A DNA stretch of 64,000 bases from the NCBI GenBank assembly GCA_002753335.1, contig PEAD01000011.1:22975-86974 (forward strand), read 5' to 3'. Shown in pieces: positions 1-64,000 of the stretch; the first letter of the stretch is position 1, and each line of letters starts with the position of its first letter. Origin of the DNA: Nitrospirae bacterium MYbin3. Lineage in GTDB: Bacteria > Nitrospirota > Thermodesulfovibrionia > Thermodesulfovibrionales > Dissulfurispiraceae. The notes under the pieces were generated by a model, which was not told the DNA's origin, did no database searches, and saw only the letters and a program-made list of their open reading frames with translations. A program made the translations under genes and the position numbers.

Positions 1-247
1 CGGGCCTGAAGTTGTTGAGGGTGTCAAAAGAGCATCCGGTGATGGTTCCTATATAATCGAAAAAAGCAGCAAACATTGCGTTGATCTGCCTGCCGCAAAC
101 AAACAGCAGGCGTTGTCATTAAACATCCCCGAGCAAAACATATGGATTTCGTCAGAATGCACCTTCTGCATGCCCGAAAAATATTATTCATACCGCTTCG
201 CAAAAAGCACCACAGGAAGACAGTACGGGCTTATAGGGATTTTGTAA
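1..247 (+). CDS. C-terminal fragment of YfiH/laccase-domain (DUF152) protein
   Basis: The window opens inside this gene; about 81 residues in frame 2 are visible and end at TAA 245-247. The tail has a Cys-containing stretch (residues SSECTFC) followed by a Tyr/Arg-rich segment and a TGR motif before a short hydrophobic end, the pattern expected for the C-terminus of the YfiH family (multicopper polyphenol oxidoreductase-like, reported to act as purine nucleoside phosphorylase). Its stop is one base before the rlmN start, so the two are probably co-transcribed. The identification rests on a short tail and is moderate. Confidence 0.6.
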   Translation, partial: GPEVVEGVKRASGDGSYIIEKSSKHCVDLPAANKQQALSLNIPEQNIWISSECTFCMPEKYYSYRFAKSTTGRQYGLIGIL

Positions 248-248
248 T

Positions 249-1268
249 ATGGAAACAAACCTCAAAACGCTTTCGGCAGATGAGTTTGCTTTATACATAG
301 TTGATGCAGGACTCCCAAAATACCGAGCAAAGCAGCTCCTGCACTGGATTTACGAAAAACATGCCGCATCTATTCAGGACATTACCGAGCTTTCAAAAGA
401 TCTGAGAAAAAAACTTTCAGAAAACGCATACATCGGCAGCCTGTCTCCCATCGAAAGACTAAAATCAAAGGACGGCACCGAAAAGTTCCTGTTTGGGCTT
501 GAGGACAATCAAACCATAGAGAGCGTTTTGATACCTGACGAAGATAGGCTAACGCTTTGCATTTCTTCGCAGGTGGGTTGTGCTATGGGATGCAGGTTTT
601 GTCTTACAGGAAAACTCGGTTTAAAAAGAAACCTATTACCTCATGAAATATTCGATCAGATTATAAGTGTCAGCAGAAGCATAAAACCTAAGGTGATAAC
701 AAACATTGTTCTTATGGGCATGGGCGAGCCTCTTGCCAACTTCGAGAATGTGTGCGTTGCACTGCGGCGCATAGTTGACCTGATGAAAATTTCACCGAGA
801 AAAATTACGCTTTCAACCTCAGGCATTGCGCCCAAAATCCTTGAACTGCCGAAAAATGCACCTATGGTCAATCTTGCAATATCTCTTAACGCCACAACCG
901 ATGCGGTGCGGGACTATATAATGCCGGTGAACAAAACCTATCCCCTGAGAAATCTGCTCGATGCATGCCGCAGATTTCCGCTTCCTTCAAGAAGACGCAT
1001 CTTTTTCGAATATGTGCTGCTGAAAGGCGTCAACGACTCGGAAGAAGACGCAAAGAGACTGGTAAAGCTGCTGAAGGGAATACCGTTGAAGCTCAACTTA
1101 ATCCCCTTGAACCCTTTTGAGGGCTGCGCTTTCGAAAAACCGGCAGATGCAGATGTGCTGCGCTTTCAGGAAATTCTTACAGCAGCAAAATTTACCACAC
1201 TGATACGAAAGAGCAAAGGACAGGATATATTAGCCGCCTGCGGCCAGTTAAAGGCAAAATACAAATAG
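249..1268 (+). CDS. rlmN: 23S rRNA / tRNA adenine C2-methyltransferase RlmN
   Basis: Radical-SAM enzyme that methylates C2 of A2503 in 23S rRNA and A37 in a subset of tRNAs, in the cytoplasm. At 339 residues it has the usual family length. The radical-SAM cysteines are C111, C115 and C118 (CxxxCxxC), the upstream acidic residue of the family is E91 (IESVLIP), and the C-terminal catalytic cysteine is C331 near the end. A GMGEP motif follows the SAM domain, as expected. It begins one base after the stop of the YfiH-like gene, with a weak AGGG upstream, suggesting translational coupling. No anomalies seen. Confidence 0.96.
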   Translation: METNLKTLSADEFALYIVDAGLPKYRAKQLLHWIYEKHAASIQDITELSKDLRKKLSENAYIGSLSPIERLKSKDGTEKFLFGLEDNQTIESVLIPDEDRLTLCISSQVGCAMGCRFCLTGKLGLKRNLLPHEIFDQIISVSRSIKPKVITNIVLMGMGEPLANFENVCVALRRIVDLMKISPRKITLSTSGIAPKILELPKNAPMVNLAISLNATTDAVRDYIMPVNKTYPLRNLLDACRRFPLPSRRRIFFEYVLLKGVNDSEEDAKRLVKLLKGIPLKLNLIPLNPFEGCAFEKPADADVLRFQEILTAAKFTTLIRKSKGQDILAACGQLKAKYK

Positions 1269-1279
1269 GGTCTTCAGGT

Positions 1280-1921
1280 TTATTGGTACAGATTATTCTG
1301 CTTTATATATGCCGCAATTTTCAGGGGAACAAAATCTCTGATAGCTTTATTTTCTTTGATTCGTTTTCTTATTAGAGTAGAGGATATGGCATATGGCGTA
1401 ACGCTGATTAGTTCAGCTGCCCCGCCATTTTTTAGTTTCAACTCAAAATGCTCCTGTCTTTTTACTCTATGCGCCATTGCTTCTAGCAGATATGGCGACT
1501 TGTTAATATCCGAAATATCCAAGCCGGGCCTTGTGATGACAATAATATTTATCGATGACAGGATTTTATCCGGATGCCGCCAAAGAGGCAGGTCTAAAAA
1601 CGCATCTATTCCGAGTATTAAAAAAAGTTCGTCCTTCGGATAAAGCCGCATTAGTCGGCTGACAGTATCAACGGTGTATGATTTGCCGCTTCTCGCAGTC
1701 TCTATGTCCGATACTTCAAAATGGCTGTTTGATGAAACAGCTATGGCGGTCATCTCATAACGGAGTTTTGCTTCAACAAGATTCTGCGATTTTAAAGGAG
1801 GATTACCGGAAGGTACGAATAAGATTTTTTCGAGACCGCATTTTTTTCTGACCTCTTCGGCGGCCTTCAGATGCCCGTAATGAATGGGGTTGAAGGTTCC
1901 GCCGAAAATGCCCAACCGCAA
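1280..1921 (-). CDS. nadD: Nicotinate-nucleotide adenylyltransferase NadD
   Basis: Transfers AMP from ATP to nicotinate mononucleotide to give deamido-NAD, the central step of NAD synthesis. The nucleotidyltransferase signature GTFNPIHYGH lies at residues 9-18 and the second signature ISSTLIRKRI lies near the C-terminus. The start is a TTG codon (complement of 1919-1921), chosen because AAAGGA, which itself overlaps the stop of the upstream gene, sits 7 nt before it and because the signature must be N-terminal. 213 residues is normal. It is the last gene of the leftward run proA - duplicated-domain gene - nadD; rlmN converges from the other side. Confidence 0.95.
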   Translation of the reverse strand: MRLGIFGGTFNPIHYGHLKAAEEVRKKCGLEKILFVPSGNPPLKSQNLVEAKLRYEMTAIAVSSNSHFEVSDIETARSGKSYTVDTVSRLMRLYPKDELFLILGIDAFLDLPLWRHPDKILSSINIIVITRPGLDISDINKSPYLLEAMAHRVKRQEHFELKLKNGGAAELISVTPYAISSTLIRKRIKENKAIRDFVPLKIAAYIKQNNLYQ

Positions 1922-1932
1922 AAAAATATCCT

Positions 1933-2496
1933 TTAAGACTTTATGCCCATTTGCTGAAGCGCGTCATCGCCTCTCGATGTAAGTTTAGGCGCTTCTTCTG
2001 GAAGATACAGCATAACCCCGCCTTTGACCGGCCTGATAACAATCTTTTTTTCGCTTTCAAGCGCGGTGGTAACCTTAATCGGGTCTTGGCCTTCAAAGCG
2101 TTTTTTGAAAGCTTCGTTGAAGCCGGAATAAACGGTGTGGATGCCTTTGTAGTTGCCTTTTCTGAGTGTAACTATCGCTTTTTTTATGAACTCTTCCGGT
2201 GTGATACTTACAGAAGGGTCCAGCTTCATCTGTTCGAGTGCATCATCGCCCCTTGATGTAAACGTGGGGGCTTCTTCAGGCAGATACAGCATTACGCCAC
2301 CACGCACCGGCCTGATAACAACCTTGCCCTCGCTTGCAAGCTGCGTGGTTACTTTGATGGGGTCTTCGTTGGCAAAATGTTTTTTAAAAGCCTCGTTGAA
2401 GCCGGAATAAACGGTGTGGATGCCTTTGTAGCTGCCTTTTCTGAGCGTAACTATCGCCTTTCTGATAAACTCTTCCTTGGTAAGATTTTCTGCCAT
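1933..2496 (-). CDS. Protein of two near-identical ~90-residue domains (winged-helix-like)
   Basis: I cannot name a family. The 187-residue product is a tandem duplication: residues beginning EEFI(R/K)KAIVTLRKG are repeated with 70 of 85 positions identical (about 82%). Each unit contains a GIHTVYSGFNEAFK helix region, a DPIKVTT segment, a short basic strand, and GGVMLYLPEEAP; this layout of helices followed by a two-strand wing looks like a winged helix, which is inference. The start ATG at 2496 is chosen over an in-frame upstream ATG because GGGGGAG lies just before it and because the upstream one would overlap proA. It lies between proA and nadD in one apparent operon. There is no signal peptide, so it should be cytoplasmic. 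Confidence 0.75.
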   Translation of the reverse strand: MAENLTKEEFIRKAIVTLRKGSYKGIHTVYSGFNEAFKKHFANEDPIKVTTQLASEGKVVIRPVRGGVMLYLPEEAPTFTSRGDDALEQMKLDPSVSITPEEFIKKAIVTLRKGNYKGIHTVYSGFNEAFKKRFEGQDPIKVTTALESEKKIVIRPVKGGVMLYLPEEAPKLTSRGDDALQQMGIKS

Positions 2497-2521
2497 AACT
2501 CCCCCTTTAAGTTGGTCTGAT

Positions 2522-3778
2522 TTATTCTCTAAGCTGGCCGCTTCCGAACACAATAAACTTGGTGCAGGTCAGTTCTTCAAGTCCCATAGGTCCACGCGCA
2601 TGAATCTTGTCTGTGGATATTCCGATTTCGGCGCCGAGTCCGAACTGAAAACCGTCATTTAGCCTTGTGGATGCATTCACAAGAACTGCCGAAGAATCCA
2701 CCTCTTTTAAAAAACGCATAGCTTTTTCGTAATTTGCAGTGACTATAGAATCGGAATGAGCAGAGCTGTAGGTCGAGATATGCTCTATCGCCTCGTCTAT
2801 ATCAGCCACAATTTTCAGATTCATAACAAGCGTCAAATATTCGTTGTGGAAATCTTCTTCAGAGGCTTTCTTCAGGTCAGGATATTTTGCGGTGGTTTTT
2901 GCACAGCCCCTAAGCTCAACCCCTGCATCCTTAAACCGTTTGATAGCAGCAGGCAGAAATTTATCAGCAATCGCCTCGTCAACAAGCATAGTTTCCATGG
3001 CATTGCAGGTGCCGGGCCGCTGCACCTTTGAGTTAAAGCAGATATCTTCTGCCATCTTCATATCAGCATCTCTGTCAACAAACACATGACAAACACCCTT
3101 GTAATGTTTAAGCACAGGAATCCGCGAGTTTTCTGTGACTGTCCTTATCAGTCCTTCCCCGCCGCGCGGAATTATCAGGTCTATGATGCCTTCAAGTTTT
3201 AGCATCTCGTTGACAGCTTCCCTGTCCGGAATGTCGATAAAAGTTATAGCACCTTCATGGATTCCGTGGGCTTTTGAAACTTCCCGAAGTATGGCAACTA
3301 TAGCTTTATTCGAATTTATGGCTTCTGAGCCGCCGCGCAGTATCACAGAATTGCCCGCTTTCAGGCAAAGGCTTGTAGCATCAGCTGTCACATTAGGACG
3401 AGCTTCGTATATTATGCCTATTGTTCCAATCGGCACACGCATTTTGCCTACGGTCATGCCGTTAGGACGCTGCCACATCTTAAGCACTTCGCCCACCGGG
3501 TCAGGAAGCTGCGCAACTTCCAAAAGCCCTTGTGACATCTCTGCCACACGCTTATCATTCAGCGTAAGCCTGTCTATCATTGCTGCTGATAGACCTTTAG
3601 CCTTGGCGTATTCTATATCTTTTTGGTTTGCAGCTATAAGCTCTGCCGATTTATCTCTAAGCGCTTCGGCCATTTTTGCAAGAACAAGATTTTTTTGTGC
3701 GGACGATGCTTTGGCAAGGCTTTTTGCTCCAAGCTTAGCTTCCTTAGCTTTATTAAGTATTAACTGCTTTATCTCCAC
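2522..3778 (-). CDS. proA: Gamma-glutamyl phosphate reductase ProA
   Basis: NADPH-dependent reduction of gamma-glutamyl phosphate to glutamate semialdehyde, the second step of proline synthesis. 418 residues is the family length. The aldehyde-dehydrogenase-fold features are present, including the active-site cysteine in RPGTCNAMET and the GGSEAINSN and ARGPMGLEELT blocks. The start is a GTG (complement of 3776-3778) preceded by GGAGGAG. proB is not in the window; proC lies far away at 42.7 kb. It is the first gene of a leftward cluster and is divergent from def. Confidence 0.97.
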   Translation of the reverse strand: MEIKQLILNKAKEAKLGAKSLAKASSAQKNLVLAKMAEALRDKSAELIAANQKDIEYAKAKGLSAAMIDRLTLNDKRVAEMSQGLLEVAQLPDPVGEVLKMWQRPNGMTVGKMRVPIGTIGIIYEARPNVTADATSLCLKAGNSVILRGGSEAINSNKAIVAILREVSKAHGIHEGAITFIDIPDREAVNEMLKLEGIIDLIIPRGGEGLIRTVTENSRIPVLKHYKGVCHVFVDRDADMKMAEDICFNSKVQRPGTCNAMETMLVDEAIADKFLPAAIKRFKDAGVELRGCAKTTAKYPDLKKASEEDFHNEYLTLVMNLKIVADIDEAIEHISTYSSAHSDSIVTANYEKAMRFLKEVDSSAVLVNASTRLNDGFQFGLGAEIGISTDKIHARGPMGLEELTCTKFIVFGSGQLRE

Positions 3779-3873
3779 TACTCCTCCATATCTTTATCAT
3801 ATAAATTATCCTTAAAATGCACTTGAAAAGCAACACTTTTTTTATTCGTGATGTTTTTGGGCCCCGAACCCTG

Positions 3874-3882
3874 TGTTATAAT
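3874..3882 (+). promoter_or_regulatory. Extended -10 promoter of def
   Basis: TG-T-TATAAT matches an extended -10 element exactly. It ends 7 bases before the chosen def start ATG at 3890, so transcription would start at or next to the A of ATG. No -35 element is convincing, which is usual for extended -10 promoters. Confidence 0.55.
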
Positions 3883-3889
3883 TACTGCC

Positions 3890-4405
3890 ATGGCTATCCT
3901 CGAAATCAGAAAATATCCTGACGAAGTGCTTAAGAAAAAGGCTCTGCCTGTCGAAAAAGTGACCGACAAAATACGCACGCTTATCGATGACATGATAGAG
4001 ACGATGCATGCAGCGCCGGGTGTGGGGCTTGCTGCACCGCAAGTTGGGGTTTCGAAAAAAATTATCGTTATCGATATCAGCTCAAAGGAAGAGCAGTACC
4101 CTCTTATTGCCCTTATCAACCCCGAGATCATAGATACTGATGGACTGGTAAGCTCTGATGAAGGATGCCTTAGCCTGCCCAAATACACCACGGTAGTAAA
4201 AAGGGCTGAGCGGGTTGTGGTTAAAGGCATTGACAGAGAAGGCCGGGAAGTTGTTATAGAGGCTGACGGGCTCTTAGCAAGGGCGCTGCAGCACGAAATG
4301 GACCACCTTGACGGGCTGCTGCTTATAGACAGAATAAGCTCCATCAAAAGAGAATTTTTCAAGAAACGCTATCAGAAAGCTTTGGCTAACGCAGCCAAAG
4401 AATAG
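3890..4405 (+). CDS. def: Peptide deformylase
   Basis: Metalloenzyme that removes the N-formyl group from nascent proteins. All three motifs are present: GVGLAAPQVG at residues 44-53, EGCLSLP at 91-97 with metal ligand C93, and HEMDH at 135-139. An in-frame ATG at 3848 would add 14 residues not typical of the family and lies upstream of a strong -10, so I choose ATG 3890 (171 residues). No Shine-Dalgarno precedes it, so the message is probably leaderless. It is followed by fmt after 9 bases, the common def-fmt pair that acts on opposite ends of the formyl-methionine cycle. Confidence 0.95.
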   Translation: MAILEIRKYPDEVLKKKALPVEKVTDKIRTLIDDMIETMHAAPGVGLAAPQVGVSKKIIVIDISSKEEQYPLIALINPEIIDTDGLVSSDEGCLSLPKYTTVVKRAERVVVKGIDREGREVVIEADGLLARALQHEMDHLDGLLLIDRISSIKREFFKKRYQKALANAAKE

Positions 4406-4414
4406 GCTGTTCAG

Positions 4415-5350
4415 ATGTCCATAATTTTCTTTGGCACTCCTGATTTTGCGGTTCCTTCTTTTCAGGCTCTTCTCGATGCAGGTGAAGACGTAAGGCTTGT
4501 CATAACTCAGCCGAATAAGCTGAAAGGCAGGGGCCATAAACTTTCGATTCCACCTGTCAAACAGGCTGCGCTTGCAAACAGCATCGAAGTTGAGCAGCCC
4601 ACAAACATTAGGACCGATGAGTTCGCCGAAAAGATTTCTTTGCTCGAGCCTGAGTTCATCATTGTTGTTGCTTATGGAAAAATTCTGCCGCGCAGAATAC
4701 TTGATATTCCACAGAGGGGCTGCGTTAATGTGCATGCCTCGCTTTTGCCCCAATATCGTGGCGCAGCACCTATACAATGGGCGCTGATAAACGGTGAGAG
4801 TTTTACAGGCGTAACTACTATGCTTATGAACGAAGGCCTCGACAGCGGAGATATTCTTTTGCAGAGAGAAGAAAAGATATTGGATGACGACAATGCCATG
4901 ACTCTTTTTGAAAGACTGTCGCACCTAGGAGGACAGCTTATAATTGAAACCGTTAACGGGATGCGAAAGGGAATAGTGAAGCCTGTCCCACAAACCGGAG
5001 AGCCTACCTATGCGCCTCCGCTAAAAAAAGAAAACGGCAGGATTAACTGGAACATGCCTGCTAAAAAAATTGAAGCGTTCATCAGGGGTGTGACTCCTTG
5101 GCCTTCAGCCTTCTGTTTTTTTTATCAGGAGAGGATAAAGATTCTAAAAGCAAGTCAGCAGTCAGCAGTCGGCAGTCGGCAGTCGGCAGTCCTAGGCAGA
5201 ATTCAGCAAACGCCTTCCGGAGAATTAGTTGTTGAAACAGGAGAAGGCATGCTTCTTATCGAAGAGCTTCAGCCCGAAGGCAAAAAGACTATGTCAGGAA
5301 AAGCTTTTGCGGCCGGCCGAAGAATAACCGAAGAAAGCTTTCTCTCATAG
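4415..5350 (+). CDS. fmt: Methionyl-tRNA formyltransferase
   Basis: Formylates Met-tRNA for initiation using 10-formyl-THF. The N-terminal formyltransferase fold carries the SLLPQYRGAAP signature with preceding NVHA, and the C-terminal OB-like domain begins near residue 205 (PPLKKENGRINW). Total length (311) is normal. Odd feature: residues about 247-259 (SQQSAVGSRQSAV) are encoded by a 7-bp tandem repeat placed between two strands of the C-terminal domain, described separately. It overlaps nothing and sits directly downstream of def. Confidence 0.95.
   Translation: MSIIFFGTPDFAVPSFQALLDAGEDVRLVITQPNKLKGRGHKLSIPPVKQAALANSIEVEQPTNIRTDEFAEKISLLEPEFIIVVAYGKILPRRILDIPQRGCVNVHASLLPQYRGAAPIQWALINGESFTGVTTMLMNEGLDSGDILLQREEKILDDDNAMTLFERLSHLGGQLIIETVNGMRKGIVKPVPQTGEPTYAPPLKKENGRINWNMPAKKIEAFIRGVTPWPSAFCFFYQERIKILKASQQSAVGSRQSAVLGRIQQTPSGELVVETGEGMLLIEELQPEGKKTMSGKAFAAGRRITEESFLS
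5153..5191 (+). repeat. 7-bp tandem repeat inside fmt
   Basis: Two copies of AGTCAGC, three of AGTCGGC and a final AGTC, about 5.5 units in all. The unit length is not a multiple of three, so a gain or loss of one copy would shift the fmt frame. As present, the array keeps the frame open. Confidence 0.85.
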
Positions 5351-5437
5351 CCGTCCCTGCACTTTTTCGTTCAAAAAAGATGATTATGTTAACGATGATA
5401 AATTATAATACTGAAATTCATTTTAGGAGAAAACGTG

Positions 5438-6781
5438 ATGGATAAGATATTAAAAAAAGTTGAAGATCTGGCTTTGCTGCATGACAAGATAAGTCCGAAA
5501 ACCATCAAAGAAAAAAATATAAAGCTGGGGCTCAGAAATGAAGATGGCACAGGCGTATTCGTGGGCATCACCAGCAAAGGTCAGGTGATCGGTTACGAGA
5601 AAATAATAAGCGGCGACGGCTCAGAAAAGGTGCAGCCGATACATGGCAAGCTCTACTACTGCGGATATGATGTTGCAGACCTTGTAGAAGGAAAACATGG
5701 ACAGAACCGATTTGGCTTTGAAGAGACCATCTACCTTCTTTTGACAGGAGAGCTTCCGTCGCAGGAAGATCTGTACGGTTTTTCGAAAGCGCTGGGCAAA
5801 AGACGTGGTCTTCCAAAAGAAGCAAAGGAAATGATCCTGAACAGGCCTATGCATGACGACCAGATGGGCTCGTTGCATACAATAGTTTCTGCTATGCATC
5901 TTTTCGACACGAATCCGAACTCCACAGATATAAAAGATGTTACAAGACAATGCATAGATTTGATAGCAAAATTTCCGACAATCATAGCCTACAACTATCT
6001 GACTTCGGTTATGCAAAAAAAGGATCTGAAAAAATTCAAGGATCCTGACCCAGCTCTTAGCATCGCAGAAAATTTTCTGTATATGCTCTCAGGCAAGAAG
6101 CCCGAAAAATTTGTGGCTGATTTATTTGACACAATGCTTATATTCCATGCCGAACACGGCGGCGGCAACAACTCCACTTTCTCAACAAGATGTGTTTCTT
6201 CTTCCGGCGCCAACACTTACATGGCGATATGCGCCGGGATCGGTTCTCTTTCGGGCCATCTGCACGGGGGGGCAAACGAAGCCGTTGTAAGGATGATTAC
6301 CGATGTGAAAAACAAGGTCAGAGATTGGACAAATGACGATGAGATCGCCTCTTATCTGAAGCTGATGCTTGATAAGAAAGCAGGGGACAAAACAGGAAAA
6401 ATTTACGGCTTGGGGCATGCTGTTTATACAATGTCTGACCCGCGGGCGGTTTTCCTTGAAGAAAAAGCTGCAGAGCTTGCAAAAACAGCCGGAAAAGAAA
6501 AAGAGTTCTTGCTTTATAAGAAAATTGCCGCTATAGCGCCTCAGCTTGTCAAAGACAAAAAAGGCAAAGTGGTCTGCACAAACGTTGATTTTTATTCCGG
6601 CTTTGTTTATCAATGCATGGGAATACCGCAGGAGCTCTTCACACCAATATTTGCGATGGCAAGAGTGTCAGGCTGGTCGGCCCACAGAATTGAAGAAATA
6701 GTGCAGGGAAGAATTATAAGGCCTTCATTCATCTCTTCATTAAAAGGGAAAAAGAATTATATTGCGCTGTCCGATAGGTAA
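5438..6781 (+). CDS. Citrate synthase family protein
   Basis: Condenses acetyl-CoA and oxaloacetate to citrate, entry of the TCA cycle; a 2-methylcitrate activity cannot be excluded from sequence. The catalytic triad context is visible: His in GHLHGGANEAV, His in GLGHAVYTMSDPRA, and Asp in CTNVDFYSGFVY. It has 447 residues. ATG 5438 is preferred over an adjacent in-frame GTG at 5435 because AGGAGA at 5425-5430 is then 7 nt away. A TATAAT at 5404-5409 may be its -10. Its stop is 4 bases from the stop of the convergent JAMM gene. Confidence 0.92.
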   Translation: MDKILKKVEDLALLHDKISPKTIKEKNIKLGLRNEDGTGVFVGITSKGQVIGYEKIISGDGSEKVQPIHGKLYYCGYDVADLVEGKHGQNRFGFEETIYLLLTGELPSQEDLYGFSKALGKRRGLPKEAKEMILNRPMHDDQMGSLHTIVSAMHLFDTNPNSTDIKDVTRQCIDLIAKFPTIIAYNYLTSVMQKKDLKKFKDPDPALSIAENFLYMLSGKKPEKFVADLFDTMLIFHAEHGGGNNSTFSTRCVSSSGANTYMAICAGIGSLSGHLHGGANEAVVRMITDVKNKVRDWTNDDEIASYLKLMLDKKAGDKTGKIYGLGHAVYTMSDPRAVFLEEKAAELAKTAGKEKEFLLYKKIAAIAPQLVKDKKGKVVCTNVDFYSGFVYQCMGIPQELFTPIFAMARVSGWSAHRIEEIVQGRIIRPSFISSLKGKKNYIALSDR

Positions 6782-6785
6782 ACGG

Positions 6786-7181
6786 TTAACGTATATCAAG
6801 CTCTATTTCTTTAACCTTGCCATCTTTGATAGAAAACGCTTTAACTGCAGGCGCTTCTCGCAGAAGACTGACTATCACATAAACAGCGTCGTCATAAAAC
6901 GCAAGGCTAACATCTTTTGCTGAGGGAAAGGCCTCCGATGCAGGATGAGAATGGAATATAGCAAGCATCGAAAGGCCGTTGTTTCGGATATCCTTTATCG
7001 CTTTAAACTGCTCTGAAGGTTCCATAAAATAGCTCACAGGCGAAGGCTCTGTATTAGTCATCGTATATAGTTTCGATACATTCGAGTCGCTTCCGGCCAG
7101 CATCCCGCAAACCTCATTAGGCAGTCCTGCCCTACAGTAGCCTACCATTTGGTCAAAGATTGAAGAGGATATCGTCAGCAT
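6786..7181 (-). CDS. JAMM/MPN (JAB) metalloprotease
   Basis: A 131-residue stand-alone MPN domain. The JAMM zinc signature is complete: a Glu in NEVCGML near residue 21, then HSHP followed by PSAKD (H-x-H-x(7)-S-x2-D). Bacterial stand-alone JAMM proteins of this size (Mec type) trim C-terminal extensions of ThiS/MoaD-like sulfur carriers; that substrate is inference here, since no sulfur-carrier gene is adjacent. It appears monocistronic, convergent to citrate synthase and divergent from tRNA-Leu. Confidence 0.88.
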   Translation of the reverse strand: MLTISSSIFDQMVGYCRAGLPNEVCGMLAGSDSNVSKLYTMTNTEPSPVSYFMEPSEQFKAIKDIRNNGLSMLAIFHSHPASEAFPSAKDVSLAFYDDAVYVIVSLLREAPAVKAFSIKDGKVKEIELDIR

Positions 7182-7193
7182 TGCTCAGAGACC

Positions 7194-7223
7194 TTGAAAA
7201 GCGGTCATACTTCCTGTTAGTAT
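7194..7223 (+). promoter_or_regulatory. Probable promoter of tRNA-Leu
   Basis: TTGAAA (7194-7199), an 18-bp spacer and TAGTAT (7218-7223), ending 11 bases before the first base of the tRNA. Confidence 0.5.
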
Positions 7224-7234
7224 ATTCATCTTAA

Positions 7235-7319
7235 GCCGAAGTGGTGGAACTGGCAGACACGCACGTTTGAGGGGCGTGTGGGGAAACCCATGCGGGTTCG
7301 AGTCCCGCCTTCGGCACCA
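7235..7319 (+). tRNA. tRNA-Leu (anticodon GAG)
   Basis: Acceptor stem GCCGAAG/CTTCGGC, discriminator A and encoded CCA at 7317-7319. The anticodon stem CACGU/GCGUG closes loop UUGAGGG, giving GAG. The long variable arm (GGGG AAACCCAUG region) marks a class II tRNA, and the T loop is GTTCGAGTC. It is a single-gene transcript, as far as neighbours show. Confidence 0.96.
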
Positions 7320-7494
7320 TTATTTAAGATTTTCTTGTTTTTCATTAAACACCTGAAAGTTTACCGCATTGAAAAACTTGTCTATTGTAAAAACCATTGG
7401 ATTTGGATATAGATTCTGCATTTTTCATGAAAAAACCACAGCAACATTTATATAATCAATCACTCCGCGTGTGCGGAAATGTATCTTGTAATCT

Positions 7495-8655
7495 TTACGC
7501 TGCTGTCTTCTTTTTCTTTTCTGCTGCGAGTCTGTGAACTTCGACCACGTTGAAGGTGCCATCAATCGCCTGAACAGGGCACTTGGCGGTGCAGATGCCG
7601 CAGCCGATACACTTAGACTGATTGACTTCGTGCTTCTTTTTCGGCTCCCCGCTGATGGCATCCATCGGACAGACTTTTTTGCAGGACTGGCAGCCGATGC
7701 ATTTGTCTGTGATAACAGCCTTCGGCCTTGCAGGGATTAGATCAACTATCGCTTTTGTGGGGCATTTGGATACGCAGAGTCCGCAAACCCTGCATTTATC
7801 AAGGTCTATGCGCGAAAGATTTTTATCGACTTTAGGTGCGTCGAACGGGCATACCTTTACACAGATGCCGCAGGCAATACAGCCTATCTGGCAGTTCTTC
7901 TTTGTATCAACACCTTTGTCTTTTGAATGGCACGACACAAGCACCGCCTTGGATCCCGGAAGCACCTCAATAACTTTTTTCGGACAGGCTGCCTCGCACT
8001 TGCGGCAGCCTGTGCATTTAGTGATATCAACAACAGGAAGCTTATTCGCATTCATCGCTATAGCGCCGAAAGGACATACTTTTTCGCAGGTGCCATATCC
8101 CAAGCATCCATAAATGCAGGACTTGTCGCCGCCTCCGGCAAGCACCGCTGCACGGCAATCCTGCACGCCTTCATAGTTAAACCTTCTTTGCGAAAGATTA
8201 TGGCCGCCCTGACACATTATTCGTGCAAACTGTGGTTCTCTTATTTCCGCTTTTTTGCCGGTTATCAACGCAACCGCTTCGGCACCTTTCGCGCCGGCAG
8301 GAGTGCAAAGATTTGGCGCCACATCCGGATTATTCACAACAGCCTCAGCGTACTGCTCGCAGCCGGCGTATCCACAGGCTCCGCAGTGAGCGTGGGCAAG
8401 CACATCCTTCACCTGCTCGACCCTCGGGTCTATTTGAACAGAGAACCTCTTTGCCGCAAACGCAAGCCCTATCCCGAATACCGCGCCTACTCCGGCAAGA
8501 AATACGAGAGTCCATTTTACGAGAGGAACAATATCGATAGTCTCGCGCGCCTCAACACCGCCGCCAACGCCGCCAAGAGGAATCAAGAACTGGGTTAAGT
8601 CCATTCCCTGCAACAGGCCGATTATGTCTAAAATCAGCTTTTGAATCTCGTACAT
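7495..8655 (-). CDS. rnfB: Rnf complex subunit B, cluster-rich ferredoxin-like
   Basis: Membrane-anchored iron-sulfur subunit of the Rnf ferredoxin:NAD+ oxidoreductase, thought to take electrons from reduced ferredoxin. An N-terminal membrane helix lies at about residues 46-68; a 4-Cys (Fes) domain follows (C91, C94, C99, C117). Then come six 4Fe-4S motifs, starting near C180, C214, C255-C259, C288, C319 and C349, more than the two in the proteobacterial form and like the long RnfB of acetogens. 386 residues. GGAGG precedes ATG 8655. Last gene of rnfCDGEAB. Confidence 0.95.
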   Translation of the reverse strand: MYEIQKLILDIIGLLQGMDLTQFLIPLGGVGGGVEARETIDIVPLVKWTLVFLAGVGAVFGIGLAFAAKRFSVQIDPRVEQVKDVLAHAHCGACGYAGCEQYAEAVVNNPDVAPNLCTPAGAKGAEAVALITGKKAEIREPQFARIMCQGGHNLSQRRFNYEGVQDCRAAVLAGGGDKSCIYGCLGYGTCEKVCPFGAIAMNANKLPVVDITKCTGCRKCEAACPKKVIEVLPGSKAVLVSCHSKDKGVDTKKNCQIGCIACGICVKVCPFDAPKVDKNLSRIDLDKCRVCGLCVSKCPTKAIVDLIPARPKAVITDKCIGCQSCKKVCPMDAISGEPKKKHEVNQSKCIGCGICTAKCPVQAIDGTFNVVEVHRLAAEKKKKTAA

Positions 8656-8686
8656 TTAGTTAAACCTCCAAAAACGGAAGAAAGTT

Positions 8687-9280
8687 TTAAAGTGTTATCA
8701 GACCCGAAAAACCTGTAAAAGCAAGAGCTATCAACCCCGAAACGATAAACGCCATCGGCAGTCCTCTGAACGGGGCCGGAATATCCGCAAGCTCCAGTTT
8801 TTCGCGGATGCTCGCCATGATTATCAGTGCCAACGCAAATCCAATGCCGGAGCCGAGTCCAAAGGCAAGGCTCTCTATAAAATTATAATGCTCACCCGCA
8901 TTTATGAGCGGAACCGCAAGTATAATACAGTTGGTCGAGATCAGCGCAAGGTATATGCCAAGCTTGTAATAAAGGGCTGGAGCAACTTTTCTCATTATAG
9001 TGTCCGATGCCTGAACAAAAGCGGCTATAACGCCGATAAAAACAATAATCTTCAGAAAGGTTATATCCAGCGGCACCATAACAAAATTGAATATCACCCA
9101 ACTTAAGGCGGCGCTTATCATCATGACCGCGGTAAAGGTGACACTCATGCCGACAGCGGTTTCCATTTTCTTGGAAACACCGAAGAATATGCAGAGTCCA
9201 AGGAACCGGGTGAACACGAAGTTGTTTATCAGCGAGGCTGCGACTATCAGCTCAAAAAGTTTTGTAAAATCCATCGTCAT
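8687..9280 (-). CDS. rnfA: Rnf complex subunit A
   Basis: Integral membrane subunit (197 residues, about six hydrophobic segments) of the ion-pumping Rnf complex, homologous to NqrE/RnfE. The family blocks NNFVFTRFLGLC near residue 19 and NCIILAVPL in a later helix are present; the Cys residues in these segments are the ones proposed to hold an iron-sulfur centre with RnfE. It starts with ATGACGATG after GGGGG and lies between rnfE and rnfB with short gaps. Confidence 0.96.
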   Translation of the reverse strand: MTMDFTKLFELIVAASLINNFVFTRFLGLCIFFGVSKKMETAVGMSVTFTAVMMISAALSWVIFNFVMVPLDITFLKIIVFIGVIAAFVQASDTIMRKVAPALYYKLGIYLALISTNCIILAVPLINAGEHYNFIESLAFGLGSGIGFALALIIMASIREKLELADIPAPFRGLPMAFIVSGLIALAFTGFSGLITL

Positions 9281-9293
9281 TTAAGTTGCCCCC

Positions 9294-9926
9294 TTAGTGC
9301 GATGCTGTAGCGCTCTTTTTTAAATACCGGATGTCTATCCAGTTGAAAAGAGCCATCAGGATGCCGACCGCAAAGAATCCGCCTGCAGGCAAGATCATTA
9401 TAAGAAGCGGTTTTGCGTTTATAATTGCATAGCCCCAAACAGAGCCTTTGCCGATCAGCTCCCTGAAGAAGCTGATGACCGTAAGCGCAAACAGAAAGCC
9501 AAGCCCCATGCCTATGCCGTCCACCATCGAAGGCGCTATCTTGTTCTTGCTCGCAAACATCTCGGCGCGGGCAAGGATTGATGCAAAGGCAACTATAAGC
9601 TGAATATAAAGCCCCATCTGCTTGTAGATGTCCGGCACAAAAGCGGCCATTGACATGTCTGCAATAGTGACCCAACCCGAAATTACGAGCATGAATATCG
9701 GAAGCCTTACTTTAGGATGTATGAATTTTCTCAAAACCGAAATCGTTATATTGACCATAGTCTGAACAAATAAGACCGCAACACCCATAAGAACGCCGTT
9801 TTTCAGGTTATTGGTAACCGCAATGGAAGGGCACAAGCTCAGCGCAAGCTTGAATATCGTATTTTCTTTTATAATACCGTTCTTTATTAAATCGAGGTAA
9901 TTAACGGTGTCCGCTGTGTTCGCCAT
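9294..9926 (-). CDS. rnfE: Rnf complex subunit E
   Basis: Integral membrane subunit, 210 residues, paralogous to RnfA. The block KNGIIKENTIFKLALSLCPSIAVTNNLKNG near the N-terminus is typical, with the CPSIAVTN cysteine matching the conserved family Cys. I choose ATG 9926 rather than the GTG three codons upstream because AAGGAGG then lies 8 nt away; the GTG would overlap that ribosome site. Its start overlaps the end of rnfG, pointing to coupled translation. Confidence 0.94.
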   Translation of the reverse strand: MANTADTVNYLDLIKNGIIKENTIFKLALSLCPSIAVTNNLKNGVLMGVAVLFVQTMVNITISVLRKFIHPKVRLPIFMLVISGWVTIADMSMAAFVPDIYKQMGLYIQLIVAFASILARAEMFASKNKIAPSMVDGIGMGLGFLFALTVISFFRELIGKGSVWGYAIINAKPLLIMILPAGGFFAVGILMALFNWIDIRYLKKSATASH

Positions 9927-10497
9927 TGCCGGCACCTCCTTCGGTCATCTGCTTTTTCAAAAACTCCACGCCCTTCTTTACTGCATCATCGCAGACAGCG
10001 CGGCTCGAAATCGTTGCACCAGAAATAGCCTGAACAAATTCTGTGGTTTCGGTTTTAAGAACTTTTAAATGTTCAGCATCTTTGCCTTTGAACTGGTCTT
10101 TGAAGCTGTCGGCCTCTATCTCATCGCCGAGGCCGGGTGTTTCGGCATGGCTCAAAACATTTATCTTTTTGACCTTGAAATCTTTGTCAACCGCAATAAG
10201 CGTATTTATGTAGCTAGAATATCCTTTTCCGAAGGACTGAATTACATACCCGATCACCTCATCGTCTTTTTTCGCAACAAAATATTCTGCATGTTTTTCG
10301 TGTATGGTCCAATCGCCCGCCTTTTCGATCTTGTCCGCCTCGGGCACAAGTTCTTTTAATGCCGCTTCTTTTGCGATCTTTGCGTTTTGAAACATTATCG
10401 GAGAAGTCTTTGCATAAACCCCGGCAAGTATAAGCCCGCCCGCAAGGTAAACCAAAACGAGATTCAAGGTTATTTTTAAAATGTCTTTGCCGGTCAT
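9901..10497 (-). CDS. rnfG: Rnf complex subunit G (FMN-binding)
   Basis: Single-span membrane protein (N-terminal hydrophobic helix at about residues 8-26) with a periplasmic FMN-binding domain. The covalent FMN attachment motif SGATIS near residue 160 carries the Thr that accepts FMN. 198 residues. It overlaps rnfD at its start (ATGA-type junction at 10494-10497) and rnfE at its end, in the order C-D-G-E-A-B. Confidence 0.95.
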   Translation of the reverse strand: MTGKDILKITLNLVLVYLAGGLILAGVYAKTSPIMFQNAKIAKEAALKELVPEADKIEKAGDWTIHEKHAEYFVAKKDDEVIGYVIQSFGKGYSSYINTLIAVDKDFKVKKINVLSHAETPGLGDEIEADSFKDQFKGKDAEHLKVLKTETTEFVQAISGATISSRAVCDDAVKKGVEFLKKQMTEGGAGNGEHSGHR

Positions 10498-11504
10498 TTC
10501 TTAACCTCTTTCTTGGCGCCGAAAACCTTAGTTTTAAAACCCCTGTCGATCAGCGGCGAGAAGCAGTTCATTATAAGAATCGCGAACATCACGCCTTCAG
10601 GATATCCGCCTTTCAGTCTTATAAGCATCGTCAGAAAACCGCAGCCCGCACCAAAAAGGATTTGTCCGGCTTTAACCGACGGACAGGTGACATAATCTGT
10701 CGCCATAAAGAATGCTCCCAAAAGCATACCGCCGCTCAGAAGATGCACTATCGGGTCGCCCGCAAAAAAAGCGCCTTTTGCTCCAAAGGCCCAAGCCATA
10801 AGACCGGCTGTTCCCAAAAACGAAACCGGTATGTGCCATGTAATATATCCGCGGTAAAAAAGAAATGCTGCGCCCAAAAGCAAAGCTATCGCGGATGTTT
10901 CACCGATAGAGCCTGCCCTGTGGCCCGAAAGCAGCTGTAGATATAAATTCGAGTTGTCGCCGAACATTTCTAAAAGCTTTGCAACCCCTTCTTCCTTCAG
11001 AATTCCGAGCGGGGTAGCTGTGGTCTTTGCATCGAGTTTTATGAATGCGGCTGTAGGCTCCGCCCAGATGGTCATTAGCTTAGGAAATGATATTAAAAGA
11101 AACGCCCTGCCTATCAGTGCGGGGTTGAAAACATTGTATCCTAGTCCGCCAAAAAGCTGTTTTGTAATTACGACCGCAACGACAGAGCCGACTATCGGTA
11201 TATAAAAAGGAACAGTGGGCGGCAGGTTTAATCCCAAAAGCAGTCCGGTCAAAAACGCGCTGCCGTCATTAACTGTAATTTTTCTATCGGTCCCTTTTTG
11301 ATATAAAAATTCTGAAAGAATCGAGGCGATTATACAGAGCGCAACATTTAAAACAGCCTTAGGACCGAAAAAGTATGCGCCCATAACCGTTGCAGGCAAA
11401 AGAGAAGCTGATACGCTCCACATAATCCGGCTTGTGGTCTCTTCACTCCGCACATGCGGGCTTACAGAAAGAGTCAACTGGTGGTCTTTTTTCAATTTCT
11501 CCAT
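10494..11504 (-). CDS. rnfD: Rnf complex subunit D
   Basis: Multi-spanning membrane subunit homologous to NqrB. Family blocks DGSAFLTGLLLGLNLPP, GRAFLLISFP and GGMLLGAFFMATDYVTCP are seen. The Thr of IGETSA is the likely covalent FMN site. The C-terminus has GGYPEGVMFAILIMN, typical of RnfD. I pick ATG 11504 (336 residues) with GGAG 5 nt upstream; an in-frame upstream start at 11540 would overlap rnfC. Confidence 0.95.
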   Translation of the reverse strand: MEKLKKDHQLTLSVSPHVRSEETTSRIMWSVSASLLPATVMGAYFFGPKAVLNVALCIIASILSEFLYQKGTDRKITVNDGSAFLTGLLLGLNLPPTVPFYIPIVGSVVAVVITKQLFGGLGYNVFNPALIGRAFLLISFPKLMTIWAEPTAAFIKLDAKTTATPLGILKEEGVAKLLEMFGDNSNLYLQLLSGHRAGSIGETSAIALLLGAAFLFYRGYITWHIPVSFLGTAGLMAWAFGAKGAFFAGDPIVHLLSGGMLLGAFFMATDYVTCPSVKAGQILFGAGCGFLTMLIRLKGGYPEGVMFAILIMNCFSPLIDRGFKTKVFGAKKEVKK

Positions 11505-11514
11505 CAATGCTCCG

Positions 11515-12822
11515 TTAGGGTTTAACCATTGTTTTTGCAAGTCTCACAAACTGTACTATCGGCCTTTTGGATGGACAGACAAAGGTGCATGAGCCGCACT
11601 CAAAGCAGTCAAAAAGATTATATGCCTTTGCATCTTCATAAAAGCCTTTTTCTGAATAAACGCTCAGCATCGAAGGTATCAGGCCCATAGGGCATGCGTC
11701 AATACATCTGCCGCAACGAATGCAGGGGCCGAACTCATCGAGGTGAAAGGCCTCTGATTCAGGAAGCACCAGCACACCCGAAGTTCCTTTGGTAACCGGC
11801 GTTTCTGTCGAATAAACAGCAAAGCCCATCATCGGGCCGCCCGATATCACCTTTGCTGCTTCGGAGCTATATCCGCCGCAATCTTCTATGAGTTCAGAAA
11901 CGAGAGTTCCGATTTTTACAAGAAGGTTCCTTGGCTCTTTAATGCCCTCTCCTGTAACCGTAACAACCCGCTCAACAAGCGGCTTTCCATACCTTGCGGC
12001 TTCATATACCGCAATTGCGGTGCCTATATTCTGCACCACAACGCCCACATCCATCGGAAGAGCCCTCGGAGGAACCTCACGGTCAGCGCAGGCCTTTATC
12101 AGCATTTTTTCTGCTCCTTGAGGATATTTGACCTCAAGTGCGCAGACCTGAATATTCTGTTCTCCTGAAACAGCATTTTTCATTATCTCTATAGCGTCAG
12201 GCTTGTTGTTCTCTATGCCGATAAATCCTTTATTAACACCAATAATCTTCATCAAAACCTTCAGGCCTTCGATTATATCCTTAGGCCTTTCTATCATTAA
12301 CCGGTAATCTGCGGTTAGATACGGCTCACACTCCGCACCGTTTATTATGACCACATCAATAGGCTTTTCCTTTGGCGGCGAGAGTTTGACATGCGCAGGA
12401 AATGCTGCCCCCCCCATGCCTACAATTCCGGCATCTTTAACCTTTGTTTTGAGTTCGTCGGGAGAGAGGTTCATATAATCCGAGTTGTCTTTCAATGCAG
12501 TCCATTCGTCTGTTCCGGAGTTTTCGATAACCACAGAGGGTACTAAGCGGCCTGTTGCAACAGGGAAATCGGCAATAGCGACAACCTTGCCCGAAACAGA
12601 AGAATGCACAGGCGACGAAACAAAGCCTTCGGGCGTGCCCACCACCTCGCCCCTTTTCACTTCCTGCCCTATGCTAACCGCAAGCTTGCAGGGCGCACCG
12701 ATATGCTGGGATAAAGGAATGACAACCCTTTTAGGAGAACGGGCAGGGGTTATCTCTTTGCCTTTTGAAAGCTCTTTTTTATCAGGAGGATGTATTCCCC
12801 CCTTAAATGTTGCCAAAGCCAT
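11515..12822 (-). CDS. rnfC: Rnf complex subunit C (NADH/flavin and Fe-S)
   Basis: Peripheral cytoplasmic subunit that carries the NAD(H) and FMN site of Rnf. Order: N-terminal barrel-sandwich domain (FKGGIHPPDKK), NuoF-like FMN/NAD region (GMGGAAFPAHVKL, INGAECEPYLTAD), SLBB-like part, then two 4Fe-4S motifs CIRCGRCIDACP and CFECGSCTFVCP near the C-terminus. 435 residues. ATG 12822 is preceded by GGAGGAG. First gene of the operon, with a -35/-10 promoter 49-77 bases upstream. Confidence 0.96.
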   Translation of the reverse strand: MALATFKGGIHPPDKKELSKGKEITPARSPKRVVIPLSQHIGAPCKLAVSIGQEVKRGEVVGTPEGFVSSPVHSSVSGKVVAIADFPVATGRLVPSVVIENSGTDEWTALKDNSDYMNLSPDELKTKVKDAGIVGMGGAAFPAHVKLSPPKEKPIDVVIINGAECEPYLTADYRLMIERPKDIIEGLKVLMKIIGVNKGFIGIENNKPDAIEIMKNAVSGEQNIQVCALEVKYPQGAEKMLIKACADREVPPRALPMDVGVVVQNIGTAIAVYEAARYGKPLVERVVTVTGEGIKEPRNLLVKIGTLVSELIEDCGGYSSEAAKVISGGPMMGFAVYSTETPVTKGTSGVLVLPESEAFHLDEFGPCIRCGRCIDACPMGLIPSMLSVYSEKGFYEDAKAYNLFDCFECGSCTFVCPSKRPIVQFVRLAKTMVKP

Positions 12823-12870
12823 TTAATGCTCCTCCGGATTCGAACATAAAACCGCAAAAAAGTCTTTAAG

Positions 12871-12899
12871 TAATAACATTACAATCTTGAAGATGTCAA
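12871..12899 (-). promoter_or_regulatory. Promoter of the rnf operon
   Basis: On the minus strand TTGACA (12899-12894), a 17-bp spacer and TTATTA (12876-12871). The spacer contains the palindrome ATCTTcAAGAT just after the -35, a possible operator. Confidence 0.6.
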
Positions 12900-12943
12900 G
12901 AATTTTTGATACTGAATGAAGATTGGTTATTAACACATAAACA

Positions 12944-13459
12944 TCAAAGCTTGGCCAATGCTTTTTTTATCAGTTTATCTTTTTTAGAGGGTTGGTAAGC
13001 GCTGCCTTTATAATCGGGTAGGCATTCATCATCTTCGTCTTTAAAATATCGGGGGGAATTTTCTGCAGTCTTATCAGACAAATCTTTTTTCACTATACCC
13101 AAAACTCTTTCATAAAATTTTTCTGAAGATACAGGAATCGAATTAACATGCCATGCATGATTTGCTATATCCCGGTCCGAACTGACCACAATCCACTCTT
13201 TTCTCTGCGCCGATACAATGCGCTTTATCACATCGTCTGCGCGCTCGCCGAGCTTTGAATATATTATTTTTACGCCGCCTCTTGCCGAGACATTTTCTGC
13301 CGCAGCCCCGCTTTTGTGGCCGTCAAAAACTACGGTTATATCATGGCTTCTTTTCAGTTTGTATTCTATAAGAATTTCTATAAGACCGTGCCGTGCCTTT
13401 TCCATGTCTCTGTGAAAAATGCCGATGACATTGTAGCCGTCTATAATTATAGGCGCGAT
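12944..13459 (-). CDS. YacP-type NYN-domain RNase, apparent AUC start
   Basis: NYN/PIN-like nuclease of the YacP (Rae1) family; the B. subtilis member cuts mRNA on the ribosome. Conserved acidic residues of the fold are seen in IIIDGYN (D7, N10), VVFDGH (D46), GERADDVIK and SSDRD. The first ATG at 13405 would delete the essential IIIDGYNVIG strand. The frame is open upstream with no ATG, GTG or TTG before a stop at about 13516. The codon exactly at the family's usual N-terminus is ATC (13459-13457), 7 nt after GGAGG. I therefore annotate an AUC start (171 residues). It is 22 bases downstream of the dual-CXXC gene, probably coupled to it. Confidence 0.8.
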   Translation of the reverse strand: MAPIIIDGYNVIGIFHRDMEKARHGLIEILIEYKLKRSHDITVVFDGHKSGAAAENVSARGGVKIIYSKLGERADDVIKRIVSAQRKEWIVVSSDRDIANHAWHVNSIPVSSEKFYERVLGIVKKDLSDKTAENSPRYFKDEDDECLPDYKGSAYQPSKKDKLIKKALAKL

Positions 13460-13481
13460 GTTAGAGCCTCCTGCGACATTT

Positions 13482-13652
13482 TCATGCCCTATTGCATGGC
13501 CTTGCCGCTATACGGTTCCATGTAATTTCGTCTATCTCCTCAAGGCAATCAGAAATCCTGAATTCTCTGCCGCATGCCACGCACCGGAAGAAAACGGTCT
13601 TTCAGGTTGACGCTAAATCGAGTCTTGCCCCGCAAATCCTGCATTTCATCAT
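13482..13652 (-). CDS. Small dual-CXXC protein with in-frame TGA (candidate selenoprotein)
   Basis: 56 codons on the minus strand if the TGA at 13604-13602 (codon 17) is read through. Before it: a CxxC (C4, C7) in MMKCRICGARLDL. After it in the same frame: FRCVACGREFRIS with a second CxxC (C24, C27), then an acidic LEEIDEIT helix and a TGA stop at 13484-13482. This matches my memory of a family of dual-CXXC small proteins in anaerobes whose members have Cys or Sec seven residues before the third zinc Cys, exactly the TGA position. A SECIS-like hairpin follows the TGA. A second ATG at 13649 is an alternative start. The YacP gene follows. A nonsense mutation is the alternative. Confidence 0.68.
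13570..13587 (-). promoter_or_regulatory. Candidate bacterial SECIS hairpin
   Basis: On the RNA, CCGGUGC-GUG-GCAUGCGG folds into seven base pairs with one bulged G and a 3-nt loop starting with G. The loop begins 21 nt after the in-frame UGA, inside the spacing usually given for bacterial SECIS elements (about 16-37 nt, with a G in the first two loop positions). The fold is by eye only. Confidence 0.45.
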
Positions 13653-13698
13653 AATAAATACTCTGGCAAAAACATAATTTTTACTATACCATACAGCG

Positions 13699-14217
13699 GT
13701 GGAGCTGCTGAATCTGTTGAACAAGAACCTCTCATTCAAAAATAAGGCGAATTGGGATAAAACGCTTTTGCTTCTTGAAAATGCGTTTAAAGCCCCCGAA
13801 ATGCTCAGGCTTAAAGGAGTTGCGCTATCATTGGTTGAAGCTGTACGTCTAATGGACGGCTTTATACAGGAAAACAGCGCGCAAGTCTGCCCCGACTGCG
13901 TCAAGGTTTGCTGCAAAAACACCCACTCTTATTACGACCACGAAGACCTTATTTTTATCTATTCTTTGGGCAGAAAAGCACCTGAGTATGCACCCGAAAT
14001 CGATGATGAAGATGCCTGTCAGTTCATTTCCGAAAAAGGATGCACAATCGAAAGAGCGTTCAGGCCGTTCAGGTGCAACTGGTATTTTTGTGATCCTCTA
14101 ATCAAGCATATGGAAGAGGGGCCTCAAAAAGCTTACCGAAAATTTATCGCGATATTTCACGATGCGATAGACTTAAGGCGCAGGCTTGTCGAGGATTTTT
14201 TTATGCTTCAAAAATAG
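13699..14217 (+). CDS. Cysteine-rich (YkgJ-like) putative metal-binding protein
   Basis: 172 residues with no signal peptide. Cysteines cluster as CPDCVKVCC (about residues 64-72) and, later, C(Q)FISEKGCTIERAFRPFRCNWYFC, the general CxxC...CC / C...RPxxC pattern of the YkgJ family of iron/zinc-chelating proteins. The function is unknown. It starts at GTG 13699; TACTAT at 13682-13687 could be a -10, leaving only a few bases of leader and no ribosome site. Divergent from the candidate selenoprotein gene, sharing a 46-bp promoter region. Confidence 0.65.
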   Translation: MELLNLLNKNLSFKNKANWDKTLLLLENAFKAPEMLRLKGVALSLVEAVRLMDGFIQENSAQVCPDCVKVCCKNTHSYYDHEDLIFIYSLGRKAPEYAPEIDDEDACQFISEKGCTIERAFRPFRCNWYFCDPLIKHMEEGPQKAYRKFIAIFHDAIDLRRRLVEDFFMLQK

Positions 14218-14281
14218 AGTTGAAGCTTTAGCCTGTTGCTGTGGTATTATTATCGAATAAAACGCCTAAGGAGAGAGAACC

Positions 14282-15181
14282 ATGCTTAATGATGAGCAAC
14301 TTTACAGGCACCTTCTTGATGAGATGCATGACGGCATCTACATTGTTGATAAAGATAAAAACATAACCTACTGGAACAAGTCGGCCGAGAGGCTGACCGG
14401 CTACAAAGCTACCGATACAATAGGTTCGCACTGTTCAGGCGATATATTAATGCATTGCGACAAAGGCGGCGCCACCCTCTGCAAAAAGTTCTGTCCCGTA
14501 AACGAATCTATAACAAACGGCAAAAGATTTGAAGCTGAGGTCTATCTACAACACAGGGAAGGCCACAGGGTTCCTGTGCTTATGTGCATATCCCCGCTCA
14601 TCGATAAAGAGGGCAAAATTACCGGTGCGGTCGAAATATTCAGCGACCACTCTTGGAGCGTTGCGGCGGTTGACAGAATAGAAGAGCTTCGCAAAATAGC
14701 GCTTCTGGACGCCCTTACTGAAGTCGCAAACAGACGGTTCATAGAGATAAGCATCTCGAATCTTTTATCCGGCATGAAGCGTTATAACTTCCCGTTCGGC
14801 TTGCTTTTCGTAGATGTTGATCATTTCAAAAAAATTAATGACACTTACGGACATGAAATTGGGGACAGGATTTTAAAGATAATAGCAAAATCATTAAGCA
14901 GTACTTTAAGGCCTCTTGATGTAATCGGCCGGTGGGGCGGAGAGGAATTCGTGGTTTTGCTTCTTCATGCTACACACGAAAATCTGACCGCAGTAGCAAC
15001 CCGTTTGCGCCTGCTCGTTGAAAATTCTTTCCTCAACACAGAAAATGGCGTAATACGCACAACCGTTTCTATTGGCGGCACCGTTGCAACCGCTGATGAC
15101 ACTATAGAAACAGTAATCAAGCGTGCAGATGAGCTTATGTACCAGAGCAAACAAAAAGGCAGGAACTGTGTAACTATTTAG
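14282..15181 (+). CDS. PAS-GGDEF diguanylate cyclase
   Basis: Soluble signalling enzyme that should make cyclic di-GMP from GTP. A PAS domain covers about residues 8-125, with four Cys (51, 59, 67, 71) in the variable region and the block HREGHRVPVL. A GGDEF domain follows, about 140-298: DALTEVANRR, VDVDHFKKIND, and active site GGEEF at 219-223. An inhibitory I-site RPLD (210-213) lies five residues before it, so product feedback is likely. There are no membrane segments. AAGGAGAG precedes ATG 14282. Its last 8 bases overlap the end of the convergent lpxK. Confidence 0.93.
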   Translation: MLNDEQLYRHLLDEMHDGIYIVDKDKNITYWNKSAERLTGYKATDTIGSHCSGDILMHCDKGGATLCKKFCPVNESITNGKRFEAEVYLQHREGHRVPVLMCISPLIDKEGKITGAVEIFSDHSWSVAAVDRIEELRKIALLDALTEVANRRFIEISISNLLSGMKRYNFPFGLLFVDVDHFKKINDTYGHEIGDRILKIIAKSLSSTLRPLDVIGRWGGEEFVVLLLHATHENLTAVATRLRLLVENSFLNTENGVIRTTVSIGGTVATADDTIETVIKRADELMYQSKQKGRNCVTI

Positions 15182-16220
15182 GCTCTGGGTTGTCGTTTAG
15201 TTTTTGTTCTATAAAAGACAAGACATCATCATTCAATTTTAGTTTGGCGCGCGCAAACAAAATATTTTTACGAAGGTTAAGCGCCCTAATCTTAACCCCG
15301 TCTTTTTCGGTAGCGAGTATATATTCGGCATCGGCTTTCTCTGCACGGCCGCAAACAAAATCGATATCCGCCTGCCGGTATCTATAGTGGTCCCTAAACG
15401 AAACGAAATCGCAAACCTCAATTCCTATAGAAATAAGCGTGTTCTTGAATGATTCGGGCCGGGCTATGCCGCAGAAGGCGATTGCCTTTTTGCCTTTTAG
15501 CGATTCTTGGGCAAAATCCCTGCCACCTATATCTATAAATGAATCAACAGCATATTCTGCGAATGAAACCCTTGCGCCAGAATTCAAGGCTTTAATCTCT
15601 TCTAAAAGCCCGCTGTTTCTTGTTTTTGTCACAAGTATAGCATCAGCCCGCTTAAGCTCTTCAAGCGGCTCACGCAGAATGCCTAACGGCAGCAACCGCC
15701 TGTTGCCAAAAGGGCTAGCGCCATCCAAAAGAACGACATCAACATCCCTGTAAAGCTTCCAGTGCTGAAAACCGTCATCGAGAATAAAAACCAACTTGTT
15801 CCTATGCTCGCCAGAAAGATAACTTATTGCAAAATTGCCGCCTTCATGTCTATCCGCACATTTCACAACCGGCATATTTTTAAGCTTTTCTGCCATCAGC
15901 AAAGGCTCGTCTCCGGCTTCCTCTACAGACTCGCAAAACTGAGGATTGCCGGACAATTCTAATGTGTTAATATTTTTTTTACTGCCTACAAAACAGGGGC
16001 CTGCAGCCTTTCCCATGTAGCCACGTGTTAATATTACCGGTGCGTAGCCCTTGATCCTTAGCCCTTCGGCAAGAGCAATAGCAGCAGGGGTTTTGCCTGT
16101 GCCTCCGGTTGTGATATTGCCGATGCTTATGACCTTGAACGGAAGATGTTTTTGATGTTTAAACCAGTAATTTTTTTTAATGCTGCATCCGAACGAATAA
16201 ATTGCTTCAAGAAATGTCAT
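15174..16220 (-). CDS. lpxK: Tetraacyldisaccharide 4'-kinase LpxK
   Basis: Phosphorylates the 4' position of the lipid A disaccharide at the inner membrane. The N-terminal hydrophobic segment is followed by the P-loop VISIGNITTGGTGKTP at about residues 31-46, the DDGFQHW motif and RPESF. 348 residues. Last gene of the lipid A operon; its start overlaps the stop of waaA by 4 bases (16217-16220). Confidence 0.95.
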   Translation of the reverse strand: MTFLEAIYSFGCSIKKNYWFKHQKHLPFKVISIGNITTGGTGKTPAAIALAEGLRIKGYAPVILTRGYMGKAAGPCFVGSKKNINTLELSGNPQFCESVEEAGDEPLLMAEKLKNMPVVKCADRHEGGNFAISYLSGEHRNKLVFILDDGFQHWKLYRDVDVVLLDGASPFGNRRLLPLGILREPLEELKRADAILVTKTRNSGLLEEIKALNSGARVSFAEYAVDSFIDIGGRDFAQESLKGKKAIAFCGIARPESFKNTLISIGIEVCDFVSFRDHYRYRQADIDFVCGRAEKADAEYILATEKDGVKIRALNLRKNILFARAKLKLNDDVLSFIEQKLNDNPEPK

Positions 16221-17470
16221 AGGTATCGTCCGACAATTTCAAGCGCTTTTTCTGAAACACCGGCGTTCTGTTCATAAAGTTCTTGTGCCTTGCGCCCCAT
16301 CGCGTCTTTTATATCCTGAGAATCTAAAATTTTCTTAAGTGTAAACACAAGCTCTTCTTGCTGTGTTTGCATTGCCGCGCCTGATTCATAAAAGTCTTTC
16401 ATAAACGGAAAGTTTTCCATATGCGGCCCGCAAACAACCGCCTTGCCCCAGCATGCCGGTTCAAGCGGGTTCTGACCGCCATGGGGGATAAAACTTCCGC
16501 CCATAACCGCAATGTCCACAGCTCCATATACAGACGAAAGCTCCCCTATCACATCAAGCAAGACAACTGTTCCTGATAGAGAATTGGCAGCATACAACAG
16601 CTTAAGCTCCGACCGTTTAGTCATCTGCAATCCCTTCTTTTCAACAAGCTCCTCCACCTCTTTAAACCTCTCGGGGTGTCGCGGCGCAAGTATAAGGTTT
16701 AGATTGTCGAACCGCTGTTTCAGCTCTGCATATGCATCAAGCAAAATCTCTTCTTCTCGCCTGTGAGTGCTTCCGCCTATAATTATCTGGCCCTTTAAAA
16801 CAGCGGTCCACTCCGGTGTTGATGCAGGCCTCGGGGTGTCAAACTTCAGATTGCCTAACGCGACAACCTTTCTGGGTTCTGCTCCAAGAGCGATCATTCT
16901 TTCGGCATAGATTTTATTTTGCATACAAAAAAGGCTTATATTGCTGAGCACATCTTTTAGAAAAAACTTCAGCTTTAAATATCCTGAAAAAGACTTCTCT
17001 GAAATCCTTCCGTTTAAAAGAAGAACCGGAACTCCCGCCCTTTCTGCTTCGCCTATCATATTTGGCCAGAGCTCGGTCTCCATTATTACGAGCAAAGAGG
17101 GGGCCAGGCTTTTTATCGCACTGCGAACTGTACTGCCTAAATCAAATGGAACATAGATAACATTTGCTATACTGCCGAGCCGTTCATTTGCAACTTTTTG
17201 GCCGGTATCGGTAACTGTTGAAAGGACTATTTCTGTTTGCGGATATTTTTCTTTTATCTTTTTTATAAAAGGCGCAACAGCAATCGTCTCTCCGACAGAG
17301 ACCGCATGTATCCATATAGTCTTTTGATGCCGGTTGTTTTGTGATGGGCCAATAAAGCCCAATCTTTCTTTAAGCCAGCGTTTTCTAAGGTCTTTAGGCC
17401 GCTTCAGATATTCGAAAGGCAGGATAAAACAAAGCGCAGCAAAATAAATTATAGTGTATATAAAACGCAT
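16217..17470 (-). CDS. waaA: Kdo transferase WaaA (KdtA)
   Basis: Adds Kdo to the lipid IVA-type precursor at the cytoplasmic face of the inner membrane. An N-terminal membrane helix (YTIIYFAALCFILPF) anchors a GT-B glycosyltransferase: WIHAVSVGE in the N-domain, LMETELWPN, and GGSFIPHGGQNPLEPA in the C-domain. 417 residues is the family length. One or more Kdo residues cannot be told from sequence. Between msbA and lpxK with tight junctions. Confidence 0.95.
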   Translation of the reverse strand: MRFIYTIIYFAALCFILPFEYLKRPKDLRKRWLKERLGFIGPSQNNRHQKTIWIHAVSVGETIAVAPFIKKIKEKYPQTEIVLSTVTDTGQKVANERLGSIANVIYVPFDLGSTVRSAIKSLAPSLLVIMETELWPNMIGEAERAGVPVLLLNGRISEKSFSGYLKLKFFLKDVLSNISLFCMQNKIYAERMIALGAEPRKVVALGNLKFDTPRPASTPEWTAVLKGQIIIGGSTHRREEEILLDAYAELKQRFDNLNLILAPRHPERFKEVEELVEKKGLQMTKRSELKLLYAANSLSGTVVLLDVIGELSSVYGAVDIAVMGGSFIPHGGQNPLEPACWGKAVVCGPHMENFPFMKDFYESGAAMQTQQEELVFTLKKILDSQDIKDAMGRKAQELYEQNAGVSEKALEIVGRYL

Positions 17471-17476
17471 TCCGCG

Positions 17477-19204
17477 TTATAAATTGTCCGTTTCTCCGGC
17501 CGAAAGTTGGAGATCATAAAGCCTTCTGTATGTGCCGCCGCTTTTCATAAGCTCTTCGTGGGAGCCTGTCTCGACTATTCTGCCTTTTTCCAGAACCACA
17601 ATTCTATCAGCCTTTTTAACAGTCGAAAGCCTGTGGGCTATAACAAAAGTGGTCCGGTTCTGCATTAGAGTATCGAGCGCCATCTGCACCTTCATTTCGG
17701 ATTCTGTATCGAGCGACGAAGTTGCCTCATCAAGAATAAGGATTGGCGGATTTTTAAGAATAGCGCGGGCTATCGAAAGTCTTTGTCTCTGCCCGCCGGA
17801 CACCATTACTCCGCGCTCGCCGATTATAGTATCGTAGCCGTTCGGAAGTTCTAGTATGAACTCATGCGCGTAGGCAGCTTTTGCGGCCGCAATAATTTCG
17901 TCTTCCGAAGCGCCTGGATTACCAAAAAGTATGTTGGCCTTAGCCGTATCGTTAAAGAGTATGATGTCCTGACTTACAAGCCCTATCTGTTCACGAAGCG
18001 ATGCTAGTTTTGCGTTTTTTATATCGACCCCATCGATAAATATTCCACCCGAAACAGTATCGTAAAATCTCGGCACCAAATCCGCAAGGCTCGTCTTTCC
18101 TGCCCCGCTCCTGCCCACTATCGCTATTATCTCGCCTCTTTTCACTTCAAGGTTTATGTTGCTGAGAACATCATTCTTGGAAAGAGGATACCTGAAGGAG
18201 ACATCTTTAAACTCGATTGAGCATTGCATAGGCGCAAGCTCTTCATTGCCGTCAGCCTCACATGTTTTTGCAAACAGATCGTCGAGTCTTTCAAGCGCCG
18301 CCCTCGACTTTTGAATCCCGTTGTTTGCCGAAGCAAGCCGTTTGGCCGGAGTGTAAACCATAAATATCGCGGCAAGAAACGAAAAGAAATCACCTGGGCT
18401 TATGCTCTCTGCAATTACAAGCCTGCCGCCGTACCACAGCACAAATGCTATGCCGACCCCCCCCACAACTTCCATAAGCAGCGAGGTGAACTCCATCAAC
18501 CTTGTTGAACGCATCAGGTCCCGATAGAAATCCTGATTTTTCCCCGAAAAAATATCCATAAGAGCCTGTTCGCGCCTGAACACCTTTACCATTTTTATGC
18601 CGCCAAAGGTTTCTGCCAAGAACTCTGTGATAATCGATATTTTTTTGTGCGCTTCTATGCTTACCGTCTTTAATCTCTTCCCAAGCTTTTGTACTCCATA
18701 AAAAGCGGCCGGAAAAACCGTAATAGCAAGAATCGCAAGCTCCCACTTTCTGTAAAAGGCCACGCCGAGAAGAACCACAAGGGTGGCTCCTTCAACAAAT
18801 ATATCTTTTACAGCCCCGGCCATAAAAGACTGGAGCTGCCCGGCATCGTTGATTACTCTCGATAGAATCGAACTTGTTGACTCTTTTTTAAATTCGTTCA
18901 CAGGCAAAAATAAAAGATGTCTATAAAGATGATTCCATATATCCCGCATCACCTTCGCGCCGGTTGACCTCATCAGGTAAGCCTGACAGAACGAAAAAAC
19001 CCCTCGAAGCAGAAAAACAACAAGCACTCCAAAAGGAAGCAGCGCAAGGAGAGCAGCATCTTTCTTCAAGAAAATGCCGTCGAGAGCCGGCTTTACAAGC
19101 CACGCCAATGCCCCGTTCATTCCGGATATGAGAAGGCTAAGAACAATTGCAAGCAGCATGCGGCCCCAGTATGGCTTGACCAGCATAAGCATCCGTTTAA
19201 ACAT
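17477..19204 (-). CDS. msbA: Lipid A export ABC transporter MsbA
   Basis: Half-transporter flipping core lipid A across the inner membrane. An N-terminal transmembrane domain of about six helices (residues ~10-310) is followed by the ATPase: Walker A GRSGAGKTS, signature VSGGQRQRLSIARA, Walker B ILILDEATSSLD and switch His in IAHRLST. I choose ATG 19204 with GGAGG 9 nt upstream (575 residues) over the in-frame ATG at 19228 that would lie further into lpxB. It overlaps lpxB by 8 bases. Its operon supports a lipid A rather than a drug substrate. Confidence 0.93.
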   Translation of the reverse strand: MFKRMLMLVKPYWGRMLLAIVLSLLISGMNGALAWLVKPALDGIFLKKDAALLALLPFGVLVVFLLRGVFSFCQAYLMRSTGAKVMRDIWNHLYRHLLFLPVNEFKKESTSSILSRVINDAGQLQSFMAGAVKDIFVEGATLVVLLGVAFYRKWELAILAITVFPAAFYGVQKLGKRLKTVSIEAHKKISIITEFLAETFGGIKMVKVFRREQALMDIFSGKNQDFYRDLMRSTRLMEFTSLLMEVVGGVGIAFVLWYGGRLVIAESISPGDFFSFLAAIFMVYTPAKRLASANNGIQKSRAALERLDDLFAKTCEADGNEELAPMQCSIEFKDVSFRYPLSKNDVLSNINLEVKRGEIIAIVGRSGAGKTSLADLVPRFYDTVSGGIFIDGVDIKNAKLASLREQIGLVSQDIILFNDTAKANILFGNPGASEDEIIAAAKAAYAHEFILELPNGYDTIIGERGVMVSGGQRQRLSIARAILKNPPILILDEATSSLDTESEMKVQMALDTLMQNRTTFVIAHRLSTVKKADRIVVLEKGRIVETGSHEELMKSGGTYRRLYDLQLSAGETDNL

Positions 19205-20402
19205 AGTTTCTCGCCTCCAGCTCTTCAACCATCAGAGCAACTTTTCCGGATGCGCTTTTATCAATAAAATAATCAGCAACCACCTTAAATTGAGCCTGCA
19301 GTTCGTTCTCATAAGCTTTGTCATCTAAGATTCTGCTTAATTCGGCGCAAACATTTTCGCTGGACGCATCAGCCTGCAGAAGTTCCTTTATCCTGATCCC
19401 ATCTTTTTGCATAAAATCGAGTATTACATTTGCAAGGGAGAAATGTTGGATCTTGACCACCAGCCTGCCCACAAAATAGCTGAATGCCGAAACTTTATAC
19501 ATCACCACCATCGGCACCCTAAGAACCGCAGCCTGCAAAGTAGAGGTGCCTGATGCTATAACCGAAGCATCTGCAGATAAAAGCGCTTCTATAGAGTTTT
19601 CGACGATTATCAGCTGCCCCGCAGAAAATAATTTCAGCATGCCAAGCATCTCAGCACGAACCTCCGGATTTAAATTGGGAGCGACCGGCATCACAAACTG
19701 AAATCCACGATCCCTGATTCTGGCATCATTCATCGAATCTATTATAACCGGCATTAGCTTCAATATCTCATGCCGGCGGCTTCCGGGCATAAGAGCCATC
19801 GTTGCTTTTGCTGGATCAAGGCCGAGTTTTTTACGGAATGTCTGTTTTAGCTCCTCAGAACCGATTTGCGGAACCGCAAACCCGGCGCCGGCAAGAACTT
19901 CTGTTATCTCGTCTATTATAGGATGGCCTACAAATTCGCACTCAACCCCTGCATCATGATACAGTTTTTCCTCAAAGGGAAGTATAAGCGCCATTTTATG
20001 AATGATTCTCTTGAGGGTATTTATTCTGTTCTTGCGCCACGCCCAGACCTGCGGGCTCACATAATAAAGTATTGCTGCTCCCTGCCCCTTTACGGCTTGG
20101 GCAATGCGCATATTGAAATCAGGATAATCTATGAGAACAAGAACCTGCGGCCTGAGAGTTTTTATGGCGGTCAATATTTTTTGAAAAGTTTTTTGTGTTT
20201 CTAAGAGCGTTTTAAACACCTCTGTCAACCCAAATGAAGCGGTTATCCCAGAAATCAGCTCCACACCGGCTGCAGCCATCTTCTCCCCGCCCATTCCTGT
20301 TATGCTTATTTCGCGGTGCCTCTTCTTAAGCTCTCGGGCAAGCAGCGCGCCGTACAACTCGCCGGAGCTTTCCCCGGCGATTATCATCACCCTTTCAAGC
20401 AT
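19197..20402 (-). CDS. lpxB: Lipid-A-disaccharide synthase LpxB
   Basis: Joins UDP-diacyl sugar and lipid X to give the tetraacyl disaccharide at the inner membrane. The N-terminus has IIAGESSGELYGALLARELK; the later VYYVSPQVWAWRKNRI, MPGSRRHEI and SGTSTLQAA blocks are typical of the family. 401 residues. Its first 16 bases overlap the end of the gnnB-like gene, so coupling is likely. If GnnA/GnnB work as proposed, its substrates carry a 3-amino group. Confidence 0.95.
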   Translation of the reverse strand: MLERVMIIAGESSGELYGALLARELKKRHREISITGMGGEKMAAAGVELISGITASFGLTEVFKTLLETQKTFQKILTAIKTLRPQVLVLIDYPDFNMRIAQAVKGQGAAILYYVSPQVWAWRKNRINTLKRIIHKMALILPFEEKLYHDAGVECEFVGHPIIDEITEVLAGAGFAVPQIGSEELKQTFRKKLGLDPAKATMALMPGSRRHEILKLMPVIIDSMNDARIRDRGFQFVMPVAPNLNPEVRAEMLGMLKLFSAGQLIIVENSIEALLSADASVIASGTSTLQAAVLRVPMVVMYKVSAFSYFVGRLVVKIQHFSLANVILDFMQKDGIRIKELLQADASSENVCAELSRILDDKAYENELQAQFKVVADYFIDKSASGKVALMVEELEARNYV

Positions 20403-21484
20403 TGCAGAATAACTGCGGCCGTCTCCTGAATGTCGCTCTCTTGGAGCTCCGGATACATCGGCAAAGAAAGCACCTCAAGCGCAGCCTTTTCTGCTTCAGG
20501 AAACGTGCCTTTTTTGTGGCCCATAAAATTCAATGCTTCCTGAAGATGGAGGGGAATCGGATAATAGACTACCGATGATATGCCCTTTTCTTTTAGCCGC
20601 TGCTGTATTGCATCCCGTTTGGGGCTTCTTATTGTGTATTGATGATAGACATGGTATGCGCCCGGCATTTCAATAGGGCAGTCCACAGTCCCGGAGAGCA
20701 GCCCGCAATAAGCAGATGCTTTTCCCCTGCGCATTCTGTTGTACTCGTCTATTCTTTTCAGTTTGACAAGCAGCACTCCCGCCTGTATTTCATCCAGCCT
20801 GCTGTTGTATCCGAGACTCTCATGCCTGTAGCCTCCTGCTGAACCATGATTTCTAAGTTTTTTTATCTCTTCGGCAGCAGCCATATTGTTTAGCACAATC
20901 ATGCCGCCGTCGCCGTATGCGCCCAAATTCTTGCTCGGATAAAAGCTGAAACATCCGGCATCGCCAAAACTTCCGGTCTTTTGACCTTTTAAAGATGCGC
21001 CGAAAGACTGGGCGCAGTCTTCAACAATACGCAGATTGTATTTTTTTGCGATCTCTATTATGCGTTCCATATCTGCCGGATGGCCGAACATATGCACCGG
21101 AACTATTGCGCGGGTCTTGTCCGTTATCTTTTCCTCTATCCTGGCTGCGTCTATGTTGTAGGTTTCACCGTCTATGTCAACAAAAACAGGCTTTGCGCCA
21201 ACATAAAGTATCGCTTCAACCGTGGCAAAAAATGTAAACGGCGTTGTAATAACCTCATCGCCCTCGCCGATACCCAGCGCTTTCAATGCAAGATGAAGAG
21301 CATCCGTTCCTGAAGCCACGCCTACGGCATTGCTTGCGCCATGATAGGCCATTATCCGCTTTTCGAGCTCAAGAACATTCTTGCCCAATACATATTGGGA
21401 GCTTTCGAGTATTTCATTTAATGCCTCAAAGATTTCATCCTTGATCGACAAATACTGTTTTTTTAGATCTATCATCGGTTTCAT
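20387..21484 (-). CDS. DegT/DnrJ sugar aminotransferase, GnnB-like
   Basis: PLP-dependent aminotransferase of nucleotide sugars. The Schiff-base Lys lies in FSFYPSKNLGAYGDGG, preceded by VEDCAQSFGAS. 365 residues. Its place directly after a Gfo/Idh oxidoreductase and before lpxB mirrors the gnnA-gnnB pair that makes UDP-GlcNAc3N for lipid A with amide-linked 3-acyl chains in Acidithiobacillus and Leptospira; that function is inference. Other substrates (O-antigen amino sugars) are possible. AAGGAG precedes the ATG at 21484. Confidence 0.85.
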   Translation of the reverse strand: MKPMIDLKKQYLSIKDEIFEALNEILESSQYVLGKNVLELEKRIMAYHGASNAVGVASGTDALHLALKALGIGEGDEVITTPFTFFATVEAILYVGAKPVFVDIDGETYNIDAARIEEKITDKTRAIVPVHMFGHPADMERIIEIAKKYNLRIVEDCAQSFGASLKGQKTGSFGDAGCFSFYPSKNLGAYGDGGMIVLNNMAAAEEIKKLRNHGSAGGYRHESLGYNSRLDEIQAGVLLVKLKRIDEYNRMRRGKASAYCGLLSGTVDCPIEMPGAYHVYHQYTIRSPKRDAIQQRLKEKGISSVVYYPIPLHLQEALNFMGHKKGTFPEAEKAALEVLSLPMYPELQESDIQETAAVILQCLKG

Positions 21485-21489
21485 ATTTT

Positions 21490-22422
21490 TTATGCTCCTT
21501 GCCGGTTATTCTTTATCATCTGGCTTATCCGCAAAACAAGCTCCAACGCCTCTCTTCCGTCCAAAGCCGAAACAAGAGGCCGCTTTTTTTGAACAATGCA
21601 GCGAATGAAATCCTGCAGTTCTTCCTTAAGCGGCTCTTTTTTTTCTACAAATATTTCTTCTGCTCCGTAAACGCCGTCTTTACGGGTAAAGCGTTTTATC
21701 GCCATAGCCTGATAGTCGAGCGACAAACAAGCCCCCTTCTGCAGCATAAGCATCCTGCGTGATTTTGCTTCGGATATTCTGCTTGCGGTCAACGAAGCGC
21801 AGCAGCCGTCGTCAAACTCGAGCCAGGCCTTGGCAAAATCTATATTTTCGGTCAGCATCATTGCGCCGGAGCCCCTTATCTCTTTTACCTTTGCACCATC
21901 GCGTTTTTTCAGAGCCAGAAGAATATCAACATCATGGATCATCAAATCGAGAGTTATGTCTATATCAAGACTTCTGCCCAAAAACGGCGAGAGACGCTCT
22001 GTTTCTATATATGTCAAATGCGACGACAAATCGAATGCCTTGACAACAACCGGATTGAATCTTTCGAGCAATCCGACCTGAACAATCAAGCCGGCCTTAT
22101 CGGCAGCCTCAATAAGGCGGTCAGCCTCTTCAAGCGTTGCGGTCAATGGCTTTTCGATCAACAGATGCTTGCCTTTTGAAATACAGGTTGCGGCAGCTTC
22201 ATAGTGCGCTATCGTAGGGGTTGCGATGCTTAGCGCATCCGTTTTGTCGATTATGTCGTTGATTTCGGCAAATGCCTCGCATCCGTATTTTGCAGCTATT
22301 TCTTTTGCCCTTTCCAAATCAGCATCAACAACACCAACAAGCCGAGCCCCTTCAATTTCGGAAAAAATCCGTGCATGATGCTGCCCTAGATAACCAACCC
22401 CTATAACACCAACATTAACCAA
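21490..22422 (-). CDS. Gfo/Idh oxidoreductase, GnnA-like
   Basis: NAD-dependent sugar dehydrogenase. The Rossmann motif VIGVGYLGQHHARIF begins within the first ten residues, and the EKPLTAT motif near residue 95 supplies the catalytic Lys. A TTG start at 22422 (310 residues) with GGAG 8 nt upstream is preferred to the ATG at 22446: it sits on the stop codon of the preceding gene. By context it probably oxidises the 3-OH of UDP-GlcNAc before transamination by the next gene. Confidence 0.82.
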   Translation of the reverse strand: MVNVGVIGVGYLGQHHARIFSEIEGARLVGVVDADLERAKEIAAKYGCEAFAEINDIIDKTDALSIATPTIAHYEAAATCISKGKHLLIEKPLTATLEEADRLIEAADKAGLIVQVGLLERFNPVVVKAFDLSSHLTYIETERLSPFLGRSLDIDITLDLMIHDVDILLALKKRDGAKVKEIRGSGAMMLTENIDFAKAWLEFDDGCCASLTASRISEAKSRRMLMLQKGACLSLDYQAMAIKRFTRKDGVYGAEEIFVEKKEPLKEELQDFIRCIVQKKRPLVSALDGREALELVLRISQMIKNNRQGA

Positions 22423-23059
22423 CTTTGTTTCTCCGCAGTGCATCAAACGATTTTTCTATTTCATTTTTCACTATAGTAAAGCCTTTTGACCGAAGCTTTT
22501 CTAATGTTTGTTTTGATGCTGTTGTTTTTAAAAATTTTTCCCTATCACACTTATTCAAAAGCTCTTTCAACGCCTTTTCTCTCATCTTTTTCATAAACCG
22601 GAGAAACCTGCCGATGTCCGACGGATAAAGCTGTTCAAGCTCTTCTCTTATCGTTTTAGAAAAGGCCGGGCTAGCGCCTGAGGTGGAAACCGCAATTGCA
22701 AGCGGCTCTCTCGATATGACAGCCGGGGCTATAAAATTAGCTAATTCGGGCTGGTCAATAACATTGACAAGATATTCTGCATCGGCCGACACAGAATTAT
22801 TAACCTCTTTGTCAGAAGATGCGGCGATAACCAGAAAAGCACCCCTTAGGTCGCCTTTCTGGTATCGCCGCTCAATATGAATAATTTTTCTTTTTGCTTT
22901 ATGTTTTCTCAGCCCCTCGGTAATTACAGGACTGATAACCTTTATAACCCCGCCGGCGCTTACAAGCTGTGAAACTTTTCTCTCCGCAACCCTGCCGCCG
23001 CCCACAACAACACATTTCTTCCCCTTCAAACTTATGAAGGCGGGATAATAAAGGCTCAC
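22415..23059 (-). CDS. Precorrin-2 dehydrogenase / sirohydrochlorin ferrochelatase (Met8/CysG N-domain)
   Basis: NAD-dependent oxidation of precorrin-2 to sirohydrochlorin, often with Fe insertion to siroheme. The N-terminus has CVVVGGGRVAERKV (Rossmann), followed by the VSTSGASPAFSKTIREELE block. 214 residues, without the methyltransferase domain of full CysG. The start is GTG 23059, overlapping the bamD stop. No other tetrapyrrole gene is nearby; it sits oddly between bamD and lipid A genes. Confidence 0.9.
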   Translation of the reverse strand: MSLYYPAFISLKGKKCVVVGGGRVAERKVSQLVSAGGVIKVISPVITEGLRKHKAKRKIIHIERRYQKGDLRGAFLVIAASSDKEVNNSVSADAEYLVNVIDQPELANFIAPAVISREPLAIAVSTSGASPAFSKTIREELEQLYPSDIGRFLRFMKKMREKALKELLNKCDREKFLKTTASKQTLEKLRSKGFTIVKNEIEKSFDALRRNKVG

Positions 23060-23820
23060 AACTGTTTCTTTGCCTCTGCGGCCGATTTGCTCTTAGGGTA
23101 GGTCTCTATGAGTTTTTGGAAAATTTCTTTAGCTTTAGCGGTATTTTTTAACGCCTTATATGATTTGCCGAGCAAAAGCAGGGCTTCGTCGGTTTCTTTG
23201 TAGTCCGGGAATTTTTTAAGCAGCCCTTCTATCCTTTGAATCGCCGCAAAATAAGATTCCTTCTTGTGATAAAACTGCGCAACAATAAATTCTCCTTCAG
23301 CAATTATGTTTCTGCATTTCTCTATGCGAAGCTCTACCGCTTCACGATAAGGATTTCTCGGATAAAGCTCCTTCAGCCTTCGGAATTCATGCAGCGCTTT
23401 TTGTGCTGCTCCGGATCCCCTGTCGGCCGCCTCTATCTGTGCAAAATATGCCATCGCTATCTGGTACTGGGCATACGGCGCATTCTGATTATCCGGATAA
23501 AGTTCAAGGAATTTGCGGTATTCTTCAACACCAAGATCTATATCATTATCCTTGATGTAGGAGTCCGCTATCTTAAGCTGTGCCATCGGAGCGAATTTTT
23601 TTGATGTCTCCCTGTTCTTGACTTCGAGCAGGGTTTTTCTGGCCTCTTCGTACTCTTGATCCCTAACCTGCTTGTCCGCAAGTAAAAGCTGCTTTTCAGG
23701 GTCAAAAACCTCTTCCTTTACAGGCTTCTTGCCTCCGCAGGATGTTATTAAAAAAGCGGTCAAGCAAAAAATGAAAAATGCGAACAACGTATTATTCTTT
23801 GATTTTCCGGAAAAATTCAT
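23056..23820 (-). CDS. bamD: Outer membrane assembly lipoprotein BamD
   Basis: Lipoprotein of the BAM complex that inserts beta-barrel proteins. A signal peptide ends in the lipobox LITSCG (Cys near residue 28). Five TPR-like repeats follow, with (L)YPDNQNAPYAQYQIAMAYF in the middle. 254 residues. It is the first gene of an eight-gene leftward envelope operon and is divergent from leuD. Confidence 0.9.
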   Translation of the reverse strand: MNFSGKSKNNTLFAFFIFCLTAFLITSCGGKKPVKEEVFDPEKQLLLADKQVRDQEYEEARKTLLEVKNRETSKKFAPMAQLKIADSYIKDNDIDLGVEEYRKFLELYPDNQNAPYAQYQIAMAYFAQIEAADRGSGAAQKALHEFRRLKELYPRNPYREAVELRIEKCRNIIAEGEFIVAQFYHKKESYFAAIQRIEGLLKKFPDYKETDEALLLLGKSYKALKNTAKAKEIFQKLIETYPKSKSAAEAKKQL

Positions 23821-23949
23821 AGCATATATTTAAGCCTTTATTTTCCACTTTAGTCAAGCCGCTCTATTTTTTTGCTGGAAAAAAATCATCCGTATATTTA
23901 TAATAAAAATCTTGCTAAATTTTGGGCTGTTTTTCATAGGAGGATATAG

Positions 23950-24450
23950 ATGCATCTCAAAGGAAAGGTCTGGAAATTCGGCAACGATATAGATACCGAT
24001 GCAATAATCCCGGCAAGGTATCTGAACACCTCAGACCCGAAAGAGCTTGCCAAACATGTGATGGAAGATGCTGATAAGGATTTTCCTAGCAAGATGCAGG
24101 CGGGAGACATTATTGTGGCGGGTAAAAATTTTGGCTGCGGTTCTTCAAGAGAACATGCGCCGATTGCATTAAAAGCTGCAGGAATCAATGCGGTGATCGC
24201 AAGAAGTTTTGCCAGAATCTTTTACAGAAATGCCTTCAACATAGGGCTTCCGATCTTTGAATCAACAGATGCATCAGAACATATTCAGGAAGGGGATGCA
24301 ATAGAGATAGATGCCGGGAACGGCACTGTAAAAAATCTTTCTGCTGGCAAAGAATATTCGGCAAAACCTATTCCGCCTTTTATGCGGGAATTAATTTCTG
24401 CAGGCGGATTGATCGAATGGACAAAAAACAAGATGAAGGGAGCCGCTTAA
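23950..24450 (+). CDS. leuD: Isopropylmalate/homologous dehydratase small subunit
   Basis: Small (swivel) subunit of the [4Fe-4S] isopropylmalate isomerase family; 166 residues, the short archaeal-type form. Family blocks GNDIDTDAIIPARYL at residues 12-26 and GKNFGCGSSREHAP (58-71) are intact. Members of this short form also work on citramalate or homocitrate products. The large subunit is not in the window. GGAGG lies before ATG 23950. Its stop overlaps the next start (TAATG). Confidence 0.92.
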   Translation: MHLKGKVWKFGNDIDTDAIIPARYLNTSDPKELAKHVMEDADKDFPSKMQAGDIIVAGKNFGCGSSREHAPIALKAAGINAVIARSFARIFYRNAFNIGLPIFESTDASEHIQEGDAIEIDAGNGTVKNLSAGKEYSAKPIPPFMRELISAGGLIEWTKNKMKGAA

Positions 24451-25523
24451 TGGGCAAAACCTACAATATCGCAGTAATAGGCGGAGACGGCACCGGCCCT
24501 GAGGTTGTGGCAGAGGGCCTTAAAGTTATCAACGCCGCCGCAGAAAAATTTGGGTTCAAGCTTAATCTTCAGGACTACGACTTTGGCGGGGACAGGTATC
24601 TCAAAACCGGCGAGGTTCTGCCTGACAGCGCAACTAACGAACTAAAAAAACATGATGCGATATTTCTTGGAGCAATAGGACACCCTGATGTAAAACCCGG
24701 AATACTTGAAAAAGGCATTCTGTTAAGGCTTCGCTTTGAGCTTGACCTTTATGTGAATCTAAGACCGGTTAAGCTTTACCCGGGAGTTGAGTGTCCGTTG
24801 AAAGACAAGGGACCGGAACATATAGATTTCGTTGTTGTCCGTGAAAATACCGAAGGCCTCTATGCCGGTGCAGGCGGCGTTTTGAAAAAGGGTACTCAGG
24901 ACGAGATCGCGGTTCAGGAATCTATAAACACAAGAAAAGGCGTAGAACGCTGCATCCGTTATGCATTTGAATACTGCAAAAAAAGAAATAAAGAAAATAA
25001 GCTTACGCTCTGCGGAAAAACCAATGTTCTGACCTTTGCCTTTGATCTTTGGGAGAGAGCATTTTACGAAGTTGCCAGAGAATATCCGCAGATAAAAGCG
25101 GACTATGCCCATGTTGACGCAATCACAATGTGGTTTGTTAAAAACCCGGAATGGTTTGATGTGATAGTAACCGACAATATGTTCGGCGACATCATAACCG
25201 ACCTCGGAGCGATGATTCAGGGCGGCATGGGGATTGCGGCCGGAGGCAATATAAATCCGACCGGTGTTTCTATGTTCGAGCCTATTGGTGGTTCAGCGCC
25301 TAAATACAAAGGCCAAAACATCATAAATCCGCTTGCAGCGATTTGCGCCGGAGCAATGATGCTTGACCACCTTGGCGAAAGCAAGGCGGCTGCTGCAATA
25401 GAAAAAGCTGTAATGATTGTGACAGGACAAAAACTTAAAAGCCTTGCTGCCGGCAAAATGGGATATTCAACGACCGAAGTCGGAGACCTAACGGTAAAAT
25501 ACATGCAGGACATAAAGGAGTAG
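24450..25523 (+). CDS. leuB: 3-isopropylmalate dehydrogenase (beta-decarboxylating family)
   Basis: NAD-dependent oxidative decarboxylase for leucine synthesis. GGDGTGPEV (residues ~9-17), [19 protein letters not shown] and the metal Asp motif [14 protein letters not shown] are seen. ATG 24450 overlaps the leuD stop and has GGGAG upstream; an in-frame ATG at 24417 is inside leuD. 357 residues. Isocitrate or tartrate dehydrogenases share the fold, but pairing with leuD supports LeuB. Confidence 0.9.
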
Positions 25524-25527
25524 CAGC

Positions 25528-26541
25528 ATGCTCAAAAAGAAACAGAAATACATTGTGGCGGTTGTCGGCGCAACAGGAGCTGTCGGCAATGAGATGATAG
25601 AAACGCTTGAGAAAAGAAATTTTCCTATAGAAAAGCTCCGGTTGTTCGCCTCAGAAAAGTCCGAGGGGAAAACACTACCGTACAAAGGCGCCGAGATTAA
25701 AGTTGAGGCGCTGAACGAGAGTTCGTTCAAAGGTATCGATATAGCGCTTTTTTCGGCCGGCGCCGAACGTTCCAAAATATGGGCACCCATAGCAGCAAAA
25801 TCCGGTTGTGTCGTTATAGACAACTCCAGCGAATGGAGAATGGACCCGACCGTTCCGTTGGTTGTTCCTGAAGTAAACAGCCATGATCTTGCCTGGCATA
25901 AAGGCATAATCGCCAACCCAAACTGTTCCACTATACAGATGGTGGTTGTTTTGAAGCCTATCCACGATGCAGCTAAAATCAAACGGGTTATTGTAACCAC
26001 CTTCCAAGCAGTATCCGGCACAGGTAAAAAAGCTATGGACGAACTGCTTTTGCAGACAACCGACATCTTGAACTTCAGGGAACCAAAGTGCACCGTATAT
26101 CCTCACCAGATAGCCTTTAATGTGCTTCCTCATATAGACAAGTTTCTCGAAAACGGATACACAAAAGAAGAGATGAAAATGACCAATGAGACTAAGAAAA
26201 TAATGGGTGATGATTCGGTAAAGGTCACCGCAACAACTGTTAGAGTGCCTGTTTTCAGAGGGCATTCAGAGTCCCTGAACATCGAAACAGAAAAAAAGAT
26301 AACCGCAAATGAGGTGCGTTCTGTGCTTGCTGCAGCTCCGGGAGTGGTTGTTTTTGATGCACCAGAAAAAAATGTTTATCCATTGCCAAAAGCAATAGAA
26401 GGACTTGACGATACTTATGTAGGCAGGATTAGGGAGGATGAAACCATCCCCAATGGAATAAATATGTGGATTGTGGCCGACAACCTGAAAAAAGGCGCGG
26501 CCCTTAATGCGGTTCAGATAGCGGAAGCGCTGATTAAATAA
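25528..26541 (+). CDS. asd: Aspartate-semialdehyde dehydrogenase
   Basis: NADPH-dependent reduction of aspartyl phosphate, branch point to Lys, Met and Thr. The Rossmann VVGATGAVGNEM is N-terminal; the active-site Cys is in NPNCSTIQM and the later catalytic His in VRVPVFRGHSES. 337 residues. It follows leuB by 4 bases and precedes metK by 23, so it is probably in one operon. Confidence 0.96.
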   Translation: MLKKKQKYIVAVVGATGAVGNEMIETLEKRNFPIEKLRLFASEKSEGKTLPYKGAEIKVEALNESSFKGIDIALFSAGAERSKIWAPIAAKSGCVVIDNSSEWRMDPTVPLVVPEVNSHDLAWHKGIIANPNCSTIQMVVVLKPIHDAAKIKRVIVTTFQAVSGTGKKAMDELLLQTTDILNFREPKCTVYPHQIAFNVLPHIDKFLENGYTKEEMKMTNETKKIMGDDSVKVTATTVRVPVFRGHSESLNIETEKKITANEVRSVLAAAPGVVVFDAPEKNVYPLPKAIEGLDDTYVGRIREDETIPNGINMWIVADNLKKGAALNAVQIAEALIK

Positions 26542-26564
26542 AACTATAAAACGGAGGTGGAATT

Positions 26565-27734
26565 ATGACAACAAGCAAAAAACAGGACAACAGAGACTAT
26601 CTTTTCACATCGGAGTCTGTTACAGAAGGGCATCCGGATAAGATAGCCGATCAAATATCGGACGGAATCCTTGACGCGATCATAGCACAAGACCCTACCG
26701 CGAGGGTGGCATGCGAATGTCTTGTGACAACAGGGCTTGCCTTTGTTGCAGGAGAAATTACAACCAACTGCTATGTGCATATACCCGAAATAGTAAGAGA
26801 CACCATCAAAGAAATAGGCTATACAAGAGCTAAATATGGGTTTGATTATGAAACCTGCGCGGTGGTAACTTCCATAGACAAGCAATCTGGCGATATAGCG
26901 ATGGGTGTTGATGTCGGCGGTGCAGGCGATCAGGGCCTCATGTTCGGCTTTGCGTGCGACGAAACTCCTGAATTAATGCCTATGACCATCATGCTTGCCC
27001 ACAAGCTCACAAGAAAGCTTACCGAAGTAAGAAAACAGGATGTACTCGGCTATCTCAGGCCGGACGGCAAGTCTCAGGTTTCAATAGAGTATAAAGACGG
27101 GAAGCCGCATAAGGTTCGCACAGTTGTTATTTCTTCACAACACAGCCCTGACATAACACTCAAAGAGCTGCGGGAAGATGTCATAGAAAAAGTTATTAAG
27201 CCTGTTATTCCTAAAGAGCTTCTTGATGAAGAATCGATCATTTATCACATTAACCCCACAGGCCGTTTCGTTGTAGGCGGGCCTCAGGGTGATACCGGCC
27301 TTACCGGCAGAAAAATAATAGTTGACACTTACGGCGGAGTCGGAAGCCACGGCGGCGGATGTTTCTCGGGCAAGGATCCGTCAAAGGTTGACCGTTCGGC
27401 TTCGTACATGGCGAGATACATAGCAAAAAACATCGTTGCCTCCGGTATAGCAGCAAGGTGTGAAATCCAGCTTGCATATGCCATCGGAGTACCTGAACCG
27501 GTATCTGTTTTTGTTGACACATTTGGTACTGGCAAGATAGCCGAAAAAGAGATATCAAAACTTATAGTTAAAAATTTCGATATGACACCAAAAGGCATCA
27601 TCGAAAAGCTCGATCTCAGAAAGCCTGTTTACAAGAAAACCGCTGCCTACGGCCATTTTGGCAGGAACGAACCGGGCTTCACTTGGGAGGTTACCAACCT
27701 AGCCGAAACGCTTAAAAAGCAGGCGGGCGTCTAA
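26565..27734 (+). CDS. metK: S-adenosylmethionine synthetase
   Basis: Makes SAM from Met and ATP. Signatures: [15 protein letters not shown] near the N-terminus, [12 protein letters not shown] in the middle and [16 protein letters not shown] in the second half. 389 residues. GGAGG precedes ATG 26565. No SAM riboswitch fits in the 23-bp gap before it. Next to ahcY, which recycles the product of SAM-dependent methylation. Confidence 0.97.
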
Positions 27735-27752
27735 TTTTTCGAATTGCAAAAC

Positions 27753-27792
27753 AGTGTCAGTGGGAAGGTGATTTTCACCGCTCACTGACACT
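27753..27792 (+). terminator. Two-part stem-loop between metK and ahcY
   Basis: AGTGTCAGTG pairs perfectly with CACTGACACT (27783-27792); a small internal loop leads to GGTGA/TCACC closing a TTT loop. About 17 base pairs in all. It is followed by TTTAAATTTT and then the ahcY ribosome site, so it may be a terminator, an attenuator or an mRNA processing site. Confidence 0.6.
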
Positions 27793-27810
27793 TTAAATTT
27801 TGGAGGATGA

Positions 27811-29070
<1,260 letters not shown>

Positions 29071-29079
29071 AAAAGTATA

Positions 29080-29115
29080 GGCAGGGCACGCACTGTTTTT
29101 AGTGCGTGCCCTGCC
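29080..29115 (+). terminator. 15-bp perfect stem-loop between ahcY and rsmG
   Basis: GGCAGGGCACGCACT, a 6-nt loop GTTTTT and its exact complement. There is no T-run after it on the plus strand, while an A-run lies before it. It ends 8 bases before the rsmG start, so it may act as a terminator, transcript stabiliser or translation control. Confidence 0.6.
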
Positions 29116-29123
29116 CCACCAAA

Positions 29124-29738
29124 ATGCACCCAACAATTTTTGCAGGACTGCAACAGCTTGGAATCGATTCCCCAAATCACGTTATATCTTCTTTTGAAAC
29201 TTATCTCTCTGAACTCAAAAAATGGAACAAGGCCTATAACCTTACAGCCCTCAAAAAAGATGACGAGATTATCACGAAGCATTTTTTAGATTCGCTGCTC
29301 TATCTGAAGCTGCTGCCTGAGAGAAAATGCTCGGTTGCGGATGTCGGCAGCGGTGCGGGATTTCCGGGTCTTCCCATAGCAATTGTGAAGCCGGATATTG
29401 CCGTAACGCTTATAGAGCCTTCGAGAAAAAAATGCGCCTTTCTCCGCCACATAAAAAGAAGCCTGCAGCTTAACAATATTAAAATTCTTGAATCGAGGGT
29501 CGAGGATATAAAAGACATAGTATTTGATGCGGCTGTCACGAGGGCGCTCTTCAGCATTAGCGATTTTGTGAAAACAACAAGGCATATCGTCAAAAAAAAT
29601 GGTATTCTTATACTTAACAAAGGCCCGAAATTCGATTCCGAGATCAAACAATTGGGGGATTCAATAAAATATGCGATCACCGAAGCAGATCTGCCCTTTA
29701 GTACGGCAAAAAGGAATCTGATAAAAATTTATTTATGA
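29124..29738 (+). CDS. rsmG: 16S rRNA guanine-N7-methyltransferase RsmG
   Basis: Methylates G527 of 16S rRNA. The SAM motif ADVGSGAGFPGLPIAIVKP is at about residues 72-90, with the FLDSLLYL block before it. ATG 29124 (204 residues) is chosen; the alternative GTG at 29106 lies inside the stem of the upstream hairpin. No clear ribosome site is seen before ATG 29124. Its stop overlaps the next gene (TTATGA). Confidence 0.9.
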   Translation: MHPTIFAGLQQLGIDSPNHVISSFETYLSELKKWNKAYNLTALKKDDEIITKHFLDSLLYLKLLPERKCSVADVGSGAGFPGLPIAIVKPDIAVTLIEPSRKKCAFLRHIKRSLQLNNIKILESRVEDIKDIVFDAAVTRALFSISDFVKTTRHIVKKNGILILNKGPKFDSEIKQLGDSIKYAITEADLPFSTAKRNLIKIYL

Positions 29739-30274
29739 CCGGACTCGTAATCTGGATAACCGGCCTGCCCGGAAGCGGCAAAAGCACCATTGCAAACGGT
29801 ATTAAAGACCGCTTCCAGAAATTCGTAGTGCTCCGAATGGATGAGCTCAGACGAGTTATTACGCCGCAGCCGACCTATTCAGAAACAGAGCGCGAAACTG
29901 TTTACAGGGCTATTGTGTATATGGCAAAAACCCTTTCGGAGCTCGGCCATCCTGTAATCATAGATGCGACCGGCAACCTCAAACGCTGGAGGGAGTTAGC
30001 ACGCAGGCTTATTCCTCGATACATGGAGGTTTATCTAAAATGCAGCCTCAAAACCTGCATGGAGCGAGAAGCCTTGCGGATGAACAGTCATGGGGCTCCG
30101 AGAGACATTTACAAAAAGGGACTCTTCGGCCATCCTGTGCCCGGCCTCTCAGCGCCGTACGAGGAACCGGATAACCCCGAAGCCTTGATCGAAATAGACA
30201 CAATGTCTCAAGGTGCCGCGCTTGCGGCTGTGATAGATAAGGTTGCGCATAGTTTTAACGAGTCCGTACAATAA
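29735..30274 (+). CDS. Adenylylsulfate kinase-like P-loop kinase
   Basis: 179 residues. P-loop GLPGSGKS at 10-17. The general plan (Lid region, C-terminal DPYEEP-like block APYEEPDNPE) is that of CysC, which phosphorylates APS to PAPS. The DGD motif expected for CysC is replaced by RMDELRR, so the natural substrate may differ. No sulfate-activation genes are adjacent. It starts inside the rsmG stop (ATGA overlap). Confidence 0.7.
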   Translation: MTGLVIWITGLPGSGKSTIANGIKDRFQKFVVLRMDELRRVITPQPTYSETERETVYRAIVYMAKTLSELGHPVIIDATGNLKRWRELARRLIPRYMEVYLKCSLKTCMEREALRMNSHGAPRDIYKKGLFGHPVPGLSAPYEEPDNPEALIEIDTMSQGAALAAVIDKVAHSFNESVQ

Positions 30275-30311
30275 AAGACCGTTCAATAAAAAATGAGGGT
30301 ATCGCTTCTTT

Positions 30312-30902
30312 ATGGCCAGATGCTCAAACTGTAATGCTCCGCTGCCTGACGGATCCATTGTCTGCGCTTATTGTGGCGACCGCAATGATGTGGATCTGAA
30401 GGGGATACATTACTATACAACCCACGAAAGCGACGAATCCCGCACCTGCCCCCGCTGTAATAATACCATCCTGAAAACCATAGATCTAAAGCTAACCGGC
30501 AAGTTTTTGATAGAAAGGTGCGAGCAATGTTTGGGATTCTTCTTTAATCCCGGAGAACTGGAAGCGCTCCTTGACGCAACAGTCAATAACGTATGGCTTA
30601 TAGACAATATAGGCCTTGACAGCATCAATCTGCACCGAAAGCCCGATCCTTATCCTGTTGCCTATATCAAATGCCCTGTCTGTTCCAAATTGATGAACAG
30701 GGTAAACTATGGCGCCAAGAGCGGCGTAATCCTTGATAGCTGTAAAGCCCACGGCGTATGGCTTGACAGCGGTGAGCTGCGCCACCTATTTGAATGGGTT
30801 AAGCTTGGCGGCAGGCTCCTTGAAAAGGAGCGCCAAGAGCAGCGACGCATTGATGAAGAAAAAAAGTTGAATGAATTGAGGAAAGAAATAGAAGAGACGT
30901 GA
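30312..30902 (+). CDS. Zinc-ribbon protein with two TFIIB-type zinc-finger units
   Basis: 196 residues. An N-terminal short ribbon (CSNCNAPL...CAYCGD) is followed by two copies of a zf-TFIIB-like unit: CPRCNNTI...CEQCLGFFFNPGELEAL and CPVCSKLM...CKAHGVWLDSGELRHLFEW. A charged coiled-coil tail closes the protein. Function unknown; nucleic-acid or protein binding is likely. No signal peptide. Confidence 0.8.
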   Translation: MARCSNCNAPLPDGSIVCAYCGDRNDVDLKGIHYYTTHESDESRTCPRCNNTILKTIDLKLTGKFLIERCEQCLGFFFNPGELEALLDATVNNVWLIDNIGLDSINLHRKPDPYPVAYIKCPVCSKLMNRVNYGAKSGVILDSCKAHGVWLDSGELRHLFEWVKLGGRLLEKERQEQRRIDEEKKLNELRKEIEET

Positions 30903-30919
30903 CAGCGCTATTCGTCACG
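30898..30919. terminator. Weak hairpin between convergent stop codons
   Basis: CGTGAC/GTCACG, 6 bp with a 10-nt loop, spanning both facing stops. A short T-rich stretch follows on the plus strand. Weak support. Confidence 0.3.
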
Positions 30920-31442
30920 GTTTCTTATCGTTCAAAAACCGTTCTACAGAATCCGACCAGATTTCATATCCTTTGTCGCTAAGATGAACCCCGTCATCGA
31001 GCAGGCAGTCGGCGTTGACTGCTCCGGCAGCATCACAGAAGAGCGGATAAACATCAAGATATGCCGACATAAAGTCTGCGGCTGTATTTTCAAGGCTGGA
31101 ATTGATTTCACGAATTGCTGCATTGTCTATCCACGAGAGATTAACCGGCAATATGCTCTGCACGACGATTGCAGATTTTTTGAATGCAGAAAAAAGCCTG
31201 TTTATAATCCGCCTATACGTGCCGAGTATCTCAAAATCTTCCATCGCGATATTATTGATTCCGGTCATAATGAAAATCATATCCGGTTCGTGAACACTCA
31301 GCAAAATTCTGTCGAGACGAGACTCAAGCCCCTCTACCGTTTCGCCTGACACTCCAAGATTCAGAACATTGTAATCAGAAAAGCGACGCTGCCAGTCAAA
31401 ATATTCGGTGAGAGAATCACCGATAAAAACAAGCTGTTCCAT
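30915..31442 (-). CDS. SGNH/GDSL-type hydrolase
   Basis: 175 residues, cytoplasmic (no signal peptide). Block I FIGDSLTEYFDW has the nucleophile Ser; block III GINN stands for the usual GxND; block V DGVHLSDKGYEIW holds the catalytic Asp and His. An esterase or acyl-hydrolase role is inferred; the substrate is unknown. Last gene of the kdsB-pyrG run, 9 bases after pyrG. Confidence 0.85.
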   Translation of the reverse strand: MEQLVFIGDSLTEYFDWQRRFSDYNVLNLGVSGETVEGLESRLDRILLSVHEPDMIFIMTGINNIAMEDFEILGTYRRIINRLFSAFKKSAIVVQSILPVNLSWIDNAAIREINSSLENTAADFMSAYLDVYPLFCDAAGAVNADCLLDDGVHLSDKGYEIWSDSVERFLNDKKP

Positions 31443-31451
31443 TGCGACAGG

Positions 31452-33835
<2,384 letters not shown>

Positions 33836-33844
33836 AGCTTTTGT

Positions 33845-33873
33845 TATGATAACATAAAAAGTTATATGGTCAA
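33845..33873. promoter_or_regulatory. Overlapping divergent promoters of kdsB and lnt
   Basis: TGTTAT-g-ATAACA reads as TATGAT on plus (33845-33850) and TATCAT on minus (33851-33846), so one element can serve both genes. For kdsB, TTGACC (minus, 33873-33868) with a 16-bp spacer gives a good -35 that overlaps the lnt start. No good -35 is seen for lnt. Confidence 0.5.
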
Positions 33874-35407
33874 AATATTTTCAGACTTTTTAAGTCGTTA
33901 TGGATTTGCACTCCTTTCGGGCCTGCTTATTTTCCTATCGTTTCCAACTATCGACCTTTATCTGCTTGCCTGGGTCGGAGCAGTTCCTTTTCTTTATTCC
34001 CTATACGGGAAACCGGGAAAAGAGGCTTTTACTGCAGGTTTTCTATTGGGAGTGGTCTATTTTTTCGGCACCACTTTCTGGATTTACCATTCTATTAACA
34101 ATTATGGTGGATTCTCATTTGCTTACAGCATTTGTGTTGTTTTCCTGCTTTGCGCCTATCTTAGCCTCTATCCTTCTGTTTTTGCATTTTTATATGCAAC
34201 AACCATAAGAAAAACTGATCTGCCTTCGATAATTGTAGCACCTGCGCTATGGACAAGTTTAGAGTATCTGCGCTCGTATGCATTTACAGGCTTTCCCTGG
34301 TCCAGCATTGGGTATAGCCAATACAAATTTCTTCCGTTCATACAAATTTCGGATATTACCGGAGTTTACGGCATCTCTTTTCTTCTTATAGCTTTTAACG
34401 CAGGAATTGTTGATCTTCTTCTCTTTAAAAAGCGCAGAATAGAAAAACCGCTGTATTCGCGTCTGCCTAATGTTTTCGGATTTGTTTTTATCTCCTGTTT
34501 TTTAATATTCAGCTTTTCTTATGGCTTTTACAGGCTTTATGAAAACAGGGCTGGCCAGGAGATTAAAGCTGCTATTATTCAGGGAAATATTGAGCAGGAT
34601 AGAAAATGGGATTTATCGTACCAGCAGTTTGTGCTTTCAACATACAAAGAGCTTACACTTCAGGCTGCCGAGCATAAACCGAATCTTATCATTTGGCCCG
34701 AAACATCTCTGCCCTTTTTTTTCGGCGGGGACAAAACCTTGACTGATGATCTTGTTTTTTTCCAGCAGCAACTGGATGCTTATCTGCTCTTCGGAAGCGT
34801 TATCGAGAAAAAAGAGCCAAAAGGAATAGGCTATACTAATAGCGCTGTCTTGCTTAACAAAACAGGCAGTGTTTCTTATATTTATGACAAAATTCATCTT
34901 GTGCCCTTTGGGGAATATGTGCCTTTAAGAACCTTTTTGTTTTTTATTGACAAGCTTGTGTTCGGAATTGGCGATTACATTCCTGGAACTCATTACCTAA
35001 AAGCTATAACGCCTTTTGGATCTTTTGGTACAGCCATTTGCTATGAGGTTATCTTTCCGGGACTTGTCAGAAAGTTTTTCACTCGCGGTGGTGACTTTAT
35101 TATTACCATAACCAATGATGCTTGGTTTGGAAACACCTCCGGACCTTATCAGCATTTCAGCATATCTGTGTTTCGCGCCATCGAAAATAGAAAACCATTA
35201 TTGCGCGCTGCCAATAGCGGTATTTCTGGTTTTATCGACAGTAATGGCAAAATTATTAATAAAACACCCCTTTTTGAAAAGACCTTCTCTGTTTTTAGTT
35301 TTAAAACCGATCCTAAGCTTTCTTTTTACACAAAATATGGTGATTTGTTTTCTTATTTTTGCATAGTTTTCAGTCTGCTTTTTATTTCTAAGCGTTTGAT
35401 AAAATAG
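33866..35407 (+). CDS. lnt: Apolipoprotein N-acyltransferase
   Basis: Adds the third acyl chain to lipoproteins in the inner membrane. N-terminal segment of about six membrane helices, then a periplasmic nitrilase domain: catalytic Glu in IIWPETSLPFF, Lys in YDKIHLVPFGEYVP, Cys in GTAICYEVIFP. A final membrane helix closes the protein. 513 residues. Base composition is AT-richer than in the genes to its left. Confidence 0.95.
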   Translation: MVKIFSDFLSRYGFALLSGLLIFLSFPTIDLYLLAWVGAVPFLYSLYGKPGKEAFTAGFLLGVVYFFGTTFWIYHSINNYGGFSFAYSICVVFLLCAYLSLYPSVFAFLYATTIRKTDLPSIIVAPALWTSLEYLRSYAFTGFPWSSIGYSQYKFLPFIQISDITGVYGISFLLIAFNAGIVDLLLFKKRRIEKPLYSRLPNVFGFVFISCFLIFSFSYGFYRLYENRAGQEIKAAIIQGNIEQDRKWDLSYQQFVLSTYKELTLQAAEHKPNLIIWPETSLPFFFGGDKTLTDDLVFFQQQLDAYLLFGSVIEKKEPKGIGYTNSAVLLNKTGSVSYIYDKIHLVPFGEYVPLRTFLFFIDKLVFGIGDYIPGTHYLKAITPFGSFGTAICYEVIFPGLVRKFFTRGGDFIITITNDAWFGNTSGPYQHFSISVFRAIENRKPLLRAANSGISGFIDSNGKIINKTPLFEKTFSVFSFKTDPKLSFYTKYGDLFSYFCIVFSLLFISKRLIK

Positions 35408-35426
35408 ATATCTAGGAGGGTTGTAA

Positions 35427-36537
35427 ATGGCCGAAAAAAACTTAAAAGAGTATGTTGCAGAAACAAAACTGACAATACTAGAACTAAGAGGTTATCTTTG
35501 ATGTCCCTAAACTGAAACAAGAAATAGAAAAAATAGATGCAGAATTATCTTCAGAACTTGTCTGGTCTGATCTTGATAAAGTAAAAGCTCTTCAGAAGTC
35601 TAAATCTGATATAAATGAACTCCTCGAACCTATAGAAAAAGCTTACGCGAATGTTGTTTATCTTGAAGAATCTGTTGATATTCTGGGTGAAGATGGGGGT
35701 GAAATTTTTGTTGATGATTTAAAGGCTGAAATACTGGCTTTAAAAAAAGATGTTGATCTAATAGAACTTAAACTTTTATTTTCTGGCGAAGTAGATAAAA
35801 ATAATGCGATAGTTACTATTCATCCTGGTGCTGGTGGAACAGAGAGCCAGGATTGGGCACAGATGCTTATGCGCATGTATCTGCGTTGGGCAGAAACTCA
35901 TGGTTTTAAAACAGAAATTCTGGATATTCAAGCGGGTGATGAAGCAGGGATAAAAGATGTTACATTTTCTGTTAAAGGTTCCTATGCCTATGGTTATTTA
36001 AAAGCTGAAGCAGGTGTTCATAGGCTGGTAAGGATTTCACCGTTTGACGCCAATAAAAGAAGACATACCTCTTTCTCTGCTGTGCTTGCCTTTCCTGAAA
36101 TAGAGGACGATATGATTATAGAAATAAAAGAGGATCAGATAAAAATGGACACTTTCAGGGCTTCCGGTGCGGGTGGTCAGCATGTAAATAAAGTTTCTTC
36201 TGCTGTGCGTCTTACTCATTTGCCCACAGGAATCATAGTTTCATGTCAGAGTGAACGATCTCAGATACGAAATAGAGAACGGGCTATGAAAATACTCAAA
36301 TCGAGACTTTATGATATTTCAATGAGTGAAAGAGAAAAAAAAATAGATACTATTGTTGGAGATAAAAGAGAAATATCGTGGGGAAGTCAAATTAGATCTT
36401 ATGTACTGCAGCCTTATAGACTGGTAAAAGATCATAGAACAAACTTAGAGGTTGGAAACGTTGATGCAGTTCTTAATGGAGATATCGATTTATTTATTAA
36501 AGTTTATTTAAATAAATTAAAAGGCAGCGATAGTTGA
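35427..36537 (+). CDS. prfB: Peptide chain release factor 2, +1 programmed frameshift
   Basis: Recognises UGA and UAA stops. ATG 35427 follows AGGAGGG. After 24 codons the frame meets TGA at 35499-35501 in the context AGAGGT-TAT-CTT-TGA; slipping +1 on CTT continues from GAT 35500 to the stop at 36535-36537, total 369 residues. The internal Shine-Dalgarno-like AGAGGT three bases before CTT is the known stimulator. GGQ motif ([10 protein letters not shown]) is in the second part. RF2 levels are autoregulated by this shift. Confidence 0.97.
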
Positions 36538-36540
36538 TTA

Positions 36541-36857
36541 TATAAAAAAAGAACATACTACTTCTTTATTTTATAGTTAGTTTAGTAGTAGATAGTAGTG
36601 CCTGTTTAATTGTTTAAAGGTATGTTTTGTTATGTTTTTTCAGTTGGTTATTTATTTTAAAAGTAGGTTGGGATAAAAATTATAAAAACGCAAATTTGTT
36701 TAAATAAAAATGCAAACACAATTACCGACAGTTTATTGCCCTTGTTTTAACGTATAGGATATAATTACGGTGCACTAAAACAGGGAAGTTTTCAACTGGT
36801 GTTGGCAATCTATGGATAACTTTAATAATTGACAAGAAAAATGACAGTGAGCGTTAG
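36541..36857. other. AT-rich intergenic region, candidate oriC
   Basis: 317 bases without a gene, very AT-rich, directly upstream of dnaA. It holds a TAG-type triplet run at 36577-36599 (TAGTTTAGTAGTAGATAGTA and on), like the DnaA-trio next to an unwinding site; a DnaA-box-like TTATCCATA on minus at 36819-36811 (one mismatch to TTATCCACA); and a weaker TTATCCCAA at 36676-36668. Clear multiple DnaA boxes were not found by eye. Confidence 0.45.
36736..36765 (+). promoter_or_regulatory. Promoter of dnaA
   Basis: TTGCCC (36736-36741), an 18-bp spacer and TATAAT (36760-36765). The leader of about 85 bases includes the DnaA-box-like 36811-36819, compatible with autoregulation. Confidence 0.55.
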
Positions 36858-38201
36858 ATGACAATAAATGTGAATATAGAAGAAACATGGCTTAAAAGCC
36901 TTTCTGCGATAGCTCAAAAAGTCGGAGAGAATTCTTTTGACCTTTGGTTTAAGCCTATGAAAATGGTCCAGTTTAAAGATAAGAATCTTATTATAGAGAT
37001 TCCAAACAGATTTTATAGAGAATGGGTTGATGATAATTACCCGCAATTATTGTCCGAAACTATAGAATCTCTTTTAGGGTATAAAATAACGGTAAAATTT
37101 AAGATTTCAGAAAAAGAAGATGCTGCGATAAAACGTATAGAAAATAAACATGAAAACAGAAGGAAAGAACTTGGGAAAAGAGGAATATACCTTAATCCCA
37201 AATATATATTTGAAAATTATGTTGTTGGAACATCAAACCAATTTGCACATGCCGCAGCTAAACGTGTAGCAGAAAATCCGGGAGGGTCTTATAACCCTTT
37301 GTTTATTTATGGAGGTGTCGGCTTAGGAAAAACCCATCTTATTAATGCCATCGGAAATTTTATTGTTGATAAACAGTCCACTACATCTGTTTGCTATATC
37401 TCTGCAGAACAGTTTACCAATGAGGTTATATCAGCAATGCGGCATGATAGGATGGCGGATTTTAAAAGCAAGTACAGAAACACAGAGGTGCTTTTAATAG
37501 ATGATATTCAATTTATTGCAGGGAAAACCGCAACTCAGGAAGAATTTTTTCATACTTTTAACGCTCTTTATGAAAAACAAAAACAGATAGTAATATCAAG
37601 CGATAGGGCCCCTATAGAAATTTCGGATATAACCGACAGACTGCGCTCGAGATTTAGCATGGGGCTGATTGCTGATATTCAATCGCCGGATATTGAAACT
37701 AAGATGGCAATTATTTATAAAAAAGCGCTAACAGAAAAGATGAGCATATCTGAAGATGTTGCCCACTTTATTGCATCTAAGATTAAATCAAATATCAGAG
37801 ATCTTGAAGGCTGTCTTATCAGGCTGGGTGCACATGCTTCGCTTACAGCTACGACTATAAATCTTGATTTGGCTAAAGCGGTGCTAAAAGATTTAATGCT
37901 GGATGACGATAAGCCGGTTACGGTGGAATTGATACAAAAAATTGTTTGCGAATATTTTGGCATAAAAATTCAGGATATAAAGGCAAAAAAGCGCACCAAG
38001 GAAATAGCAAATGCCCGACAGATAGCTATGTTTTTGGCAAAGCAATACACAGAACATTCTTTAAGTGAAATCGGACGTTTTTTTGGCGGGAAGGATCATG
38101 CAACCGTGATCTATGCTTGTAAACAGGTGGAGGAAAGAATGTTACAGGAAGAAAACTTCAGAAAGAACATCGAAAACTTAAGAAAAAGAATAGTACCGTA
38201 G
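36858..38201 (+). CDS. dnaA: Replication initiator DnaA
   Basis: AAA+ protein that binds and opens oriC. Domain I at the N-terminus, AAA+ with Walker A GGVGLGKTHL and Walker B LLIDDIQF, and domain IV with DNA-binding signature FGGKDHATVIYACK near residues 410-423. 447 residues. Weak ribosome site before ATG 36858. It leads dnaA-dnaN-gyrB in the classical order (no recF). Confidence 0.97.
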   Translation: MTINVNIEETWLKSLSAIAQKVGENSFDLWFKPMKMVQFKDKNLIIEIPNRFYREWVDDNYPQLLSETIESLLGYKITVKFKISEKEDAAIKRIENKHENRRKELGKRGIYLNPKYIFENYVVGTSNQFAHAAAKRVAENPGGSYNPLFIYGGVGLGKTHLINAIGNFIVDKQSTTSVCYISAEQFTNEVISAMRHDRMADFKSKYRNTEVLLIDDIQFIAGKTATQEEFFHTFNALYEKQKQIVISSDRAPIEISDITDRLRSRFSMGLIADIQSPDIETKMAIIYKKALTEKMSISEDVAHFIASKIKSNIRDLEGCLIRLGAHASLTATTINLDLAKAVLKDLMLDDDKPVTVELIQKIVCEYFGIKIQDIKAKKRTKEIANARQIAMFLAKQYTEHSLSEIGRFFGGKDHATVIYACKQVEERMLQEENFRKNIENLRKRIVP

Positions 38202-38209
38202 GAGGAACG

Positions 38210-39313
38210 ATGAAAATAACAGTAGAAAAAGAAGAACTGCAAAAAAAACTTTCTGACATCCAGAATATTGTGGAAAAGAAAAATACGAGGCCTATACTAA
38301 GCCATTTTTTGCTTATAGCAGATAAAACAGGCAACTACATTATGGCGACAGACCTTGAAACCGCATTTAAAGAGCCGATAGAGCTTACTGTCATAAATGA
38401 AGGCAGGGTCTGTCTTCCTGCAAAAAAACTGTTCGAGATAGTAAGGGAGCTTGAGGGCACCCTATCGCTTGAATCCACCGACAATCAGTGGTTTAAAGGA
38501 AAAGCGGGCAAAAGCAATTTTAGAATAGCGTGCCTTTCTCCTGACGAATTCCCTGTATGGCCATCTTTGGAAGGAGCAGAAGGCATCGAGATTTCTTCAC
38601 AAATGCTGCTTGAAATGATTGATAAAACCTTGTACGCAGCCGGAGAATCCGAAACAAGATATGTTCTTAATGGTCTTTTGTTTCATCTGCAAAAAGAAGG
38701 ACTTTTCACTGTGGTTGGAACCGACGGCCACAGGCTGGCTATTTCTATGAAGAAGGCCGGCACATCACTTAAAGACGAGATTAAGGTTATTGTTTCAAGA
38801 AAGTCGGTTTCGGAACTGCGCAGGTTTCTCAGCGATGACGATACAAAAACAGTAAAAATAGATATAGGGAAAAACCATATCTTATTCGGCATTGACCGGA
38901 TACAGTTTTTAACTCGTCTCATAGACGGCAACTATCCGAATTATGAGCAGGTGATTCCGGCTTCCAATGAGCACATTGTAAAGGTTGATAGAATTGCTCT
39001 AACAAAATCACTTAGAAGGGTTTCTACCATGAGCAAGGAGAGAAGCAATGCCGTGAAGGTGGAGATAAATGCCGGCAACACTATCATCTCGGCATCAAAT
39101 CCGGATATAGGCGAAATAAAGGACGAATTTGATGTGGAGTATGCTGGGGAGCAGATGACATTCGCCTTTAATGCCCGGTATATGCTGGATGTTCTTAACG
39201 CGATGAATACCGAAAAAGTAATGTTCAAACTTAATGAAGCACTAAGCCCGGCGCTTATGCTTGAAGAGGGCAAAGAGGATTATAAATGTGTAATTATGCC
39301 GATGAGGCTTTGA
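38210..39313 (+). CDS. dnaN: DNA polymerase III beta subunit (sliding clamp)
   Basis: Ring-shaped processivity factor, 367 residues in three clamp folds. GTDGHRLAI in the middle domain and the terminal VIMPMRL are the expected landmarks. It starts 8 bases after dnaA with AGGAGG upstream. Confidence 0.97.
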   Translation: MKITVEKEELQKKLSDIQNIVEKKNTRPILSHFLLIADKTGNYIMATDLETAFKEPIELTVINEGRVCLPAKKLFEIVRELEGTLSLESTDNQWFKGKAGKSNFRIACLSPDEFPVWPSLEGAEGIEISSQMLLEMIDKTLYAAGESETRYVLNGLLFHLQKEGLFTVVGTDGHRLAISMKKAGTSLKDEIKVIVSRKSVSELRRFLSDDDTKTVKIDIGKNHILFGIDRIQFLTRLIDGNYPNYEQVIPASNEHIVKVDRIALTKSLRRVSTMSKERSNAVKVEINAGNTIISASNPDIGEIKDEFDVEYAGEQMTFAFNARYMLDVLNAMNTEKVMFKLNEALSPALMLEEGKEDYKCVIMPMRL

Positions 39314-39324
39314 TTTTTGATTAA

Positions 39325-41796
<2,472 letters not shown>

Positions 41797-41799
41797 AAC

Positions 41800-41876
41800 T
41801 GGTGCCCCCTAGAAGATTCGAACTTCTGGCCCCAGGTTTAGGAAACCTGTGCTCTATCCTACTGAGCTAAGGGGGC
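41800..41876 (-). tRNA. tRNA-Arg (anticodon CCU)
   Basis: Minus strand: acceptor GCCCCCT/AGGGGGC with encoded CCA at 41802-41800; anticodon stem CAGGU/ACCUG closes loop UUCCUAA giving CCU; T loop TTCGAAT. It lies 4 bases after the gyrB stop on the opposite strand. Confidence 0.96.
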
Positions 41877-42047
41877 TTCGATAAAGTTTAACATTTTAGC
41901 ATATCCCTAACATGAAAGGGCAAGAATACGGAAAATATGTGGTTGAATTGAATGAGAGCAGCTCAAACCGTATCATCATGCGCATAATCATAGCCCCAAC
42001 GCTATTGCTTCTTGAAAGTATTTCCAACAGGAATACGATAAGCCGAA

Positions 42048-42749
42048 GTGAATACTAAAATAATATCTGCTATATTGAAAAAAATGAGCAGTGCTGCTAT
42101 GAAAGCTGATAGATGTCCTTCAGAAGTTAATCTTATAGCGGTAACAAAAACAGTAGGCTTGGATGCCATAACCGAAGCTGCCCGTTGTGGCTTAAGGCTT
42201 TTCGGAGAAAGCCGTGTTCAGGAAGCGTGCTCGAAAATAGAGCAATTCAAGGTTGTTCTGAAAAGCGAGAAAATTTGCGGGGTAGAGTGGCATTTGATTG
42301 GCCATTTGCAGAGCAACAAGGCTAAACTTGCGGTTAGTGCTTTTGATTTTATACATTCGGTTGATTCAATTGCGCTTGCGGAAGAGCTTGACAGGCAGGC
42401 ATTTAAGGCCGGCAAAGTCCAGAGAATTCTTGTTCAGGTTAAGCTTGCAGAGGAAGATTCAAAACAAGGTATTAGGGAGAAAGAACTTAGAACGCTTTTG
42501 GAGCGCATTAAAAGTTTTAAGAATATTGATGTTAAAGGGCTTATGACGATACCTCCTTATTTTGACAATCCGGAAAATTCAAGGGAATATTTTAAAAGAC
42601 TTTACCTGCTTCGCGAATCGTTGCAGAATACCGGGTTTTTGCTGCCCGAGCTTTCGATGGGGATGTCGCATGATTTTGAGGTTGCTATCGAAGAAGGCGC
42701 TACAATGGTGAGAGTTGGCACCGCTATATTTGGGGAAAGGAGAAATTGA
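42048..42749 (+). CDS. YggS-family PLP-binding homeostasis protein
   Basis: Single-domain PLP-binding barrel of the YggS/PROSC family, which keeps pyridoxal phosphate levels balanced. The PLP Lys is in LIAVTKTV near residue 30; HLIGHLQSNKA and GLMTIPP are family marks, and SMGMSHDFEVAIEEG closes the site. 233 residues. The GTG start at 42048 gives the usual N-terminal length but has no strong ribosome site. Next to proC, a common partner. Confidence 0.93.
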   Translation: MNTKIISAILKKMSSAAMKADRCPSEVNLIAVTKTVGLDAITEAARCGLRLFGESRVQEACSKIEQFKVVLKSEKICGVEWHLIGHLQSNKAKLAVSAFDFIHSVDSIALAEELDRQAFKAGKVQRILVQVKLAEEDSKQGIREKELRTLLERIKSFKNIDVKGLMTIPPYFDNPENSREYFKRLYLLRESLQNTGFLLPELSMGMSHDFEVAIEEGATMVRVGTAIFGERRN

Positions 42750-42750
42750 T

Positions 42751-43548
42751 ATGATAGGATTCATTGGCGGCGGGAATATGGCTGAAGCGTTGATAAAAGG
42801 CGCAGTAAACAGCCAGCAGTCGGCGGGCAGATATTATTTTATATCAGAGCCTAGAGAGGATAGAAGAAAGTATTTAGAAGAAACCTACGGCATAAAAACA
42901 ACATTAAGCAATAAAGAAGTTGCCGATGCATGCAATATCATTATCCTTGCTGTTAAGCCGCAAAATATGGCGGGGGTGCTTGATGAAATTTCTTCTGAAA
43001 TCACAGATGAAAAAACAGTAGTATCAATAGCTGCTGGGATTACGCTTTCATATTTGCAGTCAAGATTAAATACAAAAAAGCTTGTCAGGGTGATGCCTAA
43101 TACTCCTGCATTAGTTCTGGAGGGAATGTCTGTAATTTCGCTTTGTGAAGGTTTTTCTGATTCGGATATTGCAACTGTTCGCGAAATTTTTATGTCGGTC
43201 GGCCGTGTTACAATTATGCCAGAAAAGCATATGAATGCTGTGACTGCTGTTTCGGGCAGTGGCCCGGCTTTTATAGCGCTTTTTATCGAGGGAATGATAG
43301 AGGCCGGCTTAAAATTAGGCCTTTCGAAGATTCATTCCGAGGAGCTTGCTGTTCAGACTCTTTTAGGCACGGCACGTCTTCTTGATTCGGGGATGCCTGC
43401 CCACAAGCTCCGTGAAATGGTTACTTCTCCCGGAGGTACTACTGCAGCGGGTCTTGCGGTTTTTGAAGAAAGGAATCTAATGCCCATAGTGCTTGATGCT
43501 TTAACTGCCGCCCGCAACAGGGCGGCGGAGCTAGGCAAAAAAGAATAG
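42751..43548 (+). CDS. proC: Pyrroline-5-carboxylate reductase
   Basis: Last step of proline synthesis. IGFIGGGNMAEALIKG is the Rossmann start; VTAVSGSGPAFIALFIEGM and TSPGGTTAAGL are C-terminal signatures. ATG 42751 with GGAAAGGAGA upstream (265 residues) is preferred to an in-frame upstream ATG inside yggS. Residues NSQQSAGR near position 20 resemble the repeat-encoded stretch of fmt. Confidence 0.96.
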   Translation: MIGFIGGGNMAEALIKGAVNSQQSAGRYYFISEPREDRRKYLEETYGIKTTLSNKEVADACNIIILAVKPQNMAGVLDEISSEITDEKTVVSIAAGITLSYLQSRLNTKKLVRVMPNTPALVLEGMSVISLCEGFSDSDIATVREIFMSVGRVTIMPEKHMNAVTAVSGSGPAFIALFIEGMIEAGLKLGLSKIHSEELAVQTLLGTARLLDSGMPAHKLREMVTSPGGTTAAGLAVFEERNLMPIVLDALTAARNRAAELGKKE

Positions 43549-43565
43549 CTGTCGGAGGAGGATAA

Positions 43566-43880
43566 ATGTTTATAGTAGCTAATTTTATTCTTGCGGCTGC
43601 CAAGGTGCTTGAGGTGGCTTTAGAGGCATATCAATGGATTATAATTATTGCCGCATTATTAAGCTGGGTGAATCCTGACCCGTACAATCCTATTGTGCGG
43701 TTTCTTCATGCTGTTACGGATCCTGTGCTTAGACCGATCAGGCGTAAAATCGGCTACAGTCTTGGGCCTATAGATGTATCGCCGATAATTGTAATACTGG
43801 CGATTGTTTTCATACAGAGATTTTTGATAAGCTCTCTTGTAGAAATGGCTTACAAACTTAAAGGAGGGGCGATTATATGA
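43566..43880 (+). CDS. YggT-family membrane protein
   Basis: 104 residues with two hydrophobic segments and the WVNPDPYNPIVRFLHAVTDPVLRPIRR block that defines the family. In other bacteria YggT-like proteins are linked to osmotic tolerance, photosystem or division-site partition. It overlaps the divIVA start by 4 bases, matching the yggS-(proC)-yggT-divIVA order near division genes. Confidence 0.92.
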   Translation: MFIVANFILAAAKVLEVALEAYQWIIIIAALLSWVNPDPYNPIVRFLHAVTDPVLRPIRRKIGYSLGPIDVSPIIVILAIVFIQRFLISSLVEMAYKLKGGAII

Positions 43881-44350
43881 GAATTACGCCGCTTGATATC
43901 CAGCAGAAACAGTTCCCGATGAAGTTCAGGGGTTTTGATGTTGACGAGGTGTATTCTTTTCTTGAGCTTATAAGAGAGGAGTTGGAAGAGCTGCTTCACG
44001 ATAACGCTTCATTGAAGGAGCAGATTAATCGTGCGGACGAGCAGCTCAAGGATTATGGCCGCATGGAGTCAACACTGCGCGAAACTTTGATGACCACACA
44101 GCAGATGGTTGAAGATTATAAGACAAACGCAAGGAAAGAAGCGGATTTGATAATCAAAGAGGCCGAGCTTAAATCCGAGAATATGCTAAAAGAAGCACAA
44201 GAAAGGGTTGCCAAGATACATGATGATATCGTCGATTTAAAAGGCATTCGGCGGCATTTTAAAGAAGAGATTAAAAGGCTTATAGAAAGCCATCAGAAAA
44301 TGCTTGAGTTTGACAAGGAGAGAGAAGGGGAAGACTCGGGTGAAATATAG
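43877..44350 (+). CDS. DivIVA-domain protein
   Basis: 157 residues, mostly coiled coil. The N-terminal ITPLDIQQKQFPMKFRGFDVDEVYSFLE is the membrane-binding DivIVA signature; these proteins mark negatively curved membrane and recruit division or polar factors. The C-terminal part is highly charged. Its end overlaps hisS. Confidence 0.93.
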   Translation: MRITPLDIQQKQFPMKFRGFDVDEVYSFLELIREELEELLHDNASLKEQINRADEQLKDYGRMESTLRETLMTTQQMVEDYKTNARKEADLIIKEAELKSENMLKEAQERVAKIHDDIVDLKGIRRHFKEEIKRLIESHQKMLEFDKEREGEDSGEI

Positions 44351-45587
44351 CGCCCCCAAGGGCTTTCAGGATATTTTGCCCCCCGAAATATCTTTTTGGC
44401 AGCGCATCGAAGATTCTGCACGCGCCGTATTTGCTAAGTATGGATTCCATGAAATAAGGCTTCCGATAATCGAGTCAACTGACGTTTTTGTAAGAAGCAT
44501 CGGAGAGATAACAGACATTGTTGAAAAAGAGATGTACACGTTCAGGGACAAGGGGGACAGGAGCGTAACCCTTAGACCCGAAGGTACGGCAGGTGCGGTC
44601 AGATGTTTTGTGGAACATGGACTGCATAATCTTCCTTCACCGCAAAAATTTTATTATGCAGGACCGATGTTCCGCTATGAAAGGCCGCAAAAAGGTCGCT
44701 TCAGGCAGTTCTATCAAATCGGGGTCGAGGCGTTTGGTGTTGCTCAACCGACACTAGATGCAGAGATAATAGCAATGCTTAATGATTTTCTTAATGCTAT
44801 TGGCCTGACCAATCTAAATTTTGAACTTAATTCTATAGGCTGCGATGCTTGCAGACCTGTTTATAAAGAGGCGTTGCAACTTTTTTTAAAGGATAAGATT
44901 ACTGAGTTTTGTCCAGACTGCAACAGGCGATATAGTACAAATATACTCAGAATTCTCGACTGCAAAGTTGAAAAATGTGTTGAATTAAGAGGCGGCGCAC
45001 CGGCTGTTTCAGGGCATTTGTGCGAGCATTGCAGGATTCATTTTGACGAACTGACCGCTTTACTTGAGGCACTTGATGTTCCATTTTCTCTAAATGCAAA
45101 CCTTGTCAGGGGGCTTGATTACTACACAAAAACCACGTTTGAGGTGACGAGCGAACATCTGGGCGCCCAAAAAGCGGTGGCTGCCGGAGGCAGGTATGAC
45201 AAGCTTGTCAAGGTATTCGGTGGGCCGGACACTCCGGCAATAGGGTTTGCTGTTGGTGTGGAGAGGCTTGCGGCGTTGCTTCAGGAAGCATCACCGGCCG
45301 AACAAGTGGCCCCAAAAGTGTTTATTGCCACTCTCGGAAAACAGGCCGATACAGAAGGCTTAAGAATAGCAAAAGCCTTAAGAAACAATGGGTTATGCAC
45401 AGAACCAGGCTATGGCGCATCATTAAAGAGTCAGCTGAGAAGAGCAGACAGGATTGGTGCGGAGTATGCTTTGATTATAGGAGAAAATGAACTCAGTTCA
45501 GGAACTGCCCAATGGAAAAATCTTAAACAGGGGACGCAAGGAGAAGTGGCATTAAAAGAGGTGCAGAGCTTTTTTACAAAGAGCTAA
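44340..45587 (+). CDS. hisS: Histidyl-tRNA synthetase
   Basis: Class II synthetase. Motif 1 follows APKGFQDILPPE; motif 2 MFRYERPQKGRFRQFYQ; LVRGLDYYTKTTFEV and GRYDKL are His-specific. The C-terminal anticodon domain ends the protein. GTG 44340 (415 residues) places the conserved start and overlaps the divIVA stop; upstream ATG 44304 lies in divIVA. Confidence 0.95.
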   Translation: MKYSAPKGFQDILPPEISFWQRIEDSARAVFAKYGFHEIRLPIIESTDVFVRSIGEITDIVEKEMYTFRDKGDRSVTLRPEGTAGAVRCFVEHGLHNLPSPQKFYYAGPMFRYERPQKGRFRQFYQIGVEAFGVAQPTLDAEIIAMLNDFLNAIGLTNLNFELNSIGCDACRPVYKEALQLFLKDKITEFCPDCNRRYSTNILRILDCKVEKCVELRGGAPAVSGHLCEHCRIHFDELTALLEALDVPFSLNANLVRGLDYYTKTTFEVTSEHLGAQKAVAAGGRYDKLVKVFGGPDTPAIGFAVGVERLAALLQEASPAEQVAPKVFIATLGKQADTEGLRIAKALRNNGLCTEPGYGASLKSQLRRADRIGAEYALIIGENELSSGTAQWKNLKQGTQGEVALKEVQSFFTKS

Positions 45588-45598
45588 AGGAGAGAGGC

Positions 45599-47005
45599 AT
45601 GTTAAGAATCACAAGTCCAAGCTACAGCATAACTTTGAGAGTTCAGTTAGAAAACCGTATCGGAATGTTTGCTCTTATTGCCACCGCCATAAGTGATGCT
45701 GGTGGCGATCTCGGTTCGATAGATATTGTTGGTGTTGAAAAAGGCAATCTTACAAGAGAAATTACGGTTAACGCCCGTGACGAAGAGCATGAAAGAGAAA
45801 TAGTAAAAGCGATAAAAAAGATCAGCGGTGTAAAGGTGCTCCGCGTGATGGATCGGACATTTGCGGTGCATCAGGGCGGAAAGATAGAAATACATAATAA
45901 AGTCCCGATGAAGGGCAGAGACGATCTATCAAAAGTTTATACCCCTGGAGTTGCGAGGATATGCAGAGATATACAGAAAAACCCGGAACATGCTTATAAA
46001 TATACAATTAAAGGAAACTGTGTGGCGGTTGTTACTGATGGCACCGCAGTTCTTGGCCTTGGCGATATCGGGCCGGATGCAGCAATGCCTGTTATGGAAG
46101 GTAAGGCTATGATTTTCAAGGAGTTCGCAGGAATAGATGCCTTCCCGATTGCGCTAAGAACCAAGGATCCGGAAGAGATAATCAGTACGGTCAAGAATAT
46201 TTCTACAACATTTGGAGGTATTAATCTTGAAGATATTTCGGCGCCGCGCTGTTTTGAGATAGAAAGGCGGCTGCGGGCTGAAATGGATATTCCTGTAATA
46301 CATGATGACCAGCATGGGACTGCGGTTATAGTTCTTTCTGCGCTTATAAATATCGCAAGACTATACAAAAAAGATGTGCGGAAATTCAGAGTTGTTATAT
46401 CAGGCGCAGGGGCTGCGGGAATGGCCAACGCATTAATGTTTAGCGCGTATGGTATTAAGGACATAGTGCTTTGTGACAGAAAAGGGATTATTTATGAAGG
46501 AAGAAAAGAGGATATGAATCCTTATAAAAAAGCTATTGCAAAGAAAACTAATCCAAGAAAACTCAAAGGCAGTATTTCTGATGCGATGAAAGACGCCAAT
46601 ATTTTTGTAGGTCTTTCGGTTCCGGGTGCTATTAGCATTGATGACATTAAGAGTATGGCCAAAGACCCGGTTGTTTTTGCGCTTGCAAATCCTGACCCCG
46701 AAATTGCGCCCGAAGATGTGCTTCCGTTGGTCAGGGTTCTTGCTACAGGCCGGTCTGACTACCCAAATCAGATAAACAATATGCTCAGTTACCCCGGTAT
46801 TTTTAGGGGGTTGCTGGATGTTCAGGCCACAGGCGTAAATGAGGCTGTTAAGTTTGCAGCAGCGCATGCGATTGCGGATATGGTAAAGAATGACGAACTT
46901 CACGAAGATTATATAATTCCGAGCATCTTTGACCGCAAAGTTGTGCATTCAGTTGCACATGCCGTATCTGAGGCCGCAAAAAAGACAGGACTTGCGCGCA
47001 AATAA
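45599..47005 (+). CDS. NAD-dependent malic enzyme with N-terminal ACT domain
   Basis: Oxidatively decarboxylates malate to pyruvate. Residues ~10-85 form an ACT-like regulatory domain ([24 protein letters not shown]). Catalytic blocks: YTPGVARIC with Tyr, [21 protein letters not shown], metal site [13 protein letters not shown]-site [13 protein letters not shown]. 468 residues. GGAGAG precedes the ATG. Ligand of the ACT domain unknown. Confidence 0.93.
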
Positions 47006-47009
47006 TGTT

Positions 47010-48050
47010 TTGAAGACTATTCGCGAGCAGACGGAAGACATAGAAACAAGCATTCTTCACCCAAATGCTTGTTTAAGCCGTAACAGCAAAGGCAGACACA
47101 GGTCCGAAAAAGAGGACAATCTCAGAACCTGCTTCCAAAGAGACAGGGACAGGATAATACATTCCAAATCATTTCGAAGACTGAAACATAAAACACAGGT
47201 TTTTCTTGCTCCTCAAGGGGATCATTATAGAACAAGACTTACGCATGTGCTCGAAGTTTCTCAAATTGCCCGCACAATTACCCGTGCATTAAGATTGAAT
47301 GAGGATTTGACAGAAGCTATAGCGCTTGGCCACGACCTTGGCCATACGCCGTTTGGCCATGCAGGGGAGTCGGTTCTCAATGAACTCCATCCGGGCGGAT
47401 TCGATCACTACAAGCAAAGCCTTAGGGTGGTTGATATGCTCGAAAAAAATGGCAAGGGGCTAAACCTGACATTCGAGGTGCGCGACGGTATTGATAAGCA
47501 TTCTAAGGGGATAGGAGACATTGTACCGAAAGGCATAAAGGATAGGCCATGTACGCTTGAAGGCAGTGTTGTAAGGATTTCGGATATAATTGCATATGTA
47601 AACCACGACTTAGATGATGCACTGAGGGCGGGTGTTTTAAAGCGAAAAGAACTCCCGTCGAAAATAATAAAAGTAATCGGGGATAGCTCTTCAAAAAGAA
47701 TAAATACGATGGTCACTGATGTGGTAGTGGAATCTTTAAAAAAAGATCTGGCTTTTGTAAAAATGAGCAGGGATGTTGAGACTGCGGTTTACGGGCTGCG
47801 CGATTTCCTTTTCGAACGGGTTTATTACAGCGAGGCTATCATTAAAGAGTTCAAGAAGGCAAGGATCATATTAAAAGCGCTTTACGAGCACTATCTTGAA
47901 AATGCCGAAGGCTTAACCGAAAGAGAGTGCATTTTGAAAACAGCAGAGAAGCACCGTGCTGTATGCGATTTTGTGGCTGGAATGACCGACAGTTTTGCAC
48001 TAATGACCTATGAGCGCCTATTTCTTCCACAGCAGTGGGCGGTTTTATAA
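47010..48050 (+). CDS. dGTP triphosphohydrolase-like HD protein
   Basis: Hydrolyses dNTPs to deoxynucleoside and triphosphate (dGTPase family). SKGR and [22 protein letters not shown] are N-terminal marks; [10 protein letters not shown] and [13 protein letters not shown] hold the HD metal site. The start is uncertain: TTG 47010, five bases after the malic enzyme stop, gives 346 residues and the usual N-terminus but lacks a clear ribosome site. Its stop codon is within the parS palindrome. Confidence 0.88.
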
Positions 48051-48068
48051 TGTTCCACGTGGAACATT
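48049..48068. other. parS centromere site
   Basis: A 20-bp perfect palindrome whose inner 16 bases (48051-48066) TGTTCCACGTGGAACA match the nearly universal chromosomal parS consensus bound by ParB/Spo0J. It includes the dGTPase stop codon and lies 11 kb from dnaA, where parS sites usually sit. Confidence 0.85.
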
Positions 48069-48099
48069 GGCATAATAATATAGGGGAAAAGGAGGCGGA

Positions 48100-48804
48100 A
48101 TGAGCAGAAAGCGTATTGTTTTTGTTGTGATGTTTATTTTTGCGGCATCTGCGGGACTGGTTTTTGGTGATTTGAAGAAGGGAGAGGAGGCGCTTGCGAA
48201 GCTTTTGGATGGGAACAAGCGTTTTGTTGCCGGAGTTGCGGCTCAAAAAGATATAAGCGATGCAAAACGAAAAGAGCTTGCTAGGGGGCAGAGCCCATCA
48301 GCTATTGTTGTTGCATGTTCAGATTCAAGAGTGTCTCCTGAGTTGATTTTTGATCAGGGGCTCGGAGATGTTTTTGTGGTTAGGGTTGCAGGAAATGTTC
48401 TAGATTCTATAGCGATGGGCAGCGTAGAGTATGCGGCAGAACACCTTCACTCGTCATTGCTTGTTATTCTTGGACACGAAAAGTGTGGAGCGGTGGCTGC
48501 AACGCTAGATGCAAAGGGCAAGCCGGAAGGCAATATAGGGGCCATAGTAAATAAGATTATGCCTGCGGTTAAAAAGGCAAAGGCTAAAGGCGGAACAAAA
48601 GAGGAAATGCTTAATAATTCTATCAAAGAGAATGTTTTGCTTGTAAAAGAGGATTTGATGAAAAAAAGTTCTATAATAAAACATCTTACCGAGGCGGGAC
48701 AGCTAAAGGTTGTGACCGGCGTATATAAGCTTGCAAACGGAGATATAGAGATGCTTAGCAGCGGAGAGGCGCAGTCTAACAAAACCCACAAACACGCTCA
48801 TTAA
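48100..48804 (+). CDS. Exported beta-class carbonic anhydrase
   Basis: Interconverts CO2 and bicarbonate. N-terminal signal peptide (about residues 5-22) predicts export. Zinc ligands: Cys in ACSDSRV with its Asp-Arg dyad, then His and Cys in GHEKCGA. C-terminal HKHAH-type His tail. 234 residues. GGAGG lies before ATG 48100. Periplasmic beta carbonic anhydrases are known in anaerobes. Confidence 0.92.
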   Translation: MSRKRIVFVVMFIFAASAGLVFGDLKKGEEALAKLLDGNKRFVAGVAAQKDISDAKRKELARGQSPSAIVVACSDSRVSPELIFDQGLGDVFVVRVAGNVLDSIAMGSVEYAAEHLHSSLLVILGHEKCGAVAATLDAKGKPEGNIGAIVNKIMPAVKKAKAKGGTKEEMLNNSIKENVLLVKEDLMKKSSIIKHLTEAGQLKVVTGVYKLANGDIEMLSSGEAQSNKTHKHAH

Positions 48805-48814
48805 TTATCTGTTT

Positions 48815-48850
48815 CCACGCGGGAGTTTTTGCTCCCGCGTGGTTTTTTTT
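48815..48850 (+). terminator. Rho-independent terminator after carbonic anhydrase
   Basis: CCACGCGGGAG, loop TTTTTG, CTCCCGCGTGG: an 11-bp perfect stem followed by eight T. Confidence 0.93.
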
Positions 48851-49289
48851 AATTTGGCAATTCTGTTTTATTCTCTTTTGTCTCTAAAACCGGTATGCGT
48901 GCCTTGCTATTATCGCAAGAGGCTAAAAATAAAAGCCCAAACACTTTTTCTGCTTTTATATCAATCAGATACGACGAGTTGTCGTATCTGGCGACAAGCT
49001 TTCCGCTGTCAGAAAATTCCGAAAGCGCTATAATGGTATGCTTTTTTTGTCTGCAATCAATTAACAGTTTTGCGTCCGAAAAGCTGTTGTCAGACCTTAA
49101 AATACGTAAAGTGTATGATATGGTATTTTCTTCTTTTTCCATCACGTTAAGATTTACAAGAAAATGCGTGTCATTGTTGGTTTCAACATTTATCCAGTCA
49201 GAAACAATTGCGGGAATGGCGGGGGATGAGAAAAAAAGAAGATGCAAAAATAGCATGATGAAAAATGCGACCTTAAATAAACCGGTCAT
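48849..49289 (-). CDS. Exported hypothetical protein, beta-rich
   Basis: 146 residues. N-terminal signal peptide (residues ~5-27, ending near PAIPA). The mature part (WINVETNNDTHFLVNL, short strands, one CRQKK Cys pair partner later) vaguely resembles surface-adhesin protein E-like domains, but I do not assign it. It overlaps the next upstream leftward gene (ygbA-like) by 4 bases. Confidence 0.6.
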   Translation of the reverse strand: MTGLFKVAFFIMLFLHLLFFSSPAIPAIVSDWINVETNNDTHFLVNLNVMEKEENTISYTLRILRSDNSFSDAKLLIDCRQKKHTIIALSEFSDSGKLVARYDNSSYLIDIKAEKVFGLLFLASCDNSKARIPVLETKENKTELPN

Positions 49290-49639
49290 GGTTTTTTGCC
49301 CAGATCCGTCGGTTTTTTTAATCCGTCAAAAAGGTGATATAGCGCCATAATCGGATGCTTCCGTATCATACGCGGTCCGGAGTATCGCATAACTTCCTGA
49401 ATTTTTTCTCGCAGTTTCGGCTTGTAGCAATGTATAAGGCATTTGCCGCAGGTGCTCTTTTTTTCTTGAAAGGGGCATTTATCAAGGCGGGCCAACGCAT
49501 ATTCAAGCAGGTCACGACAGTCGATACAGAGTGACTTATTTGTGCAATGGAGATCTCGACAATATAGATTTATCATGGCCTCGATAGTTTTTGCTTCGCG
49601 AATCATCCGCGGATGCTTGATTTTACAGGTGGTTTCCAT
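49286..49639 (-). CDS. YgbA family (nitrous oxide-stimulated promoter) protein
   Basis: 117 residues, cytoplasmic. The family pattern is complete: REAKTIEAMINLYCRDLHC, C-x2-C in LCIDCRDLLEYALARLDKCPF, TCGKCLIHCYKP and VMRYSGPRMIRKHP. The E. coli homologue is NO-responsive; function here is not proven. Its conserved Cys suggest metal binding. An inverted repeat overlaps its promoter region. Confidence 0.88.
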   Translation of the reverse strand: METTCKIKHPRMIREAKTIEAMINLYCRDLHCTNKSLCIDCRDLLEYALARLDKCPFQEKKSTCGKCLIHCYKPKLREKIQEVMRYSGPRMIRKHPIMALYHLFDGLKKPTDLGKKP

Positions 49640-49678
49640 ATTGTGTTTCTGAAGCAGTATATCATAAAAAAAACCTGT

Positions 49679-49712
49679 TTTTCATTTGCAGAAAAAATGA
49701 TGCAAATGAAAA
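49679..49712. promoter_or_regulatory. 12-bp inverted repeat, putative operator
   Basis: TTTTCATTTGCA and its exact complement TGCAAATGAAAA separated by 10 bases. It lies between divergent genes and its arms fall at the expected -35 positions on both sides. Confidence 0.5.
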
Positions 49713-49727
49713 TAAACAGCAGTTGTC

Positions 49728-49736
49728 TGGTATAAT
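49728..49736 (+). promoter_or_regulatory. Extended -10 of the small lipoprotein gene
   Basis: TGG-TATAAT; 34 bases before ATG 49771, whose ribosome site is AGGAGGAG. Confidence 0.55.
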
Positions 49737-49770
49737 CAGATTTATCTATATGTGAATCAGGAGGAGATGG

Positions 49771-49968
49771 ATGGGAAAAATATTTTCTTTTTTATTAGTG
49801 ATAATTTTTGCTTTAGCATTTCTAGGCTGCAAAAAAGTTGAAGAGCGTATTGAAAAAAGGGTAGAGCAGGTAAAAGACGCACGCGAAACTGCGGAAGAAG
49901 CGAATAAAAAAATTCTTGAATCTCAGAAAAAAGCAAAAGAGGCTATGGCAGAAGCAGAGAAAAAGTAG
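49771..49968 (+). CDS. Small coiled-coil lipoprotein
   Basis: 65 residues. Signal peptide with lipobox FLGC (Cys near 20). The rest is a Glu/Lys/Ala helix with heptad character (EERIEKRVEQVKDARETAEEANKK). Resembles small Lpp-like or unknown lipoproteins. Divergent from ygbA. Confidence 0.8.
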   Translation: MGKIFSFLLVIIFALAFLGCKKVEERIEKRVEQVKDARETAEEANKKILESQKKAKEAMAEAEKK

Positions 49969-50038
49969 CTGGTGCTTATGCTAAAATATAACCTACGCGC
50001 ATATCTTAAATAGCTTTAACTTTAGCCAGAGGAACCGA

Positions 50039-51493
50039 TTGAAAAAGTCTTTTAGTAAATGCGGTGAATCAACAAAAGTTTCACCTATACCACTAATGTA
50101 TCGTCCGCATGAAGAGTGCGGCGTCGTGGGCGTTTACGGCCACTCTGAAGCATCGAATCTTACCTATCTTGGCCTTTACGCATTGCAGCATCGCGGGCAG
50201 GAAGGTGCGGGCATATGTTCTTCTGACGGCAGGGGCTTGCATATTGAAAAATCAATGGGGCTTGTTGCTGATATTTTCAATGAAAGACGGCTAAAAAGAC
50301 TACCCGGCCATTCTGCTATAGGGCACAACCGCTATTCTACCGCTGGCGGAAGTTCGCTAAAAAACGTACAGCCGTTGATGGCAAATTTCACCCTCGGAAC
50401 AGTGGCAATAGCCCACAATGGCAATCTTGTGAACGCGCATCAAGTAAGGGCAGAACTTGAGGCTAACGGCGCAATATTTCAGTCTTCCACAGATAGTGAA
50501 GTTATTCTGCACCTTATCGCAAAATCCCGCCACACAGGGCTTCATGAGCGCATAGCCGATGCTTTAAAACATGTAAGCGGCGCCTTCAGTCTGCTGTTTC
50601 TGACCGATTCCGAAATGATTGCGGCAAGAGATTCATTTGGTGTCAGACCTCTGTGCATAGGAAGAGTTGACGGCGCTTATGTTGTTGCATCCGAAACCTG
50701 CGCGTTGGATCTGATTGGAGCGCAATATGTTCGCGATGTTGAGCCTGGAGAGATGGTTGTTATCAGCAGCAGCGGCTTGAGGTCGTTTCCTATTCTTAAT
50801 GGCAGCAAGAATGCTCATTGCATATTTGAGTATATATATTTTGCAAGGCCCGACAGCTATATATTTAATCACACATGCGTAAATACTGTAAGAAGATCGT
50901 TGGGCAGACAGCTTGCACGGGAGTCTATGATAGATGCTGACATTGTGATACCTGTGCCAGACTCAGGCGTTCCGGCCGCAATAGGGTTTGCTGAGGAGGC
51001 TAAGATTCCTTTTGATTTTGGACTGATAAGGAACCACTACATAGGCAGAACTTTTATTGAGCCGAAGCAGAGCATAAGACATTTTGGCGTAAAGATAAAA
51101 TTAAATCCGGTCCGCGACCTTTTAAAAGGCAAGCGGGTTGTTGTTGTTGATGATTCTATTGTTCGCGGAACAACGAGCAAAAAAATCGTAAAGATGATAA
51201 GAGAAACAGGCGGGGCAACTGAGGTGCATATGCGTATATGCTCTCCGCCCACCATTGGTCCATGTTTTTATGGTATTGATACCCCGACAAGGCAGGAACT
51301 TATCGCCTCAAGCCATATAACCGAAGAGATAAGAAGGTACATAACTGCCGACAGTCTTTCTTATCTAAGCGTTGAGGGCCTCAAGTCGTTAGTTCCGAAT
51401 CCTTCCGATTATTGCTCAGCCTGCTTTGACAACAAGTATCCTATAGAATTCCCCGAAAAAGGAATTGAGCAGATGGAGCTTATGCTTGCATGA
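50039..51493 (+). CDS. purF: Amidophosphoribosyltransferase, Fe-S type
   Basis: First step of purine synthesis. The glutaminase nucleophile Cys lies in [12 protein letters not shown] after a ~26-residue propeptide; the PRPP motif is [14 protein letters not shown]. Fe-S ligands typical of Bacillus-type PurF are visible (Cys in NAHCIF, in GPCFYG, and CSAC near the end). 484 residues. Start TTG 50039 with AGAGGA upstream. Confidence 0.96.
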
Positions 51494-51807
51494 CAGACGC
51501 GATTGTAGTTTATATAACCGCGTCAACAGAGGAAGAAGCGGTAAAAATCGCAGGCGTGCTTGTATCCGAAAAATTGGCAGCCTGTGTGAATATTGTCAAA
51601 GGCATTCGTTCGATTTACAGTTGGCAAGGGAAAATAGAAGATGAACCGGAGGCGCTTATGATCGTTAAAACAGGTCACCATCTATTTGAAGCATTACAAA
51701 AAAAAGTAAAAGAACTGCATGCCTATACCGTGCCCGAAATAATAGCATTGCCCATTATCGCTGGTTCCGAAGATTATCTGAGTTGGCTTAAAGACGCTAC
51801 GTCGTAA
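51490..51807 (+). CDS. cutA: Divalent cation tolerance protein CutA
   Basis: 105 residues, trimeric ferredoxin-like fold. [27 protein letters not shown] and [21 protein letters not shown] are the family blocks. Overlaps the purF stop (ATGA). Physiological role in bacteria is unsettled. Confidence 0.95.
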
Positions 51808-52139
51808 TGAAAGATTCTCGATATGTCGAGAGTGTCTGTGGAAAATTTTGCCGCTATTACAAAGAGGGAAAAGAAGAATTGTATTGCGGCGGATATAAAA
51901 TTCTTGAGCAAAATTTAACTGCGTCCGAATTATCTGAATTGGTAAAAACTTCTCCGCCTAAATTAAAATCCGATAATTTAATCCATCAGCTCAACCTCGA
52001 AACCGATAAAAAACTCAGAGTGTTTGTTTGCGACAAATGTGATTTTAAGCTTGATGGATGTGATTTTAGAGACGGGTATTCTGGTGCACCATGCGGCGGA
52101 TATACGATTCTCTACTCTTTGTTCGAGTCAGAAAAATAA
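51807..52139 (+). CDS. Cysteine-rich protein with repeated CGGY motif
   Basis: 110 residues with no family that I recognise; DUF3795-like proteins share such a pattern. Cysteines: CGKFC, CGGY, CDKCDFKLDGC and a second CGGY. These could bind zinc or an Fe-S cluster. It shares its first base with the cutA stop and ends in a strong terminator. Confidence 0.75.
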   Translation: MKDSRYVESVCGKFCRYYKEGKEELYCGGYKILEQNLTASELSELVKTSPPKLKSDNLIHQLNLETDKKLRVFVCDKCDFKLDGCDFRDGYSGAPCGGYTILYSLFESEK

Positions 52140-52170
52140 AGAGGGCCAGGCTTTAAGCCTGGCCCTCTTT
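52138..52170. terminator. Bidirectional terminator
   Basis: AAAGAGGGCCAGGCT, loop TTA and its exact complement, 15 bp, with A/T ends on both sides. Lies between convergent genes. Confidence 0.9.
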
Positions 52171-52198
52171 AAAGCTCCAAAAGGCTGTCAAGGTTTTT

Positions 52199-52573
52199 TT
52201 AAGTCCCGGCTATCCGCTGCATCTGTTTTTCTGCTTGAGGTTTCTGGGTTCCGCTTTCTGTTGTCCGATTGGCGGTCTGATATGCCTGTATCGCGCGCTG
52301 CGCCTGAGCATTCAGAGTTTCCTGTTTGTCTGTTCGAGCGTTGTCTGCTTGAGCTTTTCCGGCTTCGCTTGTATTGCGGTTGGTTAGGGATACCTTGACG
52401 CCTTCACTCCCCGCAGAATCAGTGGCTGCCTGCTTTTTCTCTTCCGGCTGCTTTGCTGCTGCTTGCGTCTGGCGAGCTTCAGAATTAGCCGCCTGCTTAG
52501 TCGGAACATCTTTATTCATCATTAATTGAACCATCGAATTTGTCTGTTGGTCGCTTATCTGACTTATTGCCAT
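52199..52573 (-). CDS. Low-complexity Gln/Ala-rich hypothetical protein
   Basis: 124 residues. N-terminal MAISQISDQQTNSMVQLMM helix, then a disordered Q/A/K/T-rich remainder. AAGGAGGG precedes the ATG, so it is translated. Similarity to small motility-linked proteins (YjfB-like N-terminus) is weak. Downstream of hisD in the same direction by 13 bases. Confidence 0.65.
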   Translation of the reverse strand: MAISQISDQQTNSMVQLMMNKDVPTKQAANSEARQTQAAAKQPEEKKQAATDSAGSEGVKVSLTNRNTSEAGKAQADNARTDKQETLNAQAQRAIQAYQTANRTTESGTQKPQAEKQMQRIAGT

Positions 52574-52586
52574 ATGCCCTCCTTGC

Positions 52587-53882
52587 TTATCTCTCGGTGT
52601 TCTTATCCAAAAAATCTTTTCTAACCTTCACTGTATTTGCATGTGCATCAAGCCCTTCAATCTCTGCAATGCATTCAACAGTCTCTAATAAAAGCTTAAA
52701 CCCTTTTTGGTTGAATGTCAAGAGACTCGTTCTTTTTATAAAATCATAAACTCCGAGTGGAGAAGAAAACCGCGCAGTTCCTCCGGTTGGAAGGGTATGG
52801 TTCGGTCCGGCAGAATAATCTCCGAGTGGTTCCGGGGTCCATTGTCCAAGGAAAATTGCGCCTGCATGTTTAACCTCATTGAGGAGGCTTTCGGGATTCC
52901 TTGTCATGATCTCAAGATGTTCAGGGGCTATTTGATTTGCGACAGAGACCGCATCTTTTAAGCTTTTGACTTTTATGAGAGCACCATAATTCTGGAGCGA
53001 TTTCTTGGCTATGCTGTTGCGGTTTAGTTTGCAAAGTTGGCTTTGCAGCTCGCGCGAAACCTTGGCAAGCAGTTGATCCGAATCAGTTACAAGGATGCTT
53101 GATGCAAGCTCATCATGCTCGGCCTGACTCAGCATATCGGCAGCCACGAAAACAGGATTAGCTCTTGAGTCTGCAATTATCAGTATCTCGCTGGGCCCGG
53201 CAATCATATCAATGTCAACTTCTCCGAACACCTTTTTTTTGGCTGTGGCTACAAAAATATTTCCGGGTCCAACAATCTTGTCCACCTTGCGCAGGAGTTT
53301 TGTCCCATAAGCCATTGCCCCTACCGCCTGAGCTCCGCCTATGCGGTAAACTTCTTTAATGCCAAGAAGTTTAATGGCGGCCATGACATATGGGTTGGCC
53401 TCCCCGTTTGGTGTAGGAACGCACAAGGCGATCTCTTTAACACCCGCTATCTGTGCAGGAATAACATTCATAAGCACTGTGGACGGATAGGATGCCTTGC
53501 CGCCCGGGACATAAACTCCCACACGCTCAAGCGGCCTGATGATCTGTCCTAGAAGCGCCCCCTCTTTTCTAAAAGACCATGATTTTTCGGTCTGCTTAAG
53601 ATGGAAATCCCGTATGCGGGCAGCAGAAAACTCGAGCGCTTTGACCACTCGTTTGTCAGCATTTTTTGCGAGTTTGTTAATCTCTGAAGGCTCAATTTTA
53701 ATAGGCAAGCTGTGCTTGTCGAATTCAATCGTATATTTTTTTAAGGAAACATCACCGTTTTTCATTATGCCCGCAAGGATTGCATTAACAGCCGCTTCAA
53801 TCGCAGGATTTATGCCGGATGCCCTTTTTTTGAGGCTTTTAAAAAATGTCTCTATTGATTTATTGTTTTTTAGAGTTCGCAT
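52587..53882 (-). CDS. hisD: Histidinol dehydrogenase
   Basis: Last two steps of histidine synthesis. VPGGKASYPSTVLMNVIPA, IAGPSEILIIAD (with zinc-site residues), SQAEHDELA and GDYSAGPNHTLPTGG are all intact. 431 residues. No other his gene is adjacent; hisS is elsewhere. Confidence 0.97.
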   Translation of the reverse strand: MRTLKNNKSIETFFKSLKKRASGINPAIEAAVNAILAGIMKNGDVSLKKYTIEFDKHSLPIKIEPSEINKLAKNADKRVVKALEFSAARIRDFHLKQTEKSWSFRKEGALLGQIIRPLERVGVYVPGGKASYPSTVLMNVIPAQIAGVKEIALCVPTPNGEANPYVMAAIKLLGIKEVYRIGGAQAVGAMAYGTKLLRKVDKIVGPGNIFVATAKKKVFGEVDIDMIAGPSEILIIADSRANPVFVAADMLSQAEHDELASSILVTDSDQLLAKVSRELQSQLCKLNRNSIAKKSLQNYGALIKVKSLKDAVSVANQIAPEHLEIMTRNPESLLNEVKHAGAIFLGQWTPEPLGDYSAGPNHTLPTGGTARFSSPLGVYDFIKRTSLLTFNQKGFKLLLETVECIAEIEGLDAHANTVKVRKDFLDKNTER

Positions 53883-54062
53883 GCTTGTCTTATTTTAGCA
53901 TAGAGAGTTTTTGTCAGGCGCGTAAAAGATTTGTTTTGCTATAAGCATCAACTTACCATTGCTTTCACAAAACCGCACATGGCATCATAACTCACTATAC
54001 AGCCGCATACAGATTAAATCGTGGTTACTGATTTATGGCTGGGGATTATATAAGGAGGATAT

Positions 54063-55589
54063 TTGGACAACAATTTTAAATATTTGAAAAACAAAATTCA
54101 GGACAGCGATACAATTGCGAATAATAACGAGATTTGCGATCAAGATATGGATGATTTGGCCGAAGCGGAAGAGCAGCGCGATGTAAAAGAAACCCTGGAT
54201 TTGGAATACGATCCTTTGCGGTCGTACCTCAAGGGTATCAGTTCAATACCATTGCTTAACAAGGAAGGCGAAGTTGCAATCGCTCAAGAAATCGAAGCTA
54301 AAAAAAGCAAAATTGCAGAAACCCTTTTTGTTATCCCATTTGTTCTCGAGAAGCTTGTGCAGCTCGGAAGGCTGATAGGCAAAGGAGAAGCGCCACTGAT
54401 CGATATTATTCAGGACGGGGACGACCTGTCCGAAGATGATCTGCTTGAAGAACAGATGCGCTTTGCAGCCATAACCGTGAAAATTTCGAAGCTATATGGA
54501 ACAAGAAAAAAACTCTTGGCACAAAAGGGCTTTTGCAGTGGAGGAAAACTCACGAAGGCATCAGCCGACCCCAAGCTTTGCAAGCAATTTGAAGCAAATA
54601 AAACCCGAATAGTGGAACATATTAAACTGCTTGATTTGAAAGACGATGTGGTTAACGCCTTTCGCGAGGAGTTAAAAAACCTTAACCAAATGCTGGGCCT
54701 TCTTAAAGATGGTCTTCGCAGGGCGTCAAAAAAGAACAGCAGAAGTGCCGAATGCCGGAAAATAAGAGATAAAATAAAAAACACAGAGCTTTTAGTTGGT
54801 CTGAATGGGACCGAAATAAAAAATATAGTAAGAGAGCTTGATAAAATTACGGTTGAACTTGACAACGCCAAATGCAAGCTTGTTGAGGCTAACCTAAGGC
54901 TTGTTATCAGTATTGCCAAGCGGTACATAGGCAAAGGTCTTGGCCTTGGAGACCTTATTCAGGAAGGCAACATAGGCTTGATGAAAGCGGTAGAAAAATT
55001 CGAATACCAAAGAGGCTACAAATTCAGCACCTACGCCACATGGTGGATAAGGCAGGCAATAAGCCGCTCAATTGCGGATCAGTCAAGGACCATCAGGATT
55101 CCGGTGCATATGATCGAAAATATAAACAAAATAGGAAAGATTACAAAAGAATATGTTCAGGAATTTGGCAGGGAACCAAGTACGGATGACGTTGCTAAGC
55201 GATCCAAGATTGCGATAGACAAGGTCAGAAATATCTTGAAGCTTTCTAAGGAGCCCATTTCTATCGAGATGCCTATAGGCGAGGAAGACGATGCTTCGCT
55301 AAAAGATTTTATAGAGGACAAATCGAATCTTTCTCCTCTTGATGAACTGATTCAGGGCGATCTTCGGAAACATTTGTATAAGGCTCTCCGTACCCTTTCG
55401 CCTAAAGAGCAGTTTGTATTGAGAAAACGTTTTGGGATCGATGAGGACGGGCCGCATACTCTAGAAGAAGTGGGCCATGAGTTTGATGTTACACGCGAGC
55501 GGATAAGGCAGATAGAGGTTAAGGCTATAAGAAAGCTGAAACATCCTTCTAGATCCAAGTGGCTACGCGATTTTTTGGGCAAACCTTGA
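54063..55589 (+). CDS. rpoD: Primary sigma factor RpoD
   Basis: Sigma-70 housekeeping factor. Region 1.2 ([11 protein letters not shown]), a non-conserved insert of ~150 residues, region 2 ([46 protein letters not shown]), region 3 and region 4 ([22 protein letters not shown]). 508 residues. Start TTG 54063 with AAGGAGG upstream. dnaG, its common neighbour, is not adjacent. Confidence 0.96.
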
Positions 55590-55668
55590 CTAATTTCAGG
55601 ATTCGACGCTAAAATATTCAACTTTGGTGAGTTTCTGTTTTTCTTCGGAATTTCAGCTTTTACGCCGA

Positions 55669-55744
55669 GGGCCCATAGCTCAGTTGGTAGAGCTACCGGC
55701 TCATAACCGGTTGGTCCCAGGTTCGAGTCCTGGTGGGCCCACCA
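55669..55744 (+). tRNA. tRNA with CAU anticodon, probably elongator tRNA-Met
   Basis: Acceptor GGGCCCA/TGGGCCC with encoded CCA at 55742-55744; anticodon stem ACCGG/CCGGT closes CTCATAA giving CAU. The paired G1-C72 excludes the initiator. A lysidine-modified tRNA-Ile(CAU) remains possible. Confidence 0.88.
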
Positions 55745-55770
55745 GCTTCACGGATTTACATCTATATTAC

Positions 55771-55789
55771 ATGCCGCGTTATGCGGCAT
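55771..55789 (+). terminator. 7-bp stem-loop after tRNA
   Basis: ATGCCGC/GCGGCAT with loop GTTAT, 26 bases after the tRNA. There is no T-run; it may be a processing or weak terminator structure. Confidence 0.35.
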
Positions 55790-55807
55790 GCCTCGGAGAG
55801 TCAACAG

Positions 55808-56545
55808 GTGAATGACGAACTTAAAACACTAATACAACTGCAGCAACTCGATACCCGTATCCTTGCGTTGAAAATCAGGATTGACACCGCTCCTTCGCAG
55901 CTTTCGGCGGATGAGGCCTTATTTAAAGAAGCGCAGGCTGCATTTGAAAAAGCGAAACAAAATCAGCTTGCTGCAGAAAAAAAGAAAAAAGAGAAAGAAG
56001 CCGAAATAGAAGATATCAAAGAAAAAATCAAAAAACTTAAGACAAGAGGCGCAGAGATAAAGAACAACAAAGAGTACCAAGCCCACTTAAAAGAGATAGA
56101 GAAAAACGAAAAAGATATAAAGATTGCTGAAGACGTAATCATGACTCTTATGGAAAAGCTTGATGAGTCTCAAAAAGCGGTGCTTTCAGAAAATACCCGA
56201 ATTAGTGCAGAAAAACTTAAGCTTGATGCTGCAAAAGCCGAGATGGAGAAGGAAATTGCGCAGTACAGTGTGGATCTGGAAGGGTTAAAAAAAGAAAGGC
56301 CCGGAATCGTTTCTAAAATCACCAAAGACACATATAACTTTTATATGTCTATTCTCAGAGACCGGCGGGGTTTGGCTGTTGTAAAGGCGAGCAATGAAAT
56401 TTGTCATGGTTGCAATCTGCATATACCTCCACAAATGTTTGTAGAGATTAAAACAGGCCAGGAGATATTGCAATGTCAGGAATGCAGACGAATACTTTAT
56501 TACGAACAACCCCTATCTGAACCTACAGGAGAGCCAAAGCAATAA
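55808..56545 (+). CDS. Coiled-coil protein with C-terminal C4 zinc ribbon (CT398-like)
   Basis: 245 residues. Long antiparallel coiled coil (IQLQQLDTRILALK to about 185), then zinc ribbon CHGCNLHIPPQ...CQECRRILYY. Chlamydial homologues contact sigma54 and export parts; role here unknown. GTG 55808 with GGAGAG upstream chosen; upstream ATG lies in the tRNA. Confidence 0.85.
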   Translation: MNDELKTLIQLQQLDTRILALKIRIDTAPSQLSADEALFKEAQAAFEKAKQNQLAAEKKKKEKEAEIEDIKEKIKKLKTRGAEIKNNKEYQAHLKEIEKNEKDIKIAEDVIMTLMEKLDESQKAVLSENTRISAEKLKLDAAKAEMEKEIAQYSVDLEGLKKERPGIVSKITKDTYNFYMSILRDRRGLAVVKASNEICHGCNLHIPPQMFVEIKTGQEILQCQECRRILYYEQPLSEPTGEPKQ

Positions 56546-57516
56546 TGAAAACCATAATACTGACCGGGGCAGCAGGCTTTATAGGCTGGAACACCGGATT
56601 GAAACTTCTTGCTGATGGTGCAAGGATCATAGGCATAGACAATCTGAACGACTACTATGATGTCCGGCTAAAATACCACAGACTGGAAGATCTGAAAAAA
56701 CATCCCAATTTCAAATTTTATCATACCGATATAGAAAATCTTCAGGCGCTCGAAATAATCTTTCAGGACCACAAAATAGACGCGGTAATAAATCTCGCGG
56801 CAAGGGCCGGAGTGAGGTACAGTCTCGTAAATCCCCATGTGTATTTAAGCACAAACACGCTAGGCACCTTGAATCTGCTTGAAGCCATGAAAAGGTATGG
56901 CACGAAAAAGATGGTTTTAGCATCAACCTCATCATTGTATGCTGGACAAAAGATGCCATTTGCCGAAGATCTGCCGGTAAATACGCCGATATCCCCTTAT
57001 GCAGCTTCAAAGAAAGCGGCCGAGGCAATGGCACATTCTTACCACTATCTATTTGGATTGGATATAAGCGTTGTCCGTTATTTTACTGTTTACGGTCCGG
57101 CCGGAAGACCGGATATGAGCATATTCAGATTCATAAAATGGATTGATGAGGGTACGCCTATCGAGTTGTTCGGCGACGGCTCGCAAAGCAGAGACTTTAC
57201 CTACATAGAAGATATCGCCGCAGGCTCTATCAAAGCATTGAAAGAGGTGGGCTACGAGATAATCAATATTGGCGGCGGACAAAAACCGGAATCTCTCAAT
57301 TATGTGATTAAAACAATCGAAGATTTTTTGGGCAAAAAAGCGGTAATAGAAAACAAGCCATTTCATAAAGCAGATATGATGGAAACCTCGGCCGACATAA
57401 GCAAGGCAAGAAGACTTCTGGAATGGGAGCCGAAAACCGGTCTTGATGAAGGAATGGATAAGACACTGCAGTGGTATATCGCCAACCGCGACTGGCTCAG
57501 AGACATTAAGCTGTAA
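56545..57516 (+). CDS. NAD-dependent sugar epimerase (UDP-glucuronate 4-epimerase-like)
   Basis: Short-chain dehydrogenase of the extended class. GAAGFIGWNTGLKL (NAD), IDNLNDYYDVRLKYHRL (typical of UDP-GlcA epimerases), STSSLYAG and catalytic YAASKKA. 323 residues. It overlaps the preceding stop (TAATG). Likely makes UDP-galacturonate for surface polysaccharides. Confidence 0.88.
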   Translation: MKTIILTGAAGFIGWNTGLKLLADGARIIGIDNLNDYYDVRLKYHRLEDLKKHPNFKFYHTDIENLQALEIIFQDHKIDAVINLAARAGVRYSLVNPHVYLSTNTLGTLNLLEAMKRYGTKKMVLASTSSLYAGQKMPFAEDLPVNTPISPYAASKKAAEAMAHSYHYLFGLDISVVRYFTVYGPAGRPDMSIFRFIKWIDEGTPIELFGDGSQSRDFTYIEDIAAGSIKALKEVGYEIINIGGGQKPESLNYVIKTIEDFLGKKAVIENKPFHKADMMETSADISKARRLLEWEPKTGLDEGMDKTLQWYIANRDWLRDIKL

Positions 57517-58278
57517 TTGGCAAAGAAACATTTAGGACAGAACTTTCTTTTTGACCCTTCTATTCTCGCCAGAATAATCGAAGTATCCGGCCTGACCGCT
57601 GACGATTTAGTTGTTGAGGTCGGCCCGGGACATGGCCGGCTTACGAAAATGTTGGCGATGGCTGCGCGACAGGTCATAGCAATAGAGCTTGACCGCGATC
57701 TTCACAAAGCCCTTTTATCTGAACTCAGAGATTTCAGCAACATAGAATTGATAGAGGGCGATGTGCTTGAGTTCCCCTTCGAGACACTCGACAAATTTAA
57801 GGCGATCGCAAATATCCCTTACTACATCACTACCCCGATAATTTTCAGGCTGCTCGAAACAGCCACAAATCTTGAATCCATGACACTTACGATACAGAAG
57901 GAGGTGGCAGAAAGGATCGTTGCGAAGCCCTGCACAAAAGATTACGGGGTCCTTTCGCTTGCCGTGCAGTATTACGGTGAGCCCGAAATCAAATTTCTGA
58001 TACCAAAGGGCGCTTTCAAACCCACGCCTAAGGTTGATTCTGCTGTGCTTAATGTTAAAAAACTGGCTGTTCCGAGAGTGGCCGCAAAAGATAAAAAGTT
58101 TTTTTTCAAAGTTGTAAGAACAGCCTTTGCCCAGAGGAGAAAAACCCTCTCAAATTCCTTAAAACCGCTGCAGAAAGAGAATCTGCTTCCTGTACTCGAA
58201 GCCTTAGGAATTGACGCTAAAAGGCGGCCCGAAACATTGACAATCGAAGAATTCGCAATGATTGCGGATGCATTGTGA
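57517..58278 (+). CDS. rsmA: 16S rRNA dimethyladenosine transferase RsmA (KsgA)
   Basis: Dimethylates A1518 and A1519 of 16S rRNA. KHLGQNFLFDPSILARI, SAM motif VEVGPGHGRLT, and NIPYYITTPI catalytic motif. 253 residues. TTG start directly after the epimerase stop. Confidence 0.95.
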   Translation: MAKKHLGQNFLFDPSILARIIEVSGLTADDLVVEVGPGHGRLTKMLAMAARQVIAIELDRDLHKALLSELRDFSNIELIEGDVLEFPFETLDKFKAIANIPYYITTPIIFRLLETATNLESMTLTIQKEVAERIVAKPCTKDYGVLSLAVQYYGEPEIKFLIPKGAFKPTPKVDSAVLNVKKLAVPRVAAKDKKFFFKVVRTAFAQRRKTLSNSLKPLQKENLLPVLEALGIDAKRRPETLTIEEFAMIADAL

Positions 58279-58304
58279 CCGGCTAGCACCACCGTATCTA
58301 TCGC

Positions 58305-59084
58305 CTAATTTTTAAACAGCAAATCGTTGTCGTTCAGAATCTCTTTTGCAAGCGCGATGTAGCTTTGCGAACCGGTGGCATTGGGTGAGTACAGCACTGC
58401 GGGCTTGCCAAAGCTCGGCGCTTCTGCAAGCACAACATTTCTCGGAATAATAGTGTCATAAACTTTTGACTTGAATACATTTCGTACATCTTCTGCTATC
58501 TGCTGCGATAGAGAAAGGTGCCTGTTGTACATTGTTAGAACGATGCCTTCGAGAGAAAGCCCTTCGTTGAACCCACCGCGTATGCGCCACAAAAGTTTAA
58601 TCAGAAGGCTCAATCCTTCGAGCGCGAAGAATTCACACTGAACAGGTACAAGCACAGAGTCGGAAGCTACCAATGCGTTTAAGGTCAGCAGACCAAAAGA
58701 CGGCGGGCAGTCTATGAAAATGTATCGAAATCGTTTTTTTAAAGGTTGTAGTATATTCCGCAGCGTGTTTTCTCTGTCGGGCCGTTCAAGCAGTTCAATC
58801 TCTGCCGCAAAAAGGTCCATCGAGGTTGGAAGTATATAAAGATTCGGAATCATAGTCTGAAGCATAATTTCTTCAACAGAAGCCTTGCCCGAATACATCT
58901 CATAAAGGCTGTTTTTCATCGTCTCTTTTTTAATTCCAAGCCCGCTTGTAAGATTGCCTTGCGGGTCGGAGTCTATAACAAGAATTTCTTCGCCTGCAAG
59001 CGCAAGCGAGGCTGCGAGGTTTATGGAGGTTGTGGTTTTTCCAACCCCGCCTTTTTGGTTTGTTATTGCTATTACTTTTGTCAT
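58305..59084 (-). CDS. parA: Chromosome partition ATPase ParA/Soj
   Basis: Deviant Walker ATPase (KGGVGKTT at 11-18, IDSDPQGNLTSGLG, FIDCPPSFGLLTLNAL). 259 residues, the chromosomal Soj size, with no N-terminal HTH. It works with ParB and parS. No parB lies downstream; the neighbour on the left is convergent rsmA. It follows the sigma54 activator by 5 bases. Confidence 0.93.
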   Translation of the reverse strand: MTKVIAITNQKGGVGKTTTSINLAASLALAGEEILVIDSDPQGNLTSGLGIKKETMKNSLYEMYSGKASVEEIMLQTMIPNLYILPTSMDLFAAEIELLERPDRENTLRNILQPLKKRFRYIFIDCPPSFGLLTLNALVASDSVLVPVQCEFFALEGLSLLIKLLWRIRGGFNEGLSLEGIVLTMYNRHLSLSQQIAEDVRNVFKSKVYDTIIPRNVVLAEAPSFGKPAVLYSPNATGSQSYIALAKEILNDNDLLFKN

Positions 59085-59089
59085 GAGTG

Positions 59090-60622
59090 CTAACCGGCCC
59101 TCAGTTCAATGTTGTACTTCTTTATTTTATATCCTATTTGTCGTGAAGTGATTCCAAGAAGCCGTGCTGCCTTTGCATGAACACCATTTGTTGCATGCAG
59201 GGCGTTCAATATACGCAGTTTTTCTATGTCTTTTACTGCCGAAGGCAGAGCATCTTGCAACTGAATCCCGTATTTTGCGCCCGTAGATTTATCCCTTATT
59301 AAGGCAGGGATATCCGAAGGCTCGATTTTATCGCCTGACGACATAACAACAAGCCGCTCTATTGTGTTCTCAAGCTCTCTGACATTGCCCGGCCAGTCGT
59401 AGGCCGAAAGCGTGTCCATCGCAGAAGGTTTGATAGAAATCGTTTTATCGTTTTCCTTGTTGTACTTTTCGAGGAAGTGTTCGATAAGAAGCGGTATATC
59501 ATCCTTTCGCTCTCTAAGCGCAGGCAGAAAAACAGGGACAACATTAAGCCTGTAATAAAGATCTTCTCTGAATTGGCCCTTGGCTACTAGATCTTCAAGG
59601 TTCCTGCTGGTGGCGGCTATAAGCCTTACGTCAACCGAGATGGTTTTTTCTCCGCCCACCCGCTCAAACTCTTTTTCCTGTAGAACGCGAAGTATTTTGG
59701 GTTGGAGTGCAAGCGGAAGGTCGCCTATTTCATCCAGAAAGATCGTGCCTTTGTCCGCGAGCTCGAACCGGCCTTTTCTGGCGATTATGGCGTTTGTAAA
59801 TGCTCCTTTTTCATGACCGAAGAGTTCTGATTCCAAAAGCCCTTCAGGTATAGATGCGCAGTTGAATTTTATAAACCGCTCCTTGCTCCGCGGGCTCATG
59901 AAATGTATAGCTTTTGCAACAAGTTCTTTGCCTGTTCCGCTTTCGCCCCGCAGTAAAACATTAGCGCGTGAGGGCGCGACTCTGTGAATCTCTCCGAACA
60001 CCTCGGTAATCCTAGATGATCTGCCGATCATATTATCTACTTTGTATTTGCCTTCGAGCTGCCGGGCAAGAGACTCTTTTGCCTCGATAAGAGTTTCTCT
60101 CTCTCTAGCTACTTCTTCATGCAGCTTTACCGCCTGTCCGATAAGCGATGCAATTATTTTTAACAAGCGAAGATCTTCCTCGAACGAAACGGTTTTTCCG
60201 CCGAATAAACGGTCAACGCTCATCACGCCAAGAATCTCATTTTTAAATTTTATAGGCACGCAGAGAAAGGCGATATTTTCTCGCTGGACGATTTTACGCG
60301 AGCCTGTTTTGTTTAGGAAAAGCGGCTCGTCTCCGATATTCGGAATAACGATGGGAGAGCCGATTTTAGCCACCCGGCCTATTATTCCCTCGCCGAGCCT
60401 GTAGCGGCCTTTTTTTATCTCGTCTTCGGACATGCCGTGCGCTGCCAGTATTGAAATCTCATCGCCAGACCTTAGCGCTACAGTACCCAGTTTCATGTCA
60501 AGGTATTCAGCAAGCACGCGCATTACGCCCCGGATATTTGCCTTTAGGTTTAAAGACGCCCCAAGCAGTTTGCTTATCTCATATAGCGCGGTAAGTTCTA
60601 TTGTCGGGCTGCTTTTAAGCAT
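59090..60622 (-). CDS. NifA-like sigma54-dependent activator (GAF-AAA-HTH)
   Basis: 510 residues. GAF domain about 25-170, AAA+ about 198-430 with Walker A GESGTGKE (226-233), Walker [10 protein letters not shown] (292-300), and Fis-type HTH at the end ([21 protein letters not shown]). The sigma54 contact loop reads GAFTNA (273-278) instead of GAFTGA. The HTH is of NifA type, but no nif gene is nearby. Confidence 0.92.
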
Positions 60623-60992
60623 TTATAAGTTTAAATAAAGTGCTACAAAAATGTAAATATGCTTACGATATTGTAATTAAATGGATTTGTTTCAAAAAGG
60701 CTTGCGATAAGCTGGGTATCTTTCGTTCAGGGCTGCGTTTTGACATTCCTAAATGCTTATTCAGCTACAGCCCTGAAACTCGGCATTAGGCCTCAGATTA
60801 GAGGACTCACGGCTGTTTAACGCTTCATTTCGCAAAGGAATGTTACCAAAACTCCGCATTCACTCCAGAAACCCAGCCTTATATTAGCATGGCATTAGGC
60901 TTAGTGATTTTTCCAAAAAACAATGAAATTAAACGCTAAAAAGTGTTAAAATATTAAGCTTTAAACACTGGTATAAGAGAGGATAGGATTTA
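60623..60992. other. Intergenic region before gyrA
   Basis: 370 bases with no gene. It holds the inverted element pair (60706-60884), GGCATTAGGC at 60782 and 60891, and near gyrA an imperfect hairpin AGTGTT.AAA/TTTAAACACT (60942-60969). No clear promoter was found. Confidence 0.6.
60706..60884. repeat. Inverted pair of diverged ~80-bp elements
   Basis: Left arm 60706-60781 and the reverse complement of 60801-60884 share, in order, AAG(G)CTGGGT.TCT, GTTTTG, ACATTCCT, TGC, CAGCC.TGA and CTC. The left arm also has its own 10-bp stem TTCAGGGCTG/CAGCCCTGAA. Looks like a MITE or REP-type pair. Confidence 0.55.
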
Positions 60993-63398
60993 ATGTCAAA
61001 GACGTCGGTAAGCATAGAAGAAGAGATGAAAGTCAGTTATCTTGATTACGCGATGAGCGTAATTATAGGAAGAGCCCTTCCTGAAGTAAGGGACGGCCTT
61101 AAGCCTGTTCAGCGCAGGATACTTTACGCTATGTTCCGGGAAGGACTTCTGCCCGGCAAAAAATATTCTAAAAGCGCCGGTGTTGTGGGCGAAGTACTTA
61201 AAAAATATCATCCTCACGGCGACTCTGCGGTTTACGATGCTATGGTCAGGCTTGCGCAGGACTTTAACATGCGCTATCCGCTTGTTGACGGACAGGGGAA
61301 TTTTGGCTCGCTCGATGGCGACCCGGCTGCAGCCTACAGATACACCGAAGCCCGCCTCGCAAAACTAGCAGAAGATCTTCTAGCGGATATTGATAAAGAA
61401 ACGGTGGATTTTACCCCTAATTTTGATGAAACTACCGAAGAGCCTCTTGTTCTTCCAACAAGAGTGCCGAATTTATTGATAAACGGTTCTTCCGGAATAG
61501 CTGTGGGCATGGCCACTAACATTCCTCCCCACAATCTTTCCGAAATAGTTGACGGGCTTATAATGCTGCTCGAAAACAAGGACGCTTCTGTTGAAGATTT
61601 AATGACGGTTATCAAGGGCCCTGATTTCCCGACAGGCGCGGTAATACACGGCAGACAGGGCATTATTGATGCTTATACAACGGGCAAGGGTTTGGTCAAG
61701 GTAAGGGCAAGGGCGGTAATTGAAGAGGTTGCAAAGGGCGGGGACAGCATTATCGTAACCGAAATCCCATACCAGTTGAACAAGGCACGGCTTATCGAAA
61801 AGATAGCCGAGCTTGTTAGAGAAAAGAAGATAGAAGGCATTTCTGACGTCCGTGATGAATCGGACAGGGACGGAATAAGAGTGGTGGTTGAACTAAAGCG
61901 TGGCGAGATAGCGCAGGTTGTGTTGAATAACCTCTACAAGCACACCCAGATGGAGTCCACCTTTGGAATTAATATGCTGGCGATAGTTGGGAACAAGCCC
62001 GAAATACTCAGGCTTCCGCAGATGCTCGGCTATTTTATTCAGCACAGAAAAGACATAGTTGTAAGACGCACGCGTTTTGAGCTTAGAAAAGCGGAAGAAA
62101 GGGCGCATATATTAGAGGGGCTTAAGATAGCACTTGATCATCTCGATGCGATAATCGCGTTAATAAGAAAATCGAAAAACCCTGACGAGGCCAAAACAGG
62201 CCTTATGAAGAACTATCCACTCACAGAGATCCAGGCGCAGGCGATTCTTGAGATGAGGCTGCAGAGACTTACCGGCCTTGAACGCGAAAAGATCGTTGCG
62301 GAATACAAAGACATAATAAAAGAGATCGCTAGGCTAAAAGCTATTTTAGGCAGCGATGATCTTGTTGCTAAGATAATAAAAGAAGAGCTTCTCGAAATAA
62401 AAGACAAATACGGCGATGAACGCAGGACGCAGATAGTTGCCGGCCTAGCTGATTTGAACAAGGCCGACCTTATCACAAAAGAGGAAATGGTTATTACGAT
62501 CTCCCATCAGGGCTACATAAAACGGATACCGCTTTCGATCTTCAGGAGCCAGAAGCGCGGCGGCAAAGGACTGACCGGCATGGAAACCCGTGAGGAGGAT
62601 TATGTTGAACAGTTGTTTATAGCCTCCACACATGACCACATGCTTTTTTTCAGCAATCTCGGAAGACTTTACTGGAAGATAATATACGACATCCCTGAAT
62701 CTAGCAGAACAGCTAAAGGCAAGGCTATGGTGAACTTTCTTGCGCTGTCAGAAGGAGAGCGTATAACCACCGCTTTGAACGTCAAAGATTTCAAAGAGGG
62801 ATACCTTGTGATGTTCACAAAGGCCGGAATTGTAAAAAAGACGGCGCTCGAAGAGTACGGAAACCCGAGGAGCAAGGGGATTATAGCTGTTACGCTCGAT
62901 GAAGGTGACGAGCTTATCGCGGTTAAAAGAACGAGCGGTACAAACGATCTGATCATAGGCACGCACGATGGACAGTCGATACGGTTTAAAGAAGAAGATG
63001 TTAGATCCGTTGGCAGGAGCGCCCGTGGAGTTATTGGTATAAGACTCGAAAAAGATGATGCGGTTGTATCTGCTGATGTTGTTGAACAGGGAACGGTTTT
63101 GCTGACCGTTACCGAAAAAGGGTTGGGCAAGAGAACGAACATAGACCAATACTCGGTTCAGGGCAGGGGCGGCAAAGGCGTAATTTCTATAAAAGTTACG
63201 GATAGAGGCGGGAAAGCGGTCGGTCTTCTTCAGGTGAAAGAAGAGGACGAGATTGTGCTTATAACAAGCAGCGGCAAGCTTATAAAGACAAAGGCCGGCA
63301 GCATTTCGGTTTTGGGAAGAAATACTCAGGGCGTAAAACTTATGGATCTGGATGATGACGACAAAGTGGTCAGCATAGGCAGGGCTGCGGAAGAATAG
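60993..63398 (+). CDS. gyrA: DNA gyrase subunit A
   Basis: DNA-cleaving subunit. The active Tyr lies in [11 protein letters not shown]; the C-terminal beta-pinwheel begins after residue ~495 and holds the GyrA box QKRGGKG, which separates gyrase from topo IV. 801 residues. 21 kb from gyrB. Confidence 0.97.
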
Positions 63399-63412
63399 CT
63401 GCAGTCTGAAAT

Positions 63413-63440
63413 TGTTTTTTTTATTAAAAAAATTTATAAT
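63413..63440 (+). promoter_or_regulatory. Promoter before nuoE-like gene
   Basis: TTGTTT (63413-63418), 16-bp spacer, TATAAT (63435-63440). Confidence 0.5.
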
Positions 63441-63484
63441 GTCATAAATTTTAGAGCGAACACAAAGAAAAGGAAAAATATTCG

Positions 63485-63952
63485 ATGCTGGAAACCCTGC
63501 AAAGACTTTTAGTGAACTATAAAGAACAAGAGGGGAATATAGTCACCCTCCTTCAGGAAACTCAGGCAGCGTTCGGCTATATTCCGGAAGAAGCTGTCAG
63601 CTTCTACTCCAGCGAGCTTAATCTGCCTGCAAGCAACTTTTATGGTGTTGCAACTTTTTATGCGCAGTTTTATCTCAAGCCGCGAGGCAAAAACATAATT
63701 ACAGCCTGCTGCGGAACCGCCTGCCATGTGCGGGGCGGCGACAGGATTATTAACAATGCAAAGCAAGAGCTGTCTCTGACCGGGGACGACAATACGACTA
63801 AAGATGGTGAATTTACCCTTGAACAGGTCGCTTGTGTCGGCGCCTGCAGCGCAGCGCCGGTTGTTTTGGTCAATGATAAAGTGTTCGGGAAGATGACCTC
63901 AGAAAAACTAACCAAAGAGATTAAGGCTATAAAAAAGGCTGACCATGAGTAA
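63485..63952 (+). CDS. NuoE-like [2Fe-2S] subunit
   Basis: 155 residues. Thioredoxin-like 2Fe-2S domain: CCGTACHVRGG and later ACVGACSAAPVV provide the four Cys. N-terminal helical part GNIVTLLQETQAAFGYIPEEAV is typical. It could belong to complex I, an NAD-linked hydrogenase or formate dehydrogenase; the missing downstream genes decide. AAAGGA precedes ATG. Confidence 0.92.
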   Translation: MLETLQRLLVNYKEQEGNIVTLLQETQAAFGYIPEEAVSFYSSELNLPASNFYGVATFYAQFYLKPRGKNIITACCGTACHVRGGDRIINNAKQELSLTGDDNTTKDGEFTLEQVACVGACSAAPVVLVNDKVFGKMTSEKLTKEIKAIKKADHE

Positions 63953-64000
63953 GAAGCTTTCGATAAAAGTATGCATGGGGCCTGCCGGCATGGTGGCTGG
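63945..64000 (+). CDS. Start of NuoF-like gene (truncated by window)
   Basis: Only 18 residues are visible, MSKKLSIKVCMGPAGMVAG, overlapping the end of nuoE by 8 bases. A VCxGxxG-like start after a NuoE gene is common in HydB/HndC/NuoF subunits with an extra N-terminal 2Fe-2S domain, but this is mostly context. Confidence 0.5.
   Translation, partial: MSKKLSIKVCMGPAGMVA

What the first reader, a model, noticed from the sequence alone, without database searches (positions are those of the whole stretch)
13482..13652. Unannotated small gene with in-frame TGA: candidate selenoprotein
Seen: one minus-strand frame reads two CxxC motifs (C4/C7 and C24/C27) on either side of a TGA at codon 17, with sensible protein sequence on both sides and a stop right before the next gene's ribosome site. 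The TGA is seven residues before C24. A seven-bp hairpin with a GUG loop starts 21 nt (to the loop) after the TGA, within bacterial SECIS rules. Known: small dual-CXXC (seleno)proteins exist in anaerobes with Cys/Sec at such a position (from memory). Inference: the TGA encodes Sec, and gene callers split or miss this gene.
Basis: partly seen in the sequence, partly recalled or inferred. Interest (0 to 1): 0.85.

Follow-up and report, generated by a model that had tools for sequence, protein, structure and literature searches.

The report
Small dual-CXXC selenoprotein gene
A 56-codon gene with a UGA stop codon at codon 17 matches an already catalogued family of tiny cysteine-rich proteins in which this UGA is predicted to encode selenocysteine; the same UGA stands in 144 of the 150 family members examined, so the gene is likely real, but its kind is already known and its function is not.

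Summary
Minus strand 13482-13652 reads 56 codons with CxxC motifs at 4-7 and 24-27 and TGA at codon 17. Read with TGA as Cys/Sec, the protein matches NCBIfam NF041197 ("dual CXXC motif small (seleno)protein"), 49.1 bits against a cut-off of 40. The family is in print (OS_HP3 and hypothetical protein DW; PMC13188914). The window's genome has selA, selB, selD and tRNA-Sec. In 150 extracted members, the window's included, that codon is TGA in 144, Cys in 6, nothing else. SelA is found in 142 of 152 family-positive genomes and 35 of 243 others. Across the family, synonymous codons favour a hairpin where a bacterial SECIS belongs, although the window's own hairpin alone is not significant. So this is a new, usually unannotated member of a known selenoprotein family, in a Thermodesulfovibrionales-like lineage. 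It most likely is a zinc-ribbon-like protein that shows a reactive selenol on a turn; this is inferred. A side observation may be more novel: the next gene, a YacP-type NYN nuclease, seems often to start on AUU/AUC/AUA.

The parts
13482..13652 (-). Selenoprotein gene, NF041197 family, 56 residues, TGA stop at 13484-13482
   Evidence: Translation with TGA=U; NCBIfam NF041197 49.1 bits, cut-off 40; stop right after alignment column 53 in 149 of 150 members
13602..13604 (-). TGA codon 17, predicted selenocysteine
   Evidence: Same column TGA in 144 and Cys codon in 6 of 150 members, window included
13570..13587 (-). Candidate bSECIS hairpin, GUG loop at 13580-13578, 21 nt after the TGA
   Evidence: Fold, not significant alone; family-wide synonymous-site signal; rules from PMC13188914 section 5
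13632..13643 (-). First CxxC (C4, C7)
   Evidence: Cys at these columns in 147 and 149 of 150; invariant in alignment A1 (86 rows), from which rows with a missing or shifted first Cys had been left out
13572..13583 (-). Second CxxC (C24, C27), whose codons also form the hairpin
   Evidence: Both Cys in 150 of 150; TGC preferred here over TGT in Sec forms
13494..13496 (-). C53, C-terminal Cys, usually but not always conserved
   Evidence: C in 124, S in 16, A in 9, R in 1 of 150
13699..14217 (+). Divergent neighbour: unnamed Cys-cluster protein (CxxCx3CC ... C ... GC ... RPxRCxxxxC)
   Evidence: Found in the fetched stretch (up to 4 kb either side) of 32 of 150 loci, window included; no Pfam or NCBIfam match up to E 1 for the window's copy; model pLDDT 90.2 without a meaningful Foldseek match
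12944..13459 (-). Downstream YacP-like NYN gene, apparent ATC start at 13459-13457
   Evidence: PF05991 89.6 bits, cut-off 24.6; start codon analysis

Best explanation
This is a 56-codon gene that matches the NF041197 dual-CXXC family and whose in-frame UGA at codon 17 is predicted to be read as selenocysteine, likely placing a reactive selenol on a turn between the two CxxC knuckles of a small, predicted zinc-ribbon-like protein. Steps: (1) shown: the frame, the family match, the conserved TGA column, and the presence of selA, selB, selD and tRNA-Sec. (2) Inferred, with strong comparative support: the hairpin 21 nt downstream recruits SelB with Sec-tRNA, so that the ribosome reads through. 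(3) Predicted: the two CxxC pairs bind one metal, with Sec17 in the turn between strands 10-15 and 20-24 (AF2 model, pLDDT 80, modelled with Cys at 17). (4) A guess: the selenol does redox or electron-transfer chemistry on a partner, perhaps one of the Cys-cluster proteins encoded nearby, with the mostly conserved C53 as an optional resolving thiol. I put about 0.96 on Sec incorporation, 0.7 on a metal-binding ribbon, 0.3 on redox action on a Cys-cluster partner.
For: NF041197 over cut-off. TGA/Cys-only column: 144 and 6 of 150, no other residue. SelA in 142 of 152 family-positive and 35 of 243 family-negative genomes, Fisher p 8e-60, phylogeny not corrected. Synonymous-codon null: columns 18-27 mean z -1.99 (117 non-redundant Sec forms), columns 1-13 +0.08 (116); 107 of 117 have a hairpin with an early loop G at bSECIS distance against 51% of synonymous shuffles. 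TGC at the second CxxC in 106 and 111 of 117, at the first in 72 of 115 and 60 of 116. The same gene uses TGA as its real stop in 60 of 150, right after column 53 in 149 of 150 whatever the stop, so TGA is read two ways by position. Weak zinc-ribbon matches. Cys-cluster genes in the fetched stretch of 45 of 150 loci.
Confidence: 0.85

Rival explanations
1. The TGA is a true stop: a 16-residue peptide, and possibly a second short peptide restarted downstream, or a decayed gene.
For: The window's hairpin alone is at chance level; three database predictions start after the TGA, as restarted pieces would (P0005-P0007).
Against: Residues on both sides are conserved together in 150 members, the stop lies right after column 53 in 149 of 150, and the TGA column takes no third state. 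Decay would not keep one TGA in 144 members. SelA tracks the family.
Confidence: 0.03
2. TGA is read as tryptophan in this lineage.
For: Three predicted proteins in the public collection carry W at the site (P0002-P0004).
Against: The other residue in the 6 members without TGA, read from DNA, is Cys, not Trp. TGA ends this same gene in 60 of 150 members. P0003 is nearly identical to the TGA gene of L153, so the W looks like a gene caller using a TGA=Trp table; the DNA behind P0002-P0004 was not seen.
Confidence: 0.01
3. It is a selenoprotein, but the four Cys are not a structural zinc site: they form an iron-rubredoxin-like or disulfide redox centre with the Sec.
For: Both knuckles are CxxCG-like, as in rubredoxins (recalled); Rnf electron-transfer genes follow in the window.
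Against: The structure comparisons list mainly zinc-ribbon chains, though weakly, and they cannot exclude a family that is not listed. The Rnf genes were not among the recurring neighbour clusters; those were Cys-cluster, NYN and other genes.
Confidence: 0.2

Closest known systems
NCBIfam NF041197, dual CXXC motif small (seleno)protein, including OS_HP3 (Olavius algarvensis Delta 1 symbiont; Zhang and Gladyshev 2007, cited in PMC13188914)
   Same: Score over the curated cut-off, two CxxC motifs, Sec/Cys site between them, 52 of 53 profile positions covered.
   Different: The review lists the flank as RxU; here the commonest flank is GU[RK] and the window has STUK.
Hypothetical protein DW, also under NF041197 (deep-Sep, PMC12013277; Desulfosarcina)
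   Same: Same NCBIfam accession in the review table; Sec and Cys forms both reported.
   Different: Flank listed as GxU; sequence not available here. 'Nitrospir' does not occur in the deep-Sep main text.
Zinc ribbons of RPB9/C11, topoisomerase I and ZifS (Thermus)
   Same: Listed among the best structure matches of the model.

Membership tests
NF041197 dual CXXC motif small (seleno)protein | Profile score over the curated cut-off of 40 bits | tested here: met
   49.1 bits, residues 4-55 on profile 1-52 of 53; 40.4 bits in the genome scan with the stop read through
NF041197 dual CXXC motif small (seleno)protein | Two CxxC motifs | tested here: met
   C4/C7 and C24/C27
NF041197 dual CXXC motif small (seleno)protein | Sec or Cys between the motifs at the conserved column | tested here: met
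   TGA in the window; TGA 144, Cys 6 of 150
NF041197 subfamilies OS_HP3 (RxU) and DW (GxU) | Sec-flanking motif given in the review table | tested here: not met
   Residue -2 is S in the window; R in 0 and G in 1 of 150. Not filed under either subfamily; the table does not align sequences, so the notation is read as written
Bacterial selenoprotein gene | selA, selB, selD, tRNA-Sec in the genome | tested here: met
   each with one match over its cut-off; selD has one in-frame TGA
Bacterial selenoprotein gene | bSECIS: 3-9 nt loop, 4-16 bp upper stem, G in first two loop bases, loop 16-37 nt after UGA, MFE at or below -7.5 (PMC13188914 section 5) | tested here: met
   GUG loop, 4 bp then bulge then 3 bp, 21 nt, -7.9 over 27 nt and -12.2 over 43 nt; but a 17-nt core alone is -3.1, and none of the three spans beats shuffles significantly
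Bacterial selenoprotein gene | Sec in the purified protein | not testable with these tools
   Needs mass spectrometry or 75Se labelling
Zinc-ribbon fold | Two zinc knuckles joined by beta strands, fold match to a solved ribbon | tested here: inconclusive

The most novel reading that the evidence does not exclude
NF041197 is a dedicated selenol-tipped zinc ribbon: the metal knuckles hold a beta hairpin whose tip presents Sec to a partner, and in Nitrospirota the partners are two Cys-cluster protein families encoded beside it, one of them unnamed, forming a small selenium-dependent metal- or electron-handling module with its own genomic signature.
Probability: 0.15. Interest if true: 0.6.

Novelty: new member of a known kind. 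Interest (0 to 1): 0.33.

Why it matters
It turns a family listed in print from an Olavius symbiont and Desulfosarcina into a common and nearly always Sec-coding gene in the window's phylum (152 of 395 sampled genomes; 144 of 150 members), one that a very large collection of predicted proteins hardly holds (6 hits). It adds Cys forms read from DNA, synonymous-site evidence for the SECIS, recurring neighbours and a fold hypothesis, so the function becomes testable. It would not change the understanding of selenocysteine itself.

Tried and rejected
A strict Sec-C53 pair was tested and rejected: C53 is S, A or R in 23 of 144 Sec forms and Cys in 3 of 6 Cys forms. Rfam search of 13000-14300 gave two matches, both far below gathering scores. 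A protein search with the window sequence alone found nothing. An 86-row alignment was too diverse for a pattern scan; a 10-row one gave 56 loci with record titles. The two Cys-cluster neighbour families could not be shown to be related (hhalign probability 10.5%, E 0.003, 46 columns); the downstream one matches PF03692 just below its cut-off (22.6 and 21.2 of 23 in the two members tried). The divergent neighbour's model (pLDDT 90.2) gave two Foldseek matches, E 4.7 and 8.0. That neighbour does not strictly follow the selenoprotein: it is in 88 of 121 genomes of the order, at least seven of which have no NF041197 match. No rubredoxin was noticed among the rows shown, which excludes nothing. 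Paper searches (listings seen): NF041197, 1 paper; dual CXXC with selenoprotein, 1; selenoprotein with Nitrospirota, 4, with Thermodesulfovibrio, 1; YkgJ family cysteine cluster, 6. Of PMC13188914 I saw the abstract and outline, section 5, part 1 of section 7, part 2 of the references and passages; of PMC12013277 and PMC13009471, passages only. The 2007 paper and the 2025 selenoprotein neighbourhood paper (PMC12013261) are not held, so what they say of this family is unknown to me.

Full report
Observation. The minus strand at 13652-13482 reads MMKCRICGARLDLASTUKTVFFRCVACGREFRISDCLEEIDEITWNRIAARPCNRA and a TGA stop. The in-frame TGA is codon 17 (13604-13602).

Family. With TGA read as Cys/Sec the protein matches NCBIfam NF041197, 'dual CXXC motif small (seleno)protein', 49.1 bits against a cut-off of 40. 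A scan of the whole genome finds one such gene, this one. The family is in print: the 2026 review PMC13188914 (abstract, outline, section 5, part of section 7 and of the references, and passages seen) lists NF041197 twice, as OS_HP3 from reference 60 on the Olavius algarvensis symbiont and as hypothetical protein DW. The deep-Sep paper PMC12013277 (passages seen) describes DW and reports that its program missed one OS_HP3 gene.

Machinery. The genome has SelA, SelB over its cut-off, SelD, itself with one in-frame TGA, and one tRNA-Sec over the gathering score, which ARAGORN also calls, with anticodon tca.

Members. 152 of 395 sampled genomes of the phylum match NF041197 at E 0.001 or better, 139 of them over the cut-off. 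I fetched the 150 places that the call listed, from 149 genomes, the window's own included. The matches of three weak-scoring genomes (G006, G016, G259) and second matches of G079, G293 and G371 were not listed and not fetched; the two places of G291 read alike and may be one gene at two contig ends. All 150 yielded a member with a profile in which Sec was written as Cys. The codon-17 column is TGA in 144, a Cys codon in 6, nothing else. Both Cys of the second CxxC are present in 150 of 150. The first Cys is unplaced in 3: one cut by a contig end, two with a shifted first Cys. The stop falls right after column 53 in 149 of 150 and is TGA in 60, TAA in 60, TAG in 30. A scan of named genome contigs gave 56 loci, 51 of whose titles name Nitrospirae, Nitrospirota, Nitrospira(les, ceae) or Thermodesulfovibrio(nales); the other five name no such group. 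55 read TGA and 1 (L246) Cys at the site; many are the same contigs as those fetched before.

SelA. It is found in 142 of 152 family-positive and 35 of 243 family-negative genomes; the test ignores phylogeny. Of the 10 positives without SelA, two (G188, G241) carry Cys forms; the other eight carry TGA forms in draft genomes. Of the six Cys-form genomes, G188 and G241 lack SelA, G243 has only weak matches (best E 3.4e-18), and G166, G235 and G337 have it.

SECIS. I compared folding with synonymous shuffles that keep the protein and use local codon usage, on the Sec forms among 122 members under 85% identical (117 used). Columns 18-27 have mean z -1.99, columns 15-31 -1.30, columns 1-13 +0.08, columns 32-48 -0.41, columns 36-50 -0.48; the range 18-27 was chosen after seeing the hairpin. 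The second CxxC uses TGC in 106 and 111 of 117, the first in 72 of 115 and 60 of 116; column 20 uses CGC in 72 of 117 and CGG in 2. 107 of 117 have a hairpin of at least 4 bp with a G in the first two loop bases 14-37 nt after TGA, against 51% of shuffles. The window deviates: its column-20 codon is CGG and its GUG loop sits two bases earlier than the common GGA loop. Taken alone it is at chance level (z -0.93; -1.50). Cys forms also tend to negative z (4 of 5 tested) and keep 5-6 of 6 core pairs. The case rests on the family, not on this one hairpin.

Annotation. A profile search of 5.8 billion predicted proteins, which reaches only relatives that share short exact words, returned 6: three with W at the site, three that begin after it. 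P0003 is nearly identical to the TGA gene of L153, so I read the W as a TGA=Trp table used by a gene caller; the DNA behind it was not seen.

Fold and mechanism. The AF2 model (86 rows, pLDDT 80, pTM 0.54) has strands 10-15 and 20-24 with residue 17 in the turn, and a helix at 42-49. PDB comparisons list zinc ribbons (ZifS, RPB9/C11, topoisomerase I) but weakly. I infer a metal held by four Cys and a selenol displayed on the turn. C53 is conserved in 124 of 150 only, so it is at most an optional partner.

Neighbourhood. In 45 of 150 loci one or both of two Cys-cluster gene families lie in the fetched stretch of up to 4 kb on either side, mostly next to the gene: a divergent one (32 loci, unnamed; in the window 13699-14217) and a downstream one (21 loci, just below the PF03692 CxxCxxCC cut-off). 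A YacP-like NYN gene cluster is there in 25. In the window Rnf genes follow, which I take as a local neighbour only.

Side observation. The NYN gene after the selenoprotein has no ATG, GTG or TTG between its upstream stop and its conserved IIIDGYN motif; ATC at 13459-13457 follows AGGAGG. Among 53 distinct YacP genes in the loci at hand, the codon three before the motif is ATT 24, ATC 8, ATA 6, ATG 6, GTG 2, TTG 1, other 6; 24 have no standard start in the open stretch at all, and 23 of those have ATT/ATC/ATA there. Some of the other 15 ATT/ATC/ATA genes have a plausible standard start close by (L092, L144). YacP is Rae1, a ribosome-dependent nuclease of Bacillus (recalled). AUU starts of infC and pcnB are the known precedent (PMC13009471 passages). 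A search for YacP with AUU and start codon found no paper.

Verdict. The gene is a new, usually unannotated member of a known family; the function remains inferred.

Noticed in passing
window 12944-13459 (-), start codon 13459-13457; L082, L088, L161, L262, L270 and others: The YacP-type NYN nuclease gene appears often to start on ATT/ATC/ATA: 38 of 53 distinct genes have such a codon three before the IIIDGYN motif, and so do 23 of the 24 genes with no standard start in frame. This resembles infC and pcnB and could tie a ribosome-linked nuclease to initiation fidelity.
   Followed up: partly
window 13699-14217 (+): An unnamed Cys-rich protein family (CxxCx3CC, GC, RPxRCxxxxC) with a confident predicted fold (pLDDT 90.2) and no meaningful Foldseek match in the PDB; present in 88 of 121 genomes of the order.
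   Followed up: partly
window 7495-12822 (-): An rnfCDGEAB-type electron-transport cluster right after the NYN gene; each of the six frames has an Rnf/Rsx subunit as its best NCBIfam match, RnfA just below its cut-off (225.3 of 229.3).
   Followed up: no
L049 1501-2424 (own genome, SelD): The genome's selD match contains one in-frame TGA, so SelD itself is likely a selenoprotein.
   Followed up: no
L241 and L247: Records titled Nitrospira sp. and Nitrospirales bacterium also carry the TGA form of the family, so it seems not confined to the Thermodesulfovibrionales-like group.
   Followed up: no
L193 and L195: Two members of one genus have a shifted first Cys (CxxxxC in place of CxxC) while keeping the TGA.
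   Followed up: no
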